From the NCBI RefSeq assembly GCF_000616095.1, contig NZ_BAMS01000003.1:62001-126000 (forward strand): a stretch of DNA of 64,000 nucleotides. The letters run 5' to 3'. The stretch is from Sneathiella glossodoripedis JCM 23214 (GTDB lineage Bacteria; Pseudomonadota; Alphaproteobacteria; Sneathiellales; Sneathiellaceae). The first letter of the stretch is position 1. Each line of letters begins with the position of its first letter. A model generated the notes under the pieces. It saw only the letters and a program-made list of their open reading frames with translations. It ran no database searches and was not told the origin of the DNA. Shown piece after piece: positions 1 through 64,000 of this stretch. Made by a program: the position numbers and the translations under genes.

Positions 1-1
1 A

Positions 2-1638
2 GAGGGAAGCCTGTTGATGGCGACATTGCTGTCATGGTTCCCGATGCTGCTGCTCATTGGTGTGTGGATCTTCTTCATGCGTCAAATGCAAGGCGGTGGC
101 GGTAAAGCATGGGGTTTGGCAAATCAAAAGCAAAACTGCTGACAGAAAAGCAGGGCCGAGTGACCTTTGAAGATGTCGCGGGTATTGAAGAAGCCAAGGA
201 AGAGCTTGAGGAAGTTGTGGATTTTCTGAAAAATCCGCAAAAATATCAGCGTCTTGGCGGTAAAATTCCAAAAGGCTGTCTGCTGGTGGGCCCTCCGGGT
301 ACTGGTAAGACATTGCTTGCACGTTCTGTTGCAGGTGAAGCCAATGTTCCCTTCTTCACCATTTCCGGCTCTGACTTTGTGGAAATGTTTGTCGGTGTTG
401 GCGCGAGCCGTGTTCGCGACATGTTCGAGCAGGGTAAGAAAAACGCTCCCTGTATCATCTTTATTGACGAGATTGACGCAGTTGGACGTCATCGTGGTGC
501 TGGCCTTGGTGGTGGCAATGACGAACGCGAGCAGACATTGAACCAGTTACTGGTTGAGATGGACGGCTTCGAAGCTAATGAAGGTGTCATTCTGATTGCA
601 GCGACCAACCGTCCTGATGTGCTTGATCCTGCGTTATTGCGTCCGGGTCGTTTTGACCGTCAGGTGGTTGTTCCAAATCCTGATATCATCGGCCGCGAGA
701 AGATCCTGAAAGTGCATATGCGTAAAGTTCCCCTTGCCAATGACGTCAATGCGAGAACTATTGCGCGCGGAACACCAGGCTTTTCGGGTGCTGATCTTGC
801 CAACCTGGTGAATGAGGCTGCGTTGCTGGCAGCGCGTAAATCACGCCGTCTGGTTACCCAGCAGGAATTTGAAGAAGCCAAGGACAAAGTCATGATGGGC
901 ACAGAGCGTCGCTCCATGGTGATGTCCGAAGAGGAGAAAAAGCTGACCGCCTATCATGAAGGTGGCCATGCGCTGGTTGGCATGCATATGAAGGCATCCG
1001 ATCCGATCCACAAGGCGACGATTATTCCGCGGGGTCGTGCACTGGGTATGGTGATGCGCCTGCCTGAAAAAGACAGTTATTCGTTGCGCCGTGACCAGTG
1101 TCTTGCTCACTTGGCGGTGGCCATGGGTGGCCGTATTGCCGAAGAGATGATCTTTGGTCATGATGCGGTAACAACCGGTGCCTCAGGTGATATCAAGATG
1201 GCGACAGATATGGCTCGCCGGATGGTGACCGAATGGGGACTTTCTGACAAGTTGGGGCCGTTGATGTATAGCGCCAATCAGGAAGAAGTATTCCTTGGTC
1301 ATTCTGTTGCGCAACAGAAAAACGTTTCTGATGCGACAGCTCAGCTGATTGATCAGGAAGTGCGCCGCTTCGTCGAGGAAGGCGAAGAGACTGCCCGTAA
1401 GATTTTGACAGAAAATATCGAGCAGCTTCATCGGATTGCCAAAGGTCTGCTGGAATATGAAACCCTGTCAGGCGACGAGATCAAAATCCTGATGGACGGC
1501 GGTGATATTCATCGGCCAGAAGATGACGATCCAACCATTGATCAGGGACCGGGCTCAACCGTACCTGAAGCTGATGGGCATAAAAAATCCGGACCAGAAG
1601 GGGGCGGGCTTGAGCCCGAACCACAGCCGGGCTCATAA
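2..1638 (+). CDS. ftsH: ATP-dependent zinc metalloprotease FtsH, 5' partial, frameshifted
   Basis: Membrane-bound AAA+ protease that degrades misfolded membrane proteins and regulators such as RpoH. The window begins inside the gene. Bases 2-107 read in a second frame as the second transmembrane helix ([19 protein letters not shown]) and the Gly-rich linker; the rest reads from 109. One missing base near 107-108 (GCATGGGG, expected GCAATGGGG) explains the shift. Visible motifs: Walker A GPPGTGKT, Walker B IIFIDEID, second region of homology RPGRFDRQ, and the zinc site HEGGH at about 955-969, where most FtsH proteins have HEAGH. The C-terminal tail is Pro/Gly/Glu rich, as is usual. folP follows within 10 bases, so co-transcription is likely. 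The family call is certain; the break is very probably a sequence error because FtsH is needed for growth in most relatives. Confidence 0.97.
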
Positions 1639-1647
1639 GGTTTGGTG

Positions 1648-2721
1648 ATGACAAATCTGACAAAAGGCTCCGCTTTGCCGCGGAGCCTTTCTGAATCTGA
1701 AAGGGTGTATCTTGCGCCCAGTCAGACAAAAACAGGTGATATGCTGACGGTAGCCATCCGCGAGGGCGCTGTTGTCCGGCTTATGGCTGATTTTGAGCGG
1801 GCGGATGTTAAAGCCTGGAGCCGTAATCTTCAATCACATGCAGAGGATGTGACGAGGCAGCTGGACGCCTTGGCCGCATATGATGGACTGCGACTGCAAA
1901 AGCAGCAAGCAGGGCCGGAGATTATGGGGATTGTGAATGTCACACCGGACAGTTTTTCGGATGGAGGGCAATTTGATAGCACCGAGCGTGCCATAGCCCA
2001 TGCCCGAAAATTGGCAGAAGAAGGTGCGACTATTCTGGATTTCGGGGGGGAGAGTACCCGCCCGGGCGCCGATCTTGTTGAAGTCGGAACGGAAATAAAG
2101 CGTATTGTGCCGGTCATTGAAAGAGCAAAGGGTTTTGCCCCGTTCCTGTCAGCCGATACCCGAAAAGCTGAAGTCATGGATGCTGCCATTCAGGCGGGTG
2201 CCAATATGATCAATGACGTAACGGCGCTTGAATATGAAGAGGGCAGCCTGCAAATCGCGGCGCGAAATAATGTCCGCGTGTGCCTGATGCACAGTTCTGC
2301 TGATCCTAAGGTCATGCAGGACAATCCAAGTTATGATCACGTTCTTTTTGACGTTATTGATTATCTGAAAGAGCGAATTGCTGTATGTGAAAATGCAGGA
2401 CTGGATAAAAGCAGGATCATTGTTGATCCGGGTATCGGGTTTGGCAAGACGGTTCAACATAATCTGGTGCTGCTTAAAGGGTTACATTTTTTTCACTCCC
2501 TTGGGTGTCTGGTGTTGCTCGGGGCATCGCGAAAATCCTTTATTGGAAAGATCGATCAAATGGCGCCACCGCATCCTCAGGAGCGTATCGGCGGAAGCTT
2601 GAGTGCGGTATTGATGGGGCTTCGAGCCGGCGTTCAGATATTCAGGGTTCATGATGTTGCACAGACCCGCCAGGCAATTGCAATTTGGCGGGCTATGGAC
2701 GATACTTCATTGATAGATTAG
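1648..2721 (+). CDS. folP: Dihydropteroate synthase FolP
   Basis: Joins 6-hydroxymethyl-7,8-dihydropterin diphosphate to p-aminobenzoate, the sulfonamide-sensitive step of folate synthesis in the cytoplasm. The TIM-barrel signatures are present: [14 protein letters not shown], the [12 protein letters not shown] pterin-binding loop, DPGIGFGKT and GASRKSFIG. The protein is about 357 residues, longer than the usual 270-290, because roughly 90 residues precede the barrel; this N-terminal extension is poorly conserved and I assign it no function. I chose the ATG at 1648 with AAGG upstream rather than the TTG at 1642. It sits directly after ftsH and before glmM, a common alphaproteobacterial and enterobacterial order. 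Confidence 0.95.
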
Positions 2722-2768
2722 GCGGGGCGGGACCTGCGGGTCGCCCGTTGAGGGGTAAATATTCGAAA

Positions 2769-4117
2769 ATGAGTCGCAAGTATTTTGGAACAGATGGCAT
2801 CCGTGGCACCGCCAACAAGGAGCCCATGACGGCCGAAATTGCCCTAAAAGTTGGCAAGGCCGCGGGAAAGCGATTTGCCGGGCGTGGGAATTTTCGCCAC
2901 CGCGTGGTGATCGGAAAAGATACACGTCTGTCTGGCTACATGATCGAACCGGCGCTGACCGCCGGATTTATTTCTGTTGGTATGGATGTCATTCTGGTGG
3001 GGCCGCTGCCAACCCCCGCTATTGCAATGCTGACCCGGTCGCTGCGAGCGGATCTGGGTGTCATGATTTCAGCGTCGCATAACGCGTTCGAAGATAATGG
3101 GATTAAACTGTTTGGCCCGGATGGTTACAAGCTGTCTGACAAGGTGGAATTGCAGATCGAAGCGGCTATTGAGAAATCAGAGGATATTGAGCTGGCGGCG
3201 CCGGCAAAGTTGGGCCGCGCCACACGTCTGGAGGATGCGCGGGGGCGCTATATCGAATTTGCCAAAAGCAGCTTTCCTAAAAATCAGTTGCTCAAAGGCT
3301 TAAGATCGTGGTCGATTGCGCCAATGGTGCAGCCTACAAGGTCGCCCCAACCGTTTTGTGGGAATTGGAAGCTGAGGTTGTTTCCATGGGTGTTACCCCC
3401 GACGGCTTTAACATCAATGAGGGATGCGGCTCCACCGCGACTGAAGCCATGTGCGCACGCGTCGTGAAGGAGGGGGCGGATCTTGGTATTGCTCTTGATG
3501 GAGATGCGGACCGGTTGATCATGTGCGATGAAAAAGGGGAGCTGATTGACGGCGATCAGCTTATGGCGTTGATCGCTGCCAGCTGGGCCGAACGCGGGCA
3601 GTTGCAGGGAGGTGGCCTTGTTGCAACGGTGATGTCCAATATGGGGCTGGAAAAGTTTCTGAATGAGCGAGGACTGGATCTGGTTCGAACCGCAGTTGGG
3701 GACCGCTATGTAGTCGAACATATGCGGGCAAATGGTTATAATCTGGGCGGTGAACAATCCGGTCATATGGTGATGAGCGATTTCGCCACCACAGGCGATG
3801 GATTGATCGCGGCGCTACAGGTGTTATCGGTGATTGTTGAGCAGAAAAAGCCAGTTAGCGAGATTTGCAGAAGTTTCGATCCTTATCCGCAAATTCTTAA
3901 AAATGTGCGCTTTTCAGGCACAGATCCTTTGAATGCGGATCGGGTTCAGGATGCGATTGCTGCTGGTGAGGAAAAACTGGGTGACAGCGGGCGGCTGCTG
4001 ATCCGTAAATCCGGCACCGAGCCGCTTATCCGTGTAATGGGTGAAGGGGTGGATGTTGATCTGGTAACAGCAGTGGTCGACGATATTGTTGGCGAAGTGG
4101 AGCAGGTATCCAGTTGA
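2769..4117 (+). CDS. glmM: Phosphoglucosamine mutase GlmM, frameshifted
   Basis: Interconverts glucosamine-6-phosphate and glucosamine-1-phosphate on the route to UDP-GlcNAc, peptidoglycan and LPS. Starts at ATG 2769 ([13 protein letters not shown]). The phosphoserine loop is MISASHN, the metal loop DGDADR, the sugar loop GEQSGHMV and the phosphate loop [15 protein letters not shown]. The frame changes near 3302: reading CTTAAGATC as CTTAAAGATC restores the [11 protein letters not shown] strand and gives a 449-residue protein, the normal family length. The enzyme is essential, so a real null mutation is implausible. Its stop lies 20 bases before the thiD start. Confidence 0.96.
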
Positions 4118-4137
4118 TCACCTTGGGGGGAGATGCG

Positions 4138-4938
4138 ATGAAGGGACGTGTTTTAACGATTGCTGGTTCTGACTCCGGTGGCGGCGCCGGAATTCAGGCC
4201 GATTTAAAAGCGATTACAGCTCTTGGCGGTTTTGGCGCTTCGGCCCTGACGGCGCTGACTTCCCAAAATACCTTGGGTGTTACTGATATCATGGCGATTG
4301 ATCCTGCTTTCGTGGTTGAGCAGATCCGCGTTGTCAAAGAAGATATTGGTCTTGATGCAATCAAAATTGGTATGTTGCACCGCGTTGAAGTTATTAACGC
4401 CATTGCCGACTATTTTGACGAAACCAGTGAGTTGCCACCGATTGTGCTGGATCCGGTGATGATTGCAAAAGGCGGTGCAGCTCTGCTGAAAAGCGATGCT
4501 GAAAAAGCCGTTGTTACCCGCTTGGTATCGACCCACACAACACTGCTCACCCCCAATGTTCCAGAGGCTGAAAAACTGGTTGGTCATGAGATCAGAACAG
4601 AAGCTGATATGAAAGAAGCGGCTGAGCAGTTGCTGGATATGGGGCCCGGTGCGGTTCTGCTGAAAGGCGGACATATGGAGGGGCCGTCTGTGATTGATTT
4701 GCTTATGACGCGGGAGGCTACACATCGATTTGAGCATCCTCGCATTTATAGTGAACATACCCATGGTACTGGCTGTACACTGTCGTCAGCTATTGCAACA
4801 GGACTTGCCCAACAAATGAGCCTTAAAGACAGTGTCGAGAGGGCGCTTCGTTATGTGGAGATTGCGATTGAGACGGCGCCCGGCTATGGAAAAGGCCATG
4901 GCCCCTTAAATCACGGGCACACTGTTTCACCATTTTAA
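4138..4938 (+). CDS. thiD: Hydroxymethylpyrimidine/phosphomethylpyrimidine kinase ThiD
   Basis: Phosphorylates HMP and HMP-phosphate in thiamine synthesis and salvage. Ribokinase-fold features are visible: the N-terminal IAGSDSGGGAGIQADLK, LLTPNVPEAE in the middle and the anion hole HGTGCTLSSAIA near residue 215. About 266 residues, normal for the family. ATG 4138 is preferred over an upstream TTG because GGGGGGAG lies just before it. It is last in the ftsH-folP-glmM-thiD run. No thiamine-pyrophosphate riboswitch was seen in front of it, so it probably depends on the upstream promoter. Confidence 0.93.
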   Translation: MKGRVLTIAGSDSGGGAGIQADLKAITALGGFGASALTALTSQNTLGVTDIMAIDPAFVVEQIRVVKEDIGLDAIKIGMLHRVEVINAIADYFDETSELPPIVLDPVMIAKGGAALLKSDAEKAVVTRLVSTHTTLLTPNVPEAEKLVGHEIRTEADMKEAAEQLLDMGPGAVLLKGGHMEGPSVIDLLMTREATHRFEHPRIYSEHTHGTGCTLSSAIATGLAQQMSLKDSVERALRYVEIAIETAPGYGKGHGPLNHGHTVSPF

Positions 4939-4944
4939 GTATTT

Positions 4945-5676
4945 TCAGGCAATCAGATTGATTATCGGCTCCGCGCTGGCCGGAGGTGTGTTCCCGTTGG
5001 CGGCTTCCTGATCTGTGTCTTCGGTTTCGCCTGCGCGTTCCGCCTGACGTTCCGCGATTAGATCAGCCTGAGCTTCATTTCGCTGTTTGGCTGCTGCTGC
5101 GGCAACTGCTTTATCCTGAGCAGAGGGTTCAGCAGGTGCGAGAGCGGCCCGAATGACCACTTCCATTTTTGCGACAGTGGCTGCGGGGTCATCAGGGACG
5201 GGCGCGGTGTCAATCTTGACCTCACCGCCAACAGCATATCGTTCGCCATCAGGTCCCGTTTGATACTCATAGGTAGGCGCGCTGGCATAAGGACCACCGA
5301 CAGCGGCATGGGCCTGTTCATGCGCTCGAACCTCACGGTCGCGCGCTTTGAGTGTGTCGATTTGCTCCTGCTCCGCTTCTTCTTTGGCTTCCAGTTGTTT
5401 TTCCTCCGCACGAGAAACCTGATCCTTTTGCTGCTTATCGCCAGTTTCATCAACTTCTTCGCCTTGCAGGGCAGTTATGTTGGCTGCTGATAACTGTCCG
5501 CCTGGGGTATAATTTTCGGAAGTTGCTTTTTCACCTTGTGCAGGCGCGGGAGCGGGATCCGCTATTTCTGTGACCGAGACGTTGGACGCAGGCGCAGCAG
5601 TTGCGGTTGTAGCTTGCGAGGACGCGAAGCCACTATGTGCCAGAGTAAGTTGGGGGAGACTGGCGGACTGGATCAT
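4945..5676 (-). CDS. SprA-related putative metalloprotease domain protein
   Basis: A 243-residue low-complexity protein with one ordered block near the middle: REVRAHEQAHAAVGG followed by a Tyr-rich strand and YAVGGEVKIDTAPVPDDPA. The HEQAH sequence in this setting matches the SprA-related family, annotated elsewhere as putative metalloproteases. The flanks are Ala/Gln/Glu-rich, with a charged, probably coiled-coil stretch (AEEKQLEAKEEAEQEQ) before the HExxH. No signal peptide or membrane helix is evident. It runs convergently into thiD with only 6 bases between stops, and lies 17 bases downstream of a compositionally similar gene. Catalytic activity is inferred from HEQAH only. ATG 5676 is used; TTG 5679 is possible. 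Confidence 0.75.
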   Translation of the reverse strand: MIQSASLPQLTLAHSGFASSQATTATAAPASNVSVTEIADPAPAPAQGEKATSENYTPGGQLSAANITALQGEEVDETGDKQQKDQVSRAEEKQLEAKEEAEQEQIDTLKARDREVRAHEQAHAAVGGPYASAPTYEYQTGPDGERYAVGGEVKIDTAPVPDDPAATVAKMEVVIRAALAPAEPSAQDKAVAAAAAKQRNEAQADLIAERQAERAGETEDTDQEAANGNTPPASAEPIINLIA

Positions 5677-5693
5677 CAAAGACCGCTAGATCG

Positions 5694-6140
5694 TTAAATC
5701 TGCAGGTTCAAGGGGTTTCTTGCAGATCGACCGGCAGAGTCGGTGTCTTCACCGACGGGAACCTCATCAGCGCTGTTGCTGCGAGACTGTGCGGCTTCTT
5801 CTTCAAGTTCCTGAACCTCGGCTGTTGCAGCGGCTACGCCGTTCTGCTCATCATTTTGAGCGCCAAGCTCTGCGACGGCATTTTCAGTATCTTGTGATGT
5901 CGTTACAAAACGTTGTTCAGAAACGGCCAAGTCTTCCTGAACCTGCTGAAGGGCTGTGACAGCTTCGACGGAGATTTGGGCACTATTGGTAGATGGAACA
6001 ACGGGAGCGTTTGAGCCTGCCTGACCCTTCGCTTCCTCAGCGGCGGGCGAGTCAAAATGCTGCTCCGGAATTTCTGGTTTGGCTTCTGCCCCGCGAACGG
6101 GGAGATTGGCGCTGGGTGCACCAATTGATGCAGATAACAT
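5694..6140 (-). CDS. Hypothetical Ala/Glu/Gln-rich protein
   Basis: 148 residues with no family I recognise. It is rich in Ala, Glu, Gln and Ser, has a predicted helical centre (VEAVTALQQVQEDLAVSEQ) and a Glu-rich helix near residue 110, and no signal peptide or transmembrane segment. Its composition resembles the SprA-related gene that follows 17 bases downstream, so the two look co-transcribed and may act together. AAAGGA lies 5' of the ATG. Reality is supported by the clean start, the good ribosome site and the tight spacing; function is unknown. Confidence 0.6.
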   Translation of the reverse strand: MLSASIGAPSANLPVRGAEAKPEIPEQHFDSPAAEEAKGQAGSNAPVVPSTNSAQISVEAVTALQQVQEDLAVSEQRFVTTSQDTENAVAELGAQNDEQNGVAAATAEVQELEEEAAQSRSNSADEVPVGEDTDSAGRSARNPLNLQI

Positions 6141-6265
6141 TACTTATCCTTTCGGATTTCTATACCTTTAAAGGGCCTTCTGGCACTTATCTTTAATTAC
6201 TAATATGAAACTGTTAACTAACTCTTAAGAAATAAGGTTAACGGACAGAATCAACAAAACCACAC

Positions 6266-7438
6266 TTATAGTGCCGCGACTTCAGAGATGAACTTATCCA
6301 ACTCTTCTTCGCTATTGTAATAGTGAAAAGAGGCACGAACAATTGTTCCCAGATTTCTGCGTTCCATGTCATAGCGGGTGGAGACAATGCTGGAAGTTGA
6401 AACATTGATAGATGAATTGGCCAGATGTTTCTTGATCGCGAGCGCGTCATATGTCGCGTGGCTGAAAGTGACCATGCCACCCTTTTCCAATCCGATGTCG
6501 TGAACTGTGACATCTGGAAGAGCGGACAGTCTTTCGCGGGCGCTAGCTGCCAGTTTGCGAAGACGATTTGACGCTGTTTCAATGCCGATATTCAATAAAT
6601 AGTCGACGGCAGCGCCCAGTCCAATGACGTTTGCGATGTTAAATTCCCAATTTTCGAAGCGGCGGGCGTCGGCTCTCATCTCATAGCTGTCCTTGCCTGT
6701 CCATGTGGCACTGTGCAGGTCGAGAAAGGGCGGCTCCAATTGGTCCATAAAGCTTTTGCGAACATATAAAAAACCAGTGCCACGAGGGCCGCGAAGATAT
6801 TTGCGACCGGTAGCAGACAGCATGTCGCATCCGATTTCCTCTACGTCTACTGGGATTTGCCCAACAGATTGACAGGCATCCAAAAGATAAGGAATTCCGT
6901 GTTTTCTGGCGACTTTCCCAATTTCGGCTGAGGGATTGATGAGGCCCCCATTGGTCGGGATGTGACTGATGGATATAAGCTTTACCTTGTCAGAAATGCA
7001 CTGCTCCAGTGCGTTTACATCCAACTGGCCGCTTGCATCTGAGGGGACAACCTCGATTTTGACGCCTTTGTTCTTTGCCGCCTGCAAATAGGTGATGACG
7101 TTGCTGGCATACTCTGCTTCGGCGGTGAGGATTACATCGCCCTTTTTCAGGTTCAGGCCATGAAAGGCCATCATCCATCCCGCAGTGGCGTTTTCAACAA
7201 GCGCGATTTCGCTCCGATCAGAATTGATCAGTTCCGCGATTGCATCATAGGTTCGTTCAAACGCGGGCATGGCGCGGGCATGTGCTTCATATCCGCCAAT
7301 TTTCAATTCAAGATCGAGATGTTCAAGCACAGCGCTATGAACTGCACTTGGCATGAGAGCAGAACCTGCATTATTCAGATGGATGACGCTTTGTGTTCCG
7401 GGCGTATCTCTTCGGATTGTCTCAAGGTTAAAACTCAT
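6266..7438 (-). CDS. Class V aminotransferase-fold PLP enzyme
   Basis: 390-residue fold-type I PLP enzyme of the cysteine desulfurase/isopenicillin epimerase branch. N-terminal HLNNAGSALMP matches the substrate-binding start of this class, LLDACQSVGQ holds the PLP-contacting Asp and Gln, and SATGRKYLRGPRGTGFLY carries the Schiff-base lysine. The C-terminal small domain ends in FHYYNSEEELDKF, typical of the class. There is no mobile cysteine loop as in IscS/SufS, so cysteine desulfuration is not assured. Its start overlaps the stop of the upstream paralogue by 4 bases (ATGA), showing translational coupling. The substrate is unknown. Confidence 0.88.
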   Translation of the reverse strand: MSFNLETIRRDTPGTQSVIHLNNAGSALMPSAVHSAVLEHLDLELKIGGYEAHARAMPAFERTYDAIAELINSDRSEIALVENATAGWMMAFHGLNLKKGDVILTAEAEYASNVITYLQAAKNKGVKIEVVPSDASGQLDVNALEQCISDKVKLISISHIPTNGGLINPSAEIGKVARKHGIPYLLDACQSVGQIPVDVEEIGCDMLSATGRKYLRGPRGTGFLYVRKSFMDQLEPPFLDLHSATWTGKDSYEMRADARRFENWEFNIANVIGLGAAVDYLLNIGIETASNRLRKLAASARERLSALPDVTVHDIGLEKGGMVTFSHATYDALAIKKHLANSSINVSTSSIVSTRYDMERRNLGTIVRASFHYYNSEEELDKFISEVAAL

Positions 7439-8580
7439 TTATTGGCCCCCAGTAAATTTTCCAACGCGTTTAGCAAACGGTCGCAATCTTGTTGTGTGTT
7501 ATATAAATGCGGTGTGATCCGAAGGGAATTTCCCCGAATGGAAACAAATATTTTTTGTGCAGCCAGACTGTCCAGCAAATCTGCTGGAAACCCACCCGGA
7601 CTTTCCAGACCCAAAAAGTGTTTGGCGCGGAACTCTTCTGGTGGTGACGTCAAGCCAATTGCCGATGCCTGTTCTGCTATCCTCTTGTTGATCTGGCCCA
7701 GCGTTTCATAAATATTTGCCGGATCCCAGTCCAAAATCTGCTCAAGCGCACTGATAGCAGCGGGAAGGAGTGCGAAATTTGCCCGTTGTCCCATATCAAA
7801 GCGGGTTGCCCCGGGTTGATAATCAGCCTGATAATTCACCAGACCTGCAAAATTTTCAGAACCAGCCCGGTTCAGCCAGTTATATTCGATTGGTTCCCCA
7901 TCCTGCTGGTGAGGTGCAACATACATCATGCCGATGGAGTAGGGGGAGAGCAGCCATTTATAGGCTGCGACAATCAGAAAATCCGGCTGAACAGCCTGTA
8001 TATCGAGGGGGAGCGCCCCCAGTGACTGGGTTACATCGAGCACAAGTTTTGCGCCTACCGCTCTTAGGGCGCTGCCAATCTGAACCAGATCGATGAAGCC
8101 ACCGTCCGCCCAGTGATTGTTGGCAAGTGCTGCAAGGCCAACAGTATCGTCAATCCTGTCCAAGACCGCTCGTGTCCAGTCGCGATCCGCAGGTGTATCT
8201 ACAACCTCGATCACTGCGCCGCTGTCAGCCGCGAGCTTTTGCCAGCAGTAAATATTGCTTGGAAACTGGTCTTCGAGCACAAGTATTTTCTGCCCCCGGG
8301 ATAGGGTGATATTGCGAGCCGCAATGGCGAGCCCGTAGGAGGCAGAAGGAATAATCGCGATATTGTCGCTTTTCGTATTGACCAATTTGGCGAACAGTTT
8401 TTTCAGATAGGCCGACTCGGTGAAAAAATCCTCTGAGGTCATTTGCCAGGGGGTGGATTTGCGACAAAGCCCTTCAATGCCTGCAGCAGTTGTCTGTTTT
8501 GAAAGGGGGGACATATAGGCGCAGTTGAAATAGGCAACATCCTCTGGGATGTCGAAAAGATGTCTTTTGTTTGCCAGCAT
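7435..8580 (-). CDS. Second class V aminotransferase-fold PLP enzyme
   Basis: 381-residue PLP enzyme, distantly related to its downstream neighbour. It starts with VAYFNCAYMSPLS, carries LVLDVTQSLGALPLD with the PLP-binding Asp, and IVAAYKWLLSPYSIGMMY with the predicted Schiff-base Lys. The kynureninase/isopenicillin-epimerase-like branch of class V is the best fit. It is the first gene of a minus-strand run and is divergent from serC across 337 bases. Pairing of two non-identical class V enzymes in one operon suggests either sequential steps or a heteromer; the sequence does not decide which. Confidence 0.87.
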   Translation of the reverse strand: MLANKRHLFDIPEDVAYFNCAYMSPLSKQTTAAGIEGLCRKSTPWQMTSEDFFTESAYLKKLFAKLVNTKSDNIAIIPSASYGLAIAARNITLSRGQKILVLEDQFPSNIYCWQKLAADSGAVIEVVDTPADRDWTRAVLDRIDDTVGLAALANNHWADGGFIDLVQIGSALRAVGAKLVLDVTQSLGALPLDIQAVQPDFLIVAAYKWLLSPYSIGMMYVAPHQQDGEPIEYNWLNRAGSENFAGLVNYQADYQPGATRFDMGQRANFALLPAAISALEQILDWDPANIYETLGQINKRIAEQASAIGLTSPPEEFRAKHFLGLESPGGFPADLLDSLAAQKIFVSIRGNSLRITPHLYNTQQDCDRLLNALENLLGANK

Positions 8581-8831
8581 CGGGGACCTCTGATTGTTTG
8601 ATGTCCATTTTTATATGCCCATCCCAAATAGGCCAGCGTTAATTTGTCATTGAGACAATTTACAAGTTTGTTCAACGGCTTAAGTGGATGAGGAATTTGT
8701 CCGGTAGTCGGTTTGATTTGGCTCTGATGGGGAAGTTTAAGGGAGAGTTGCGCGCAAGATCCGATCACGCTTTGCCGCGAGAAGAGCCGGATAGCTTCAG
8801 AATATTTTTTACTGCACTGCACAAAAAGCAT

Positions 8832-8859
8832 TTGACATCGTAAGTTGCATCCATAGTAT
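8832..8859 (+). promoter_or_regulatory. Predicted sigma-70 promoter of serC-serA
   Basis: TTGACA at 8832-8837 is a perfect -35 box, and TAGTAT at 8854-8859 matches four of six -10 positions, with a 16-base spacer. Transcription would begin near 8866, leaving a leader of about 50 bases that contains the hairpin at 8873-8890. Prediction from sequence only. Confidence 0.5.
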
Positions 8860-8872
8860 CCGCTGTGGGCCA

Positions 8873-8890
8873 CATCCCCCCACCGGGATG
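8873..8890 (+). ncRNA. Leader hairpin before serC, candidate serC RNA motif
   Basis: CATCCC (8873-8878) pairs with GGGATG (8885-8890) around the loop CCCACC, just upstream of GGAAGG and the serC start. A conserved cis-regulatory RNA called the serC motif is known in front of serC-serA operons of alphaproteobacteria; position, size and gene context fit it here. I cannot confirm the match to the covariance model by eye. Confidence 0.45.
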
Positions 8891-8917
8891 CTCTAGACTG
8901 GAAGGTTTAGTATTAAA

Positions 8918-10083
8918 ATGACAGACTTAATGCGTCCGGAGAGACGCCCTAACTCTCCTTTGTTTTCATCCGGCCCTTGCGCAAAGCGCCCCGGATGGTC
9001 CCCACAAGTTCTTGAAAATGCATTTCTTGGTCGCTCGCACAGAGCTGCTGAGGGAAAAGCACGCCTGTTATCGGTAATCGAAGAACATCGCGAAATTCTC
9101 AAAATTCCTGCTGACTATAAAATCGGTATTGTGCCGGGGTCGGATACAGGTGCCGTGGAAATGGCTCTTTGGTCACTTCTGGGAGCACGTCCATCGACCA
9201 TTCTGGCATGGGAAAGTTTTGGCTCTGGCTGGGCAACAGATGTGGTCAAGCAGCTGAAACTGGCGGATGCGAGGTGGTTACAGCCGAATATGGTGAGCTG
9301 CCTGATCTGGGTGCTGTTGACTGGAAGCGGGACGTGGTTTTCACGTGGAATGGCACCACATCAGGGGTTCGTGTTCCGGATGGAAACTGGATTGCAGATG
9401 ACCGTGAAGGGCTTGCCATCTGCGATGCGACATCTGCTGTGTTCGCCATGGACCTGCCTTGGGAAAAGCTCGATGTTGTGACATGGTCCTGGCAAAAAGT
9501 GCTAGGCAGTGAAGCTGCGCATGGCATGCTCGTTTTGAGCCCAAGGGCGGTCGAGCGTCTTGAAAATTACACTCCCGACTGGCCATTGCCTAAAGTTTTC
9601 CGCATGACGAAAGGTGGAAAACTGATCGAGGGTATCTTCAAAGGGGAGACCATCAATACGCCATCCATGCTGGCGGTTGAAGATGTTCTTGATGCGCTGA
9701 AATGGGCCAAGAGCATAGGCGGCCTTGAGGGTATGATCGCCCGGGCCGATGCCAATGCAAAGATTATTTCTGATTTCGTTGAAGCCTCTGACTGGCTCGA
9801 TTTTCTAGCTAAAACCCCAGAAAGCAGAAGCACGACGTCGATTTGTCTGAAAATCACGGATCAGTGGTTTACTGACCTTGATGAAGGCGATCAGGCAAAA
9901 GCTGCGAAAGCTCTGGTTTCGCTCTTGGCGAAAGAAGGGGCGGCGCTGGATATTGGTGCTTACCGGGATGCACCTGCAGGTCTTCGGATCTGGGCCGGTG
10001 CGACGGTAGAAGCTGATGATCTGGCTGCTTTAATGCCCTGGCTTGACTGGGGTTACGCCGAGCTAAAGAAAACTTTCAAATAA
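8918..10083 (+). CDS. serC: Phosphoserine aminotransferase SerC, frameshifted
   Basis: Transfers the amino group from glutamate to 3-phosphohydroxypyruvate, the second step of serine synthesis; also used in vitamin B6 synthesis in some bacteria. The repaired protein is 388 residues and belongs to the shorter-motif type found in alphaproteobacteria and archaea. Features: start [36 protein letters not shown] for phosphate binding, and [15 protein letters not shown] with the Schiff-base Lys. The frame breaks near 9270: GATGCGAGG read as GATGCGGAGG restores the chain. serA begins 29 bases downstream, so the two form an operon. Confidence 0.94.
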
Positions 10084-10112
10084 TTCATCCTTCACGAATG
10101 AGGATCTGACAA

Positions 10113-11689
10113 ATGGTTAAAGTACTTATCTCTGACAAGATGAGCCCAAAGCGGCTGAAATTTTTCGCCAGCGCGGTGTAGAGGTTGATGAAATCACAGG
10201 CATGACACCTGAGGAGTTGAAAGCCTGTATCGCAGACTATGATGGGCTTGCCGTTCGCTCTTCGACCAAGGCGACAGAAGAAATTATCAAGGCGGCTACA
10301 AATCTTAAGGTCATTGGCCGCGCCGGTATCGGCGTGGATAATGTGGATATTGCGGCTGCCACCGCTGCAGGTGTGTGCGTTATGAACACACCTTTTGGAA
10401 ATGCGATTACGACTGCAGAACATGCAATTGCAATGATGTTTTCCCTCTCTCGCCACATACCTGCGGCGAACCAGTCCACACAGGAAGGAAAATGGGAAAA
10501 ATCCAAATTCATGGGTGTGGAGCTTTATGGCAAGGTTCTGGGTATCATTGGGTGCGGCAACATTGGTTCAATCGTTGCGGACCGGGCTTGCGGCCTGAAA
10601 ATGAAAGTGATCGCATTTGATCCGTTTTTATCGCCAGAGCGTGCGGTGGAACTGGGTGTTGAAAAGGTCGAGCTGGAAGATTTGCTGGCTCGCGCTGATT
10701 ATATTTCACTGCACACACCGATCACTGACAGCACACGCAATATCATCAATGCTGAAAATATTGCCAAGATGAAAGACGGCGTTCGCCTGATCAACTGCGC
10801 CCGAGGCGGACTGGTTGTGGAAGCCGATCTGAAAGCAGGACTGGAAAGCGGCAAAATTGCTGGGGCAGCACTTGATGTGTTCGCCGAGGAGCCTGCGACA
10901 GAGAATATTCTCTTTGGAATGGAAAATGTTGTTTGCACCCCGCATCTGGGCGCTTCAACCAACGAAGCACAGGTGAATGTTGCTATTCAGGTTGCTGAGC
11001 AGATGGCGGATTATCTGCTGGTCGGATCTGTCACAAATGCCTTGAACATGCCATCGGTGACAGCGGAGGAGGCACCAAAGCTGAAGCCATATATGGAGCT
11101 GGCCAAGCAACTGGGTGGTTTTGTCGGGCAAGTCACGGAAACTGGCATTAAGAAAGTTCATGTGGAATATGAGGGTCAGGCGGCAGGTTTGAATATCAAA
11201 CCTCTGACAGCGATTATCCTGCAGGGCATTCTGGGGCCATTGCTTGATAGTGTGAATATGGTGAATGCGCCAATTGTCGCTAAAGAACGCGGTATCGACG
11301 TCACCGAGAGCATCAATGACAAGATTGATGATTATCAGACACTGGTCCGCGTTACGGTTACAACAGAAAAACGCAGCCGCGATATTGCCGGAACATTGTA
11401 TGGGGACAAGAGCCCACGGATAGTCAATATCAAGGGCATCAGCATGGAGGCCGAAATGGGGCCGCATATGCTCTATGTCACTAACAAGGATAAACCTGGC
11501 TTTATTGGTGCGCTGGGAACTCTGCTTGGGAAAAATGATATCAACATCGCGACATTCCATCTGGGTCGGAACGAGGCGCAGGGTGAAGCGATTGCCTTGA
11601 TCGAGGTAGATTCGGAGCTGAGCCCTGAGACGGTTGCTGAGGTGCAATCCTTGCCCCATGTTCAACAGGTGAAAACGCTCAAATTCTAG
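10113..11689 (+). CDS. serA: D-3-phosphoglycerate dehydrogenase SerA, frameshifted
   Basis: Oxidises 3-phosphoglycerate with NAD, the first committed step of serine synthesis. The repaired length of 525 residues is the long form: substrate and NAD domains, an intervening domain and a C-terminal ACT domain (MLYVTNKDKPGFIGALGTLL) that usually senses serine. Visible motifs are GRAGIGVDNVD, the Rossmann GIIGCGNIGS, INCARGGLV with the catalytic Arg, and CTPHLGAST with the catalytic His. The true start is ATG 10113 (MVKVLISDKMSPK); a missing G near 10151 (CCAAAGCGG for CCAAAGGCGG) throws the frame off after 13 codons. Downstream is a strong terminator. Confidence 0.95.
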
Positions 11690-11730
11690 GCACAGTCCTG
11701 AGTTTACAGTGAATTCATTAAACAGGTGAG

Positions 11731-11760
11731 AAAGCGGTGCGGAAAAAGTACCGCTTTTTT
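11731..11760 (+). terminator. Rho-independent terminator of serC-serA
   Basis: AAAGCGGT (11731-11738) pairs perfectly with ACCGCTTT (11750-11757), and the stem runs into six T. It ends the serine operon 42 bases after serA. Confidence 0.85.
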
Positions 11761-11809
11761 GCTGTTCTTGTTGGACTATTGCGCGAAATATGCTTTATAG
11801 GCGCATGTG

Positions 11810-12955
11810 ATGAACAACTATACTGAAAAAGGGTTGCTGCCCGCTGGTCTGGCGGACATGTTGCCACCCGAAGCCGCTGCCGAAGCCAGAGCAAGTGAAG
11901 CACTTATGAAAGTGTTCAATGCCAATGGCTACCAATCCGTGCAACCTCCTCTCATTGAATTTGAAGAACATCTTCTTGAAGGTGCCGGTGAGGCCCTGTC
12001 TTCGAAAATGTTCAGGGTGATGGATCCAGCATCGCACAGGATGATGGGTATTCGCACCGATATGACACCGCAGGTGGCCCGTATCGCAACCACACGGTTA
12101 AAACAGGAAGAAAGGCCGCTCCGATTGTCATATTGCGGGCAGGTCCTTCGCGTATATGGCTCCCAGTTGCGACCAGAAAGACAGTTTACTCAGGCCGGTG
12201 TTGAACTGATCGGTCATGAGGGGATAGCCGCGGATGCGGAACTGATTCTGCTGGCGGCTGAAGCGCTGAGTTCGCTGGGCATTCAGCATTATTCGGTGGA
12301 TTTAACCCTTCCGACCCTAATGCCGACACTTTGCGAGGAACTGGGCATTGATGAGGACACATCCAAGGCCGCTCGTGAAGCGCTTGATCACAAGGATGCT
12401 GCCGTGCTGGACGAGTTTGGTGAGGAATTATCGCCGATCCTCAAGCGGTTGTTAAAAGCTGCAGGTCCTGCGTCGAATGCGTTGGCGCAATTGGCAAAGC
12501 TGGATTTGCCAACAAAGGCAAATGCCCAACTGCAGGAGCTTAGAAAACTTGTCGAGACATTGCAGCTTTCCGCGCCGGATCTGGTGCTGACTATTGATCC
12601 GGGTGAGTATCGGGGATTTGAATATCAAACCGGTATCAGCTTTACATTTTTTGCAAGAAACGTACGCGGTGAATTGGGACGTGGTGGTCGCTATCAGTTA
12701 ATGGATGGCGAAACGGCAACCGGTTTCACGCTATTTCTCGACAGCTTGCTGCGGGCGGTGCCTGCACCAGCGAAGGAGAAGCGTCTCTATCTTCCAGCCG
12801 GGACTTCCCGCGAAGAAGGTTTTGCCCTTCGCCAGCAGGGATGGATTACAATTGCAGGCTTGCAGGATGGCAAGAGCCTGAACGTCACAGAGGATGCCCA
12901 TCGTATGGAATGCACGCATATCCTCAAAGACGGCGAGATTATCGAACTCAACTGA
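11810..12955 (+). CDS. hisZ: ATP phosphoribosyltransferase regulatory subunit HisZ
   Basis: Histidyl-tRNA-synthetase-like protein that, with a short-form HisG, makes the first enzyme of histidine synthesis. Class II synthetase signatures remain: MGIRTDMTPQVARIA (motif 2 region), QAGVELIGHEG and the C-terminal GRGGRYQLM. The protein is 381 residues and lacks the anticodon-binding domain expected of a real HisRS, which points to HisZ. No hisG is in the window. ATG 11810 is preferred over the adjacent GTG 11807. It precedes purA by 29 bases, an order seen in many alphaproteobacteria. Confidence 0.92.
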   Translation: MNNYTEKGLLPAGLADMLPPEAAAEARASEALMKVFNANGYQSVQPPLIEFEEHLLEGAGEALSSKMFRVMDPASHRMMGIRTDMTPQVARIATTRLKQEERPLRLSYCGQVLRVYGSQLRPERQFTQAGVELIGHEGIAADAELILLAAEALSSLGIQHYSVDLTLPTLMPTLCEELGIDEDTSKAAREALDHKDAAVLDEFGEELSPILKRLLKAAGPASNALAQLAKLDLPTKANAQLQELRKLVETLQLSAPDLVLTIDPGEYRGFEYQTGISFTFFARNVRGELGRGGRYQLMDGETATGFTLFLDSLLRAVPAPAKEKRLYLPAGTSREEGFALRQQGWITIAGLQDGKSLNVTEDAHRMECTHILKDGEIIELN

Positions 12956-12984
12956 TTATTGATGTGAATTAAGGACTTTTTGAT

Positions 12985-14277
12985 ATGGCTAATGTTGCTG
13001 TGGTCGGCTCCCAGTGGGGAGATGAGGGCAAAGGAAAGCTGGTAGACTGGCTGTCTGAGCGGGCCGACGTGGTTGTTCGCTTTCAGGGCGGGCACAATGC
13101 GGGACATACTTTGGTAATTGATGGAAAAGTCTACAAACTTAGCCTGTTACCATCTGGTATTGTTCGAGGTGGTAAAACGTCGATTATTGGCAATGGTGTG
13201 GTTATTGACCCTTGGGCGTTGCTCAAGGAGATTGAAACCCTGCGTGGTCAGGATGTTACCATCACGGCGGAAAATCTGAAAATTGCTGAAAACGCGACAC
13301 TGATTTTGCCGCTGCATGGTGAACTGGATGCGCTGCGTGAAGATGCGACAGCAGCTGTGAAGATCGGAACGACACGCCGCGGTATTGGCCCGGCTTATGA
13401 AGACAAAGTCGCCCGGCGGGCTATTCGTGTCAGTGATCTGGCTGATCCAGAATTGCTGGCGAAAAAAATTGATACTTTGCTGGCCCATCATAACGCACTG
13501 CGCCGCGGGCTTGGCGCAGAAGAAGTTGATGGTGCTGATCTGCTGGCAAAACTGCAGGAGATTGCCCCAAAGATTCTGGAATTCAGCGATATTGTCTGGC
13601 GCCGACTGGATGAAGCGAAGCGGGACAGAAAGCTTGTTCTGTTTGAAGGCGCACAAGGCGCAATGCTTGACAATGATCACGGTACTTATCCGTTTGTAAC
13701 CTCATCCAATACCGTTGCGGGGCAAGCCGCCGTTGGAAGTGGTGTAGGCCCGGGAGCGGTGAGTTATGTTCTTGGAATTACCAAAGCCTACACAACTCGT
13801 GTGGGCGAAGGACCTTTTCCTACTGAGCTTTTTGACGATATAGGGCAAGGTCTTGGAGAGCGGGGTAAAGAGTTTGGTGTTGTCACCGGACGTAAACGCC
13901 GCTGCGGCTGGTTTGACGCTGTCATGGTTCGCCAAGCTGTTAAAACGGGTGGCATTACCGGCATCGCGCTGACCAAGCTGGATGTTCTGGATGGCATGGA
14001 TGAGCTGAAAGTTTGTGTCGGCTATAAATTGGGTGACAAGGTTTTGGATTATTATCCGTCAAATATGGCGGATCAGGCCGAAGTGGAGCCTGTGTATGAA
14101 ACATTGGAAGGCTGGTCAGACAGCACATTTGGTGCCCGTAGCTGGGATGATCTGCCAGCGACAGCCGTCAAATATATTCGCCGTGTTGAAGAATTGATTG
14201 AAGCCCCGATCGCACTGGTTTCCACAAGCCCCGAGAGGGAAGACACCATTCTGGTCAAGGATCCTTTTCTGGATTGA
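12985..14277 (+). CDS. purA: Adenylosuccinate synthetase PurA
   Basis: Makes adenylosuccinate from IMP, aspartate and GTP, the committed step to AMP. All hallmarks are intact over 430 residues: [16 protein letters not shown] at the N-terminus with the catalytic Asp, [10 protein letters not shown] with the catalytic His, [24 protein letters not shown] and [10 protein letters not shown]. Full family length with no break. A strong terminator follows 21 bases after the stop, closing the hisZ-purA unit. Confidence 0.98.
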
Positions 14278-14298
14278 TCGGACATTCAGGTATTCATA

Positions 14299-14328
14299 AA
14301 AAAGCGGCAGGCATCTGCCGCTTTTTTT
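14299..14328 (+). terminator. Rho-independent terminator of hisZ-purA
   Basis: AAAAGCGGCAG pairs with CTGCCGCTTTT around GCAT and continues into seven T. A compact, GC-rich, near-ideal intrinsic terminator. Confidence 0.92.
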
Positions 14329-14409
14329 GTGGCGCTGCGGCTACTCGTTTAACGCCATATTAACTGTAATTCTGCATTTTGTAGGCAGTTTGTTAGTTTG
14401 TGCAGTAGA

Positions 14410-16464
14410 ATGTCGCAGATAACTGCGGCTGGATGGTCGGAAATGAGCGGTGCGGATGAGCAGGGTACATTGCGGGGGAGGTACAAAGTTCTTCTTCAGC
14501 AACCACTACCCCAATATGATAGCGGTGAAAACAAGGCCTACAAGGTCGAGGATCTGCGCGACTCTAATAATATACTTTATGCGCTGGTGGTCGGTGATGG
14601 CGTTCCTTTTCGGGACGACATCGTTGAGCCATTAACTTCGCGAAATACCCCGAGCCTGACGTCCCTTCATTCCCACGGTGTTGTCCATTTTGGGAACACG
14701 GATTACCGCTATGTATTTGTTCATGATATGCCTGTGGGAGGACGTGTCTTTGAGGAAGGGCAGGGTGGTCTGTCAGAGCAGCAGGTCCTCAACGTTATCG
14801 TTCCCAAGCTTGTCGATGTCATCATCAATTTTGCATCAAGAGAGCTGACGCATCGAAATATTCGCGCTGATAATGTTTTCTATATGGATAACGAAAAAGC
14901 CGGGATTGCGCTTGGTGAATGTGTGAGCTGTCCGCCCGGTTCCCTGCAGCCAGCAGTGTATGAGCCCTTGGAAAGTGCAAATGCACTTGCAGATGGTCGG
15001 GGCCCGGGTACGGTCATGAGCGATATATACGCGCTTGGTGTGATGATTGTGCATATGCTGGGTGGGGTTCTGCCCGGTGAGGGGCGGACCGCGACTGAAC
15101 TTTATGCCTTGAAACTTGCGCATGGATCCTATGCGGTGCTTGTACCGAAAATACCGGCATCTTCGCGGGTTGGATTTCTGCTGGCTGGATTGCTCAATGA
15201 TGATCCGAGCAGACGGTGGAATACGGAAGTTCTCATCCGTTGGCGGGATGGTGTCTATGAACGGCCACGCCCGGGATTTGGCGACCGGCAGGCACCCGGC
15301 CCGATTATTTTCGAGGGTGAGGAATATTTATCTCCGCGTTTGCTATCACTTGCCATGACGAAAAAGCCGGCTCAGGCATATATTCTGCTGGAAGGTGGGA
15401 AGGTAGAAAGCTGGGTTCGAAACTCGCTCAATGATAAAGATGCAAGCGCCCGTATTGCCGATACTATCAGCGGCCGAATGCGAATAAGCGGTGGTGCACG
15501 GCGACGTGAATTGCAATGTGTTTCTCGTGTGAGTGCCATTTTAGATAACACGGGAGCGTTCTGGTATAGGGAAGTCACTTTTTCGCGCGGGGGCCTTGGC
15601 GGCTTGATTGCTCACGCGTTCAGAAGTGACGGACCGGTTAAAACTGCAATTGCCGAGATGCTGGAAAGTGGCGTTTTATTGGATGCAATTTATGTGGATC
15701 TGGATCGAAGTGAGGCCGGGCGGCGAAAAGACAATAGTTGGGTGACGCTTGGCAGGATTACAGATTGCTATGAATTTATGGAAAAGCGGGATCTACTGGG
15801 TTTTGGGTTGGAGCGATGCCTGTATGAACTGAACCCGTCCATTTCCTGCATGAGTTCGACCTTGCAAGGGGCCTATGCCAAAGATGTCGAAAAGCTGATG
15901 GATATTCTGGAGGAGCGGGCTTTTAAACTGGATGGCAAGATTAATCCGTTAGATCGCCATACTGCAGCTTTTATCGCGACCCGAACTAAAACCCTGACGA
16001 AGAATTTTCAAAAACTGTCGTCTCTGGCGCCCGATAGTGTTGCCTATACGATTATGCTTATCGAAATGATGGGACGATTGCAAAATGCAAAAAGTCCGTC
16101 GCCAAAGCCCGGGTTATGTATGTGGGTTCAAGTTGTTCTTAAGCCTGTTATCAAAAAAATCCATTCCAGTATTCGGCGGGAATTTGTGCTCAAGAAACTC
16201 GAAAATGCGATGGAAAGCGGAAATATTGATAGGATTCTAAAAGAAATAGATCTTGAAAATAATTTGCGCCGGGACTCCTCTGAATATGAGCAGGCGATCA
16301 AGGAATTTATTGATATCAATACAGGTATACAATCCTTGGAAAATGGGGGCAAAGCGCGGGCTTATGCCGCTAAAAAATACGGGCAGTGGATTGCCTCCGT
16401 CATTTCCATCGCGGCACTGCTCAGCAGTTTTGGCTTTTCCTATTTGCATTTCGTAGGTTTTTAA
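14410..16464 (+). CDS. Large protein-kinase-like (pseudokinase) membrane-anchored protein
   Basis: About 684 residues. The first 300 look like a Ser/Thr kinase domain whose catalytic residues have decayed: the catalytic loop reads LTHRNIRADNVFY (about residue 146) with Asn in place of the HRD aspartate, the DFG position reads LGECVS, while the later helix MSDIYALGVMIVHML keeps the structural Asp-Gly pattern. A region of about 360 residues after it matches nothing I know; it is helical with several charged segments. One hydrophobic helix (about residues 660-682) ends the protein, so the kinase-like part would face the cytoplasm. The next gene starts at the base after its stop. Start uncertain: ATG 14410 or ATG 14443. 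Loss of catalysis is inferred from motif reading. Confidence 0.75.
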   Translation: MSQITAAGWSEMSGADEQGTLRGRYKVLLQQPLPQYDSGENKAYKVEDLRDSNNILYALVVGDGVPFRDDIVEPLTSRNTPSLTSLHSHGVVHFGNTDYRYVFVHDMPVGGRVFEEGQGGLSEQQVLNVIVPKLVDVIINFASRELTHRNIRADNVFYMDNEKAGIALGECVSCPPGSLQPAVYEPLESANALADGRGPGTVMSDIYALGVMIVHMLGGVLPGEGRTATELYALKLAHGSYAVLVPKIPASSRVGFLLAGLLNDDPSRRWNTEVLIRWRDGVYERPRPGFGDRQAPGPIIFEGEEYLSPRLLSLAMTKKPAQAYILLEGGKVESWVRNSLNDKDASARIADTISGRMRISGGARRRELQCVSRVSAILDNTGAFWYREVTFSRGGLGGLIAHAFRSDGPVKTAIAEMLESGVLLDAIYVDLDRSEAGRRKDNSWVTLGRITDCYEFMEKRDLLGFGLERCLYELNPSISCMSSTLQGAYAKDVEKLMDILEERAFKLDGKINPLDRHTAAFIATRTKTLTKNFQKLSSLAPDSVAYTIMLIEMMGRLQNAKSPSPKPGLCMWVQVVLKPVIKKIHSSIRREFVLKKLENAMESGNIDRILKEIDLENNLRRDSSEYEQAIKEFIDINTGIQSLENGGKARAYAAKKYGQWIASVISIAALLSSFGFSYLHFVGF

Positions 16465-16971
16465 ATGGTTGATCAGGCGCAAATTAAAAAAAGATCCAGC
16501 AGTGTTGCCAAGCTTCTGATTTGTGTGGGGTTGGGTGCAGTGTTTGTACCGCCAACGGTGATTATTCTGGGAGTCGGTATGGTTCCCACATTCGTCGCAC
16601 GTTTTGCAAATCCCAACAGAGTGCGCGGGACTGTTGCTGCAATGGCGGCGTTCAATCTGGCCGGTATAGTACCAGTTCTTGGAATTTTATATGACAGAGG
16701 CCACACGATTGAACAGGCTTTCCGGCTACTCTCAGACGTATATATGTGGCTGATGATGTATGGTGGTGCGGGAATGGCTGCTTTTCTGTTATGGGGCGTA
16801 CCTCTTGTGGTGCAAGGCGGATATGAAATGCAGGCACGGCAATATATTAAACGCTTGGAGAAACGCCGCAGTCGCATGATTGAGGAATGGGGCGGGCAGA
16901 TTGTTGCCGATGCGAAAATTCTTCCTGCGAATCCCGACGCGCCTGCGGCAAAGGGAACTCCTGATAAATAA
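16465..16971 (+). CDS. Small multi-pass membrane protein paired with the pseudokinase
   Basis: 168 residues with three predicted membrane helices: about residues 16-37 (LLICVGLGAVFVPPTVIILG), 52-72 (around AAFNLAGIVPVLGIL) and 88-115 (around MYGGAGMAAFLLWGVPLVV). A basic region, YIKRLEKRRSRMIEEWGG, follows the last helix, probably cytoplasmic. No family recognised. Its ATG directly abuts the pseudokinase stop (no intergenic base), which implies translational coupling and a shared function at the inner membrane. Confidence 0.8.
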   Translation: MVDQAQIKKRSSSVAKLLICVGLGAVFVPPTVIILGVGMVPTFVARFANPNRVRGTVAAMAAFNLAGIVPVLGILYDRGHTIEQAFRLLSDVYMWLMMYGGAGMAAFLLWGVPLVVQGGYEMQARQYIKRLEKRRSRMIEEWGGQIVADAKILPANPDAPAAKGTPDK

Positions 16972-17031
16972 ACTGTTTCATTACATCGGAGCTGATATAT
17001 TGCCTTTTTTTAAAAGCGAGGGGGTATAAAA

Positions 17032-17391
17032 ATGTCAGATCACGTGTATTGGATCATTGAGGCCGATATTGTTCCGGGCAAGTTAGACGAGCTTAAATCA
17101 CTCATGCAGGAGATGTCAGCGGCGACTGAAGCTGATGAGCCCGGTGCGCTTAATTATGAATGGTCGTTAAGCGCGGATGAGACAGAGTGCCATATTTTCG
17201 AGCGCTATCAAGATAGTGATGCCACGATGGTGCATATGGGAAATTTTGGAAGCAAATTTGCGAAACAGTTTATGTCTGTTTTGAAACCTAAGCGGTGCAG
17301 ATTGTATGGGGCACCGGATGAGCGTGTGCAAAAAGCGATGAAGCCATTGGGTGCTGTCTACCTTGCTTCTGCAGCTGGTTTTTCGCGTTAA
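17032..17391 (+). CDS. Antibiotic biosynthesis monooxygenase (ABM) family protein
   Basis: 119-residue ferredoxin-like alpha-beta barrel protein: YWIIEADIVPGKLDELKSLM begins the first strand and helix, ALNYEWSLSADETECHIFERY holds the central strands, and MGNFGSKF follows. ABM proteins include small quinol monooxygenases and heme-degrading enzymes, but many have no known substrate. The C-terminal 30 residues extend past the normal domain. It stands alone, with a terminator after it. Confidence 0.75.
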   Translation: MSDHVYWIIEADIVPGKLDELKSLMQEMSAATEADEPGALNYEWSLSADETECHIFERYQDSDATMVHMGNFGSKFAKQFMSVLKPKRCRLYGAPDERVQKAMKPLGAVYLASAAGFSR

Positions 17392-17411
17392 TTTAACAGG
17401 CAAAAGCATTT

Positions 17412-17450
17412 GAATGGCAGGCAATATTAATCGCCTGCCATTCCTTTTTT
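17412..17450. terminator. Bidirectional terminator between the ABM gene and hupE
   Basis: GAATGGCAGGC (17412-17422) pairs perfectly with GCCTGCCATTC (17433-17443). On the plus strand the stem is followed by a C and six T; in the other direction the tract is weaker. It separates the convergent ABM and hupE genes. Confidence 0.8.
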
Positions 17451-17455
17451 CAAAG

Positions 17456-18018
17456 TTAGACTGCAGCCAGACCAATGCCTGCGAAAGCGACAGCCGCACC
17501 TGCGTACCGCAGCGCATATGGGGCAAAACGGCCGACTGCGACACCACCTGCATGAAGGGCCGCACTCGCGAGCATCATGCCGATGCCATAAGCTGCAGCA
17601 GTTGTATCTGCAGGCATTTCAATGCCGTGTGCAGCGCCGTGGAAAACGGCAAACAGAGCAACCATGGTGGCGCTAGCAAACAAAGGTAGGCGTTTACCAA
17701 AGGCAACGACTGCGCCAAGCAGGACAACTGAAGCCAGAATTCCCTGTTCTACATAGGGAACATTCAAGCTGACAGGCCAAGGATGCCACCAACAGCCATC
17801 ACCGCGACAAACAGCGCAGGCAGTAGAACCAAGGATTTTCCGGTGTTCTGAGCTGCCAGCAAGCCAACAGCCAGCATGGCCAGAATATGATCAAGGCCAA
17901 CAAGAGGATGAATGAAGCCGGCGGTAAAATCACCTGTAACTGTGTGCCCTGGATGAGCAAAGGCTGGACCTGCAGTCAAAAGAGTGAGGGCTGTGGCCAG
18001 ATAAATCGTGTTTTTCAT
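17456..18018 (-). CDS. hupE: HupE/UreJ-type nickel transporter, frameshifted
   Basis: Inner-membrane protein that takes up nickel (or cobalt) for hydrogenase or urease. Signal peptide MKNTIYLATALTLLTAGPAFA, then AHPGHT and the conserved HPLVGLDHILAMLAVG, whose histidines and aspartate bind metal, and later FAVFHGAAHGIEMP. About six membrane helices. The frame breaks near 17769; TCAGCTTGAATG read as TCAGGCTTGAATG gives LSGLNVPYVEQG and a normal 187-residue protein. It is divergent from nikR with the NikR operator between them, so nickel-repressed expression is expected. No urease or hydrogenase genes lie in the window. Confidence 0.92.
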
Positions 18019-18053
18019 TTGAGGCTCCCCGTATAATGGATGAAGATTACTTG

Positions 18054-18081
18054 GTATGATAAATTTTGATTTTTATCATAC
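18054..18081. promoter_or_regulatory. NikR operator
   Basis: GTATGA (18054-18059) and TCATAC (18076-18081) are an exact inverted repeat separated by 16 bases. This is the known Escherichia coli NikR operator, GTATGA-N16-TCATAC. It lies between hupE and nikR, so it can repress both when nickel is plentiful. Confidence 0.92.
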
Positions 18082-18116
18082 TTTCTTATTTCGCAATTGC
18101 AACATCGGAGGGACAG

Positions 18117-18518
18117 TTGGAGAGAATAACAATCACGGTGGAGGATGACCTGCTGGCCGAATTTGATCAATATCTGTCCCGGAGAAACTATGCCAACAGG
18201 TCTGAAGGCATCCGTGATGCCTTGCGTCATATGCTGTCACATGCGAGAGATGATAATGCTGATGATCAGCAATGTGTTGGCTGCCTATCCTATGTTTATA
18301 ACCATCAGGAAAGGGCGCTTTCCTCCAAACTGGTTGAGAAGCACCACAGCCACCCAGATATTCCGGCCGCGACACTTCATTTACATATTGATGCGGAGCA
18401 TTGCATGGAGGCGACTATTTTAAAGGGAAGTGGTCGGCAGGTTCAGTCTGTTGCCGATGAAATCATGTCGCAAACCGGCGTGGAATATGGAAGGTTGCAT
18501 ATAATTCCAGTTAAATAA
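18117..18518 (+). CDS. nikR: Nickel-responsive transcriptional regulator NikR
   Basis: Ribbon-helix-helix DNA-binding protein with a C-terminal ACT-like nickel domain. The N-terminus RITITVEDDLLAEFDQYL and NRSEGIRDALR is the DNA-binding part. The square-planar nickel ligands can be read: the His in VYNHQER, the two His of LHLHID and the Cys of EHCMEA. I start at TTG 18117, directly after GGAGGG, giving 133 residues and the typical beginning of NikR; a start further upstream (18066) would put the operator's right half inside the gene. It should repress hupE and itself. Confidence 0.95.
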   Translation: MERITITVEDDLLAEFDQYLSRRNYANRSEGIRDALRHMLSHARDDNADDQQCVGCLSYVYNHQERALSSKLVEKHHSHPDIPAATLHLHIDAEHCMEATILKGSGRQVQSVADEIMSQTGVEYGRLHIIPVK

Positions 18519-18544
18519 TATTAACCGGTTTAATTTCGCGATAA

Positions 18545-18579
18545 CAAAAAAGAGCCGCCAAAATGGTGAGGCGGCTCTT
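18545..18579 (-). terminator. Rho-independent terminator of rpoH
   Basis: AAGAGCCGCC (18550-18559) pairs perfectly with GGCGGCTCTT (18570-18579). Read on the minus strand, the stem ends in a run of six T, just after the rpoH stop. Confidence 0.88.
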
Positions 18580-18587
18580 GCGGGGGA

Positions 18588-19465
18588 TTAGTTTATGCGG
18601 TCTTCAAACGCGCGACTTTTCATCGCTTTTTGAAGTTTTTCGAACGCCCGAACCTCAATCTGGCGGACACGTTCGCGGCTGATGTTATATTCCTGGCTAA
18701 GATCTTCCAGGGTTAGAGGATCATCACGAAGACGCCGTTCGGTAAGGATATGGCGTTCCCGCTCGTTCAGGCAGTCCATGGCCGACAGAAGCATCTCTTT
18801 GCGGCGGGTCAGCTCTTCATTTTCTGCGTAAACGGTTTCCTGATCCGGTGTTTCATCCTCAAGCCAGTCCATCCATTCCCCTTCAGTGTCCGCGCGCATG
18901 GGGGCGTTGAGACTGTGATCCGGGGCGGTGAGGCGACGGTTCATGTTCACCACTTCTTCTTCGGAAACACCGAGTTTCGTTGAAATGGTTTCCACATGTT
19001 CAGGTTTGAGATCGCCTTCTTCGATGGCTTCGATCTGGCCTTTAATCTTTCTCAGATTAAAAAACAGTTTTTTCTGTGCTGCCGTGGTTCCCATTTTCAC
19101 AAGAGACCATGTCCGCAGGATATATTCCTGAATTGCGGCTCTGATCCACCACATGGCGTATGTGGAAAGGCGGAACCCTTTTTCGGGCTCAAAACGTTTC
19201 ACAGCCTGCATCATACCCACATTGCCCTCGGCAATGAGTTCGCCCACGGGGAGACCATATCCGCGATAACCCATGGCGATTTTTGCCACAAGGCGCAAAT
19301 GCTGGTGACCATTTTGTGAGCCGCTTCTGAATCACCGCGCTCTTTCCAGGCTTTGGCCAGCATGTATTCTTCATCCGCTTCCAGCATGGGGAATTTGCGG
19401 ATTTCCTGAAGATAACGGGATAATCCACCTTCAGGTGAAAGTGTTGGTAAAGTAACGTTACTCAT
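18588..19465 (-). CDS. rpoH: RNA polymerase sigma factor RpoH (sigma-32), frameshifted
   Basis: Heat-shock sigma factor. Region 1.2-2.1 starts with LSRYLQEIRKFPMLEADEEYMLAKAW; region 2 has RFEPEKGFRLSTYAMWWIRA; the RpoH-specific box appears as QKKLFFNLRKIKG; region 4 ends with LSQEYNISRERVRQIEVRAF. The frame breaks near 19301: ACCAGCATTTG read as ACCAGCCATTTG restores MVTSHLRLVAKIA and gives 292 residues, the normal size. Alphaproteobacteria often have more than one RpoH; only one is here. It follows rluD on the same strand with a 119-base gap that can hold its own promoter. Confidence 0.95.
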
Positions 19466-19584
19466 AATTTAACCCTCTCCGTTTCTCAGCGAACTGAACC
19501 AATCCACTTACAGAAGTCAGATTTTCTGTCAGCCCCTGTACTTACGCATTAAAGACTAAAAATTCGCCATTTTTGTGACGATTT

Positions 19585-20565
19585 CTATCCTCTGAATGCC
19601 GCAAGCAATTTATTGATGTCAGATGGGAACTCTGCCTCAAATTTCAAGGGTTTGGATGTGACGGGATGCACAAATCCCAATGTTTGGGCATGCAAAGCTT
19701 GCCTTGGGAACTTGCGAATAACGTTTTGCCGCGCGGTGGGAAGCGATTTTATTCGGCTTAGCTTGGGGCGTGTATATACCGGATCCCCAACCAAGGGATG
19801 CCCGATATGTCCCATATGGACGCGGATTTGATGGGTGCGACCAGTTTCAAGATTACAGGTAACCAGTGCGGCAATATCGTCAAAATTTTCTTCGACCTTG
19901 TAATGAGTTACGGCGTGTTTACCGCCGCTGGTGAGCACAGTCATGCGTTTTCGATTGTGAGGATCACGTCCGATATTGCCTTCAATTCGGCCAGATGTTG
20001 GATAGAGCCGCCCCCAGACGATTGCACGGTAAGTGCGTTCAATATCATGGGTTTCGAACAGACTTGCCAGCCCCTGATGAGCGGCGTCCGTTTTCGCAAC
20101 CACCATCAGGCCACTCGTTTCCTTATCAATGCGATGGACAATACCTGGTCGTTTGACCCCACCAATACCTGAAAGGCTATCGCCGCAATGAAACAAAAGT
20201 GCATTGACCAATGTTCCTGACCAGTTTCCGGCAGCCGGATGGACAACCATGCGAGCGGGTTTGTTCACCACAATCAGATGTTCGTCTTCGAATACAATAT
20301 CGAGCGGGATATTCTGTGGTTTGGGATCGGGATCCACAGCCTCGGGAACGGTAATCTGGTAGATCTCTCCCAGTTTGACGCGCCGGGAAGGATCATTCAC
20401 GACAACGCCATCCAAAAGCGCCAAGCCATCTTTGACTAACGGCTTTACACGGTTTCTGGATAGTCCACCCAGTTTTTCGGCCAGAAACCTGTCCAGCCGT
20501 TCGCCGACATGGTTTTCTGAAACTTCAACTTGATGTGTACCTTCAGGTGATGGCATATGATTCAA
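19585..20565 (-). CDS. rluD: 23S rRNA pseudouridine synthase RluD
   Basis: Makes pseudouridines in helix 69 of 23S rRNA (1911, 1915 and 1917 in E. coli). It has an N-terminal S4 RNA-binding domain (GERLDRFLAEKLGGLSRNRV), the catalytic-Asp motif GIVHRIDKETSGLMVVAKTD and the C-terminal RTHQIRVHMGHIGHPLVGD. 326 residues, full length. RluA/RluC paralogues share these motifs; the S4 domain and the position before rpoH favour RluD. Confidence 0.9.
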   Translation of the reverse strand: MNHMPSPEGTHQVEVSENHVGERLDRFLAEKLGGLSRNRVKPLVKDGLALLDGVVVNDPSRRVKLGEIYQITVPEAVDPDPKPQNIPLDIVFEDEHLIVVNKPARMVVHPAAGNWSGTLVNALLFHCGDSLSGIGGVKRPGIVHRIDKETSGLMVVAKTDAAHQGLASLFETHDIERTYRAIVWGRLYPTSGRIEGNIGRDPHNRKRMTVLTSGGKHAVTHYKVEENFDDIAALVTCNLETGRTHQIRVHMGHIGHPLVGDPVYTRPKLSRIKSLPTARQNVIRKFPRQALHAQTLGFVHPVTSKPLKFEAEFPSDINKLLAAFRG

Positions 20566-20596
20566 ACCGGTAAATTTTTAATGGATAAATGTTCTT

Positions 20597-20953
20597 ATGA
20601 CAGAAGAAGACGTTCCAAACACCACTTTTTTGAAATGGGTTGTCGCGATACTTGGTATTTTAATCATCGGTGTTGCATCGGCAATAGGCGTTATCTTGTA
20701 TAAACGGGCGACAGCGGCCAGTGATAAATCTGCGGATCAAGCGGAGATCCCGGCGGTGATATCGCCTGCACCAGCGAGCGAATTTGGCACGGTTGATGTA
20801 AAAATACCCGGTGATATGCCGGTTCTGGACATCGCGGAAGCGGGCCGTTTTCTGTATGTTACCTATGGGACAGAGGATGAAGAGCCCCGCGGCGTAATTG
20901 TTTTGGACGCTGGGGCAGGTAAAGTAATGGGACAATTCGTCTTTGATAACTAA
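20597..20953 (+). CDS. Small single-pass membrane protein, DUF6476-like
   Basis: 118 residues: a short cytoplasmic start, one membrane helix (about residues 13-35, VVAILGILIIGVASAIGVIL) and a small periplasmic domain containing LDIAEAGRFLYVTYG and RGVIVLDAGAGKVMG. Size, helix position and neighbourhood beside rluD resemble the DUF6476 proteins of alphaproteobacteria, which have no known function; I offer that name tentatively. It is divergent from rluD, with only 31 bases between starts, and overlaps the next gene. Confidence 0.75.
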   Translation: MTEEDVPNTTFLKWVVAILGILIIGVASAIGVILYKRATAASDKSADQAEIPAVISPAPASEFGTVDVKIPGDMPVLDIAEAGRFLYVTYGTEDEEPRGVIVLDAGAGKVMGQFVFDN

Positions 20954-21410
20954 GCAACCGGTTCAGATTGATAGCTTTGACCTTAAGCAGCTTCAGGATC
21001 ACGCACGCACCTGTTATCCCGAAGAAGCCTGTGCCTTGCTGGTCGGGGAGGCGCGCACAGACGGATCTTACAGGGTCACCGAGGTTGCGGTTTGTGACAA
21101 TGTAGCGTCCGATAAAGGCAGGTTTTTCGAAGTAGATCCTGCGCTGCGCATATTGCTGGAGAAGAAACTTCGCAATAGTTCGCAGCGGGTGCTTGGTGTC
21201 TACCATTCGCATCCGGATGGACAGGCGATGCCTTCGGAAACTGACCGTAAAATGGTGATTGAGCAGGATCTGCTGTGGTTGATTTCATCGGTTGATCAGC
21301 AGGAAATAGTTGAGACGAGGGTCTTTTTGCCAACAGGGGCAGGAGATTTTAGGGAGCTGGCACTTGTTCAGCGCGAAACAGACGGAAAAGATTTAGATGA
21401 CGAAAATTAA
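20943..21410 (+). CDS. M67 family JAMM metallopeptidase
   Basis: 155-residue Mov34/MPN/PAD-1-type zinc peptidase. The JAMM zinc motif is complete: the Glu in YPEEACALLVG, HSHPDG and the Asp in PSETDRKM. Bacterial members remove C-terminal extensions from ubiquitin-like sulfur carrier proteins or cut other isopeptide-like bonds, but the target here is unknown. The start is probably TTG 20943, overlapping the previous stop by 11 bases; its end overlaps ltaE by 14 bases. That overlap chain indicates one operon. Confidence 0.88.
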   Translation: MITKQPVQIDSFDLKQLQDHARTCYPEEACALLVGEARTDGSYRVTEVAVCDNVASDKGRFFEVDPALRILLEKKLRNSSQRVLGVYHSHPDGQAMPSETDRKMVIEQDLLWLISSVDQQEIVETRVFLPTGAGDFRELALVQRETDGKDLDDEN

Positions 21411-22433
21411 CTTTGCAAGCGATAACGCAGCACCAGTCTGCCCTGAATTGATGGAAGCTTTGCTTGAAGAAAATGCAGGCCCCGCGATGGGATATGGCAA
21501 TGATCCGACGACAGAGCGGATGGAGGAAAACCTTAAAGAGCTGTTTGATCAGGATTTGAGGGTCTTTCCTGTTGCAACAGGCACGGCTGCGAATGTGCTG
21601 GCGCTGAGCGTCATGACACCGCCTTGGGGTTCTGTCTATTGCCACAAACTATCCCATATTGAAGGGAATGAGTGCGGGGCACCTGAGTTTTTTACTGGCG
21701 GTGCGAAGCTGGTCCTGCTTGACGGAGAAGATGGGAAATTGCAAGCAGACAGGTTGCAAGCCGCGCTGGAGAAATCCGGCCGAGGGACGGTGCATCATGT
21801 GCAACCAGCGGCGCTTAGTCTCACGCAGGTCACGGAAAGTGGGACAGTTTATACGCCTGAGGAAGTGCAGAGTCTGGTGAAAGTTGCAAAGTCCTTTGAT
21901 CTTTCGGTTCATATGGACGGTGCGAGATTTGCAAATGCCATAGCGGCGCTGGGCTGTCATCCTGCAGATGTTACGGGCCGGGCCGGAGTGGATGTATTGT
22001 CGTTTGGGGCAACGAAAAACGGGGCTATGGCCGTTGAAGCTGTCGTATTCTTTAATCAGGAAAAAGCACAGGAGTTTGAGTTTCGGCGCAAACGCGGTGC
22101 GCATCTGTTTTCCAAGTCGCGATATTTATCCGCTCAGCTTGATCGATATGTACAGGGAGGTTTGTGGCTGAAACTGGCGGAGCACGCCAACCGCATGGCA
22201 ACGCGCCTGTCTACAGGCTTATCGCGCATCAAAGGATGCGAGCCCTTATTTCCAGTTCAAGCGAACATGCTGTTTTGCCGCTTTTCTGCAGATACGATTG
22301 CGGCTTTGAACGACGCAGGTTTTCTGTTTTATGTGATGGATCAGCCACAGGGCAAAGCCGACTGGTCACGTCCTGGAATACTACGGAAGCAGAGGTGGAT
22401 AAACTGCTTGATATCGTGGCGTCGACCAATTAG
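21397..22433 (+). CDS. ltaE: Low-specificity L-threonine aldolase, frameshifted near the C-terminus
   Basis: PLP enzyme that cleaves threonine or allo-threonine to glycine and acetaldehyde. It begins INFASDNAAPVCPELMEAL, has HMDGARFANAIAALG with the PLP-contacting Asp, and DVLSFGATKNGAMAVEAVVF with the Schiff-base Lys. The frame changes near 22358: GCAAAGCCGACTGG read with one more C gives RLVTSWNTTEAEVDKLLDI and the true stop at 22433, 345 residues in total. Without repair the frame runs on to a false C-terminus ending near 22488. Confidence 0.92.
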
Positions 22434-22480
22434 GTCAATGGGCCAGACAAAACACGTGCATCGACAGGGCAAGCAGATCA

Positions 22481-23686
22481 ATGGATAGTAATCTACAGCT
22501 AAGCATCGATAAATTCTTTTCAATCGTTGAAGGAGTTTGGCGGCAGGATGTTCTGGGACTAGGGATCGACAACATCCTGATTGCGCTTGGGGCATTGCTG
22601 GTGTCCCTGACGCTGCGAGGCGTATTTACCCGCTTTGTGATTAACCGTCTGGTTGCTTTCACCGCGAGGACCCGCAATGCCATTGATGATCAGTTAATTG
22701 GCGCTATACGCGGACCTATCCGTTTTGTGCCGGTATTGATCGGTATCTATGCCGCATTGGAAATCAGCGGCTTTGCCGAAGTAGAGCGCTTTGAAGTTTT
22801 TGCCAATAATTTCGTGCGATCACTTGTGGTTTTTAATATTTTCTGGGTGCTGTTCTGTCTGGTAAACCCTCTGTCTTTCCTGCTTGGCAAACTTGAAGAG
22901 ATTTTCTCTGTTGAAATGGTCTCTTTTATTGTCAAGATTTTGAAAGGGGTGATCATTGGGCTTGGGGTTGCCACTGTTCTGGAGCTGTGGGGCATCGAAG
23001 TCGGTCCGATTATTGCCGGTTTTGGCCTTGTCGGTGTGGCAGTTGCTTTGGGCGCGCAGGATCTATTCAAGAATTTGATCAGCGGGTTTCTCATTCTTGC
23101 TGAAAAGCGTTTTCGTGTTGGTGATTGGGTTCTGGTCAGCGGAGTTGTCGAGGGTACAGTTGAGAAAATTGGATTCCGATCCACCATGATCCGCCGCTTC
23201 GACAAGGCACCGACCATCGTGCCAAATGCGGTTTTCGCAGATAAAGCGGTCACCAATTTTTCTGAAATGACCTATCGGCGGATTTACTGGAAAATTGGTG
23301 TTGAATATTCGACCAGTGTTGCCCAGCTGCAGGAAATCACGACAAAGATCAGGGATTATCTGATTGGAAATGAGGACTTCGCCCAACCCGAAGAAGCCAC
23401 TCTGTTTGTTGTAACAGACAGTTTTAATGATAGCAGTATCGATATTATGATTTACTGTTTCACCAAGACGACAAACTGGGGTGAATGGCTGGAAATCAAG
23501 CAGGATTTTGCCTACGCCATCAAATCAATTGTTGAAGGGGCTGGCACCGGTTTTGCCTTCCCGTCCATGACCATCTATACCGGTGCAGGTGCGGACCAGC
23601 CAGAAGCCTATATCCCGCCTAAAGCCAAACATGATGGGGCTTCAGCAAATGCCGATGCGATCGGAAGTGAAGGCGAAAGCGTTTAG
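22481..23686 (+). CDS. MscS-family mechanosensitive channel
   Basis: 401 residues. Four or so N-terminal membrane helices are followed by the MscS pore helix and beta domain: GPIIAGFGLVGVAVALGAQDLFKNLISGF is the pore-lining helix and its extension (about residues 175-203), then KRFRVGDWV and the GTVEKIGFRSTMIRRFD beta-domain sequence, with VPNAVFADKAVTNFS. These proteins release solutes on osmotic downshift. The C-terminal 40 residues are low-complexity. It starts 47 bases after ltaE and converges with tusA. Confidence 0.9.
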   Translation: MDSNLQLSIDKFFSIVEGVWRQDVLGLGIDNILIALGALLVSLTLRGVFTRFVINRLVAFTARTRNAIDDQLIGAIRGPIRFVPVLIGIYAALEISGFAEVERFEVFANNFVRSLVVFNIFWVLFCLVNPLSFLLGKLEEIFSVEMVSFIVKILKGVIIGLGVATVLELWGIEVGPIIAGFGLVGVAVALGAQDLFKNLISGFLILAEKRFRVGDWVLVSGVVEGTVEKIGFRSTMIRRFDKAPTIVPNAVFADKAVTNFSEMTYRRIYWKIGVEYSTSVAQLQEITTKIRDYLIGNEDFAQPEEATLFVVTDSFNDSSIDIMIYCFTKTTNWGEWLEIKQDFAYAIKSIVEGAGTGFAFPSMTIYTGAGADQPEAYIPPKAKHDGASANADAIGSEGESV

Positions 23687-23687
23687 A

Positions 23688-23915
23688 TTAGCCGCCTATT
23701 TCAATAATATATGTAAAAGTGCCATCCTTTTCACTGCTGCTGAGGAGTTTGTGCCCGGCAACGTGGCAGTAGTGGTCGAAGTCGATCGATGATGCGGGAT
23801 CGGTGGCAATTACAGTCAGTTTGTCGCCTGGGCTTAAGGACGCTGCAAGCTTTTTGGTTTTCAGTACTGGCAGCGGGCAACTGAGCCCACTGGTATCAAG
23901 ACGATGATCGGACAT
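23688..23915 (-). CDS. TusA-family sulfurtransferase
   Basis: 75-residue sulfur-carrier protein. LDTSGLSCPLPVLKTKKL holds the CPxP motif whose Cys carries the persulfide. TusA relays sulfur for tRNA thiolation; other family members serve molybdenum cofactor or selenium metabolism, so the exact partner is open. It is convergent with the MscS gene, with a one-base gap, and lies downstream of a hypothetical gene on the same strand. Confidence 0.9.
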   Translation of the reverse strand: MSDHRLDTSGLSCPLPVLKTKKLAASLSPGDKLTVIATDPASSIDFDHYCHVAGHKLLSSSEKDGTFTYIIEIGG

Positions 23916-23981
23916 ATGGTTGGAACTCTCTTGTTTGAGGGCCCAATATACGAAGGATTATTCTAACGGCAAGTGTGTAAG

Positions 23982-24365
23982 TCAGGCACTACCCATTTTG
24001 TGCAATTCTGCGATCAAGCTTTCGATATGGTCCTGCATGATGAGGGTAAAGCCATCTTGATTAAGGAGGCGAAAGTTTTCCTGCAGATCGCGAAACAGGA
24101 AGAGCAGTTCATCGCCGGAGGCGCAAAACAGGGCTGCCCCCAAACTGGTTTCGATTCTTGCAGACATCACAATTCCGGTTAGACACTCCGGTATATGATC
24201 CAAAATCGCATAGCCATGCCAATGATTTGCTGAATGGTATTTTTCAAAGCATTGACCCAATCTGCCTATATGGGAGCTGTCCAGTGGCTGGGTTAGAATC
24301 AGGTCGGACGCACTGTTGCTGTTGCGGTTTAAATGAGAAGTTTCAAAATTAACGATCAGTCCCAT
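23982..24365 (-). CDS. Hypothetical protein
   Basis: 127 residues with no family I recognise. A hydrophobic patch (about residues 65-85, GIVMSARIETSLGAALFCAS) is too polar to be a confident membrane helix. The C-terminal half (LLFLFRDLQENFRLLNQDGFTLIMQDH) looks like a regular alpha/beta domain. It is co-directional with tusA, 66 bases upstream. A shorter frame on the other strand is less convincing. It may be real; no function is proposed. Confidence 0.5.
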   Translation of the reverse strand: MGLIVNFETSHLNRNSNSASDLILTQPLDSSHIGRLGQCFEKYHSANHWHGYAILDHIPECLTGIVMSARIETSLGAALFCASGDELLFLFRDLQENFRLLNQDGFTLIMQDHIESLIAELHKMGSA

Positions 24366-24648
24366 TTTCTTTATCCAAACAGATAGTTATCAGATTTATC
24401 CAGATAAATGACTGGCGATGCCGCCGTCCTGTGAATGCCTTCTGGGCAGGATCAAACTATGCCACAGCGGTATTAACAGCTGGTTTATATATGAGGTAAA
24501 TTTTATATAAAAATTTGGCAATTTTGGGGGTAGAGCAGAACTCTGGGTCGGAATTAACCATTTTTACATTGGTTTATGTGACTTTTAGATGGGGTTATGT
24601 GCCCAATTTAATTAGGTTTTTTGAATTTATTCGATTTCTATTGCGTGT
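24366..24648. other. Intergenic region with AT-rich segment
   Basis: 283 bases between divergent genes. The right part is AT-rich and contains the near-palindrome AAATTTTATATAAAAATTT at about 24496-24514, together with a pair of TTTATCCA repeats near 24373 and 24392. These could be regulatory, but I recognise no specific binding site. No gene seen. Confidence 0.4.
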
Positions 24649-25883
24649 ATGAATAATCCGACGACGAAAAATACTGCCAGCGACCAATCCGCTCGCGATG
24701 TCATTCAACATCACGAGATTGGTGAACTTGCGCATTTTCTGGCGGTATTCGGGCGAAACAAGGATGAAGCCCTTAAAACTCTGATGACGAGTAGCCTGCA
24801 GATTCTGGGGCTTGATGAAATACGTCAGAAGTTTGGTAGTCGCTGGCATGCGCTTGAAAAAAGAATCGATTTCGCGGTGGAAGCATTCTTTTCAAAGAAA
24901 ATGGGAAAGAAGGATCTGTTTCTGCGTCTGGATACTGGAAATTATGCCCTGATCTTTGTCAATACGACCCGTGAGCAAGGGGAGGAGAAAGCAAACAGGC
25001 TTGCTGATGAATTGCTTCATCTTCTGTTCGGTGAAGTCCCGGAAGTGGAAAAAATTTCCATCAAAGCGATGACACTGGATGTGAACCTGATGGAGCTCAT
25101 CGATGAGTTCCAGAATATGGAAGACCTTGTTGAGTATTTGCAAGGTTATAACAGTGAGACCCTTGAAGAAGAAAAACAGAAATTTGAGGAAGCAGAAGGC
25201 GAGCTTACCGTTTGTTATCGCCCCATGGTCAATCACGGCAAAAAAATGATGTCGGTAATTGAGGCGATGCCATGTCGGCTGAAGAACGGGAAATGGGAAG
25301 TTATCCCACTTGATGATCCGCTGATAACCGGGACGGTTGAGTTACGTGCTGAGCTTGATTTCAAAATCCTGCGGGATACAGATGTTGCCTTGAAAAAACT
25401 GGGTAGCCTTAAAAACAAGCCTTTGGTGATGGTGTCCGTTGAATATGAAACGCTGGCGCATGCTTATCGGCGAATGCACTATGCGGATATCCTTAGAAAA
25501 CTACCGTCCTTTGCCCGCAAACATATGATTATAAATATTCTGGGTGTTGAAAACGGGCTGCTCAATAGCCGTGTGCGGCAAATTCTGTCGGCCCTCAATC
25601 CGATGGTGCTTGGGTTCACTTTCGAAGTGGGCGAGAACTGGAATGATTTTGCCATTATTTCAGATCTACCCGTATATGGCCTTTCGGTCAGAGGCGGAGT
25701 GAAAGTGATCTGGTCTGGATCGAAGACCTGTTCAAAAGAGCCAAGTCACATGGGTTGCGCGGATGCTGGCGCAATCTAAAAAATGATGATTTGGCGCGGC
25801 GAGCGTTTATCGTCGGAACAGATTATGTGAGCGGCCCGGTTATCGGTGGATGCCAGGCCGACCCGATTGCCCCCTTTCTCTGA
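24649..25883 (+). CDS. Degenerate GGDEF/EAL-like protein, frameshifted
   Basis: The repaired protein is 411 residues. The first half (LRLDTGNYALIFVNTTREQGEEKANRLADELL, about residues 90-125) resembles the core of a diguanylate cyclase domain without GGDEF. The second half resembles an EAL domain: YADILRKLPSFARKHMIINI, then GLRGCWRNLKNDDLARRAFIVGTDYVSGPVIGG, which matches the family ending GxDYxQGxxIG. No EAL triad or cyclase signature was seen, so it is probably an inactive, perhaps c-di-GMP-independent, scaffold. The frame breaks near 25693 (GGCGG for GGGCGG) and the stop is TGA 25881-25883. The domain assignment is moderate. Confidence 0.6.
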
Positions 25884-25900
25884 AAAGAGCGCTTTGAAAA

Positions 25901-27163
25901 CTAGCCTTTTGAAAATGTCGTGAACAATTCAACATGGCTGGACCAGCGGAATTGGTCGACAGGTGTAATTTCTCCCATTTCATAACCTGCATCGATAAGG
26001 GTTCTCGCATCTCTGGCGAAGCTTGCAGGATTGCAGGAAATGAAGATGATTTTGCTGATGTTTGAAACTGCAAGTTCGCCCACCTGTGCTTTTGCCCCAG
26101 CCCGGGGCGGATCGATGATAACGCAGTCGAAATCGTCCAGCTCCTCTGCCCGATATGGGTCGCGAAACAAATCCCGCTCAATGGCTGTTATTGGCAACAT
26201 ATGTTGATTGGCACCGCGAGTGAGTGATCCGACCAGATCCGGATCTCCTTCAACAGCGACAACTGATTTTGCCTTTTGTGCCGCCGGAATTGAAAAACTG
26301 CCGCAGCCCGCAAACAGGTCTAGAACTGTGGAATGATCGGTAAGATTTCGCAAGGTCAGATCAATAAGACAGTTTTGTGCATGTTCGGTTGCCTGAAGAA
26401 ACCCGCCGGCGTTAATAGGTACATTGTAGGGGCCAAGCGCGATCTGACTTGGTTTCAATGCGCAGATGACTTCTTCGAGCTTGGTATCCGTATCGTGCCA
26501 TGTGATACGGGAGAGAGCGTGATCATTTGCGAAATTGGCAAGGAGTTCCCGCATTTCAAGGTCAGGAGACAGCGCACAGGCAATTTTCAGATCAATACCA
26601 CTCAGGCACTCTGTCAGCGTCAGTCTTGCTTTACTGTTTCTGGGGAGGATGTTGCCAAGGAGCAGGCGCATTGGTTGGATGAGTTTTTTCAGCGCTGGTG
26701 TGATGACGTGACACTCACCCACATCGAATACTTGATGGCTTTTCCGCACGTGATAGCCGATCATGACCCCTTTCTTGCGTCTGGACGCCATGAACTCTAC
26801 CCGTCGTCGCGATTTTTCAGGGCTGGTAAGGGTAGGGGTTATCACACTGTTTGAAATTCCCACCTTTTCAAGGGCGCGGGAAATCGCTTCGCCTTTCCAG
26901 CTTGCAAGAAAATTATCGGATAAATGTTGGAGGTTACATCCGCCGCAGGTTCCATAGTGACGACAAACCGGAGCGCTACGGACATTTGAAGGCTCCTGTA
27001 ACTCAGAGATTTCCGCGAGATATCCGGAGCCCTGCTTTTTTAAGGGGGTTGCCAATAGCTGGTCACCGGGGGCTGAAAAAGGAACATAGTAATCCTGCCC
27101 ATCCGTATGCGCAATTCCGTCGCCGCCAGCGCCTAATTCCTCAATTTTCAGTTTAAGCGTCAT
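25901..27163 (-). CDS. TrmA/RlmD-type class I RNA m5U methyltransferase
   Basis: 420-residue SAM-dependent RNA methyltransferase. N-terminal TRAM domain, then four-cysteine iron-sulfur ligands (CRHYGTCGGCNLQHL) and the SAM fold with LDLFAGCGSFSIPAA. Near the C-terminus DCVIIDPPRAGA and ISCNPASFARD carry the motif IV acid and the catalytic Cys. RlmD methylates U1939 of 23S rRNA in E. coli; RlmC and TrmA share motifs, and the FeS cluster favours RlmD or RlmC. Its ATG at 27163 overlaps the tlyA stop by 11 bases, so it ends the HDAC-to-methyltransferase operon. Confidence 0.9.
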   Translation of the reverse strand: MTLKLKIEELGAGGDGIAHTDGQDYYVPFSAPGDQLLATPLKKQGSGYLAEISELQEPSNVRSAPVCRHYGTCGGCNLQHLSDNFLASWKGEAISRALEKVGISNSVITPTLTSPEKSRRRVEFMASRRKKGVMIGYHVRKSHQVFDVGECHVITPALKKLIQPMRLLLGNILPRNSKARLTLTECLSGIDLKIACALSPDLEMRELLANFANDHALSRITWHDTDTKLEEVICALKPSQIALGPYNVPINAGGFLQATEHAQNCLIDLTLRNLTDHSTVLDLFAGCGSFSIPAAQKAKSVVAVEGDPDLVGSLTRGANQHMLPITAIERDLFRDPYRAEELDDFDCVIIDPPRAGAKAQVGELAVSNISKIIFISCNPASFARDARTLIDAGYEMGEITPVDQFRWSSHVELFTTFSKG

Positions 27164-27891
27164 ATCTTGCTCCCAACAGGAATTCCTGATTTCCATCGGC
27201 GCCTTTTATCGGGCTTTCAATTGTACCCAGACTTTTCCAACCGGGCAGCGTCTCAATCCAGTGAACAATATCACCGATAACCTGTTTCTTGACGTCATTG
27301 CTTTTAACGATACCACCTTTGCCTACATTTTGGGGTCCCGCTTCAAACTGTGGTTTGATCAGTCAGTAGTATAGCACTCCGGTTACATAGCTTAAGAACT
27401 CCAGGCAGCGCTTTTTTCAGCGAAATAAAGCTGACGTCGCAGACGATCAGATCGAGTGGGTCGGGTATTAATTGCGGAGAAATGTCTTTCGCATTCAAGC
27501 CGGAAAGGTCCAGAACACGTGGATCTGCTTTTACACGAGGGTGCAGTTGGTCGCGCCCAACGTCAACGGCATAAATCCGTTTGATATCATGCTGCAGCAA
27601 TACCTCGCTAAAGCCGCCGGTTGACGCACCAATATCTGCGGCAATCTTTTGAGCGGGATCGATGTTAAAATGTTCCAGCGCGGCGAGGAGCTTTAATGCT
27701 CCTCTACCAACCCAATCGGGCCCATCACCGATCAGTTCGATGACACTGCTTTGGTGAACTTTTTGGCTGGCTTTCTGAGCGGGCTGACCGTCAAGCGTTA
27801 TGCGGCCTTCCGCGATCAGGGCCTGAGCCCGTGATCGGCTGTTGGCCAATTTGCGTTCAACTATCGCCTGATCGAGCCTGACAGGTTTCAT
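27153..27891 (-). CDS. tlyA: TlyA-type rRNA 2'-O-methyltransferase, frameshifted
   Basis: Methylates cytidine 2'-OH in 16S and 23S rRNA. An S4 domain (RLDQAIVERKLANSRSRAQA) precedes an FtsJ/RrmJ-like fold with ADIGASTGGFSEVLL for SAM binding and DLIVCDVSFISLKKALP. The frame breaks at about 27361, but unlike the other breaks here it is a 4-base tandem duplication (ACTGACTG on the coding strand); deleting one copy gives ILLIKPQFEAGPQNVGKGG and a 244-residue protein ending in GARYDA. It follows dxs by 5 bases, as in many alphaproteobacteria. Confidence 0.9.
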
Positions 27892-27896
27892 GTCAT

Positions 27897-29827
27897 CTAG
27901 CGCGATGAGGCCGCGGTCGATTTGTCAGTTTTTTGAGGGATGTTCAGTGCGGAGCGGGCGCATTCGACAATCTGTTCTGCGTTCAACCCGGCAATGTCAT
28001 ACATCTTTTTGATATTGGCTTGATCAATATACTGATCGGCCATGCAAAGCGGACGAACTTTCAGGTTGCCATCAAGCAGTCCTGCATGGGCAAGGAATTG
28101 CATGACATGGCTGCCAAAGCCGCCGATTGATCCTTCCTCTATTGTGATCAGCAGATCATGGTTCTGTGCAAGATCGGTGACAAGATTTTCGTCCAGTGGC
28201 TTACAAAAACGGGCGTCAGCAACTGTTGTAGAATATCCCATCTCGTCGAGCGTTTCTGCTGCAAGCTTCGCCTCTTCAAGGCGGGTACCAAACGAGAGAA
28301 TTGCAATGGTGGAGCCTTCGCGCAGAATGCGCCCTTTGCCGATTTCAAGGATTTCAGCTTGTTCGGGCAAATCGACACCAACTCCTTCACCGCGCGGATA
28401 GCGGAAGGAAATCGGACCTGCATCATAAGCCGCCGCAGTTGCCACCATATGAACCAGTTCAGCTTCATCCGCTGCAGCCATGACAACCATATTGGGCAAT
28501 GTTGCAAGATAGGTTGTATCAAAAGAGCCTGCATGTGTTGCGCCATCAGCGCCAACCAGTCCGGCGCGATCAATGGCAAAACGGACCGGCAGGTTCTGAA
28601 GAGCGACGTCATGAACAACCTGATCATAGGCGCGCTGCAGAAATGTAGAATAGATGGCAACAAATGGTTTAAGTCCCTCGGTTGCCATACCTGCGGCAAA
28701 TGTAACCGCATGCTGTTCGGCAATACCAACATCGAAACAGCGCGCAGGAAAGGATTTGGCAAACTGATCCAGACCGGTGCCATCTGGCATGGCCGCGGTA
28801 ACAGCTACGATCTTCTCATCGCTGGTGGCCTCCTTAATAAGCTTTGCGCAAATACTTTTGTGTAAGACGGCGCATTGGGGGTCGCTTTGGCCTGAGCGCC
28901 GGTAATGACGTCAAATTTGGCAACGCCGTGGTATTTATCTGCAGCGGCTTCCGCGGGTGGATATCCTTTGCCTTTTTGTGTGACACAATGGATAAGGATT
29001 GGTCCGTTTCTGGCATCGCGGGCGTTTTTAAGGACCGGTATCAGATGTTCGAGGTTATGACCGTCGATGGGACCAACATAATAGAAGCCAAGTTCTTCAA
29101 ATAAGGTGCCGCCCGTCATCATGCCGCGGGCAAATTCTTCAGCGCGTTTTGCAGTTCGCTCAAGCGGATCGGGAAGACGGGCTGCAATCTGCTTCATGAC
29201 TTCGCGAAGGCTGCGATAGGAGCGCCCGGAGAGAAGCCTGGACAGATAAGCGCTCATTGCTCCTACTGGCGGCGCAATTGACATGTCGTTGTCATTGAGG
29301 ATGACGATCTGACGGCTGTCCATAGCACCTGCGTTATTCATGGCCTCATAGGCCATGCCCGCGCTCATGGAGCCATCACCGATCACGGAAACCACATTGT
29401 TTTCCCGACCGAGAATGTCGCGGCCAACGGCCATGCCAAGCCCGGCGGATATGGACGTGGAAGAGTGGGCCGCACCAAATGGATCGTATGGGCTCTCCGA
29501 GCGTTTGGTAAAGCCGGAAAGTCCACCTTCCTGACGGAGGGTGCGAATTCGATCGCGCCTGCCAGTGAGAATTTTATGGGGGTAACACTGATGTCCGACA
29601 TCCCAGATCAGGCGATCTTCGGGTGTGTTGAAGACGTGGTGGAGGGCGACGGTCAGCTCGACCACGCCAAGGCCGGCTCCCAAATGTCCACCGGTGACTG
29701 AAACAGCGCTGATGGTTTCCTGCCGAAGTTCATCTGCAAGCTGTATGAGCTGGTCCAGCGTGAAGTCCCGCATATCACGGGGTTCCTTAACCTGATCCAG
29801 TAATGGTGTTTCAAAAGTTTCAGTCAC
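27897..29827 (-). CDS. dxs: 1-deoxy-D-xylulose-5-phosphate synthase Dxs, frameshifted
   Basis: Condenses pyruvate and glyceraldehyde-3-phosphate with thiamine diphosphate, the first step of the MEP isoprenoid pathway. N-terminal half: [14 protein letters not shown] with the catalytic His and [21 protein letters not shown] with the ThDP-Mg site. C-terminal half: [18 protein letters not shown] and [13 protein letters not shown]. The frame breaks near 28837: AGCTTATTAAG read as AGCTTAATTAAG restores the linker to [12 protein letters not shown]. Repaired length is 643 residues. It lies 14 bases after ispA and 5 before tlyA. Essential where the MEP route is the only source of isoprenoids. Confidence 0.96.
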
Positions 29828-29841
29828 GTAACTACTCGTCG

Positions 29842-30732
29842 TTATTTTTTGCGCTGCACGGTGAACTGCGCAGCTTCGCGGAGCAGTTCAGCAGAATTTC
29901 GGAACATGGACAGATGGCCGACAGCTTGGGTCGCCAGCATGTTGGCATGGATTTTCGCCTTTTCCAAACCCATCAGCGAGACGAATGTCGCCTTTCCAGC
30001 ATCCACATCCTTGCGGGTGGCCTTGCCCATTTCTTTGCTTTCACCTTCCACGTCCAGAATGTCGTCGGTAATCTGAAAGGCAAGACCCAGATCATGCGCA
30101 TAGGCTTTTAACGCTGAAATCTGACCAGGTGCGGCATGTCCAAGAATGGCACCTGCTTCGCAAGCAAAGGAAATCAGCGCACCGGTCTTAAGTTGTTGCA
30201 GCCGGGTAATGACGGGCATGGAGACTTCATCCGCATCGGCGTAAATATCCATGGTTTGCCCGCCAACCATTCCATGAGCGCCGGACGCGATGGCAAGTTT
30301 ATGAACCAGCGCAGCGCGAACACTGCCGGATGGATGGGTTTTGGGATCTGCCAGAACCTGAAAGGACAGGGCCTGTAGCGCATCACCGGCAAGAACGGCG
30401 ATGGTTTCGTCAAATTTTTTGTGCACTGTTGGCATGCCGCGGCGAAGATCGTCATCATCCATGCAAGGCAAATCATCATGGATGAGCGAATAGGTATGCA
30501 TCAACTCCAACGCAGCGGCAACGCGCACAGAATATTCGCGGGCGACATCAAACAGATCAGCGCACTGTATGACTAAAAACGCACGCAGCCGCTTACCACC
30601 GGAAAGAGTGGCATAGCGCATGGCATCATGCAGGCTCTTTTCAGGACCGGTTCCCGTTGGGAGTAACTTGCCAAGTTCTTCTTCCATCAGGTTTGCAGTT
30701 TGCCGAAGTGCAGCAGAAAACGTATCTTCCAT
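29842..30732 (-). CDS. ispA: Polyprenyl (farnesyl/geranyl) diphosphate synthase IspA
   Basis: 296-residue trans-prenyltransferase that extends DMAPP with IPP to make farnesyl diphosphate. Both Asp-rich motifs are clear: [17 protein letters not shown] and [12 protein letters not shown], together with [10 protein letters not shown] for IPP binding. Residues just before the first motif (ELMHTYS) suit a C15 product, but chain length is inferred only. It lies between xseB and dxs in the standard alphaproteobacterial order. Confidence 0.93.
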
Positions 30733-30768
30733 CTATGCGTTCCAGATTCCAGTACTTAAAATTACAGA

Positions 30769-31020
30769 TTAATCAATCTGTGTTGGTTCCGTGCTGAGCG
30801 TGCCATTTTGCGAGACGATTTTTTCAACCCGATCCTGTGCGGAGCGGAGTTTTTCCTCGCAATGCTGTTTAAGTAGGGAGCCGCGGGTATAAATGTCAAT
30901 GGACTGATCCAGATCCACTCTGCCAGAATCCAGCTTCTCGACGATCTGTTCGAGCTCTTTAAGCGCGTCTTCGAAACTCAGTTGTTGGATGTCTTGCGGT
31001 ATCGTGGTTGTTTCAGGCAT
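30769..31020 (-). CDS. xseB: Exodeoxyribonuclease VII small subunit XseB
   Basis: 83-residue helical protein, [20 protein letters not shown] then [12 protein letters not shown] and [10 protein letters not shown], the complete XseB pattern. It binds XseA (not in this window) to make the single-strand exonuclease. It lies 36 bases before ispA. Confidence 0.95.
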
Positions 31021-31054
31021 GGCTTCTCCTTTTCGGGGACCTTATACTCTTCCT

Positions 31055-31984
31055 TTAGTCGTCTAGCAACGCTTTCACGTGGGTTTTGGCACTTTGGGCC
31101 AAGCCCAGCAAATCATATCCTCCTTCCAGAAGGGATACGATCCGGTTTTCGCAACATTTATTTGCAATTCGTTTGAGCTCTTTGGTGATCCAGTCATAGT
31201 CTTCCTCGACCAGATTTATATTGGCAAGCGGATCTTTGTGGTGGGCGTCAAAACCAGCGGAGATTATGAGCAGCTCAGGGTTAAATTTTTCAAGGGCGGG
31301 CAGAACATGTGAGGTCATTGCGTCGCGAAAGGCGGTGCTGCCGGAGCCTTCCTCCAGTGGGACATTCACAATATTGCCAACACCGGTTTCATGGGCGTGC
31401 CCAGTGCCTGGATAAAAGGGAGGGGCCTGATGGGTCGAGCCATAAAACAGATTCTGGTCCTTTTCAAAAATATGCTGGGTTCCATTTCCGTGATGTACAT
31501 CAAAATCAATAACCGCAACGCGTTCAATTCCATATTTTTGGCGGGCATAATAGGCAGCGATGGCGGCATTGTTGAAAAGACAGAAGCCCATGACCTGATC
31601 TGCTTCTGCATGGTGTCCTGGCGGGCGTGTTGCGCAAAACACATTGGCGTCTTTTTCCGTCATGACAATATCAACTGCATCAATGGCCGCGCCAACAGCA
31701 CGCAAAGCCGCTTCGTAGCTGCCCGGTGACATGAATGTGTCCGGATCAAGCTGAACGATCCCCGATGCGGGGCGCCTGTCTTTAATATTTTGGACATGTT
31801 CCTGAGTGTGAGCCAAAAGAAGAAGTTCTTCGTTTGCCAAACTGGCTTCATGGCGCTGAAGTTCTGGAAAAGTTTCTTCATCCAGATATTGCATGACCAT
31901 TCTCAAGCGATCCGGCCGTTCGGCATGTTCGTATCCAGTATCGTGGAACAGGCAGTTCCGATGCGAAATTAAATGGGTGGCCAT
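31055..31984 (-). CDS. Histone deacetylase family (AcuC/APAH-like) amidohydrolase
   Basis: 309-residue zinc deacetylase. Active-site motifs: RPPGHHAEADQVMGFCLFNN with the catalytic His pair, AVIDFDVHHGNGTQ with two zinc ligands (Asp, His) and LIISAGFDAHHKDPLA with the third Asp. Bacterial members act on acetylpolyamines or acetylated proteins. It heads the operon that continues with xseB; ATG 31984 is preferred over an upstream TTG. Confidence 0.92.
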   Translation of the reverse strand: MATHLISHRNCLFHDTGYEHAERPDRLRMVMQYLDEETFPELQRHEASLANEELLLLAHTQEHVQNIKDRRPASGIVQLDPDTFMSPGSYEAALRAVGAAIDAVDIVMTEKDANVFCATRPPGHHAEADQVMGFCLFNNAAIAAYYARQKYGIERVAVIDFDVHHGNGTQHIFEKDQNLFYGSTHQAPPFYPGTGHAHETGVGNIVNVPLEEGSGSTAFRDAMTSHVLPALEKFNPELLIISAGFDAHHKDPLANINLVEEDYDWITKELKRIANKCCENRIVSLLEGGYDLLGLAQSAKTHVKALLDD

Positions 31985-32099
31985 AAGCAAAACCTGTTGT
32001 CGAAATTGATCCTTTGGTAGAAACTATGTGCCAGATTTTCGGCGTAAATTCAATTTCTGTCGTCGGACATCCAATAATAGATAAGAGCGAAAGTCGAAA

Positions 32100-33214
32100 A
32101 TGAAGATCATCAGCCAGTTGGTTATCATAAGTATAATAGGCGCTGCTGGCTACTGGGGCTGGGAGAACAGGGAAAGTCTACCCTTTTTCTCGCAGGAGGC
32201 AGAGCAGTCGCAAACCCAGAAACGCCCGGCTAGATCTGTCCCTGTGATTGCGACCAAGGCCCGATTAATTGACCTCAAACAAACGGTAACCGCCGTTGGA
32301 ACCCTGCAGGCGAACAAGTCCATAGACGTAACAGCGAAGGTAACAGCCAAGATCAAAGAGCTGTCCTTTGAGGATGGACAACAGGTGAAGCAAGGAGCGG
32401 CTCTTGTCCGTCTGGATGATACCGAGGCCCGGGCGGAACTTGCTGAGTCGCAGGCGGAACTGGACAACAGCCGAAAACTCTACGAACGGGCGCTTAAATT
32501 GCTGAAAAGTGGGAATACGCCAAAAGCCCGCGTGGATTTACTGTTGTCTGAAATGCAGGTGGCAGAGGCCAAAGTGCAGGCAGATCGGGCCCGACTTGAT
32601 GATTACATTATTCGCGCCCCCTTTGCAGGAGTGGTTGGCTTTCGTGATGTCAGTGTTGGGGCTTTGGTGCGCCCAACGGATGTGATTACGACACTTGATG
32701 ATATAACCACGCTGAAGCTTGATTTTGATCTGCCAGAAAAGAATTTGGCAGAGGTAACTGTGGGTCAGATGTTTCAGGCCAGCAGTGTTGCGTTCAAGGA
32801 TGCAATATTTCAGGGTACGGTTAGCAGCATTTCGACCCGTGTTGATCCGGTCACACGGGTTGTTCGGGTGCGTGGCCTGATTGAGAATGACAAGCGACTG
32901 TTGAAGCCGGGAATGTTTCTCTCTGTCAGTTTGCAAACCGGAATGCAGCGAAACGCGGTCATGATACCTGAGCATGCGATCACCGTCTCCGCCGCCGGGC
33001 ATTTTGCATTCACGGTTGAAAATGATCTTGCGGTGCGCAAACCCGTTACCGTAGGCCAGCGTCAGAAAGGTGGGTGCAAATCGTCAGTGGGCTCCAGCCA
33101 GATGCAGTCGTCATTGTCGAAGGGTTGCAGAAAATCAGGGACGGTGGGCCAGTTAAAGTGACCATCGAAGATGATAATCAGGCGCATCTTCAGGAGGGCG
33201 GAGCTACGCAATGA
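32100..33214 (+). CDS. RND efflux periplasmic adaptor (HlyD/MFP family), frameshifted
   Basis: 371 residues after repair. An N-terminal signal anchor (about residues 3-20) is followed by the barrel-sandwich half LKQTVTAVGTLQANKSIDV, an alpha-hairpin (ARAELAESQAELDNSRKLYE), the second half IIRAPFAGVVGFRDVSVGALV, and the beta-barrel. The frame breaks near 33070; CAGAAAGGTGGG read as CAGAAAGGTTGGG gives KGWVQIVSGLQPDAVVIVEG. Its stop overlaps the RND pump start by 3 bases. It bridges the inner-membrane pump to an outer-membrane TolC-like channel, which is not in this window. Confidence 0.93.
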
Positions 33215-36200
33215 AGCTTTCAGAACTTTCGATAAAGCGCCCCGTACTGGCAATCGTCTTTTCGCTGGTACTTGTTCTGTTTGGATTGTTTTCATACCAG
33301 AGTTTGAGCGTTCGCGAATATCCGAATATTGATCCGCCAAACGTGTCGGTTACAACAACCTATGTTGCGCATCTGCCGAAATTATCGAAAGTCAAATTAC
33401 CCAGATCATTGAAGATGCGATCGCCGGAATTAGTGGCGTAAAGCGTATCAACTCAACCAGCCGTGAAGAATCATCTTCAATAAATATCGAATTTGATATC
33501 GCTCGGGATATTGAGTCTGCAACCAACGATGTGCGGGCTCGGGTTTCACGCGTCCTCGGTCGGTTGCCTGATGAAGCTGATGTTCCGCGTATTTCCAAAA
33601 CTGAAAGTGACGCTCGGCCAATCATGTGGTTGTCGCTTTCCAGTGACAGGATGAACCCGCTGGAGCTTACCGATTACGCTGAGCGAAACCTTGTAGATCC
33701 TTTGTCTACCGTCAATGGTGTTGCGCGTGTGCGGGTTGGCGGAGGCAGACGTTACGCCATGAGAATCTGGGCTGATACAGAAGCTATGGCAGCGCGCAGT
33801 CTTACCGTTCAGGATATTGAGAACGCCATTCGAGCTCAAAATGTGCAACTGCCATCAGGACGTATCGAGTCTTTGAACCGGGAGTTCAATATCCGGACGA
33901 AATCCAACTTGACGACACCGGAAGAGTTTCGGGCGATTATTTTACGCAATGACGCGGCCGGGTTGGTGCGGCTTGGGGATGTAGCACGGGTTGAGATTGG
34001 CGCCGAAAATGAACGCACGGCTCTTCGTATCAATGGTAATGATAACGTGGGATTGGGAATTATTCGCCAGTCTGGATCCAATGTGCTGGAAGTGGCGGAT
34101 GGTGTTAAAGCCGTCGTCAATCGCTTGCAATCAATATTGCCGCAGGGCGTCACGCTGAAAGTATCCTATGATCAGTCCATATTCATTAGCCAGTCAATCA
34201 AGGAAGTTTTTATTGCGCTTGGCATTGCGATGGCTCTGGTTGTGGCGGTCATTTTCCTGTTTCTGCGCTCCATTCGGGCAACATTTATTCCTGCGGTCGC
34301 GATCCCTGTTTCCATCATTGCAACGCTAACGGTGCTTGCAGCGCTTGGATATTCTGTGAATGTCCTGACATTATTGGCGTTGGTACTCGCAATTGGTTTG
34401 GTGGTGGATGATGCCATCGTGGTTCTGGAGAACATCCACAGACGCATTGAATTGGGGGAACCTCCTTTATTGGCAGCGAACAGGGGAGCGAAACAGGTCG
34501 CTTTTGCTGTGATCGCGACAACGATTGTCCTGATTGCGGTTTTTCTACCTATTTCGTTTTTGGAAGGGACAACGGGTCGTCTGTTCCGCGAATTTGGTGT
34601 TGCTGTAGCGGCGGCTGTCATGTTTTCCAGCTTTGTAGCACTGTCCTTGACGCCCATGCTGTGTTCAAAGCTTCTGGTGGAACAAAAGAAAGAAGGCATT
34701 TTTTACAATTCGACGGAATTTCTGTTCAAGGCGCTGGAGCGGGCCTATCGATTTGGCTTGGGCGTCGCTATCCGTTTCCCGGTTCTGGTTATTGCGGTAG
34801 CAGGTGGGGTAACGTTGGTTTCCTATAATCTGTATGAAGCGCTACCCAAGGAATTTGCACCTACTGAAGACCGGGGCTATTTTTTCATTCCTGTCAAAGC
34901 GGAAGAAGGGGCCAGCTTTGACTATACTGAACGCAATGTTCGGAAAATTGAGGAGATCCTCAACCCACTCGTTGAAAATGGAGAAGCGCAGAGTGTGTTT
35001 GCGTTGGTTGGCAGTTTTTCTCGCCCCGGCCCGGTAAATTCAGCTTTCATGTTTTCCCGGCTTGTTTCCTGGGAGGACAGGGAACGTTCTCAACAGCAGA
35101 TTGTGTCTTCGATTTTCCCGTCATTGTTGTCGGTGCCAGGTGTCAGGGCCTTCGCGATCAATCCAAAGAGTTTGGGGCAGCGTGGTTTTAGCGCGCCGGT
35201 TCAGGTTATTGTGGGCGGGCCTTCCTATGCAGAGATTGATGAGTGGGTCGATCGGGTGATTAGCCGCGCTGAAGAAAATCCAAACCTGCTAAACCTGACG
35301 AAGGACTATTCTGAAAAACAACCACAAATCAAAGTGTCTATTGATCGGGATCGGGCGTCAACTTTGGGCGTAACCATTGAAACAGTTGGTCGTACGCTGG
35401 AAGCCCTGATGGGCAGCCGGGTTGTTTCGCGCTTTGAGCAAGGGGGCAAGCAATATGATGTTATTTTGCGCTCGCAAGCAGAGGATCGCACGACACAGGA
35501 TGATTTGAACAAGGTTTATGTTCGATCCGGCACAACCGGGAAGTTTATCCCGCTGAGTAATTTCGTTAGCCTGACGGAGACAGCAGGCGCCAGCGAGCTC
35601 AAAAGAACTGATCGATTGCGGGCTATTCGACTGGAAAGTTCACTGGCCGATGGGTACACCCTGAATGAAGCAGTTAATTACCTTGAGCAGCTTGTACTGG
35701 AAGAAGCCGGGGATGAGGCACGTATTTCCTTTGGCGGGTTGAGCCGAACTTTCAAAGAATCCAATCAGGCCATGCTGTTTACATTTGTGACGGCTTTGCT
35801 CGTTGTTTTTTTGGCGCTTGCTGCGCAATTTGAAAGCTTCATTCATCCAGTCATCATTATGACATCAGTGCCGCTGGCCATCACCGGAGCACTCGGCGCT
35901 ATGCTGTATTCCGGAATTTCGCTGAATGTTTATAGCCAGATCGGGGTGATCATGCTGATCGGGCTCACAGCGAAAAACGCTATATTGATCGTGGAATTTG
36001 CCAATCAATTGCGTGAAGAGGGATTGGCTTTAACAGAGGCTGTTGTGGAAGCATCGGTCATTCGCTTACGTCCCATACTGATGACGACAATTTCAACTGC
36101 ATTGGGTGCAGTTCCTCTCGCTCTGGCGACAGGTGCTGGTGCGGAAAGCCGCGAGGCAATTGGGATTGTGATTATTGGTGGCGTTATTTTTTCAACAATT

Positions 36201-36320
36201 CTCTCGCTTGGTGTTGTGCCCGTTTTTTATCTGTTACTCGCGCGGTTCAGCAAACCAACCGGATATATTGCAGACAGGCTCAAACAACTGGAGCGCAAGC
36301 ATGCGGATGTTGAAAACTAG
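33211..36320 (+). CDS. RND family efflux pump (HAE1/AcrB-like), frameshifted
   Basis: 1036 residues after repair. Starts MKLSELSIKRPVLAIVFSLV with the first membrane helix, then the porter domains and the proton-relay helix LALVLAIGLVVDDAIVVLEN (adjacent Asp pair), and IFLPISFLEGTTG; a second helix bundle has VIMLIGLTAKNAILIVEFAN. The frame breaks near 33367; GTTGCGCAT read as GTTGGCGCAT gives YVGASAEIIESQITQIIED. Pumps of this type extrude hydrophobic drugs or other compounds. Two-gene operon with the adaptor. Confidence 0.93.
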
Positions 36321-36476
36321 GCATTCAAGTTGCGGACACCATTTAATACAATTTTTAACGAAATTTTAAGTTAAGGTTATCTATTTTCACTGCAAAAGCG
36401 CTGCGATTTTAATCGTTTAGCGTGTTTAGATGGGGTGGGGCGTCGAGTATACGCGCCAGTTAAAGAAAGAAAATAG

Positions 36477-38515
36477 ATGGCTGCGCTGCCGTTAAATACC
36501 AGTGCTTGTGTGACATTGTCTGTCGTATCAGATGACCCTCTGTGCGCTGAACAACTGCTCTCTTTTCTGACAGACCCCGCAATATCTGTAAGCAACGCAA
36601 TTGTGACTGAAACCGGGATGCTTCCGTCTTTGTCAGTACAAAGCGATGTTGTATTGCTTATCGTCAACTCACCCGATATTGCCCCCGTGATTGCGGGTAT
36701 AAAAACAGCCAAAGTTTTGCGCGGAACTCTTAAAATTCTGGTTCTTGACAGGTCACCAACTGTCGAGAGAGCTGTGGAATTCATGAAATGTGGGGTGAGT
36801 GACTACACTGAATTTCATGAAGACAAGGCCGGTGAACACGCGGTGAGGGTGGAGCAGGCGTGTCTTGATATTCTTTTTGATATTCCCGAGCCTGCGGTAC
36901 TAAGGGGAAGTAACAAGCCTCCCGAGATTTTGAGTTTACATCGCAAAGTACAGAAAGTTGTACGAGCGGCAAAAGAATTATCCAGCTGCCGAACATTGCA
37001 GGCTGTGTGTGAACGGCTTCTTGAGACTGTAGGAGATGCGTTGGGCGCAACTGGTGGCAGTCTATACCTTCAGGATGGTAATATTTTGCGCCGGGCGCAT
37101 ACATTGGATCCGGGGCATGCGCCGGAAATTCTGGAGTTGCCTCTGCCAACAGGTTCCCTGTTTGAGCAGGTCTATAGCAGCAAAGAGCCTCTCATTATTT
37201 CCGAGAGCAGTGAACTGCCCGGAGAATACAGTAGTGGATGGCAGGGATATCAGGGCGAAAGTGTTCTCGTGTATCCTCTGGTCGAACGCTCTGGAGAGTT
37301 GATAGGCCTCTTTTCACTGCATGGCAAGAAGCGGGATATTTTCACCAAGGATGATCGCGATCTGGTGCTTATTCTGGCGGCATATAGTCTCGAGACTATT
37401 CGGGCGCTTCTGGTTCAGGAACGGCTGCAGGAAGCATTCAATAGTCTGAGTATGACTTTTGAGAATATGAGCGAAGGCATCATTCTTCTGGATGAGGAGC
37501 GCAGAATTGTACAATGCAACCAAAATGTTGCCCGCATATTGCGTTTGTCCGAAGATGAGCTCGCCTCCGGAACATCGATTGTTGAGTTGTGCTCATCCTT
37601 GTATGCGCGCGGTGACAGTACAGAGAAGGCCAACGGAGAAAACCCTTGGGATGCTGCTGCCGGTGATTTCTCTTACGAGCATTATTGCAATGACGGTGCA
37701 GTGATCAGGTTCTCAGGCAAGTTGTTGGAGAACGGTGCGAATGTACTGACCATCAGCGACATTACCGCCCAGAAAAACTGGGAAACAGAACTGTGTCTCG
37801 CTAAAGACAAGGCAGAGGCCGCCAATGCGAGTAAAACGAATTTTCTGGCAAATATCAGCATGAACTTCGAACCCCGTTAAATGCGATCATCGGATTTTCT
37901 GAAATGATGCGCAGCGAGGTTTACGGTGCGCTTGGCCATGAAAAATACGATGAATATGTTGCGTATATCAATGACAGTGGATCGCATCTGTTAAGTCTGA
38001 TCAACAACCTGCTGGACCTGTCAAAGGCCGAAGCTGGAAAGTTCAAGCTTCATAAAACGCAGCTAAATCTGTCAGCACTGGTCGCAAATATAGTTGCCTA
38101 TTTCCGGCATCAAAGTGAGATGGCCGGGGTTGCTCTCGTTTTAAAAGGGGATGGTTCGCAAGGCAATATAGAAGCAGATGAGAATGCTGTCAGACAGATT
38201 TGTTATAACCTGCTTTCCAATGCGATCAAATTTACCCCAAGAGGCGGTTCCGTCACGATCGAGCTGACTCAGGAAAGTGATGGGCGGGCAACTATTGCTG
38301 TTAGTGATACCGGCATTGGCATGGATGAGAAATCCATTGAAACAGCGCTTCAACCTTTTGGTCAGGTTGAAAATGCTTTTAACCGGAAATATGCGGGAAC
38401 CGGTTTGGGTCTTCCCCTTGTCTCTTCGTTATGTGAGCTTCACGAAGGTGAGTTTAATATTACAAGTCGGCCGGGCTTCGGCACAACCTGTATTGTCAGT
38501 ATTCCGGGGGGTTAG
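36477..38515 (+). CDS. Sensor histidine kinase with degenerate receiver, GAF and PAS domains, frameshifted
   Basis: 679 residues after repair. Domain order: a receiver-like N-terminus (about 10-135; LDRSPTVERAVEFMKCGVSDYTEF resembles the last strand and helix of a receiver, but the phospho-Asp position reads LLIVN), a GAF domain (about 165-310), a PAS domain (about 325-440), HisKA with phospho-His in [23 protein letters not shown], and HATPase_c with QICYNLLSNAIKFT, SDTGIGMDE and GTGLGLPLVS. The frame breaks near 37859 (AGCATGAA for AGCCATGAA), just at the phospho-His. No cognate response regulator is adjacent; a PilZ gene converges from the other strand. Confidence 0.9.
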
Positions 38516-38847
38516 TTGTCGATTTCGGCGTCGGTATTTACGAGATTTACGCAAAAATTGACGAAGACATGGCTGCTTAAATTCGTGAAACGGACAGCAA
38601 GAACATTTTGATCATCATGGCGAACGACCGTTCCAGTGAATTCACCCATGTCCTCAAGATCATAGACATCGATCTGCCCTTGGACTTCATCACCGCTATT
38701 AAATTTTTTAGCATCGTAGAAAATGCTGAACCCGTCCGGGGACCAGTCTTTGACCAGATAGGGTTCGTTATCAATAATCAGCACTACTTTTTGCGTGGAG
38801 TTCCGATAGTATTTCCGCCGATTGTCGTTGATGTGTGACGGTGGCAT
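38512..38847 (-). CDS. PilZ domain protein
   Basis: 111 residues. NDNRRKYYR at the start and the later KDWSPDGFSIF approximate the RxxxR and (D/N)xSxxG motifs of c-di-GMP-binding PilZ domains, followed by beta-strands ending in HVFVNFCVNL. Whether it binds c-di-GMP is inferred; the second motif is intact. Its stop interleaves with the kinase stop on the other strand (4-base overlap). Confidence 0.7.
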   Translation of the reverse strand: MPPSHINDNRRKYYRNSTQKVVLIIDNEPYLVKDWSPDGFSIFYDAKKFNSGDEVQGQIDVYDLEDMGEFTGTVVRHDDQNVLAVRFTNLSSHVFVNFCVNLVNTDAEIDN

Positions 38848-38969
38848 GGGTATCCCGTATTAAAAAATTGTGATTGCACAGAACCACTGATATCTTGCAA
38901 ATTATCATCCGATGAATAGGTTGATGGATATACTCTCGACCAGAGATTCTAATATTTTGTTAATTTCTA

Positions 38970-39719
38970 ATGGACAAAAATATGTCTAATTCCCAAAAAA
39001 CGCTTCTATTGAGCGGTGCAAGCCGCGGAATCGGACATGCGACTGTTAAGAGATTCAGTGCGGCTGGCTGGCGTGTGCTGACAATCTCCAGACAGGCTTT
39101 TTCCGAGCATTGCCCTTGGGAAGGCGGTGAGGAAAACCACATTCAACTTGATCTGGCGGATGTGGCTGCCTTGCGCGTGGGAATTGAAACGATCAAGACA
39201 AAATTGAAGGGCGCCCCCCTAAACGCCCTTGTCAATAATGCCGGAATTTCTCCCAAAGGCCCGTCGGGTGAGCGGTTCAATACGCTCAATTCCGACTACG
39301 AGGACTGGCTGCATGTCTATAACGTCAATCTGTTTGCGCCGTTGATGCTGGCGAAGGGATTATTTGACGAACTGGTTCAGTCAAAAGGAGCAATTGTCAA
39401 TGTGACATCTATTGCGGGTAGTCGGGTACATCCTTTTGCGGGTTCCGCTTACGGGACTTCAAAAGCTGCGCTTGCAGCATTGACGCGGGAAATGGCCGCC
39501 GATTTTGGGCCGCATGGCGTTCGGGTAAATGCGATAGCGCCAGGTGAGATTGATACATCCATCCTGTCGCCGGGGACCGAAGAGCTGATTAAAGAGTTGC
39601 CGTTGAGGCGTTTGGGCCGGCCTGAAGAAGTGGCCTCCACAATATACTTTCTGTGTGATGCTCCATCATCCTACGTTACAGGCGCGGAAGTTCATATCAA
39701 TGGCGGGCAGCACGTTTAG
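38970..39719 (+). CDS. Short-chain dehydrogenase/reductase
   Basis: 249-residue Rossmann oxidoreductase: SGASRGIGHATVKRF for NAD(P) binding, NNAG at about residue 89, catalytic SIAGSRVHPF...SAYGTSK with Ser-Tyr-Lys, and HINGGQHV at the end. The substrate is not given by sequence. It is convergent with the class III aminotransferase. Confidence 0.88.
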   Translation: MDKNMSNSQKTLLLSGASRGIGHATVKRFSAAGWRVLTISRQAFSEHCPWEGGEENHIQLDLADVAALRVGIETIKTKLKGAPLNALVNNAGISPKGPSGERFNTLNSDYEDWLHVYNVNLFAPLMLAKGLFDELVQSKGAIVNVTSIAGSRVHPFAGSAYGTSKAALAALTREMAADFGPHGVRVNAIAPGEIDTSILSPGTEELIKELPLRRLGRPEEVASTIYFLCDAPSSYVTGAEVHINGGQHV

Positions 39720-39747
39720 TGCCGCCGCCAGACTTTGATGAGATGTA

Positions 39748-41154
39748 TTAGACTTCCTCTCGCCAGTTATTGGCAGTTACAATTTCTTCAAGGCGATCCA
39801 AGGCTCGTTTGTATTTTGCAAACATATCCCTGATTTCATCCTCGGTAATGATGAGAGGAGGGCAGAGCGCCAGATTGTCACCTGCCACGGAGCGACTGAT
39901 CAATCCTTCTTCCTGCATAAACTGATAAGCGGTTGGTCCTGCAGCCAATTTCGCTGCGAAAGATCGCTTGGTTGATTTGTCAGCCACCAATTCTGCGGCC
40001 CCGACCAGACCGCAAACCCGCACCTCCCCGACGAGGGGATGGGATTCAAGATCTTTGAAACATTTTTCAAACACCGGTGCAACGCTGCGGACATGTTCGA
40101 CAATGTTCCGCTCTTCCATCAATTCAAGTGTCCTGATGGCGACAGCCGCGGGTACTGGATGTCCAGAATAGGTATATCCATGGGCAAAGTTTCCATGTTT
40201 TTCACTCTGTCGGACCATTTCCTGAAATATTTCTTCGGAAATCATGACGGCAGCTATGGGCAGGTAAGCGCTTGAAAGGGCCTTGGCGCAGCTCAAAATG
40301 TCCGGTTTCATACCCATTGTCTGGGTACCCCACATATTCCCGGTTCGCCCAAAACCACAGATAACCTCATCTGCAACGAGCAGAATGTCGTATTTTTTAA
40401 GAACCTGTTGAATTTTTTCAAAATAACCCTTGGGCGGAACAATCACGCCGCCAGCGCCCATAACCGGTTCGGCGATGAAAGCCGCCACCGTATCCGGACC
40501 TTCTTTCAGGATCAGTTCCTCCAACTCCTGCGCCAAACGCGTTGAGAAGTCTTCTTCGCTTTCACCATCATGGGCGAAGCGGTAGTAATGGGGACAACTG
40601 GTGTGCAGAATATTCTGAATGGGTAGATCAAAGTCGTTATGCAGAGGAGGAAGCCCTGTCAGGCTGGCGGCTGCGACGGTAACCCCATGGTAGGCTTTCT
40701 GCCGGCTGATGATTTTCTTCTTCTTGGGAAGATTGCGTGAATTGTTGTAGTACCAGATCAGTTTGACAACTGTATCATTGGCTTCTGATCCCGAGTTGAC
40801 AAAGAAGACCTTTGAAAAATCAGCAGGGGCAATTTCCAATAGTTTCTCTGCGAGTACAATTCCGGGTTCGGTCGATTTGCTGGCAAAAGAGTGGTAGTAG
40901 GGGAGCTTGTGCATCTGCTTTACTGCTGCGTCGATAAGCTCCTGCTCTCCAAATCCAAAGGATGTACACCACAGACCTGCCATACCTTCGATATACTCGC
41001 GACCATCGTCATCATAGACATAAATTCCTTTTCCGGTTTCTATGATGAGCGGTCCGGTTTTTTCATGAGTAGAAAGATTGGTATATGGGTGGATCAGACT
41101 TTTGACATCACGACTGGCAAGTGAGTTTCCCTCGCGTAAATCCGGGCTGCTCAT
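39748..41154 (-). CDS. Class III omega-aminotransferase
   Basis: 468-residue PLP enzyme. FVNSGSEANDTVVKLIWYY is the phosphate-binding region, VADEVICGFGRTGNMWG holds the PLP-contacting Asp, and LSCAKALSSAYLPIAAV has the Schiff-base Lys. The N-terminal HPYTNLSTHEKTGPLIIETG matches the beta-alanine/putrescine:pyruvate aminotransferase group (omega-transaminases). The true amine is unknown. It stands alone. Confidence 0.88.
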   Translation of the reverse strand: MSSPDLREGNSLASRDVKSLIHPYTNLSTHEKTGPLIIETGKGIYVYDDDGREYIEGMAGLWCTSFGFGEQELIDAAVKQMHKLPYYHSFASKSTEPGIVLAEKLLEIAPADFSKVFFVNSGSEANDTVVKLIWYYNNSRNLPKKKKIISRQKAYHGVTVAAASLTGLPPLHNDFDLPIQNILHTSCPHYYRFAHDGESEEDFSTRLAQELEELILKEGPDTVAAFIAEPVMGAGGVIVPPKGYFEKIQQVLKKYDILLVADEVICGFGRTGNMWGTQTMGMKPDILSCAKALSSAYLPIAAVMISEEIFQEMVRQSEKHGNFAHGYTYSGHPVPAAVAIRTLELMEERNIVEHVRSVAPVFEKCFKDLESHPLVGEVRVCGLVGAAELVADKSTKRSFAAKLAAGPTAYQFMQEEGLISRSVAGDNLALCPPLIITEDEIRDMFAKYKRALDRLEEIVTANNWREEV

Positions 41155-41288
41155 GACTATTCCCCTTTAGATGTTTGATGGGTTGTTATTGGCAACGAGG
41201 CTAGACCTCATCTGTAACCTCGTCAATCGATGATCTTGGTTGTGCAGTCAGATTTTTCATGAATAATGAAAGAAAAAACGGGGGACCA

Positions 41289-42208
41289 ATGACAGAGCTT
41301 GAACTGACTTCCACAGATGGCCTTAAGCTGCATGTTTACAAGTGGCTACCGGAGACAGAACCGGTTGCAATAATTCATATTGCCCACGGTATGGCTGAGC
41401 ATGCCAAACGCTATGAACGTTTCGCCAAAGCCCTTAACGCGGCAGCTTCGCCGTTTATGCGGGGGATCATCGCGGGCATGGCAAATCGGTACCACAAGGT
41501 GAGACGCCCGGGCACATGGCTGATAGCTATGGTTGGTCTAAAGCGGTTGACGACCTGCGTTTGATTAATCAGGAAATAGTGAAAAATCATGCGGGGCTTC
41601 CTGTCATACTGATGGGGCATTCCATGGGGTCATTCATGACGCAGGATTATATGGCGCGCTATCCAGATACAATTCAGGCGGCGGCCTTGTCGGCGACAAA
41701 TGGCCCGCCGGGAACGCTTGGAAAGCTGGCGCAGTTGGTGTCTCGTATTGAAAAGCTTAGAAATGGCAATCAGGGCCATAGTACTCTGCTCGCCAATATG
41801 TCATTTAAAGCGTTCAATAAAGCCTTTGCCCCTAACCGAACCGAGTTTGACTGGTTGAGCCGGGATGAGGATGAGGTCGACAAATATGTGGCTGATCCAC
41901 TGTGCGGGTTTGACTGTTCAATCGCCACATGGATCGGGTTGCTTGATGCCATGACACGGATTGCTTCTGATGACGCCATGGTCAAGATGAACAAGGACAT
42001 GCCGATTTACGTATTTTCAGGTACGGATGATCCCGTGGGTGAAAAGACCAAAGGCGTCAAGCGGCTGCTTAAGCAATATGAAAAGCACGGATTTACATCG
42101 GTTACCCATAAGTTCTATGAAGAGGGTCGCCACGAGCTGCTGAACGAGACTAATCGCGATGAGGTAACTGCGGATTTGATCGAGTGGTTAAAGACCGTGA
42201 TCCGCTAG
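41289..42208 (+). CDS. Alpha/beta hydrolase (monoglyceride lipase/lysophospholipase-like), frameshifted
   Basis: 306-residue hydrolase. HIAHGMAEHAKRYERFA is the oxyanion-hole region, GDHRGHGKS the following loop, VILMGHSMGSFMTQDY the nucleophile elbow, SGTDDPVGE the Asp and EGRHELLNE the His. The frame breaks near 41445: GCGGCAGCTTC read as GCGGCAGGCTTC restores ALNAAGFAVYAGDHRG. ATG 41289 has GGGGGA close upstream. Substrate class (acylglycerol, lysophospholipid) is inferred from motifs. It ends exactly where the minus-strand desaturase ends. Confidence 0.87.
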
Positions 42209-43117
42209 TCAATCCGCTTGAGGTTGCGGCGGTGATAATCTTTGCGCTGCCTTTTCCTTGATCATTCTGGATGTCATTCGTGAGCCATCTTCACTCCACC
42301 CGGGAGGGCCAAACATATACATGAATGCCCCTTTAACTGTTTTTGCTTTGGTGACATCGCTAATGATGCCCCACCATTCGTGAAAGGCGATAACGAAGGG
42401 ATTGAAGCTGGCGATTTGTTTGACGATCCCGTACCGGCAAGGCTCGGATTTGTCCTCCTCAACGAAGGTCCCGAATAGCCTGTCCCAGATAATGAGGATC
42501 CCGGCGTAGTTTGCATCCAGATATTTGGCGTTTATGGCGTGGTGCACCCTGTGGTGAGAGGGGGTGTTAAAGAAAAACTCGAAATGCCTTGGCATTTTGT
42601 CGATGGCTTCTGTGTGTATCCAGAACTGATAGACGAGGCTGACCCCCTGCTGAAAAGCGATAAGAGGCAGAGGAAAGCCCAAGAAAGAGAGAAGCAGCCA
42701 GGGCGTCCAGGTTCCAGCAAAACCACCCGTCCAAGTTTGTCTTAAAGCTGTAGAGAGATTGTAATATTGCGATGAGTGATGGTTGATATGGGCTGCCCAC
42801 CAGATCCGATGCTCGTGACTCAAGCGATGAAACCAGTAATAGCAGAAATCCTCCGCAAAGAAGATGAGGACAAATGCATACCATTGGTAGCCAAATTCAA
42901 AAATTCTGTATTCGTAAACCCAAAGGGATACGGCGGCGACAAGGCCAAAGTTGAGAAACCCAATCGCAAAATTACCAAGCCCCATAAAAAGGGACGCGGC
43001 ACTGTCACGGGTTTCATACCGTGATTTTTCAGGCCGAAATCTACCAATAAGAGCCTCGAGTATAATCAGAAGGACAAAGGCAGGTATGGCAAATGTTACA
43101 GGATCAGGTAACGTCAT
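42209..43117 (-). CDS. Sterol desaturase/fatty acid hydroxylase family membrane protein
   Basis: 302-residue di-iron membrane oxygenase. Histidine boxes are WFHRLSHEHRIWWAAHINHH and SHHRVHHAIN; several hydrophobic helices surround them. Bacterial members hydroxylate lipids or fatty acyl groups (for example ornithine lipids, carotenoids); the substrate cannot be read here. The start at 43117 overlaps the upstream small membrane protein by ATGA. Confidence 0.9.
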   Translation of the reverse strand: MTLPDPVTFAIPAFVLLIILEALIGRFRPEKSRYETRDSAASLFMGLGNFAIGFLNFGLVAAVSLWVYEYRIFEFGYQWYAFVLIFFAEDFCYYWFHRLSHEHRIWWAAHINHHSSQYYNLSTALRQTWTGGFAGTWTPWLLLSFLGFPLPLIAFQQGVSLVYQFWIHTEAIDKMPRHFEFFFNTPSHHRVHHAINAKYLDANYAGILIIWDRLFGTFVEEDKSEPCRYGIVKQIASFNPFVIAFHEWWGIISDVTKAKTVKGAFMYMFGPPGWSEDGSRMTSRMIKEKAAQRLSPPQPQAD

Positions 43118-43527
43118 GAGGCTTCTTTCATGGCAAATACGGGTGACCAAAGTTCGAATTCATCGTGGTTCTGAAATTCAAATGCAAGCGGTGGGTGGGC
43201 CAGTCCCTCTCTGGAGATAATTATCTTGTCAGCCTGAATTTGCACGGATTTGAGATTTTGCAGCTGTTGCAAAACGAGTTTTTCCCCAAAGGCCCGAATT
43301 AAAAATATGGCTTCATTTTCTTCGCAATGGATCAGGGCGGCAGTCGATTTTTTGTTTATGGATAAAAACCTGATCGTAAAGTCTGGCTCGTTTTCCATGA
43401 AAAACTTCTTAACCGCTTCTTCATTCAACTCGGCCTCTCTGGCACCGCTGATTAGACGGATTATTGCAACAAGGAGAAGGACAGCAATTGCTGCACCGCC
43501 AAGTAATATATGTAAGTCTATCTGCAA
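43114..43527 (-). CDS. Hypothetical membrane-anchored protein
   Basis: 137 residues. One N-terminal membrane helix (about residues 6-25, LHILLGGAAIAVLLLVAIIRL), then a soluble domain of about 105 residues with alternating strands (FTIRFLSINKKSTAALIHCE, KIIISREG). No family recognised. It is translationally coupled (ATGA) to the desaturase-like gene, so it may be its accessory. The cytoplasmic or periplasmic orientation is not settled. Confidence 0.65.
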   Translation of the reverse strand: MQIDLHILLGGAAIAVLLLVAIIRLISGAREAELNEEAVKKFFMENEPDFTIRFLSINKKSTAALIHCEENEAIFLIRAFGEKLVLQQLQNLKSVQIQADKIIISREGLAHPPLAFEFQNHDEFELWSPVFAMKEAS

Positions 43528-43702
43528 AAATTTTACCCTGATTTTTCTTGAGTGTAGCAGATTTTAGGTTGTTGAAAAATCCTGTGATCATTTCACCCAA
43601 AAAGCAATGGTAATCTGGTTGGCCACTAAACGACTTTACCGTGGAAATTACTTTTCGTATCCTCTGCGCAGAAAAAATGACAAAAACATATGGGATTATA
43701 AC

Positions 43703-45331
43703 ATGCAGGGCTTAATTCAGGATCGTCCACTTTTAATTTCCTCACAAATTGAATATGCCGGGCAGTATCACGGGGACGTGGAAATTGTCTCGCGCACTAT
43801 TGAGGGGCCAATTCATCGGACCAATTACCGTGAAGTGAATTTGCGGTCAAAAAAACTCGCGCAGGCTTTGGCGAAACTTGGGGTGGAATTTGGTGACCGG
43901 GTCGGGACGCTGGCGTGGAATGGCTATCGACATCTGGAAATTTATTTTGGTGTCTCTGGTATGGGGTCTGTCTGCCACACAATTAATCCGCGGCTATTTC
44001 CCGAACAGATCACCTATATCGCCAATCATGCTGAAGACAAGTTGATTTTCACCGATCTCACATTTGTTCCGCTTCTGGAAGCCATAGCAGATCAGCTAAC
44101 TTCCGTAAAAGCTTTTGTCATCATGACGGACGAGAGCCATATGCCGGAAACCAAACTGCCCAATGCATTGTGTTACGAAACACTTGTTGAGGCTGAGGAT
44201 GGTGATTATGAGTGGCCGGTATTTGATGAAATGACAGCTTCAAGCCTGTGCTACACATCCGGTACCACGGGCAATCCTAAAGGAGTGCTGTATGCACATC
44301 GTTCAACCGTGCTGCACAGTTATTGCGTTTGCACAAATGACGGTTTGGGTGTGTGTAATGCTGACAGCATTCTGCCTGTTGTTCCCATGTTTCATGCCAA
44401 TGCCTGGGGTATTCCTTACGCCGCGGCCATGTCGGGCGCCAAAATGGTCATGCCAGGCAGCGAAATGGATGGTAAGTCCATTTATGAGTTGATGGAGGCT
44501 GAAGGCGTGACGTTATCTGCGGGTGTTCCTACGGTTTGGCTCATGCTGTTGGGGTATGTGAAGGAAAATAATCTGAAATTTTCTTCAATGAGACGGACAG
44601 TTATTGGAGGATCTGCGGCGCCGCGTTCGATGATTGAAACCTTCGTCAAGCAGTATGGGGTGAATGTCATTCATGCGTGGGGCATGACAGAAATGAGTCC
44701 TCTTGGTACAACTGGAAATCTGCTCAAAAAACATCAGGAGTTGCCAGAAGAAAAGCAAATAGACATTCGCCTGAAACAGGGTCGTATCGTTTATGGTGTA
44801 GAGCTCAAGATCGTTGATGACGAAAATAATGAACTCCCACATGATGGCGTGGCTTTTGGGCGCTTGATGGTGCGCGGGCCTTGGATAACAAGCGGCTATT
44901 TCAAATCAGAAGGCGGCGGCATTATCGATGAGGACGGCTGGTTTGATACCGGTGACGTGGCGACGCTTGATGCTGATGGATATATGCAGATCACGGATCG
45001 GTCAAAGGATGTGATCAAGTCCGGCGGTGAATGGATTTCATCAATTGACGTGGAAAATGAAGCGGTTGGGTGCCCCGGAATTGTCGAGGCGGCTGTTATC
45101 GCGGTACCGCATCCAAAGTGGGACGAAAGACCTCTTGTGATTGCTGTAAAAGAAGAAGGGCATCCAGTCACGAAAGAAGACGTGATCGCACATCTCGAAA
45201 ATACGCTGGCAAAATGGCAACTGCCTGATGATGTTGTTTTTGTGGATGAACTTCCCCATACTGCAACCGGCAAATTGCTAAAAACGGCATTGCGGGAACA
45301 GTATAAAGATTACAAATTGCCGACAGCATAA
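43703..45331 (+). CDS. Fatty-acid-CoA ligase (AMP-forming)
   Basis: 542 residues. Adenylation motifs: [20 protein letters not shown] (P-loop) and [35 protein letters not shown] and [20 protein letters not shown], and the C-terminal [17 protein letters not shown] with the catalytic Lys. It resembles FadD-type medium/long-chain ligases. I start at ATG 43703 ([13 protein letters not shown]); the frame remains open upstream but those residues have no conserved content. It ends at a terminator. Confidence 0.9.
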
Positions 45332-45357
45332 ATTTTGTAAAACCATCATCACAGTTT

Positions 45358-45382
45358 AAGGGCTGGATATTCCAGCCCTTTT
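45358..45382 (+). terminator. Rho-independent terminator of the fatty-acid-CoA ligase
   Basis: AAGGGCTGGA (45358-45367) pairs with TCCAGCCCTT (45371-45380) around TAT. The stem is strong but the following T run is short (TTTT). Confidence 0.75.
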
Positions 45383-45456
45383 CTATTTGCAGTTGACCAT
45401 CGGGTTTATCCCTTATAGGTTGAACGAAAAAATAGAGCTTTGGGGGCTTTCGGAAA

Positions 45457-46497
45457 ATGAAACCGACTTTAAAAACACTTCTGCTGCCATTGGCGGCTGC
45501 AACGCTTTTGACTGCCTGCACAACCACCTCCACAGAGGTCAAGCGCACAACTGCCACAAATTCACCGGGCCAAACCACCGTTCAGGTGGCGTCGGTACGC
45601 GATATTGTGGATGCTTCGCGGGTCGGTTCCGAGGACTCAACTAATTTACCACATCTCGTTGTGCATGCAGCGGGTGATGAAGACAAAGTCACTATCAAAA
45701 TGGGGGAGAATTTTTCTCGCCGGTATTTTCAATGCAATGATACCGCCGACTGCCAGGAGGTTCGATTGGTCAAACCCCAGCCCGATACTCATGCAACCAC
45801 TGGTCACGATGATCAACCCGAAGATAATTTTATGGGGAAGGTTGAATTAAGTGACGCCACAAAAGCTTTGTTTGGGCGAAAGTTAACTGCAGATATGTCG
45901 GGCAAACGAATTCTGATCATGCGTCCCGACGTAGAGTTGTACGAGCTAGGCGTAGCGCTGCAGGAGCCAAATGCGCTTTGGACATCCATGGCTTCAAATT
46001 ATGTGACTGAAATTTCAGCCCAGTATTTTCAAAAACTTGGATATGACGTTGCCATTTATCAGGACGACAGCAATGAAGTTTCCGAAAAAACGGGCCAGGA
46101 CTTGATCGCTTTACACGAAGATGTAGGAATTTCCATTATTCAGTTTCAGCAAAGCCCGTTGACACAATTACCAACACTGAAGAGTGGGAAATTCGATTGG
46201 CATCTGGGTCGGACAACGCAGGATTTGGCCAAGGGTTATGGAGCTGATTACAGTCTGTTCATTTATCTGAGGGATCAGTATTCAAGCGGAAGTCGCGTGG
46301 CAGCACAGTTGCTAATGTCCGTGATTTTCGGTGTGCATGTGCAGGGTGGTATTCAGGTGGGATTTGCCTCACTTGTGAATTTAAAGACGGGTGAAGTCGA
46401 ATGGTTCAACCGGATCATTTCGACAACTGGTGATCTGAGAACCTTTAGGGCGGCGGTTAATGCTACTAATGCCCTGTTTGAAGACATTCCGCTGTGA
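45457..46497 (+). CDS. Uncharacterised lipoprotein, first gene of the lipoprotein operon
   Basis: 346 residues. Signal peptide with lipobox LLTAC (Cys at about residue 21) and a Thr-rich N-terminal region. A central domain starts near residue 130 (KRILIMRPDVELYELGV) and contains ISAQYFQKLGYDVAIYQ and FIYLRDQYSSGSRVAAQLL, ending with SLVNLKTGEVEWFNRI. No family recognised; it should sit in the outer or inner membrane on the periplasmic side. The M48 peptidase gene begins 4 bases before its end. Confidence 0.75.
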   Translation: MKPTLKTLLLPLAAATLLTACTTTSTEVKRTTATNSPGQTTVQVASVRDIVDASRVGSEDSTNLPHLVVHAAGDEDKVTIKMGENFSRRYFQCNDTADCQEVRLVKPQPDTHATTGHDDQPEDNFMGKVELSDATKALFGRKLTADMSGKRILIMRPDVELYELGVALQEPNALWTSMASNYVTEISAQYFQKLGYDVAIYQDDSNEVSEKTGQDLIALHEDVGISIIQFQQSPLTQLPTLKSGKFDWHLGRTTQDLAKGYGADYSLFIYLRDQYSSGSRVAAQLLMSVIFGVHVQGGIQVGFASLVNLKTGEVEWFNRIISTTGDLRTFRAAVNATNALFEDIPL

Positions 46498-47665
46498 AAA
46501 AAAACGCGCTGATCAGTTTACTGCTACTGGCCGGAATATCGATGGGGTGCGCCACAGATAGTCCGGAGGGGCCTGTTGAGCCCGGTTACAGGCCAGCCCT
46601 GCAGTCCACAGAAGCGGGGCTGTGGATGACTATGGACAAGTTTGAAAGGCGACTGGCGAACAGTGAGCTTGTTGAACGTGATCCGGAGCTTAATAGATAT
46701 GTCCGCGGTGTTCTGTGCAGAGTTTCCCCCTCTCATTGCGAGGATGTGCGGGTTTTCATTATTAAAAATCCCTACTTCAACGCAACCATGGCGCCAAATG
46801 GATCCATGCATGTGTGGTCTGGATTATTGCTGCGAGTGCAGAATGAAGACCAGCTTGCGGCGGTGCTTGCTCATGAAATGGCTCACTACCTTCACCGACA
46901 TAGCTCAAACAGTGGAATACAACAAAAGCAACGCTGGAGTTTTTGACCTTTTTTTCCATTGCGACAGGTGGCTTTGATGGTGGTCTAACCGGTCTCGCTG
47001 TTTCATTAGGTGCGCAGGGTGCCTTGCAATCCTATTCACAGGAGTTTGAGCATGAAGCGGATCAAGTTGGATTAGAGCTCATTGCTGAGGCCGGATATAA
47101 CACAGAGCAAGTCGTTGCAATGTGGGAGCTGGTAAAGGCGGAAAAAGAGGCTGACCCGGAAAGCGAAAAGCGAAACGTCTTTTGGCGTTCCCATCCCCCT
47201 ACGCAAGAGCGCATTAAACGCCTAAAAGATCAGAGCGCCGCGTTGCAAAAAACGCAGGTGCGTCAGTTGCCGATGGAAGGTCGTCAGTTCGAAGACGTTT
47301 ACAACAGGCATTGGCACAAGTGGGCTGAAAATCTCGTGGCGATAACGTCACCTGATGAAGCCCAAGTGGTGTTGAAGCGCTTGCAGCTTGGTGGTCGAGA
47401 TGAGCATGAAGTGGCTTTTTTCATGGGGGAGAGTTTTAGGCGTCATGGCACAGAAGAAGATCTCGCCAAGGCGCGAGAGAATTATCTTAAAGCTGCGCAG
47501 ATGAAGCCTGCACCTTTAAAAACGTACAAGCATCTGGCACTCGTCGAGAGACGTCTTGGCCATAATTCCTTAGCCCTGCAGTATTTCGAAACCTATCTGG
47601 AGCAAAATCCAGACGCTTCTGACGAAAAACTGGTGCGGGTTTATATGAAACAGTTGGGGAACTAG
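46494..47665 (+). CDS. M48 family metalloprotease lipoprotein with C-terminal TPR-like repeats, frameshifted
   Basis: 390 residues after repair. The signal peptide ends in a lipobox-like SMGC. The zinc site is LAHEMAHYLHRHS with HEMAH, and the third ligand is the Glu of EHEADQVGLELI. The C-terminal 110 residues (AKARENYLKAAQMKPAPLKTY, HNSLALQYFETYLEQNPD) look like TPR repeats. The frame breaks near 46904: CATAGCTCAAACAG read as CATAGCCTCAAACAG gives HSLKQWNTTKATLE. BepA/YfgC-like enzymes monitor outer-membrane assembly; this one is similar in domain order. Start overlaps the previous gene by 4 bases. Confidence 0.88.
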
Positions 47666-47666
47666 A

Positions 47667-48230
47667 ATGAAAAAAATACTGATTTTGGTGTCATTGATGA
47701 TCATTGCTGGATGTGTACCCAGCTATGAGCTTCTGAAATCCGGTGATACAAAGATGTGGAATGCTTATACCGTTTCCACGCCAGAAAATATCAATGAAAT
47801 GAAGCTGGATGGACTTGTCTCCTGGACAAAATATGGACCTCTTCTAGAGCAGATTCGCTTTCTAAAGCCAATTGGAGAAGGCGACAAAATCCCATTTATT
47901 TATTCATCAGAAAATGAAAGCAAGGTGCCGACATATCGTTCAGGTATGACACCTGAAGAAGTTGTTGAACTGTATCGGTCCAGTAACACCTTGGGCGGAA
48001 CTATCGTGACGGCGATTTCAGAACTTGAACCGGTTAATCTGGGCGGTGGTCAGGGCTATACATTTGTCGCGAGCCTGTCGTCGCCAAAAGGCAAGGATTA
48101 CAAGTCAAAAGTTTATTTCACCGAGCATGAGCAGAAACTGTATATGATCGAATTTGGCGCGCATGCCACACATTATTTTGAGCATCGTCAAGATTTTGTG
48201 CAGGATGTCGTTACGTCAATTAAGTTTTGA
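47667..48230 (+). CDS. Uncharacterised lipoprotein, third gene of the lipoprotein operon
   Basis: 187 residues with a lipobox IIAGC at the end of the signal peptide (Cys at about residue 16). The mature part is mixed alpha/beta with YRSGMTPEEVVELYRSS in the centre and HYFEHRQDFVQDVV near the end. No family recognised. The start is 2 bases after the M48 stop, so it belongs to the same transcript. Confidence 0.75.
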   Translation: MKKILILVSLMIIAGCVPSYELLKSGDTKMWNAYTVSTPENINEMKLDGLVSWTKYGPLLEQIRFLKPIGEGDKIPFIYSSENESKVPTYRSGMTPEEVVELYRSSNTLGGTIVTAISELEPVNLGGGQGYTFVASLSSPKGKDYKSKVYFTEHEQKLYMIEFGAHATHYFEHRQDFVQDVVTSIKF

Positions 48231-48324
48231 TCGTCACACAATCGTGTATTTTGAATGATCGGTCTTGATCTTTGCGCGCAAAGGTTGTTGGATGTAGGCG
48301 AAGATAAACAATAAGGTAATAAAA

Positions 48325-49335
48325 ATGACTTTACAGAATAAGCAATACCGACTTGCGGCTCGCCCTGTGGGAACCCCCAAAGACAGTGACTGGGAATTCA
48401 CAACCGAGGCCATCCCATCCGCAGGGGATGGCGAGGTTGTCGTTAAGGTGCATTATGTCTCTCTGGATCCGGCAATGCGCGGTTGGATGAATGATGCGAA
48501 ATCCTACATTCCTCCGGTTGGACTTGGTGAGGTTATGCGTGCAGGGACAGTTGGCGAAGTAATCGAAAGCAATAACCCGTCATTCGCTGTTGGGGATTTT
48601 GTGACTGGATATCATGGCGTCCAGCAATATGGAAAATCTGATGGCAAGGATCTGGTGAAAATTGATCCAAATCTTGCTCCTGTCCAAAGTTACATTGGTG
48701 GGCTGGGGATGCCTGGTCTTACGGCTTATTTCGGACTGCTGGAAGTTGGCGCTGTAAAAGAGGGGGACACGGTTCTTGTCTCTGGCGCGGCAGGTGCAGT
48801 GGGATCAATGGTTGGCCAGATTGCAAAAATCAAAGGTGCGCGTGCGGTTGGTATCGCTGGCGGCGCTGACAAATGCGCTTACGTGGTCAATGAGCTCGGT
48901 TTTGATGCCTGTGTCGATTATAAATCTGATGACTTTCTGAACAGTCTGAAAGAGCCACTCAAAACAGGTGTTGACGTTTATTTCGATAATGTTGGCGGTG
49001 ATATTCTGGATATCGCACTGGCACGATTGAACAGACATGCCCGCGTTGTGATTTGCGGTGCCATTTCCCAGTATAACAACACCACACCGGTGAAGGGTCC
49101 TGCAAATTACCTGAACCTGCTGGTTCAGCATGCCCGCATGGAAGGCTTTGTTGTCTTCGATTACGTGAAGCAGTATGGCGAAGGTATGAAACAGCTTGCC
49201 ACCTGGTATGCAAATGGGGATCTGAAATTTAAAGAGCATGTGGATGAGGGAATTGAGAATTTCCCAAAAACGTTGCTGAAACTGTTTACTGGTGAAAATT
49301 TTGGTAAGCTTGTGCTGAAAGTGAACGAAGACTGA
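48325..49335 (+). CDS. CurA-like NADP-dependent MDR oxidoreductase
   Basis: 336-residue medium-chain dehydrogenase/reductase without zinc ligands. VKVHYVSLDPAMRGWM marks the prostaglandin/curcumin reductase subgroup, LVSGAAGAVGSMVGQIAKIK is the NADPH site, and DNVGGDILDIALARLN follows. It should reduce activated double bonds such as alpha,beta-unsaturated ketones or aldehydes. The product of this locus is not evident. Confidence 0.87.
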   Translation: MTLQNKQYRLAARPVGTPKDSDWEFTTEAIPSAGDGEVVVKVHYVSLDPAMRGWMNDAKSYIPPVGLGEVMRAGTVGEVIESNNPSFAVGDFVTGYHGVQQYGKSDGKDLVKIDPNLAPVQSYIGGLGMPGLTAYFGLLEVGAVKEGDTVLVSGAAGAVGSMVGQIAKIKGARAVGIAGGADKCAYVVNELGFDACVDYKSDDFLNSLKEPLKTGVDVYFDNVGGDILDIALARLNRHARVVICGAISQYNNTTPVKGPANYLNLLVQHARMEGFVVFDYVKQYGEGMKQLATWYANGDLKFKEHVDEGIENFPKTLLKLFTGENFGKLVLKVNED

Positions 49336-49356
49336 TCACGGCAAAAATCTTTACCG

Positions 49357-49397
49357 GGCCGCAGCGATATCAGTTGATAACGGTTGCGGCCTTTTTT
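49357..49397 (+). terminator. Rho-independent terminator after the MDR gene
   Basis: GGCCGCA (49357-49363) pairs with TGCGGCC (49385-49391) with an internal stem between, then six T. The coding frame of the next gene runs through it, which argues that the GNAT gene begins after 49397. Confidence 0.78.
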
Positions 49398-49409
49398 ATT
49401 GGGCGTGTG

Positions 49410-50006
49410 ATGATAATTCGAAAGGCAACAATTGAAGATGCTGACTGGCTTGCGAAATTAATCAATCTTGCCGGATCGGGAATGCCACTCACCCGTTGGA
49501 GGCAGCTGGCGATAAATGGTGCAGACCCCTGGCAAGTGGGGCAGGAACTGATCTGTGCCACGCAAGGGGAGTTCAGTTTTCTCAATTGCGCGGTTGCATC
49601 GGACGAAAAGGGGCAGATTGTGGCTATGCGAAACAGTTTTGTCATGACCGAAGAAGCTGCACAAGGCGATACTATTTCGTGGCCTGCCTTTGCAGATCCC
49701 ATACAGGAATTGGAAGAGAAATGTATGGGGGATTATTACATAAATTTCATCGCCACTCGCGAAAACAGGCAAGGTAAAGGTTACGCAAGTCACTTGCTTA
49801 AAGATGCAGAAGAATGTGCTGCGACTGCAGGTATTGAGCGATTGAGTTTAATTGTATTGCAAAGCAAGGAATATGTTGTCGGTTATTATGAAAAATGGGG
49901 CTATCGGATAGCTGATCGACGGCACGCGGTTCCTATGGGTGACGCGTTCGAGGGTGATAGCTGGTTGTTGATGCACAAGCATTTGCAAAAACCGGAAAAA
50001 GATTGA
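49410..50006 (+). CDS. GNAT family N-acetyltransferase
   Basis: 198 residues. MIIRKATIEDADWLAKLIN begins a GNAT fold; NFIATRENRQGKGYASHLLKDAEE holds the acetyl-CoA pyrophosphate-binding motif (Q-G-K-G). The acceptor is unknown. ATG 49410 is chosen because the upstream reading frame runs through the terminator at 49357-49397. Confidence 0.85.
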   Translation: MIIRKATIEDADWLAKLINLAGSGMPLTRWRQLAINGADPWQVGQELICATQGEFSFLNCAVASDEKGQIVAMRNSFVMTEEAAQGDTISWPAFADPIQELEEKCMGDYYINFIATRENRQGKGYASHLLKDAEECAATAGIERLSLIVLQSKEYVVGYYEKWGYRIADRRHAVPMGDAFEGDSWLLMHKHLQKPEKD

Positions 50007-50108
50007 AGTCTTTCCTCATAAAAGCTACATGTTCTGCAATCTTTACATCGATGAGTGAATAACTCTCAAATTTAAGGGAATGTCGGCTTACACATTCCGG
50101 AAAAAGTC

Positions 50109-51698
50109 ATGAGTATATTGGAAGAGCGCGTATCTAACCGCCGGACATTTGCAATTATTGCACATCCAGATGCGGGTAAGACAACATTGACAGAAAAACT
50201 CCTGTTGTTTGGTGGTGCCATCCAGCTGGCAGGTGCTGTGAAAAGTCGCGGTGAACAGAGACGGGCGCGTTCTGACTGGATGAAGGTTGAGCGTGAACGT
50301 GGTATTTCCGTTGCGTCATCTGTCATGACATTTGATTATCAGGGAAAGACCTTCAATCTGCTTGATACACCGGGCCATGAAGATTTCAGTGAAGACACCT
50401 ATCGGACGCTTACGGCTGTGGACAGTGCGGTTATGGTGCTTGATGGCGCTAAAGGTATTGAAAGTCAGACCCGCAAATTATTTGAGGTTTGTCGCCTTCG
50501 CGATATGCCGATTGTCACCTTCATCAACAAGTTTGACCGTGAAGCTCTGGACCCGTTTGAGCTGATCGACGATATCGAACAGACCTTGGCGCTGGATGTT
50601 GTTCCAGCCAGTTGGCCCATCGGTATGGGACGAAATTTCAAGGGATGTTATGACCTGCTTAATGACAGGCTGGTTCTGGTTAGCAAGGACAAGGATAACC
50701 ATCTCGATGAAGGTGTTATCTGCAACGGCGTCAATGACCCGAAACTGGATGAGCTTTTGCCCGCAGACTATGTTGAAAAACTGCGTGAAGATGTCGAAAT
50801 GGTGCGTGAATTATGCCCCGAATTCGATCAGCAGGCATTTTTAGATGGCACTCTGACACCTGTTTATTTTGGCAGTGCAATCAATAATTTTGGTGTTGAG
50901 ACGCTGCTCAATGGACTGACGCATATGGCGCCTTCACCGCGCTCAGCGCCGTCTGTGGAGCGTGAAATCGAGCCGACCGAGAGTAAAATTTCCGGCTTTA
51001 TTTTTAAAATTCAGGCAAATATGGATCCAAAGCATCGCGACCGTATTGCTTTTATGAGGCTGGTGTCTGGACATTTCAAGCGCGGTGCTAAACTGAAACA
51101 TGTTCGCTCTGGCAAAACTCTGGCCATTCACAACCCCGTTTTGTTTTTGGCGCAGGACAGGGAACTCGCGGAGGAGGCATGGCCGGGAGATATCATTGGT
51201 CTGCCTAATCATGGGAACCTTCGAATTGGGGATGCCCTCACAGAAGGGGAAGCAATCCGATTTACCGGGATCCCAAGTTTTGCCCCAGAGCTTTTGCAGA
51301 AAGTTAGGCCGGTTGACCCCATGCGGGCCAAGCATTTGGGCCGGGCCTTAACTCAGATCGCCGAGGAAGGCGCTGCACGGGCCTTTAAAACCCGAATGGG
51401 TTCTGACTGGGTCGTTGGTGTGGTCGGCGCCCTGCAATTTGAAGTTCTGGCGGATCGCATTCGTACTGAATATGACATTCCCGTTAATTTTGAACCCACA
51501 GAGCTTTATACCGCCAGATGGGTTGAGCAGGATGATCATAATGAGCTGAAGAAGTTTCTGGACGCAAATCAGGCCTCGCTTGCAGAGGACCATGATGATG
51601 CACCCGTGTTTTTGGCGCGAAATGCCTGGCATTTGGAGCGGGCAGAAAAAGACTGGCCAAATATCAAATTCTGTAAAACCAAGGAACAGCTTGTATAG
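50109..51698 (+). CDS. prfC: Peptide chain release factor 3 PrfC
   Basis: 529-residue translational GTPase that recycles RF1/RF2 after termination. G motifs: AHPDAGKTTLTEKLL, RGISVASSVM, LLDTPGHEDFSEDTYR and NKFDREALDP. The C-terminal domains contain VVGALQFEVLADRI. Full length, no break. Next is YajQ, 10 bases after. Confidence 0.97.
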   Translation: MSILEERVSNRRTFAIIAHPDAGKTTLTEKLLLFGGAIQLAGAVKSRGEQRRARSDWMKVERERGISVASSVMTFDYQGKTFNLLDTPGHEDFSEDTYRTLTAVDSAVMVLDGAKGIESQTRKLFEVCRLRDMPIVTFINKFDREALDPFELIDDIEQTLALDVVPASWPIGMGRNFKGCYDLLNDRLVLVSKDKDNHLDEGVICNGVNDPKLDELLPADYVEKLREDVEMVRELCPEFDQQAFLDGTLTPVYFGSAINNFGVETLLNGLTHMAPSPRSAPSVEREIEPTESKISGFIFKIQANMDPKHRDRIAFMRLVSGHFKRGAKLKHVRSGKTLAIHNPVLFLAQDRELAEEAWPGDIIGLPNHGNLRIGDALTEGEAIRFTGIPSFAPELLQKVRPVDPMRAKHLGRALTQIAEEGAARAFKTRMGSDWVVGVVGALQFEVLADRIRTEYDIPVNFEPTELYTARWVEQDDHNELKKFLDANQASLAEDHDDAPVFLARNAWHLERAEKDWPNIKFCKTKEQLV

Positions 51699-51708
51699 GG
51701 AGAGATAG

Positions 51709-52194
51709 ATGCCATCATTTGATATTGTTTCGAAAACTGATCTCAATGAAGTTGGGAATGCCCTGAACAATGTTCGTCGGGAAATTGAAACCCGCTATGA
51801 TTTCAAAGGAAGCAACTGCAGAATTGAGCAGGCCGAAAATATGCTGACCATTCATGCGGATGATGATCTGAAACTACGGCAAATGCATGAACTGCTGCAG
51901 GGGCATTTGACCCGCCGCAATGTTGATGCGGGCGTTCTGGATTACAAGGACCCGGAAAAGGCTGCCGGTCAAAGTGTTCGCCAGCAGGTCATTGTGCGTG
52001 AAGGTATTGATAAAGAACTGGCGAAAAAGCTGGTGAAAGCGATCAAGGGCAGCAAAATCAAGGTTCAGGTTGCCATTCAGGGTGACGAATTGCGTGTGAC
52101 GGGCAAAAAACGCGACGATTTACAAGCTGTCATCGCGTTTTGCAAAGAGCAGGATACTGAAATGCCCCTGCAATATGTCAATTTCAGAGACTAA
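51709..52194 (+). CDS. yajQ: YajQ family nucleotide-binding protein
   Basis: 161 residues with the complete family pattern: MPSFDIVSKTDLNEVGNALN, IETRYDFKGSNCRIE, VRQQVIVREGIDKELAKKLVK and the ending EMPLQYVNFRD. Members bind nucleotides, and some bind cyclic di-GMP. It overlaps no gene and is probably cotranscribed with prfC (AGGGAGAGATAG before the ATG). Confidence 0.95.
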   Translation: MPSFDIVSKTDLNEVGNALNNVRREIETRYDFKGSNCRIEQAENMLTIHADDDLKLRQMHELLQGHLTRRNVDAGVLDYKDPEKAAGQSVRQQVIVREGIDKELAKKLVKAIKGSKIKVQVAIQGDELRVTGKKRDDLQAVIAFCKEQDTEMPLQYVNFRD

Positions 52195-52208
52195 GTGATA
52201 AAGCCGAT

Positions 52209-53114
52209 TTATTGCTTTGCAAGCTGGTAGGTTGAGCTGACACGCATGTCGCTGTCAGTTTCAACCTCGCCATTTTCCACCATCATGATGATATGTGAAT
52301 AGACCGACCGTGCCGCCGCTGGATGCAGATATTCGGGCACGTCCGTGTACATTTTCTTGACCATTTGCGGAATGCTCGCGGGCCCCTGTTGCAGACAGGT
52401 GCGGATCTGATTCATGCGCTCATGACGGTGAGCGATCAGGCCTTTGACATGGTCATGCGGATTGTCAATCGCCGGGCCGTGCGTTGGCCAGTATCGCGTA
52501 TGCTCATAATCCAGAAGCTTTTCCAGACTGGCGAGATACTGTTTCATGTCGCCATCGGGGGGGGAGACAATTGAAGTCGACCATCCCATTACATGATCAC
52601 CCGAAAAGAGAGTGTTCTCTTCAATGAGCTCAAAGCACAGGTGATTGGATAAATGCCCGGGCGTGTGGATGGCTCTAACCGACCAGTCATCTGCCATAAT
52701 AATCTCGCCATCTTTCACAGTTACGTCCGGCACAAAGTCGGTATCGCCATCTTCTTCAGCTTTCATGCCGGGCTTACCGCTGCCATGCGGGCCAAAACCG
52801 TATGTTTTGGCACCGGTTTTTTCTTTGAGCAGAGCGGCCCCTGGCGAGTGGTCCATATGCGTATGCGTGATCAGAATATGAGTGATCGTCTCCCCTTGGG
52901 TGGCCTTTAAAATGGCGTCGATATGCTCGCTATCAGCCGGGCCGGGGTCAATAACCGCCAGCTGTTTGCCGCTCCCGATGATATAGGTTCCTGTTCCATG
53001 CAGAGTAAAGGCACTGGGATTTTTGGCGATCACGCGCCGGATCAAAGGGCTCAGCAGGCTTGTCTCGCCATATTCAAATTCAAGGTCTTTGTTGAAGTTA
53101 AGCGATGCAGCCAT
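52209..53114 (-). CDS. Metallo-beta-lactamase fold hydrolase (LACTB2-like)
   Basis: 301 residues. Zinc motif ITHTHMDHSPGAALL (HxHxDH), later HTPGHLSNHLCF, FSGDHVMGWS and YWPTHGPAI. The C-terminal winged-helix-like tail (IPQMVKKMYTDVPEYLHPAAA) matches the LACTB2 type, some of which cut single-stranded RNA. ATG 53114 has AGGA upstream. Confidence 0.87.
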   Translation of the reverse strand: MAASLNFNKDLEFEYGETSLLSPLIRRVIAKNPSAFTLHGTGTYIIGSGKQLAVIDPGPADSEHIDAILKATQGETITHILITHTHMDHSPGAALLKEKTGAKTYGFGPHGSGKPGMKAEEDGDTDFVPDVTVKDGEIIMADDWSVRAIHTPGHLSNHLCFELIEENTLFSGDHVMGWSTSIVSPPDGDMKQYLASLEKLLDYEHTRYWPTHGPAIDNPHDHVKGLIAHRHERMNQIRTCLQQGPASIPQMVKKMYTDVPEYLHPAAARSVYSHIIMMVENGEVETDSDMRVSSTYQLAKQ

Positions 53115-53552
53115 ATCGGTTTCCTGTTTTTTATTGGGCTCAATCCATCTGTTCGCAGAATCTATCACTAATAATCGGCGATTGTAAGCGCCCTCTTGCA
53201 AATTTACGTCGGGGACCACAGGCAGGCTGGGGATTGAAAGTTTGGATTAATTCTAGCGGATAGAATGATTTCAAAGATAATTCAGCTATGCGCGAGAGTT
53301 TTCAATAGTTCTAAATATAGAACTTATTAATGAATATTAAACTGTTGTAAATAATGCATATTTAATATGAAAGAAAAAAAATTAAATATAAGAAATATAT
53401 ATTATATTTTTAAGTCAAAAAAATATTCTGTCAACAATAATTATACTGAATTAATTTAAAATATTACTGCAAGATGAAATCAAATCGAAATGTATTATAT
53501 TTTTATTTCGCAACTGCGAAGATAAAGACGAACATGTATTTTCCATATACTG

Positions 53553-53581
53553 TTGACGCTTAAATAAAACACTGATTATAT
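53553..53581 (+). promoter_or_regulatory. Strong predicted sigma-70 promoter of livHMGF
   Basis: TTGACG at 53553-53558 and TTATAT at 53576-53581 match sigma-70 boxes with a 17-base spacer, in an AT-rich context. Transcription would start near 53588, at the edge of the stem-loop. Confidence 0.6.
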
Positions 53582-53589
53582 TTTTACTT

Positions 53590-53622
53590 AAGGTCGTCCT
53601 GGTCCGATAATTGGACGGCCTT
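53590..53622 (+). other. Stem-loop in the liv operon leader
   Basis: AAGGTCGTCC (53590-53599) pairs with GGACGGCCTT (53613-53622) with one G-U pair and a 13-base loop. It lies about 45 bases before the livH start, with no T run after it, so attenuation or mRNA protection is more likely than termination. Confidence 0.45.
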
Positions 53623-53665
53623 TACTAACAAAGAATAACTGTCGGACATTAAAGGGGAGGCCGTT

Positions 53666-54558
53666 CTGTTAGAATTTTTACAGTTGGTCATCGGCGGAGT
53701 GTCAATCGGGTGTATTTATGCGCTCGTCGCACTCGGTTTTGTATTGATCTATAAAGCAACAGAGGTAGTCAATTTTGCACAGGGTGAGCTGATGATGCTC
53801 GGTGCGTTTCTTGCCTACACATTTATTTCAATTTTGGGATGGAATTACTGGCTTGGTGCTGCAGCAGCAATTGCCGGGATGTTTGTCATTGGTAATCTGA
53901 CAGACAGGGTAGTTCTGCGTCCGGTACTGGGGCAACCGCAGTTTGCCATCGTCATGGTAACGATCGGTTTCGGGTATATGGCGCGCAGTGCCGCAGGCAT
54001 GATGCCCGGTTGGGGAACTGAGACTTATGCCATCGATACACCCTTTTCCAGTGAGGGAATGGCCCTGATACCTGAGAGTATGGGGACATTGGTGATTTCA
54101 CAAACAGACCTGTCTGTCATCGTCGCGACCATTCTGTTTTGTGCCATCCTGTATGCGTTCTTCACCTACACGAAATTGGGACTTGCGATGCAGGCTGCGT
54201 CGCAAAATCAGTTGGCATCCTACTATATGGGATCCCAGTAAAATCCGTCTTCTCAATGATTTGGGGAATAAGCGCGGCGGTCGCCGCCGCGGCTGGTATT
54301 TTGCTGGCGCCGACAACACTGATTGATTCCAATATGGGATTTATCGGGCTTAAAGCCTTTCCTGCCGCAGTTTTAGGAGGATTTGGATCAATTCCCGGAG
54401 CCGTCGTGGGCGGAATTATTATCGGTATTATTGAAACTCTTGCTGGGTTTTATCTACCGCCCGGTTTTAAGAATGTTGCTGCCTATATCATACTGCTTGT
54501 TGTGTTGGTTGTCCGGCCTCAAGGCCTGTTCGGTGAGAAAACAGGGAAGAGGGTGTAA
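53666..54558 (+). CDS. livH: Branched-chain-type amino acid/carboxylate ABC permease LivH, frameshifted
   Basis: 297 residues after repair; first of two permeases. VIGGVSIGCIYALVALGFVLIYKATE and NFAQGELMMLGAF are the family opening, and the C-terminal GLKAFPAAVLGGFGSIPGAVVGG holds the cytoplasmic loop that meets the ATPases. The frame breaks near 54232: GGGATCCCAG read with one more base gives YYMGIPVKSVFSM. There is no ATG/GTG in a sensible place; a CTG at 53666 has GGGGAGG five bases upstream and gives the usual LLEFLQLVIGG start. TTG 53684 would remove conserved residues. Confidence 0.9.
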
Positions 54559-54560
54559 TT

Positions 54561-55670
54561 ATGCGATTTTTATTCAAGACAAATTATGAGCAGGATATTC
54601 GTCTGGCCAAGCATTCTGGCTATTACTGGTCCTATGGCGCTCTTCTGGCGATCGTTTTCGCTGCACCCCTAATGCTGGACTCCTATTATGTGGGGCAAAT
54701 GACGCAACTTTACATCATGGCGATAGCTGGCGTGGGCCTGATGCTTCTGTCCGGCTACACGGGGCTTGTCAGCCTTGGTCATGCAGCCTTTTTCGGCATC
54801 GGCGCCTATACCGAAGCCGTCTTGACTGGAAACGGTCTGCACCTACCCTTTATGGAAGAGCCGATTGTCTTTTCCTTCTTTCTCTCCTTTCCGTTAGCTG
54901 GATTGTTGGCGGCAGTTGCCGGGATTGCCATTGGTATTCCGGCGCTGAGGCTAACCGGTATTTATCTGGCAATTGCGACTTTTGCTTTTGCGATTGTCGT
55001 GGAGGAAGTCTTTTCCAGATGGGAGAGTGTAACCAATGGCTATACCGGGCTGCTGGTGGAATATATTGAAATCGGGGGAGTAACGCTTACTGATGGCACG
55101 CCTTTCTACTTCCTGTGTCTAGGGGTTCTGATCGCGGTCATTCTGTTTTCGCTGAACCTGCTTCGCTCCCCGACCGGCCGGGCGATGATGGCGGTTCGAG
55201 ATTCAGAAATTTCGGCGCAGAGTATGGGTGTGAATCTGGCGCAAACCAAGACAACCGCATTTGCATTGAGTGCGGGTATTACAGGTCTGGCGGGCGCATT
55301 ATTTGCCCATAAACTGGGCTTCCTGTCACCGGAAAGCTTCACGGTTCTGCAGTCGCTGGAGCTGCTGGTTCTGGTTGTGGTTGGAGGACTTGGATCCATT
55401 CACGGAGCCATTTTCGGGGCGATGTTCGTTCTTGCCCTGCCACAGGCGCTGGCAATTCTGAAAGACTATCTGCCTGCTGAAATAGCTGAAACTCCCGGAA
55501 TTGAACCGTTTATTTTTGGACTGATACTGGTGTTTTTCATCATCTTCGAACCATTGGGTATTTATGGCCGTTGGCTGAAAGTGAAACTCTATTTCCAGAT
55601 GTTCCCACTTTACAAGAAAGCCACCTTTAAACGCCAAAAAGCCTATATGAAGTCAGAGAGGTTGAAATGA
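54561..55670 (+). CDS. livM: LivM-type ABC permease
   Basis: 369 residues, second permease. About nine helices; GYTGLVSLGHAAFFGIGAYT is the family signature, and VRDSEISAQSMGVNLAQTKT plus LELLVLVVVGGLGSIHGAIF the ATPase-contact region. It starts 3 bases after livH and overlaps livG by ATGA. Confidence 0.93.
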   Translation: MRFLFKTNYEQDIRLAKHSGYYWSYGALLAIVFAAPLMLDSYYVGQMTQLYIMAIAGVGLMLLSGYTGLVSLGHAAFFGIGAYTEAVLTGNGLHLPFMEEPIVFSFFLSFPLAGLLAAVAGIAIGIPALRLTGIYLAIATFAFAIVVEEVFSRWESVTNGYTGLLVEYIEIGGVTLTDGTPFYFLCLGVLIAVILFSLNLLRSPTGRAMMAVRDSEISAQSMGVNLAQTKTTAFALSAGITGLAGALFAHKLGFLSPESFTVLQSLELLVLVVVGGLGSIHGAIFGAMFVLALPQALAILKDYLPAEIAETPGIEPFIFGLILVFFIIFEPLGIYGRWLKVKLYFQMFPLYKKATFKRQKAYMKSERLK

Positions 55671-56425
55671 GCCTGTTTACAGCAGAAAACCTGGCCATCA
55701 ACTTTGGCGGTGTAAAGGCCGTGGATGGCGTCAATTTTGAAATTGAAGAAGGAGAATGTTTTACCATTATCGGTCCGAACGGGGCGGGTAAAACAACAAT
55801 ATTTAACCTGATTAGTCGGATATATGACTCAACGGAAGGGCGTATGACCTTCCGGGGAGAGGATATCACCACGACCCCACCTCATGATATCGCGGGACTT
55901 GGAATCGCACGGACATTTCAGAATATTGAATTGTTCGAGCATGCAACAGTTCTTCAGAACCTGCTTGTGGGCAGACACTGTCATACTAAGCGGTCTATTT
56001 GGAAAGAGGGACTTTTCACACCCTCTGTCAGGAATGAGGAGCTGCGCCATCGCGAGAAGGTAGAGGAAATTATCGATTTTCTTGACCTTCAGCATTACCG
56101 CGAAAGTTTCATTATGAACCTGCCTTATGGTGTTCGCAAAGTGGTGGAGCTGGGGCGTGCGCTGTGTACCGAGCCAAAGCTGATCCTTCTGGATGAGCCT
56201 TCCTCCGGACTGAATGTTGAAGAAACACAGGACATGGCGTTCTGGATTGAAGACATCAAGAAAGAGCTGGGCATTACCGTGTTGATGGTTGAACACGACA
56301 TGGGCCTGGTGTCCGAGGTGTCTGACCGGGTTCTGGTCTTGAATTATGGACGAATGCTAGCTTTTGGGACGCCCGCAGAGGTTCAAAGTGATCCCGAAGT
56401 GATCAAAGCGTATCTGGGGGGATGA
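55667..56425 (+). CDS. livG: LivG ATP-binding protein
   Basis: 252 residues. Walker A GPNGAGKTTIFNL, Walker B LILLDEPSSGLN; the usual C-loop LSGGQ is changed to LPYGVRKVVELGRAL, as in many LivG proteins. ATP hydrolysis drives import. Overlaps livM by ATGA and ends one base before livF. Confidence 0.94.
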   Translation: MSLFTAENLAINFGGVKAVDGVNFEIEEGECFTIIGPNGAGKTTIFNLISRIYDSTEGRMTFRGEDITTTPPHDIAGLGIARTFQNIELFEHATVLQNLLVGRHCHTKRSIWKEGLFTPSVRNEELRHREKVEEIIDFLDLQHYRESFIMNLPYGVRKVVELGRALCTEPKLILLDEPSSGLNVEETQDMAFWIEDIKKELGITVLMVEHDMGLVSEVSDRVLVLNYGRMLAFGTPAEVQSDPEVIKAYLGG

Positions 56426-56426
56426 T

Positions 56427-57200
56427 ATGAGCGACGCAATTTTGAAAGTCAGGAATATTGAAACCTATTACGGACCGATCATGGCGATCCGGGGGGTCTC
56501 TTTGGACGTGGAGGAGGGGAAAATTGTCACTGTGCTGGGTGCAAATGGTGCAGGCAAGACAACCATCCTCAAGACCATCAGTGGTGTAATGGACCCGCAA
56601 AAGGGCACTGTCGTATTTGACGGGAAAGAGATTCAGAAAAATGATCCTGACTGGGTGATGCGGCAGGGCTTGAGCCATGTTCCCGAAGGTCGGGAAGTCT
56701 TTCCTTTTCTGAGTGTGCGGGACAATCTTCTGATGGGGGCCTATACCCGCAATGACAAGGATGAGATCGCTAAAGACATGGAAATGGTCCATAGCTATTT
56801 CCCGATCCTCAAAGAAAGAGGGGATCAGCCAGCGGGGCAGCTTTCCGGTGGTGAACAGCAAATGCTGTCCATTAGCCGCGCTCTAATGGCCCGCCCGAAA
56901 GTCATGCTCCTCGATGAACCGAGCCTTGGCCTCAGTCCACTTCTGGTTAAAGAAATATTTGGCATCATTAAAAGGCTGAATGTGGAGCGGGGCATGACCA
57001 TGTTGCTGGTAGAGCAAAACGCCAATATTGCGTTGCATACAGCGGATTATGGATATGTGCTCGAGGTAGGGCGGATTGTTATGGAAGACACAACTGCCAA
57101 CCTGCTCAACAAGGATGATATTCAGGAGTTTTATCTGGGTATGCAGGATCAGGGTGTCAGGGGCAAACGGCGCTGGAAAAAACGCAAGACCTGGCGCTAA
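56427..57200 (+). CDS. livF: LivF ATP-binding protein
   Basis: 257 residues. Walker A GANGAGKTTILKT, signature QLSGGEQQMLSISRAL, Walker B VMLLDEPSLGLSP, with the terminal basic tail GKRRWKKRKTWR. Second ATPase of the importer. Confidence 0.94.
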   Translation: MSDAILKVRNIETYYGPIMAIRGVSLDVEEGKIVTVLGANGAGKTTILKTISGVMDPQKGTVVFDGKEIQKNDPDWVMRQGLSHVPEGREVFPFLSVRDNLLMGAYTRNDKDEIAKDMEMVHSYFPILKERGDQPAGQLSGGEQQMLSISRALMARPKVMLLDEPSLGLSPLLVKEIFGIIKRLNVERGMTMLLVEQNANIALHTADYGYVLEVGRIVMEDTTANLLNKDDIQEFYLGMQDQGVRGKRRWKKRKTWR

Positions 57201-57223
57201 TCGGGCCTGAAGGAGAATAAAAG

Positions 57224-59052
57224 ATGAACGCAATGGTTTATCCACCAAGTATTATCGATGGGACCGATACCACATCGAAATTGTTCTGGAAGCGTGTCCA
57301 GGAATATGATCAGAAAATCGCCATGCGTGAGAAAGATCTAGGGATCTGGCGATCCATCACTTGGGCAGAATATGGAGAGCGGGCACGTGCAATTGGGCTT
57401 GGTCTGGTATCTTTGGGCCTCAAACGCGGGGAGACCGTTTCAATCCTGAGCGATAATAACCCCGAATGGTTATATTTCGATATGGGAATATTGGGGGTTG
57501 GGGGCGTCAGTAATGGCGTCTACACAACCGACAGCGCCAAACAGGTCGCTTATCTGTGTCTGGATTCCAAAACCAGGTATTTTGTCGCGGAAAATGAAGA
57601 ACAGCTTGATAAAGTGCTGGAAGTTCGCGATCAGCTACCCGACCTTCGCAAAATTATCGTCCTTGATATGGAAGGGCTTCGTGATTTCCGCGATGAGATG
57701 GTGTTGAGTATTGATGAGCTTTACGAATTGGGGGAGGCTTATCATAAGGAACATCCAGATTTTTGGGAGGCTGAGGTTAATAAATCACAGCCCAATGATC
57801 TGGCAATCCTGATTTATACATCTGGGACAACCGGCCCGCCGAAAGGAGCGATGATTTCTCATCGAAATTTGATGTTCCAGATTTCCAACCTGACACCCAT
57901 AATCGGTTTCGGACCGGATGACGAACAGCTTTCCTTTTTGCCCCTATGCCATATAGCGGAGCGGTCTTTCACCATTTTTTTGCCACTTTATGCGGGAACT
58001 ATAGTAAACTTCGTAGAGGGACTGGATACAGTTCCGGAAAATATCAGGGAGGTATCTCCGACGATTTTCTTTGCTGTGCCCCGTATTTGGGAAAAATTTT
58101 ATTCCGCGATCACATTGCAGCTTCGCGATGCGACAGGTTTGCAAAAGCTGGCCTACAAGATGGCAATTGGCGCTGGCTATGACATAGCAGATTGTAAGCT
58201 TGAAGGGCGGGAGCAACAGGACTTCAAAAGCTGAAGTTCAAGATTGCGGACGCACTGGTTCTTAAAAATATCAAGCGTTTGCTGGGATTGGATCGGGCCA
58301 AGTATCTGGGCTCAGGTGCTGCGCCTATTTCTCCAGACCTGATAAAGTGGTATCTGGCGCTTGGTCTGGATATGTATGAGGTTTATGGGCAAACTGAAAA
58401 TGTAGGCTTGGCAACTTCAAATCTTGAAGACAAGTTTAAATTGGGCACTGTCGGGCCACCAGCCCCCAACACAGAGGTTGCGATTTCTGATCAGGGTGAG
58501 ATCCTTTTGAAAGGGCCTCATATTTTCATGGGATATCTTAATCAGCCTGAAAAGACCGCCGAAACAGTTGTTGATGGATGGCTCCATACGGGTGACGTGG
58601 GCTATATTGATAACGAAGGTTTCGTGAAGATCACGGATCGGATGAAAGACATTATCATTACAGCCGGCGGCAAGAACATTACACCGTCAGAAATCGAAAA
58701 TCAGTTGAAGTTCAGCCCTTATATTTCCGATGCCGTTGTGATCGGTGACAAGCGCAAGTATCTCACATGTCTGATCATGATCGATCAGGAAAATGTGGAG
58801 AAATATGCGCAGGACAGGGATGTTCCCTTTACCAATTTCCAAAGCCTGTGCAAGGCAAAAGAAGTTGAAGAACTGATCTGGTCGGAGATTGAAAAGGTAA
58901 ACAAGAATTTTGCGCAAGTAGAGACGATCAAGAAGTTCAGGTTGATCGATGAAATTCTGACCGCGGAAGATGATGAATTGACGCCGACAATGAAACTGAA
59001 GCGGTCATTCGTAAACAAGAAGTATGAGGCTTTGATCAATACCATGTACTGA
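57224..59052 (+). CDS. Long-chain-type acyl-CoA ligase (AMP-forming), frameshifted
   Basis: 609 residues after repair. AMP-binding P-loop LIYTSGTTGPPKGAMISHRN, DGWLHTGDVGYIDNEGF and TDRMKDIIITAGGKNITPSE, the C-terminal lysine-containing region DDELTPTMKLKRSFVNKKY. It resembles eukaryote-type long-chain acyl-CoA synthetases. The frame breaks near 58216: GAGCAACAGG read as GAGCAAACAGG gives TGLQKLKFKIADALV. It lies inside the liv operon, suggesting that the imported molecule is a carboxylic acid activated on entry. Spacing: 23 bases after livF, with AAGGAG. Confidence 0.9.
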
Positions 59053-59113
59053 CCAACTATTGGGGGCTTGGTCTTAACTTTGAAGAGGGCATTTTGCCTA
59101 CGGGAGGAAGAAG

Positions 59114-60303
59114 ATGAAACGAAGAACTTTTGTTCGGTTGGGACTGTCCGTTGCAGCCGCTATTGCTGCGACATTTGCAGTGACGGGTTCAGCAAGCGCG
59201 ACGCAGGGTGTTACGATGATAAGATCATTCTGGGCTCACACCAGCCTTTATCGGGGCCGGTTGCGCTGTGGGGGGTTCCTGTAACAAATGGTATGCGCAT
59301 GGCGGTTGAGGAAATCAACGCCAAGGGCGGTATTCATGGCCGCAAACTGGAATTGATTGTCGAAGATACAGCATATCAGCAAAACAAGGCAGCGCAGGCT
59401 GGCGACAAGCTGTTGCGAAAAGATAAAGTGTTTGCCTTGATGGGGCCGCTTGGAACGCCGACTAACATGGTGACGATGCCGCGGGCGCTGAAATCCAATG
59501 TGCTGAATGTATTTCCACTGTCTGCAGCGCGTGAAATGTATGAACCATTTCATCCGTTAAAGTTCGCGATGTTCACGCCATATGATGATCAGATGAGATC
59601 AGCGGTGAAATATTTTGTCGAAGAAAAAGGCGTCAAAAAAATTGGCGTCCTGTATCAGGATGATGATTTTGGCAAAAACGTTCTAAATGGATGTGAAATT
59701 CAGGCCAAAGAAATGGGCCTTCCCGAAGTGGTCAAAACCAACTTCAAGCGCGGCTCAAAAGATTTTTCATCCCAGATTGCCAAGCTGAAATCTGCGGGCG
59801 TTGAACTGGTTTGCCTGGGCACCATCATTGGTGAGACGATTGGCAGTATGGCAACCGCCAAGAAAATTGGCTATGACGCCACTTTTGTCGTGAGTTCCGC
59901 CGGTTACGTTCCGGAAAATGTGATACTGGCAAAAGGGCTTACAGAAGGGTTGTATGGCACTGGTCAGACATCTATCCCTTATTACGAAGATGCATCAGCA
60001 GAAGTTAAAACCTGGATGGATGCGTATCAGAAGCGTTTTGACAAAACTGCGGTACTGCAATCGATTGCCGGTTATGACTTGATGCATGTATTTGGCATAG
60101 CACTTGAAAAAGCGGGTAAAGATTTGACCGCGGAGAAAGTTGCCAAAGCACTTGAATCCATCAAGGAATACAAAACTATTTTTGATAGTGCACCCATTTC
60201 TTTTGGTGAAGATGACCATCTTGGCCCTGATCCAAGAAACAGTACAAAACTGTTCCAGGTGCAAGGTCCTAAATGGAAATTCATCAAAAACGTATCATAC
60301 TAA
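59114..60303 (+). CDS. LivK-type ABC substrate-binding protein, frameshifted
   Basis: 396 residues after repair. Signal peptide MKRRTFVRLGLSVAAAIAAT ending near SASA, then IILGSHQPLSGPVALWGVPV and GGIHGRKLELIVEDTAYQQNK of periplasmic-binding fold I. The frame breaks near 59211: GGTGTTACGATG read as GGTGTTTACGATG gives VYDDKIILGSHQ. Its ligand cannot be read; the neighbouring ligase suggests an acid rather than leucine. AGGAAG is upstream of ATG 59114. Confidence 0.92.
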
Positions 60304-60322
60304 CTTGTTGAAAAATCAACTG

Positions 60323-60349
60323 AAAAACCCGGCTTCGGCCGGGTTTTTT
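60323..60349 (+). terminator. Rho-independent terminator of the liv operon
   Basis: AACCCGGC and GCCGGGTT pair around the TTCG tetraloop, extended by A-T pairs, then a run of T. A compact, extra-stable intrinsic terminator. Confidence 0.93.
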
Positions 60350-60456
60350 ATGTTTTGTAACTATTTGTCATTTGTGAACCAATTAGTAAGGTTTGATGGT
60401 TAATTTCCCCACAAAGTAGTTTTGTCGTTTCGTTCGGATACTGATGGGGGTCTTAC

Positions 60457-62748
60457 ATGTTGTCCGCAATTCCATCCTTTTTAAGGAAGAAAAAATCAGA
60501 AAACCTGGACACACAGCCACAGAAGAAAAAATCAAAAAGAAAGTTTGGCATTCGCGCGCGGCTGTATATGTCTTTTGGAGTTATTGCAATCCTGACATTG
60601 GCATCCGGTGCCGTTGGGTGGGCATTGTTTAACAGTCTGGGGCAGACGCTTCAGAGCACAACAAAATCCTCTCTAAATTCATTAACGCTTGCCCAGAAGC
60701 TTTCGGAAAATGCAAAATCGGTTGTGGCTATCGCACCAGACATGCTCAAAGCCGGCGAGGCTTCGGAAGTTGAAGAATTACGCGCCAAATCAGATGAGCA
60801 TCTGATTGAGCTCAATTCAATTGTATCCGACCTGTATCATGTGGATATGGGGGATGAAATGATCACCGACCTGCAAATGCAGGTGATAGAGCTGCAAGAT
60901 GGCATATCCAATCTGGCCGATCTGATGCTGGAACGTCTGGAACTTGAGCAGAATTCCCGTGCAATTGACAACGCATTGACAGAACATCGTGCAGAAAGTC
61001 TCAAGATTTTGCAGCCGTTCATCGATTACCGTGAGCAGGTGATCAACGTCGATGCTGCGGGACTTGAAACCGAGCAGGATGTTGCCAAGCTGCAGCAGGG
61101 GGTTACCAATCTGTTTGGTGAAGAAGTTGAAGTTCTGACAAGAGCGCTGATCTTCCAAAGCAATTTGAACTATAGCGCGGGGCTTATTCAACGCTTGGCG
61201 TCAGCCTCAGACATGGAAACCTACCGGAAAATTGAAGTAGAGTTTTCCAAATATGGAAACCGCTTGCGCCGGGCGAAAATGTTCCCGGAGTTCGAAGGTA
61301 AAGAGAAACTCGTCGAACATTCATTAGCTATGCTGAATTTGGCCATCGAAGAAAAAACGGGTCTATTCCCGGTCCGTATGGCTTACATGAACACTATGGA
61401 TAGTGCCCAAAACGCAATCAGTTTGATCACTGAGGCAACTTCGCAAATGTCTAACAACATCCAGTCAGTTGTTGGGCAAATTACGGCAGATACTGAAAAG
61501 CAGATTGCAACGGCTGAAACCAGTATCAGCATGGGTAAAATTCAGCTTGGTTCCATCTCTGCGGCCAGTGTCGCGGCAGCGCTGCTGCTGGCCTGGTTAT
61601 ATGTGGGCAGAAACCTGATGCGCAGGCTTAATGGGCTTGTCGTGGATATGCGCGAAATCGCCGGTGGTAATCTTGATCATGACGTTAATGTTTCTGGCGG
61701 AGACGAGATTACCGAAATGGGCAACGCTTTGCTCGGCTTTAGGGATAATGCTCGCGAAGCAGAACGGCTTCGGGCCGAGGCGGAAAGTGAGCGTCAACAG
61801 CGCGAGGCCGAGCGGGCGCGCGCTGCTGCGGAAGCTAAAGAAGCCGAAGAAAAAGCCGCTGCTGAACGTGAGCGCATGGAGCGAGAAGCAGCAGAACAGA
61901 AGCAGAGAGAAATGCAACAGCTTGCTGACGACTTTGAGGGAAGTGTGAAACATCTGGTGGAGAGTTTTGCAGCCGCTACGTCGCAAATGACAGCAAGTTC
62001 GCAGGATATGGCCCAAAATGCCAACGAGACCAGTGAGCGTTCCAATACGGTGGCAAATGCGTCCGAGTTGGCGAGTGCCAGCGTGAATTCTGTGGCTTCA
62101 GCAACGGAAGAGCTTACCTCTTCAATCAATGAAATCAGCCGTCAGGTCGGACAGGCTGCATCGATTGCAAGTGAAGCTGTATCTGAAGCAGCCCGTACAA
62201 ACCAGATGGTCACAAGCCTCAATGATGCCGCCGCGAAAATCGGTGATGTTGTCGGTCTGATTAATGACATTGCAGGACAGACCAACCTGCTTGCTTTGAA
62301 CGCGACGATTGAAGCAGCAAGAGCCGGTGATGCGGGTAAAGGATTTGCTGTTGTTGCATCAGAAGTTAAAAATCTGGCGACACAGACAGCCCGCGCAACG
62401 GAAGAAATTTCGGCTCAAATCAAGTCTGTACAGGAAGAGACGGAAAGTGCCGTCAATGCGATTAGCGGAATTTCGTCAACCATCTCAGATATTAACAGTA
62501 TTGCGGCTGGTGTGGCTTCTGCGGTTGAAGAGCAGGGCGCGGCAACAAGTGAAATCAGCCGAAGCGTTCAGCAGGCAGCACAAAGCACTCAGGAAGTTTC
62601 TGTGAATATTGGGTCGGTTAATCAGGCCGCAGCCTCGACCGGAACAACTGCGGCGCAGGTCAAAGAAGTCTCGGGCAGCCTTGCAAAAGAAGTCACGGAT
62701 CTTGACCGTGAAGTGCAAAACTTTTTGACAAGGGTGCGCGCTGGATAA
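60457..62748 (+). CDS. Methyl-accepting chemotaxis protein
   Basis: 763 residues. First membrane helix about 37-58, a long helical periplasmic sensor region (about 60-360), second helix about 362-385, HAMP ([21 protein letters not shown]), a charged coiled coil rich in Glu/Arg/Ala (about 430-490) and the methyl-accepting cytoplasmic domain. The receptor tip has [20 protein letters not shown]. The chemical cue is unknown. It follows the liv operon's terminator and is transcribed separately. Confidence 0.94.
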
Positions 62749-62761
62749 GCTGATAAGCTAC

Positions 62762-62797
62762 AAAAAAGCCGGGTCTCATTTGGACCCGGCTTTTTTT
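62762..62797. terminator. Bidirectional terminator between the MCP and acyl carrier protein genes
   Basis: AAAAAAGCCGGGTC and GACCCGGCTTTTTT pair around seven bases, with a T run in both directions. Ends the MCP gene on the plus strand and the ACP gene on the minus strand; the ACP stop codon overlaps the T run. Confidence 0.92.
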
Positions 62798-63030
62798 TAA
62801 AGTGTGGAAATATAGGCTGCAATATCTTTGACGGTAAACAGGCCAAGCGCGGTATCAGGGTCCACCTCAGCCTTGTACTCTTCCTCGATTTTCAAAATAA
62901 GCCTCATATGATTGAGGCTGTCCCATTTCTCGACTGTTTCTATTGTATCATTTTCTGAAATGGAATCTGCAGGACAGTCCAAAATAGAAGACAGGAGCGA
63001 TATTGCTTTTTCGATGTTCGGGCTATCCAC
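62797..63030 (-). CDS. Acyl carrier protein
   Basis: 77 residues. VEKWDSLNHMRLILKIEEEY has the phosphopantetheine Ser in DSL, and the four-helix length is normal. I choose GTG 63030: AGGAG lies 7 bases upstream and the resulting protein begins MDSPNIEKAISLLS; it overlaps the acetyltransferase stop by 8 bases. It is a specialised ACP, not AcpP of fatty acid synthesis, since it lies with a ligase and a GNAT gene. Confidence 0.86.
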   Translation of the reverse strand: MDSPNIEKAISLLSSILDCPADSISENDTIETVEKWDSLNHMRLILKIEEEYKAEVDPDTALGLFTVKDIAAYISTL

Positions 63031-63613
63031 GAGCAGTCTCCTCGTTTGAGTTTTCTTCCTGTCTCTTGAGCCATTCTTCGCGCAGAAGCGCAAACTCAAC
63101 CACATCATCAAGTCCGCCCTCGTGGTTTCGCATATGCTGCTTTCGCACTCCTTCTTTGGTGAATTTCTGTTTTGTGTAGTTAAATAATGCGGGGAAGTTT
63201 CGCCCCCTTACATAGCCGCAAATCTTGTTGAGTTTCATGCCTTTAAAGAGAAAGGAAATCACCCGCTCGCGAATTTCCAGCACAGCGCCTGTTCCCCAGT
63301 AGGATTTATCGCCGATCAATACGCTGGTATGGCAATGATTGTGCGGCGCTTCGATATAGATTTTGAAGATGCCGATCGGAGATTTAATCTTCCGATCATA
63401 GATTGTCATGGCTATTCGGGTTTTGTTGTTATAGGTCGAAAAATAACTGGCAAGTTTGCTTTTATCCATCCCCATCGGATCGTTCATAAAGCGCATGACT
63501 TCGGGATCGGAAAACCACGTGACAAACTCATCGGGAATTGCAGCAGGGTTCACTGATTGCAAGACATAGTTTTCTGTTCCAAGCAAAAGGGGAGTTCCGT
63601 ATTTCCACTTCAT
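63023..63613 (-). CDS. GNAT family acyltransferase of the ligase-GNAT-ACP triad
   Basis: 196 residues, RimJ/PseH-like fold: FVTWFSDPEVMRFMND, then YDRKIKSPIGIFKIY, HTSVLIGDKSYWGTGAVLEIRE with the CoA or phosphopantetheine loop and LNKICGYVRGRNFPAL. Placed between an ACP and an AMP ligase, it may take acyl groups from ACP. ATG 63613 overlaps the ligase stop by ATGA. Confidence 0.82.
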   Translation of the reverse strand: MKWKYGTPLLLGTENYVLQSVNPAAIPDEFVTWFSDPEVMRFMNDPMGMDKSKLASYFSTYNNKTRIAMTIYDRKIKSPIGIFKIYIEAPHNHCHTSVLIGDKSYWGTGAVLEIRERVISFLFKGMKLNKICGYVRGRNFPALFNYTKQKFTKEGVRKQHMRNHEGGLDDVVEFALLREEWLKRQEENSNEETARG

Positions 63614-64000
63614 GACTTGCCTTCCTTGAGGCAGACTTCACGCACATTATCCCTGTTTATTTTACCGCGATCGGTTTTGGGAATTTCATTTACAAAGAAC
63701 CATGTCTCGGGAATAGCTTCCCTTTTGATCAGGTTCTGCATCCACTTGGACAAGGCATCTCCGCTTAAATCACATCCGTCTTTTTGAACAACTGCGGCGG
63801 CTACTTTTTCACCGCTGATCTCATCGGGAATACCAAACACGCACACTTCCTGCACGTCTTCGTGGCGCTCCAGCAACAAATCAATTTCTTCTGGCAGAAT
63901 TTTAATGCCGGCGCGATTTATTTCAGATTTTTGTCGGCCGGTGATCCTGATGTCACCGTCTTCTGTAATTAATCCGATATCGCCAGTGTGAAACCAGCCA
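63610..64000 (-). CDS. AMP-dependent acyl ligase, N-terminal part missing at window end
   Basis: Only the last 129 residues are in the window. GWFHTGDIGLITEDGDI and RITGRQKSEINRAGIKILP are the hinge region of AMP-forming ligases, and IPKTDRGKINRDNV holds the catalytic Lys. Its substrate is not visible. First of three overlapping genes with GNAT and ACP. The gene continues past 64000 in the leftover sequence. Confidence 0.88.
   Translation of the reverse strand, partial: GWFHTGDIGLITEDGDIRITGRQKSEINRAGIKILPEEIDLLLERHEDVQEVCVFGIPDEISGEKVAAAVVQKDGCDLSGDALSKWMQNLIKREAIPETWFFVNEIPKTDRGKINRDNVREVCLKEGKS

Follow-up and report, generated by a model that had tools for sequence, protein, structure and literature searches.

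A pair of adjoining genes in a Sneathiella genome, lying within the 64-kb stretch of DNA analysed here (the window), encodes a kinase-fold protein (PK) and a small membrane protein (PT) that occur in the identical 100 of 289 alphaproteobacterial genomes sampled (Fisher p 2e-80, with phylogeny ignored). Judged from its sequences, the PK family is a conserved pseudokinase rather than a decaying kinase. The reading favoured here, which we hold to be moderately probable, is that PK and PT form an obligate inner-membrane complex in which the pseudokinase serves as a non-phosphorylating scaffold or switch, with the working surface on a separate helical domain. Bacterial pseudokinases are already known as a kind; what is new is that this family has a domain peculiar to it and is joined to an obligate membrane partner. 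The literature searched contained neither a description of the pair nor the helical domain's signature motif, and PK and PT could not be identified with entries in a 2007 list of Rhodospirillales signature proteins. A plasmid record carries the two as “serine/threonine protein kinase” and “hypothetical protein.”

The PK-PT locus and its distribution

The features of the locus are as follows, by position in the window; residues of PK are numbered throughout from ATG 14410.

14295..14331 (+), terminator-like hairpin between purA and PK (-21.4 kcal/mol, z -6.5 by folding energy)
14443..16464 (+), PK, the pseudokinase protein (ORF1), 673 aa from ATG 14443, where homologues begin to align; alternative starts are ATG 14410 (684 aa) and TTG 14398
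14458..15258 (+), kinase-fold domain of PK, residues 17-283 (AlphaFold2 pLDDT mostly >90)
14851..14874 (+), degenerate catalytic loop HRNIRADN, residues 148-155, with the HRD Asp replaced and the loop Asn kept
14908..14916 (+), ALG in place of DFG, residues 167-169
15262..16248 (+), helical domain of PK, residues 285-613 (~330 residues), well modelled and mostly helical
15799..15855 (+), signature motif GFGLERCLYELNPSISCMS, residues 464-482, pattern GxGxERCLYxLNxxxPCxS
15952..15960 (+), DRH motif, residues 515-517
16252..16458 (+), C-terminal 69-residue helix of PK, residues 615-683: a cytoplasmic part, then the membrane anchor from about residue 661
16465..16971 (+), PT, the partner membrane protein (ORF2), 168 aa, with no Pfam family and no PDB relative
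16738..16920 (+), PT helix 92-152, the third membrane helix running on to a conserved EWG motif (pLDDT mostly 91-98)
17412..17443 (strand.), strong hairpin (z -5.9) after the ABM-domain ORF and before hupE

The original prediction took ORF1 to be 684 residues long. Such a reading does exist from ATG 14410, but ATG 14443, which has GGA upstream of it, is the likelier start because homologue alignments begin at Met12 of the longer reading. The close abutment of the two genes was seen correctly, with the PK stop codon (TAA, 16462-16464) followed directly and in frame by the ATG of PT at 16465 (...TTT TAA ATG...). Isolation of the pair by terminators, also proposed, holds on the purA side, where the hairpin is strong, but not downstream, where folding energies give no terminator-like hairpin directly 3' of PT (z -1.0). 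Next on the same strand is a 119-aa ORF with an ABM domain (17032-17391 (+); Pfam E 3e-7). It is monooxygenase-like, and 11 of the flanking loci examined contain a member of its family; the example that could be read comes from the Sneathiella group. Beyond it, hupE (17456-18018 (-)) and rpoH (18588-19465 (-)) each appear as a pair of overlapping ORFs that differ in frame, and the FlhA of this genome (G000) is split into three matches. These split readings suggest indels in G000, possibly from assembly errors; the PK and PT frames are intact.

A scan of the genome collection with a single sequence gave no matches, and an alignment-based scan was successful. PK and PT lie side by side on a single strand in 97 of the 100 carriers, the exceptions being one contig break and two real separations (G217 and G287), and 104 of the 115 PK matches have PT directly downstream. 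The expectation that the genes would always be adjacent is thus very nearly borne out, and the finding that would have spoken against it, the two genes commonly apart, was not made. Its conservation throughout the class excludes chance as an explanation of the pair. Carriers include Sneathiella, Oceanibacterium, Magnetospirillum, Rhodospira, Azospirillum (where the pair is on plasmid-sized replicons), Skermanella, Telmatospirillum, Magnetovibrio, SAR116, and Kordiimonas. The common place is serA-hisZ-purA-PK-PT, facing rpoH-rluD. Carrier genomes range from 1.4 to 6.5 Mb, and a unit kept over such a range, often at the same chromosomal place, must be useful.

Second copies are tandem or dispersed and often paired too, including tandem PK-PT-PK-PT arrangements. 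One of these, in G145 (L146:3500-10892), immediately precedes flhA on the same strand; G145 also carries a third pair, which is at purA (L147). Five genomes (G229, G147, G298, G112, and G140) have second PK copies for which no PT was detected, and two (G038 and G158) have orphan PT genes. These orphans, with the separated pairs, indicate that neither gene requires the other as a direct neighbour. In G038 (L151, L152, L153) and G158 three extra PT-like genes have no adjoining PK, and one of them is directly downstream of a 994-aa ORF resembling a hybrid histidine kinase (L152:7974-10958). Of the second PK copies located away from purA (L150, L156, L144, and L145, from G229, G112, and G140), several have no detected PT; TssA-like (ImpA_N), pentapeptide-repeat, and GT41 glycosyltransferase genes are among the neighbours of these second copies. 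Taken together with FlhA, IlvD, and EF-P, the neighbours of copies and pairs away from purA show no common theme.

The kinase-fold and helical domains of PK

The AlphaFold2 model of PK was built on 27 homologues (mean pLDDT 89, pTM 0.84). The best structural match of residues 17-283 is WNK3 (VIA-align Z 22.3, rmsd 3.0 A over 253 residues). In sequence, the Pfam Pkinase profile PF00069 matches PK with E 6e-6 and 26.3 bits, below its gathering score of 31.7, although a few homologues do exceed that score. Pfam, NCBIfam, and PADLOC searches gave nothing for PK beyond generic kinase-domain matches.

Conservation was counted over 183 distinct PK homologues. The catalytic residues are almost entirely gone, with the VAIK Lys and the HRD Asp each kept in two of the 183 and the DFG Asp in none. 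At the Lys position the residue is hydrophobic in almost all (Val in 85, Ile in 69, Leu in 18), and the Asp of HRD is mostly replaced by Ala, Ser, Gly, or Asn. The rest of the core is of another character: the loop Asn (177/183), DFG Gly (176), APE-type Glu (176), F-helix Asp (182), and subdomain XI Arg (182) are near-invariant, and the HRD His and Arg are largely kept (His148 in 174, Arg149 in 142). In the beta3-alphaC region, 27/27 and 61/63 homologues keep Arg68. The contrast between the near-invariant core and the lost catalytic residues indicates that selection has retained the fold and not the chemistry. Asn in place of the catalytic-loop Asp and the missing DFG, both read originally from the single PK sequence, are correct for that protein (HRN and ALG), and the degenerate pocket predicted for all orthologues is found in nearly all of them; intact HRD and DFG motifs in most species, named beforehand as evidence to the contrary, are not seen. 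WNK kinases replace the missing VAIK Lys by a lysine elsewhere in the N-lobe. No such relocation was seen here, as every Lys in the N-lobe is conserved in less than 60% of the PK homologues.

The helical domain has no Pfam family (63 members searched, E 0.1), and its profile found only chance matches among PDB sequences; Foldseek and VIA matches to the PK model are restricted to residues 17-283. Across 299 genomes of the phylum, the helical-domain profile matched only in Alphaproteobacteria (11 genomes), in 10 of the 11 inside frames of PK length. Its motifs are conserved to the same degree as the kinase core. Tyr472 and Cys480 in the signature motif are each invariant (183/183), and in the DRH motif Asp515 is found in 179 and His517 in 175. 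A possible internal two-fold repeat (286-365 against 366-450, in 676-residue numbering) is in register and not significant (E 0.1). The C-terminal helix, with Asp622 present in 182 of the 183, ends in the one membrane helix that had been proposed for ORF1, in agreement with both hydropathy and the AlphaFold2 model.

PT and its coupling to PK

PT has likewise the three membrane helices originally described, by hydropathy and in the predicted model. It matches no Pfam family, its profile gave only chance matches against PDB sequences, and Foldseek found nothing significant with the model. The invariant residues are P41, N64, P113, W142, and G143, the last two counted over 65 sequences. Direct-coupling analysis within PT gave the pairs 31-76, 42-61, 60-106, 68-98, and 71-97, which are consistent with three helices in an antiparallel bundle. 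In this arrangement the C-terminal helix would share one side of the membrane with the charged loop 45-54, and the N-terminus would be on the opposite one; the helix beyond the third membrane segment, up to residue 152, is probably on the cytoplasmic side.

Mirror-tree distances of PK and PT are strongly correlated (r 0.92 over 36 loci). After removal of PurA and RpoH distances a partial r of 0.71 remains (permutation p 0.0005), so that the two proteins coevolve beyond what common descent gives. Plain mutual information between them was dominated by invariant columns and clade differences. Direct-coupling analysis between the proteins, over 167 paired sequences, places 626-146, 639-127, 625-132, and 636-131 (PK-PT) among its seven strongest inter-protein pairs, and these four join the cytoplasmic helices of PK and PT in antiparallel register. 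This is suggestive, being what would be expected if both helices leave the membrane side by side; since the band was spotted post hoc and a scan of all bands gives p 0.26, it is to be taken as a lead only.

Put together, the anatomy of the favoured complex would be as follows. PT would be embedded in the membrane, with its cytoplasmic helix (about 118-152) packed antiparallel on the PK helix stretch 615-660, so that pseudokinase and helical domain would hang as one unit on the cytoplasmic face. The pseudokinase domain would carry out no phosphorylation and might act by binding proteins, as a scaffold or a switch. The working surface for a target may be presented by the helical domain, which has the invariant Y472, C480, D515, and H517.

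Possible roles and comparison with known systems

The original prediction offered two roles, a cytoplasmic scaffold held at the membrane by its partner or a nucleotide-binding sensor. The membrane-held scaffold fits the predicted anatomy and the coevolution, but the sensor is disfavoured, as the Lys and both Asp residues of ATP and Mg binding are gone. A scaffold or switch held at the membrane is the likeliest role, given the loss of the catalytic residues and the lack of any further Pkinase match above the Pfam cut-off in 65 of the 100 carriers. In the host genome no Pkinase match exceeds the cut-off anywhere; the only other weak one is in a 267-aa frame (G000:C11:417343-417540, 21.6 bits). 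Most carriers are thus left without a recognisable Hanks-type kinase once PK is set aside, which makes the “kinase” label misleading.

The nearest rival would have the kinase-fold domain bind nucleotide without Mg, or carry out some other ATP-dependent reaction (cf. SelO, SidJ, POMK-like), making the complex a membrane nucleotide sensor or transferase. The near-invariant Asn of HRDxxxxN and Gly of DFG, with the conserved Arg68, mean that the cleft could still be used; set against the hydrophobic residue at the VAIK Lys position in almost all homologues, the complete loss of the DFG Asp, and the lack of a relocated lysine, these two proposals are together unlikely. It is also rather improbable that the helical domain is itself an enzyme, with Cys480, Asp515, and His517 (and Tyr472) as its active site and with the pseudokinase and PT regulating or placing it. 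The near-complete conservation of these residues, in a domain without a known sequence family, is what such an active site would show, although invariant polar residues may equally be structural or belong to an interface. A broader proposal, speculative and with little probability attached, is of an ancient alphaproteobacterial complex in which the pseudokinase controls a novel helical enzyme or ligand receptor and is coupled through the paired long helices to a three-helix sensor. If true, it would be a signalling or quality-control module without a described counterpart, centred on Tyr472/Cys480 with Asp515/His517.

An accessory role in the flagellum or its export apparatus is about as doubtful as an enzymatic helical domain. 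FlhA is found in 93 of 100 carriers and 85 of 189 non-carriers (Fisher p 3e-17, phylogeny ignored), and tandem pairs are directly upstream of flhA in one genome, but there are many reduced genomes among the non-carriers, seven carriers, some nearly complete, have no FlhA, those 85 genomes have FlhA without the pair, and the usual neighbours are purA and rpoH. Many eukaryotic pseudokinases allosterically activate or recruit genuine kinases. For PK to do so with a true Ser/Thr kinase, this general precedent is all there is in favour, and it is very improbable; as a general function it is already largely refuted, since 65 of the carriers have no such kinase above the cut-off besides PK, nor does the host genome. 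Least credible is a phage-defence or toxin-antitoxin pair of the PD-T4-6/MAD6 kinase type: PADLOC matches (best E 2e-7) are weak and span only parts of the kinase fold, with no full-length match to that anti-phage family, and in most of the carriers seen the pair occupies a fixed chromosomal site, with purA on one side and rpoH on the other, rather than a variable island.

To our knowledge, bacterial pseudokinases have been little studied. For the scaffold or switch favoured here, a dedicated membrane partner and genetically tractable hosts (Azospirillum, Magnetospirillum) make the role of a non-catalytic kinase fold testable.

PK resembles canonical bacterial Ser/Thr kinases (PF00069) in its fold and in the structural residues of the C-lobe, and differs from them in the absence of catalytic residues and in having its own C-terminal domain. 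It is not a canonical Hanks-type kinase, by the counts for the VAIK Lys, HRD Asp, and DFG Asp (2, 2, and 0 of 183) and by its score below the PF00069 cut-off. As in bacterial pseudokinases generally, the kinase fold is conserved and the catalytic residues are lost. A 2025 review treats the families ActPs1-3, GLW, CP1, DYD, and DLHK and also takes up EssB/YukC, SidJ, and SelO; going by its text descriptions, none of its families fits the motifs and architecture of PK (PMC12599244). GLW pseudokinases are also from Proteobacteria, but PK has neither GLW in place of HRD nor the poly-Leu beta3 motif (PMC12599244): HR is retained, as counted above, and the beta3 motif is F/Y-A-L-I/V. At the beta3 Lys position, where DYD pseudokinases have Arg, PK homologues mostly have Val, Ile, or Leu, as counted above. 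DLHK proteins retain the HRD Asp, have helicase-type domains, and lack a membrane region, whereas in PK that Asp is nearly always lost, no helicase-type domain is present, and there is a membrane helix.

Nearest in mode of working are two membrane-bound systems. EssB/YukC, a membrane pseudokinase of the T7SS, is described as a homodimeric, non-catalytic scaffold that recruits partners, and like PK it has a cytoplasmic pseudokinase domain with all catalytic motifs lost and a single membrane helix (PMC12599244). PK differs in that a large helical domain separates its kinase fold from the anchor, in its dedicated three-helix partner, and in being found in Alphaproteobacteria where EssB/YukC is from Firmicutes (PMC12599244). 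None of 63 PK members has a YukC Pfam match (E 0.1), and no T7SS genes were seen among the neighbours, the usual ones being serA, hisZ, purA, rpoH, and rluD. In MviN (ActPs3), as described in the same source, a pseudokinase without catalytic motifs is likewise tied to a membrane protein, but is situated inside a large one (PMC12599244). In the PK-PT pair a small gene of its own encodes the membrane protein, which matches no Pfam family. The 63 PK members have no MurJ-type Pfam match, and PK has one membrane helix only. By analogy, the best reading is that PK-PT may work in the manner of the EssB/YukC and MviN pseudokinases, while belonging to neither family.
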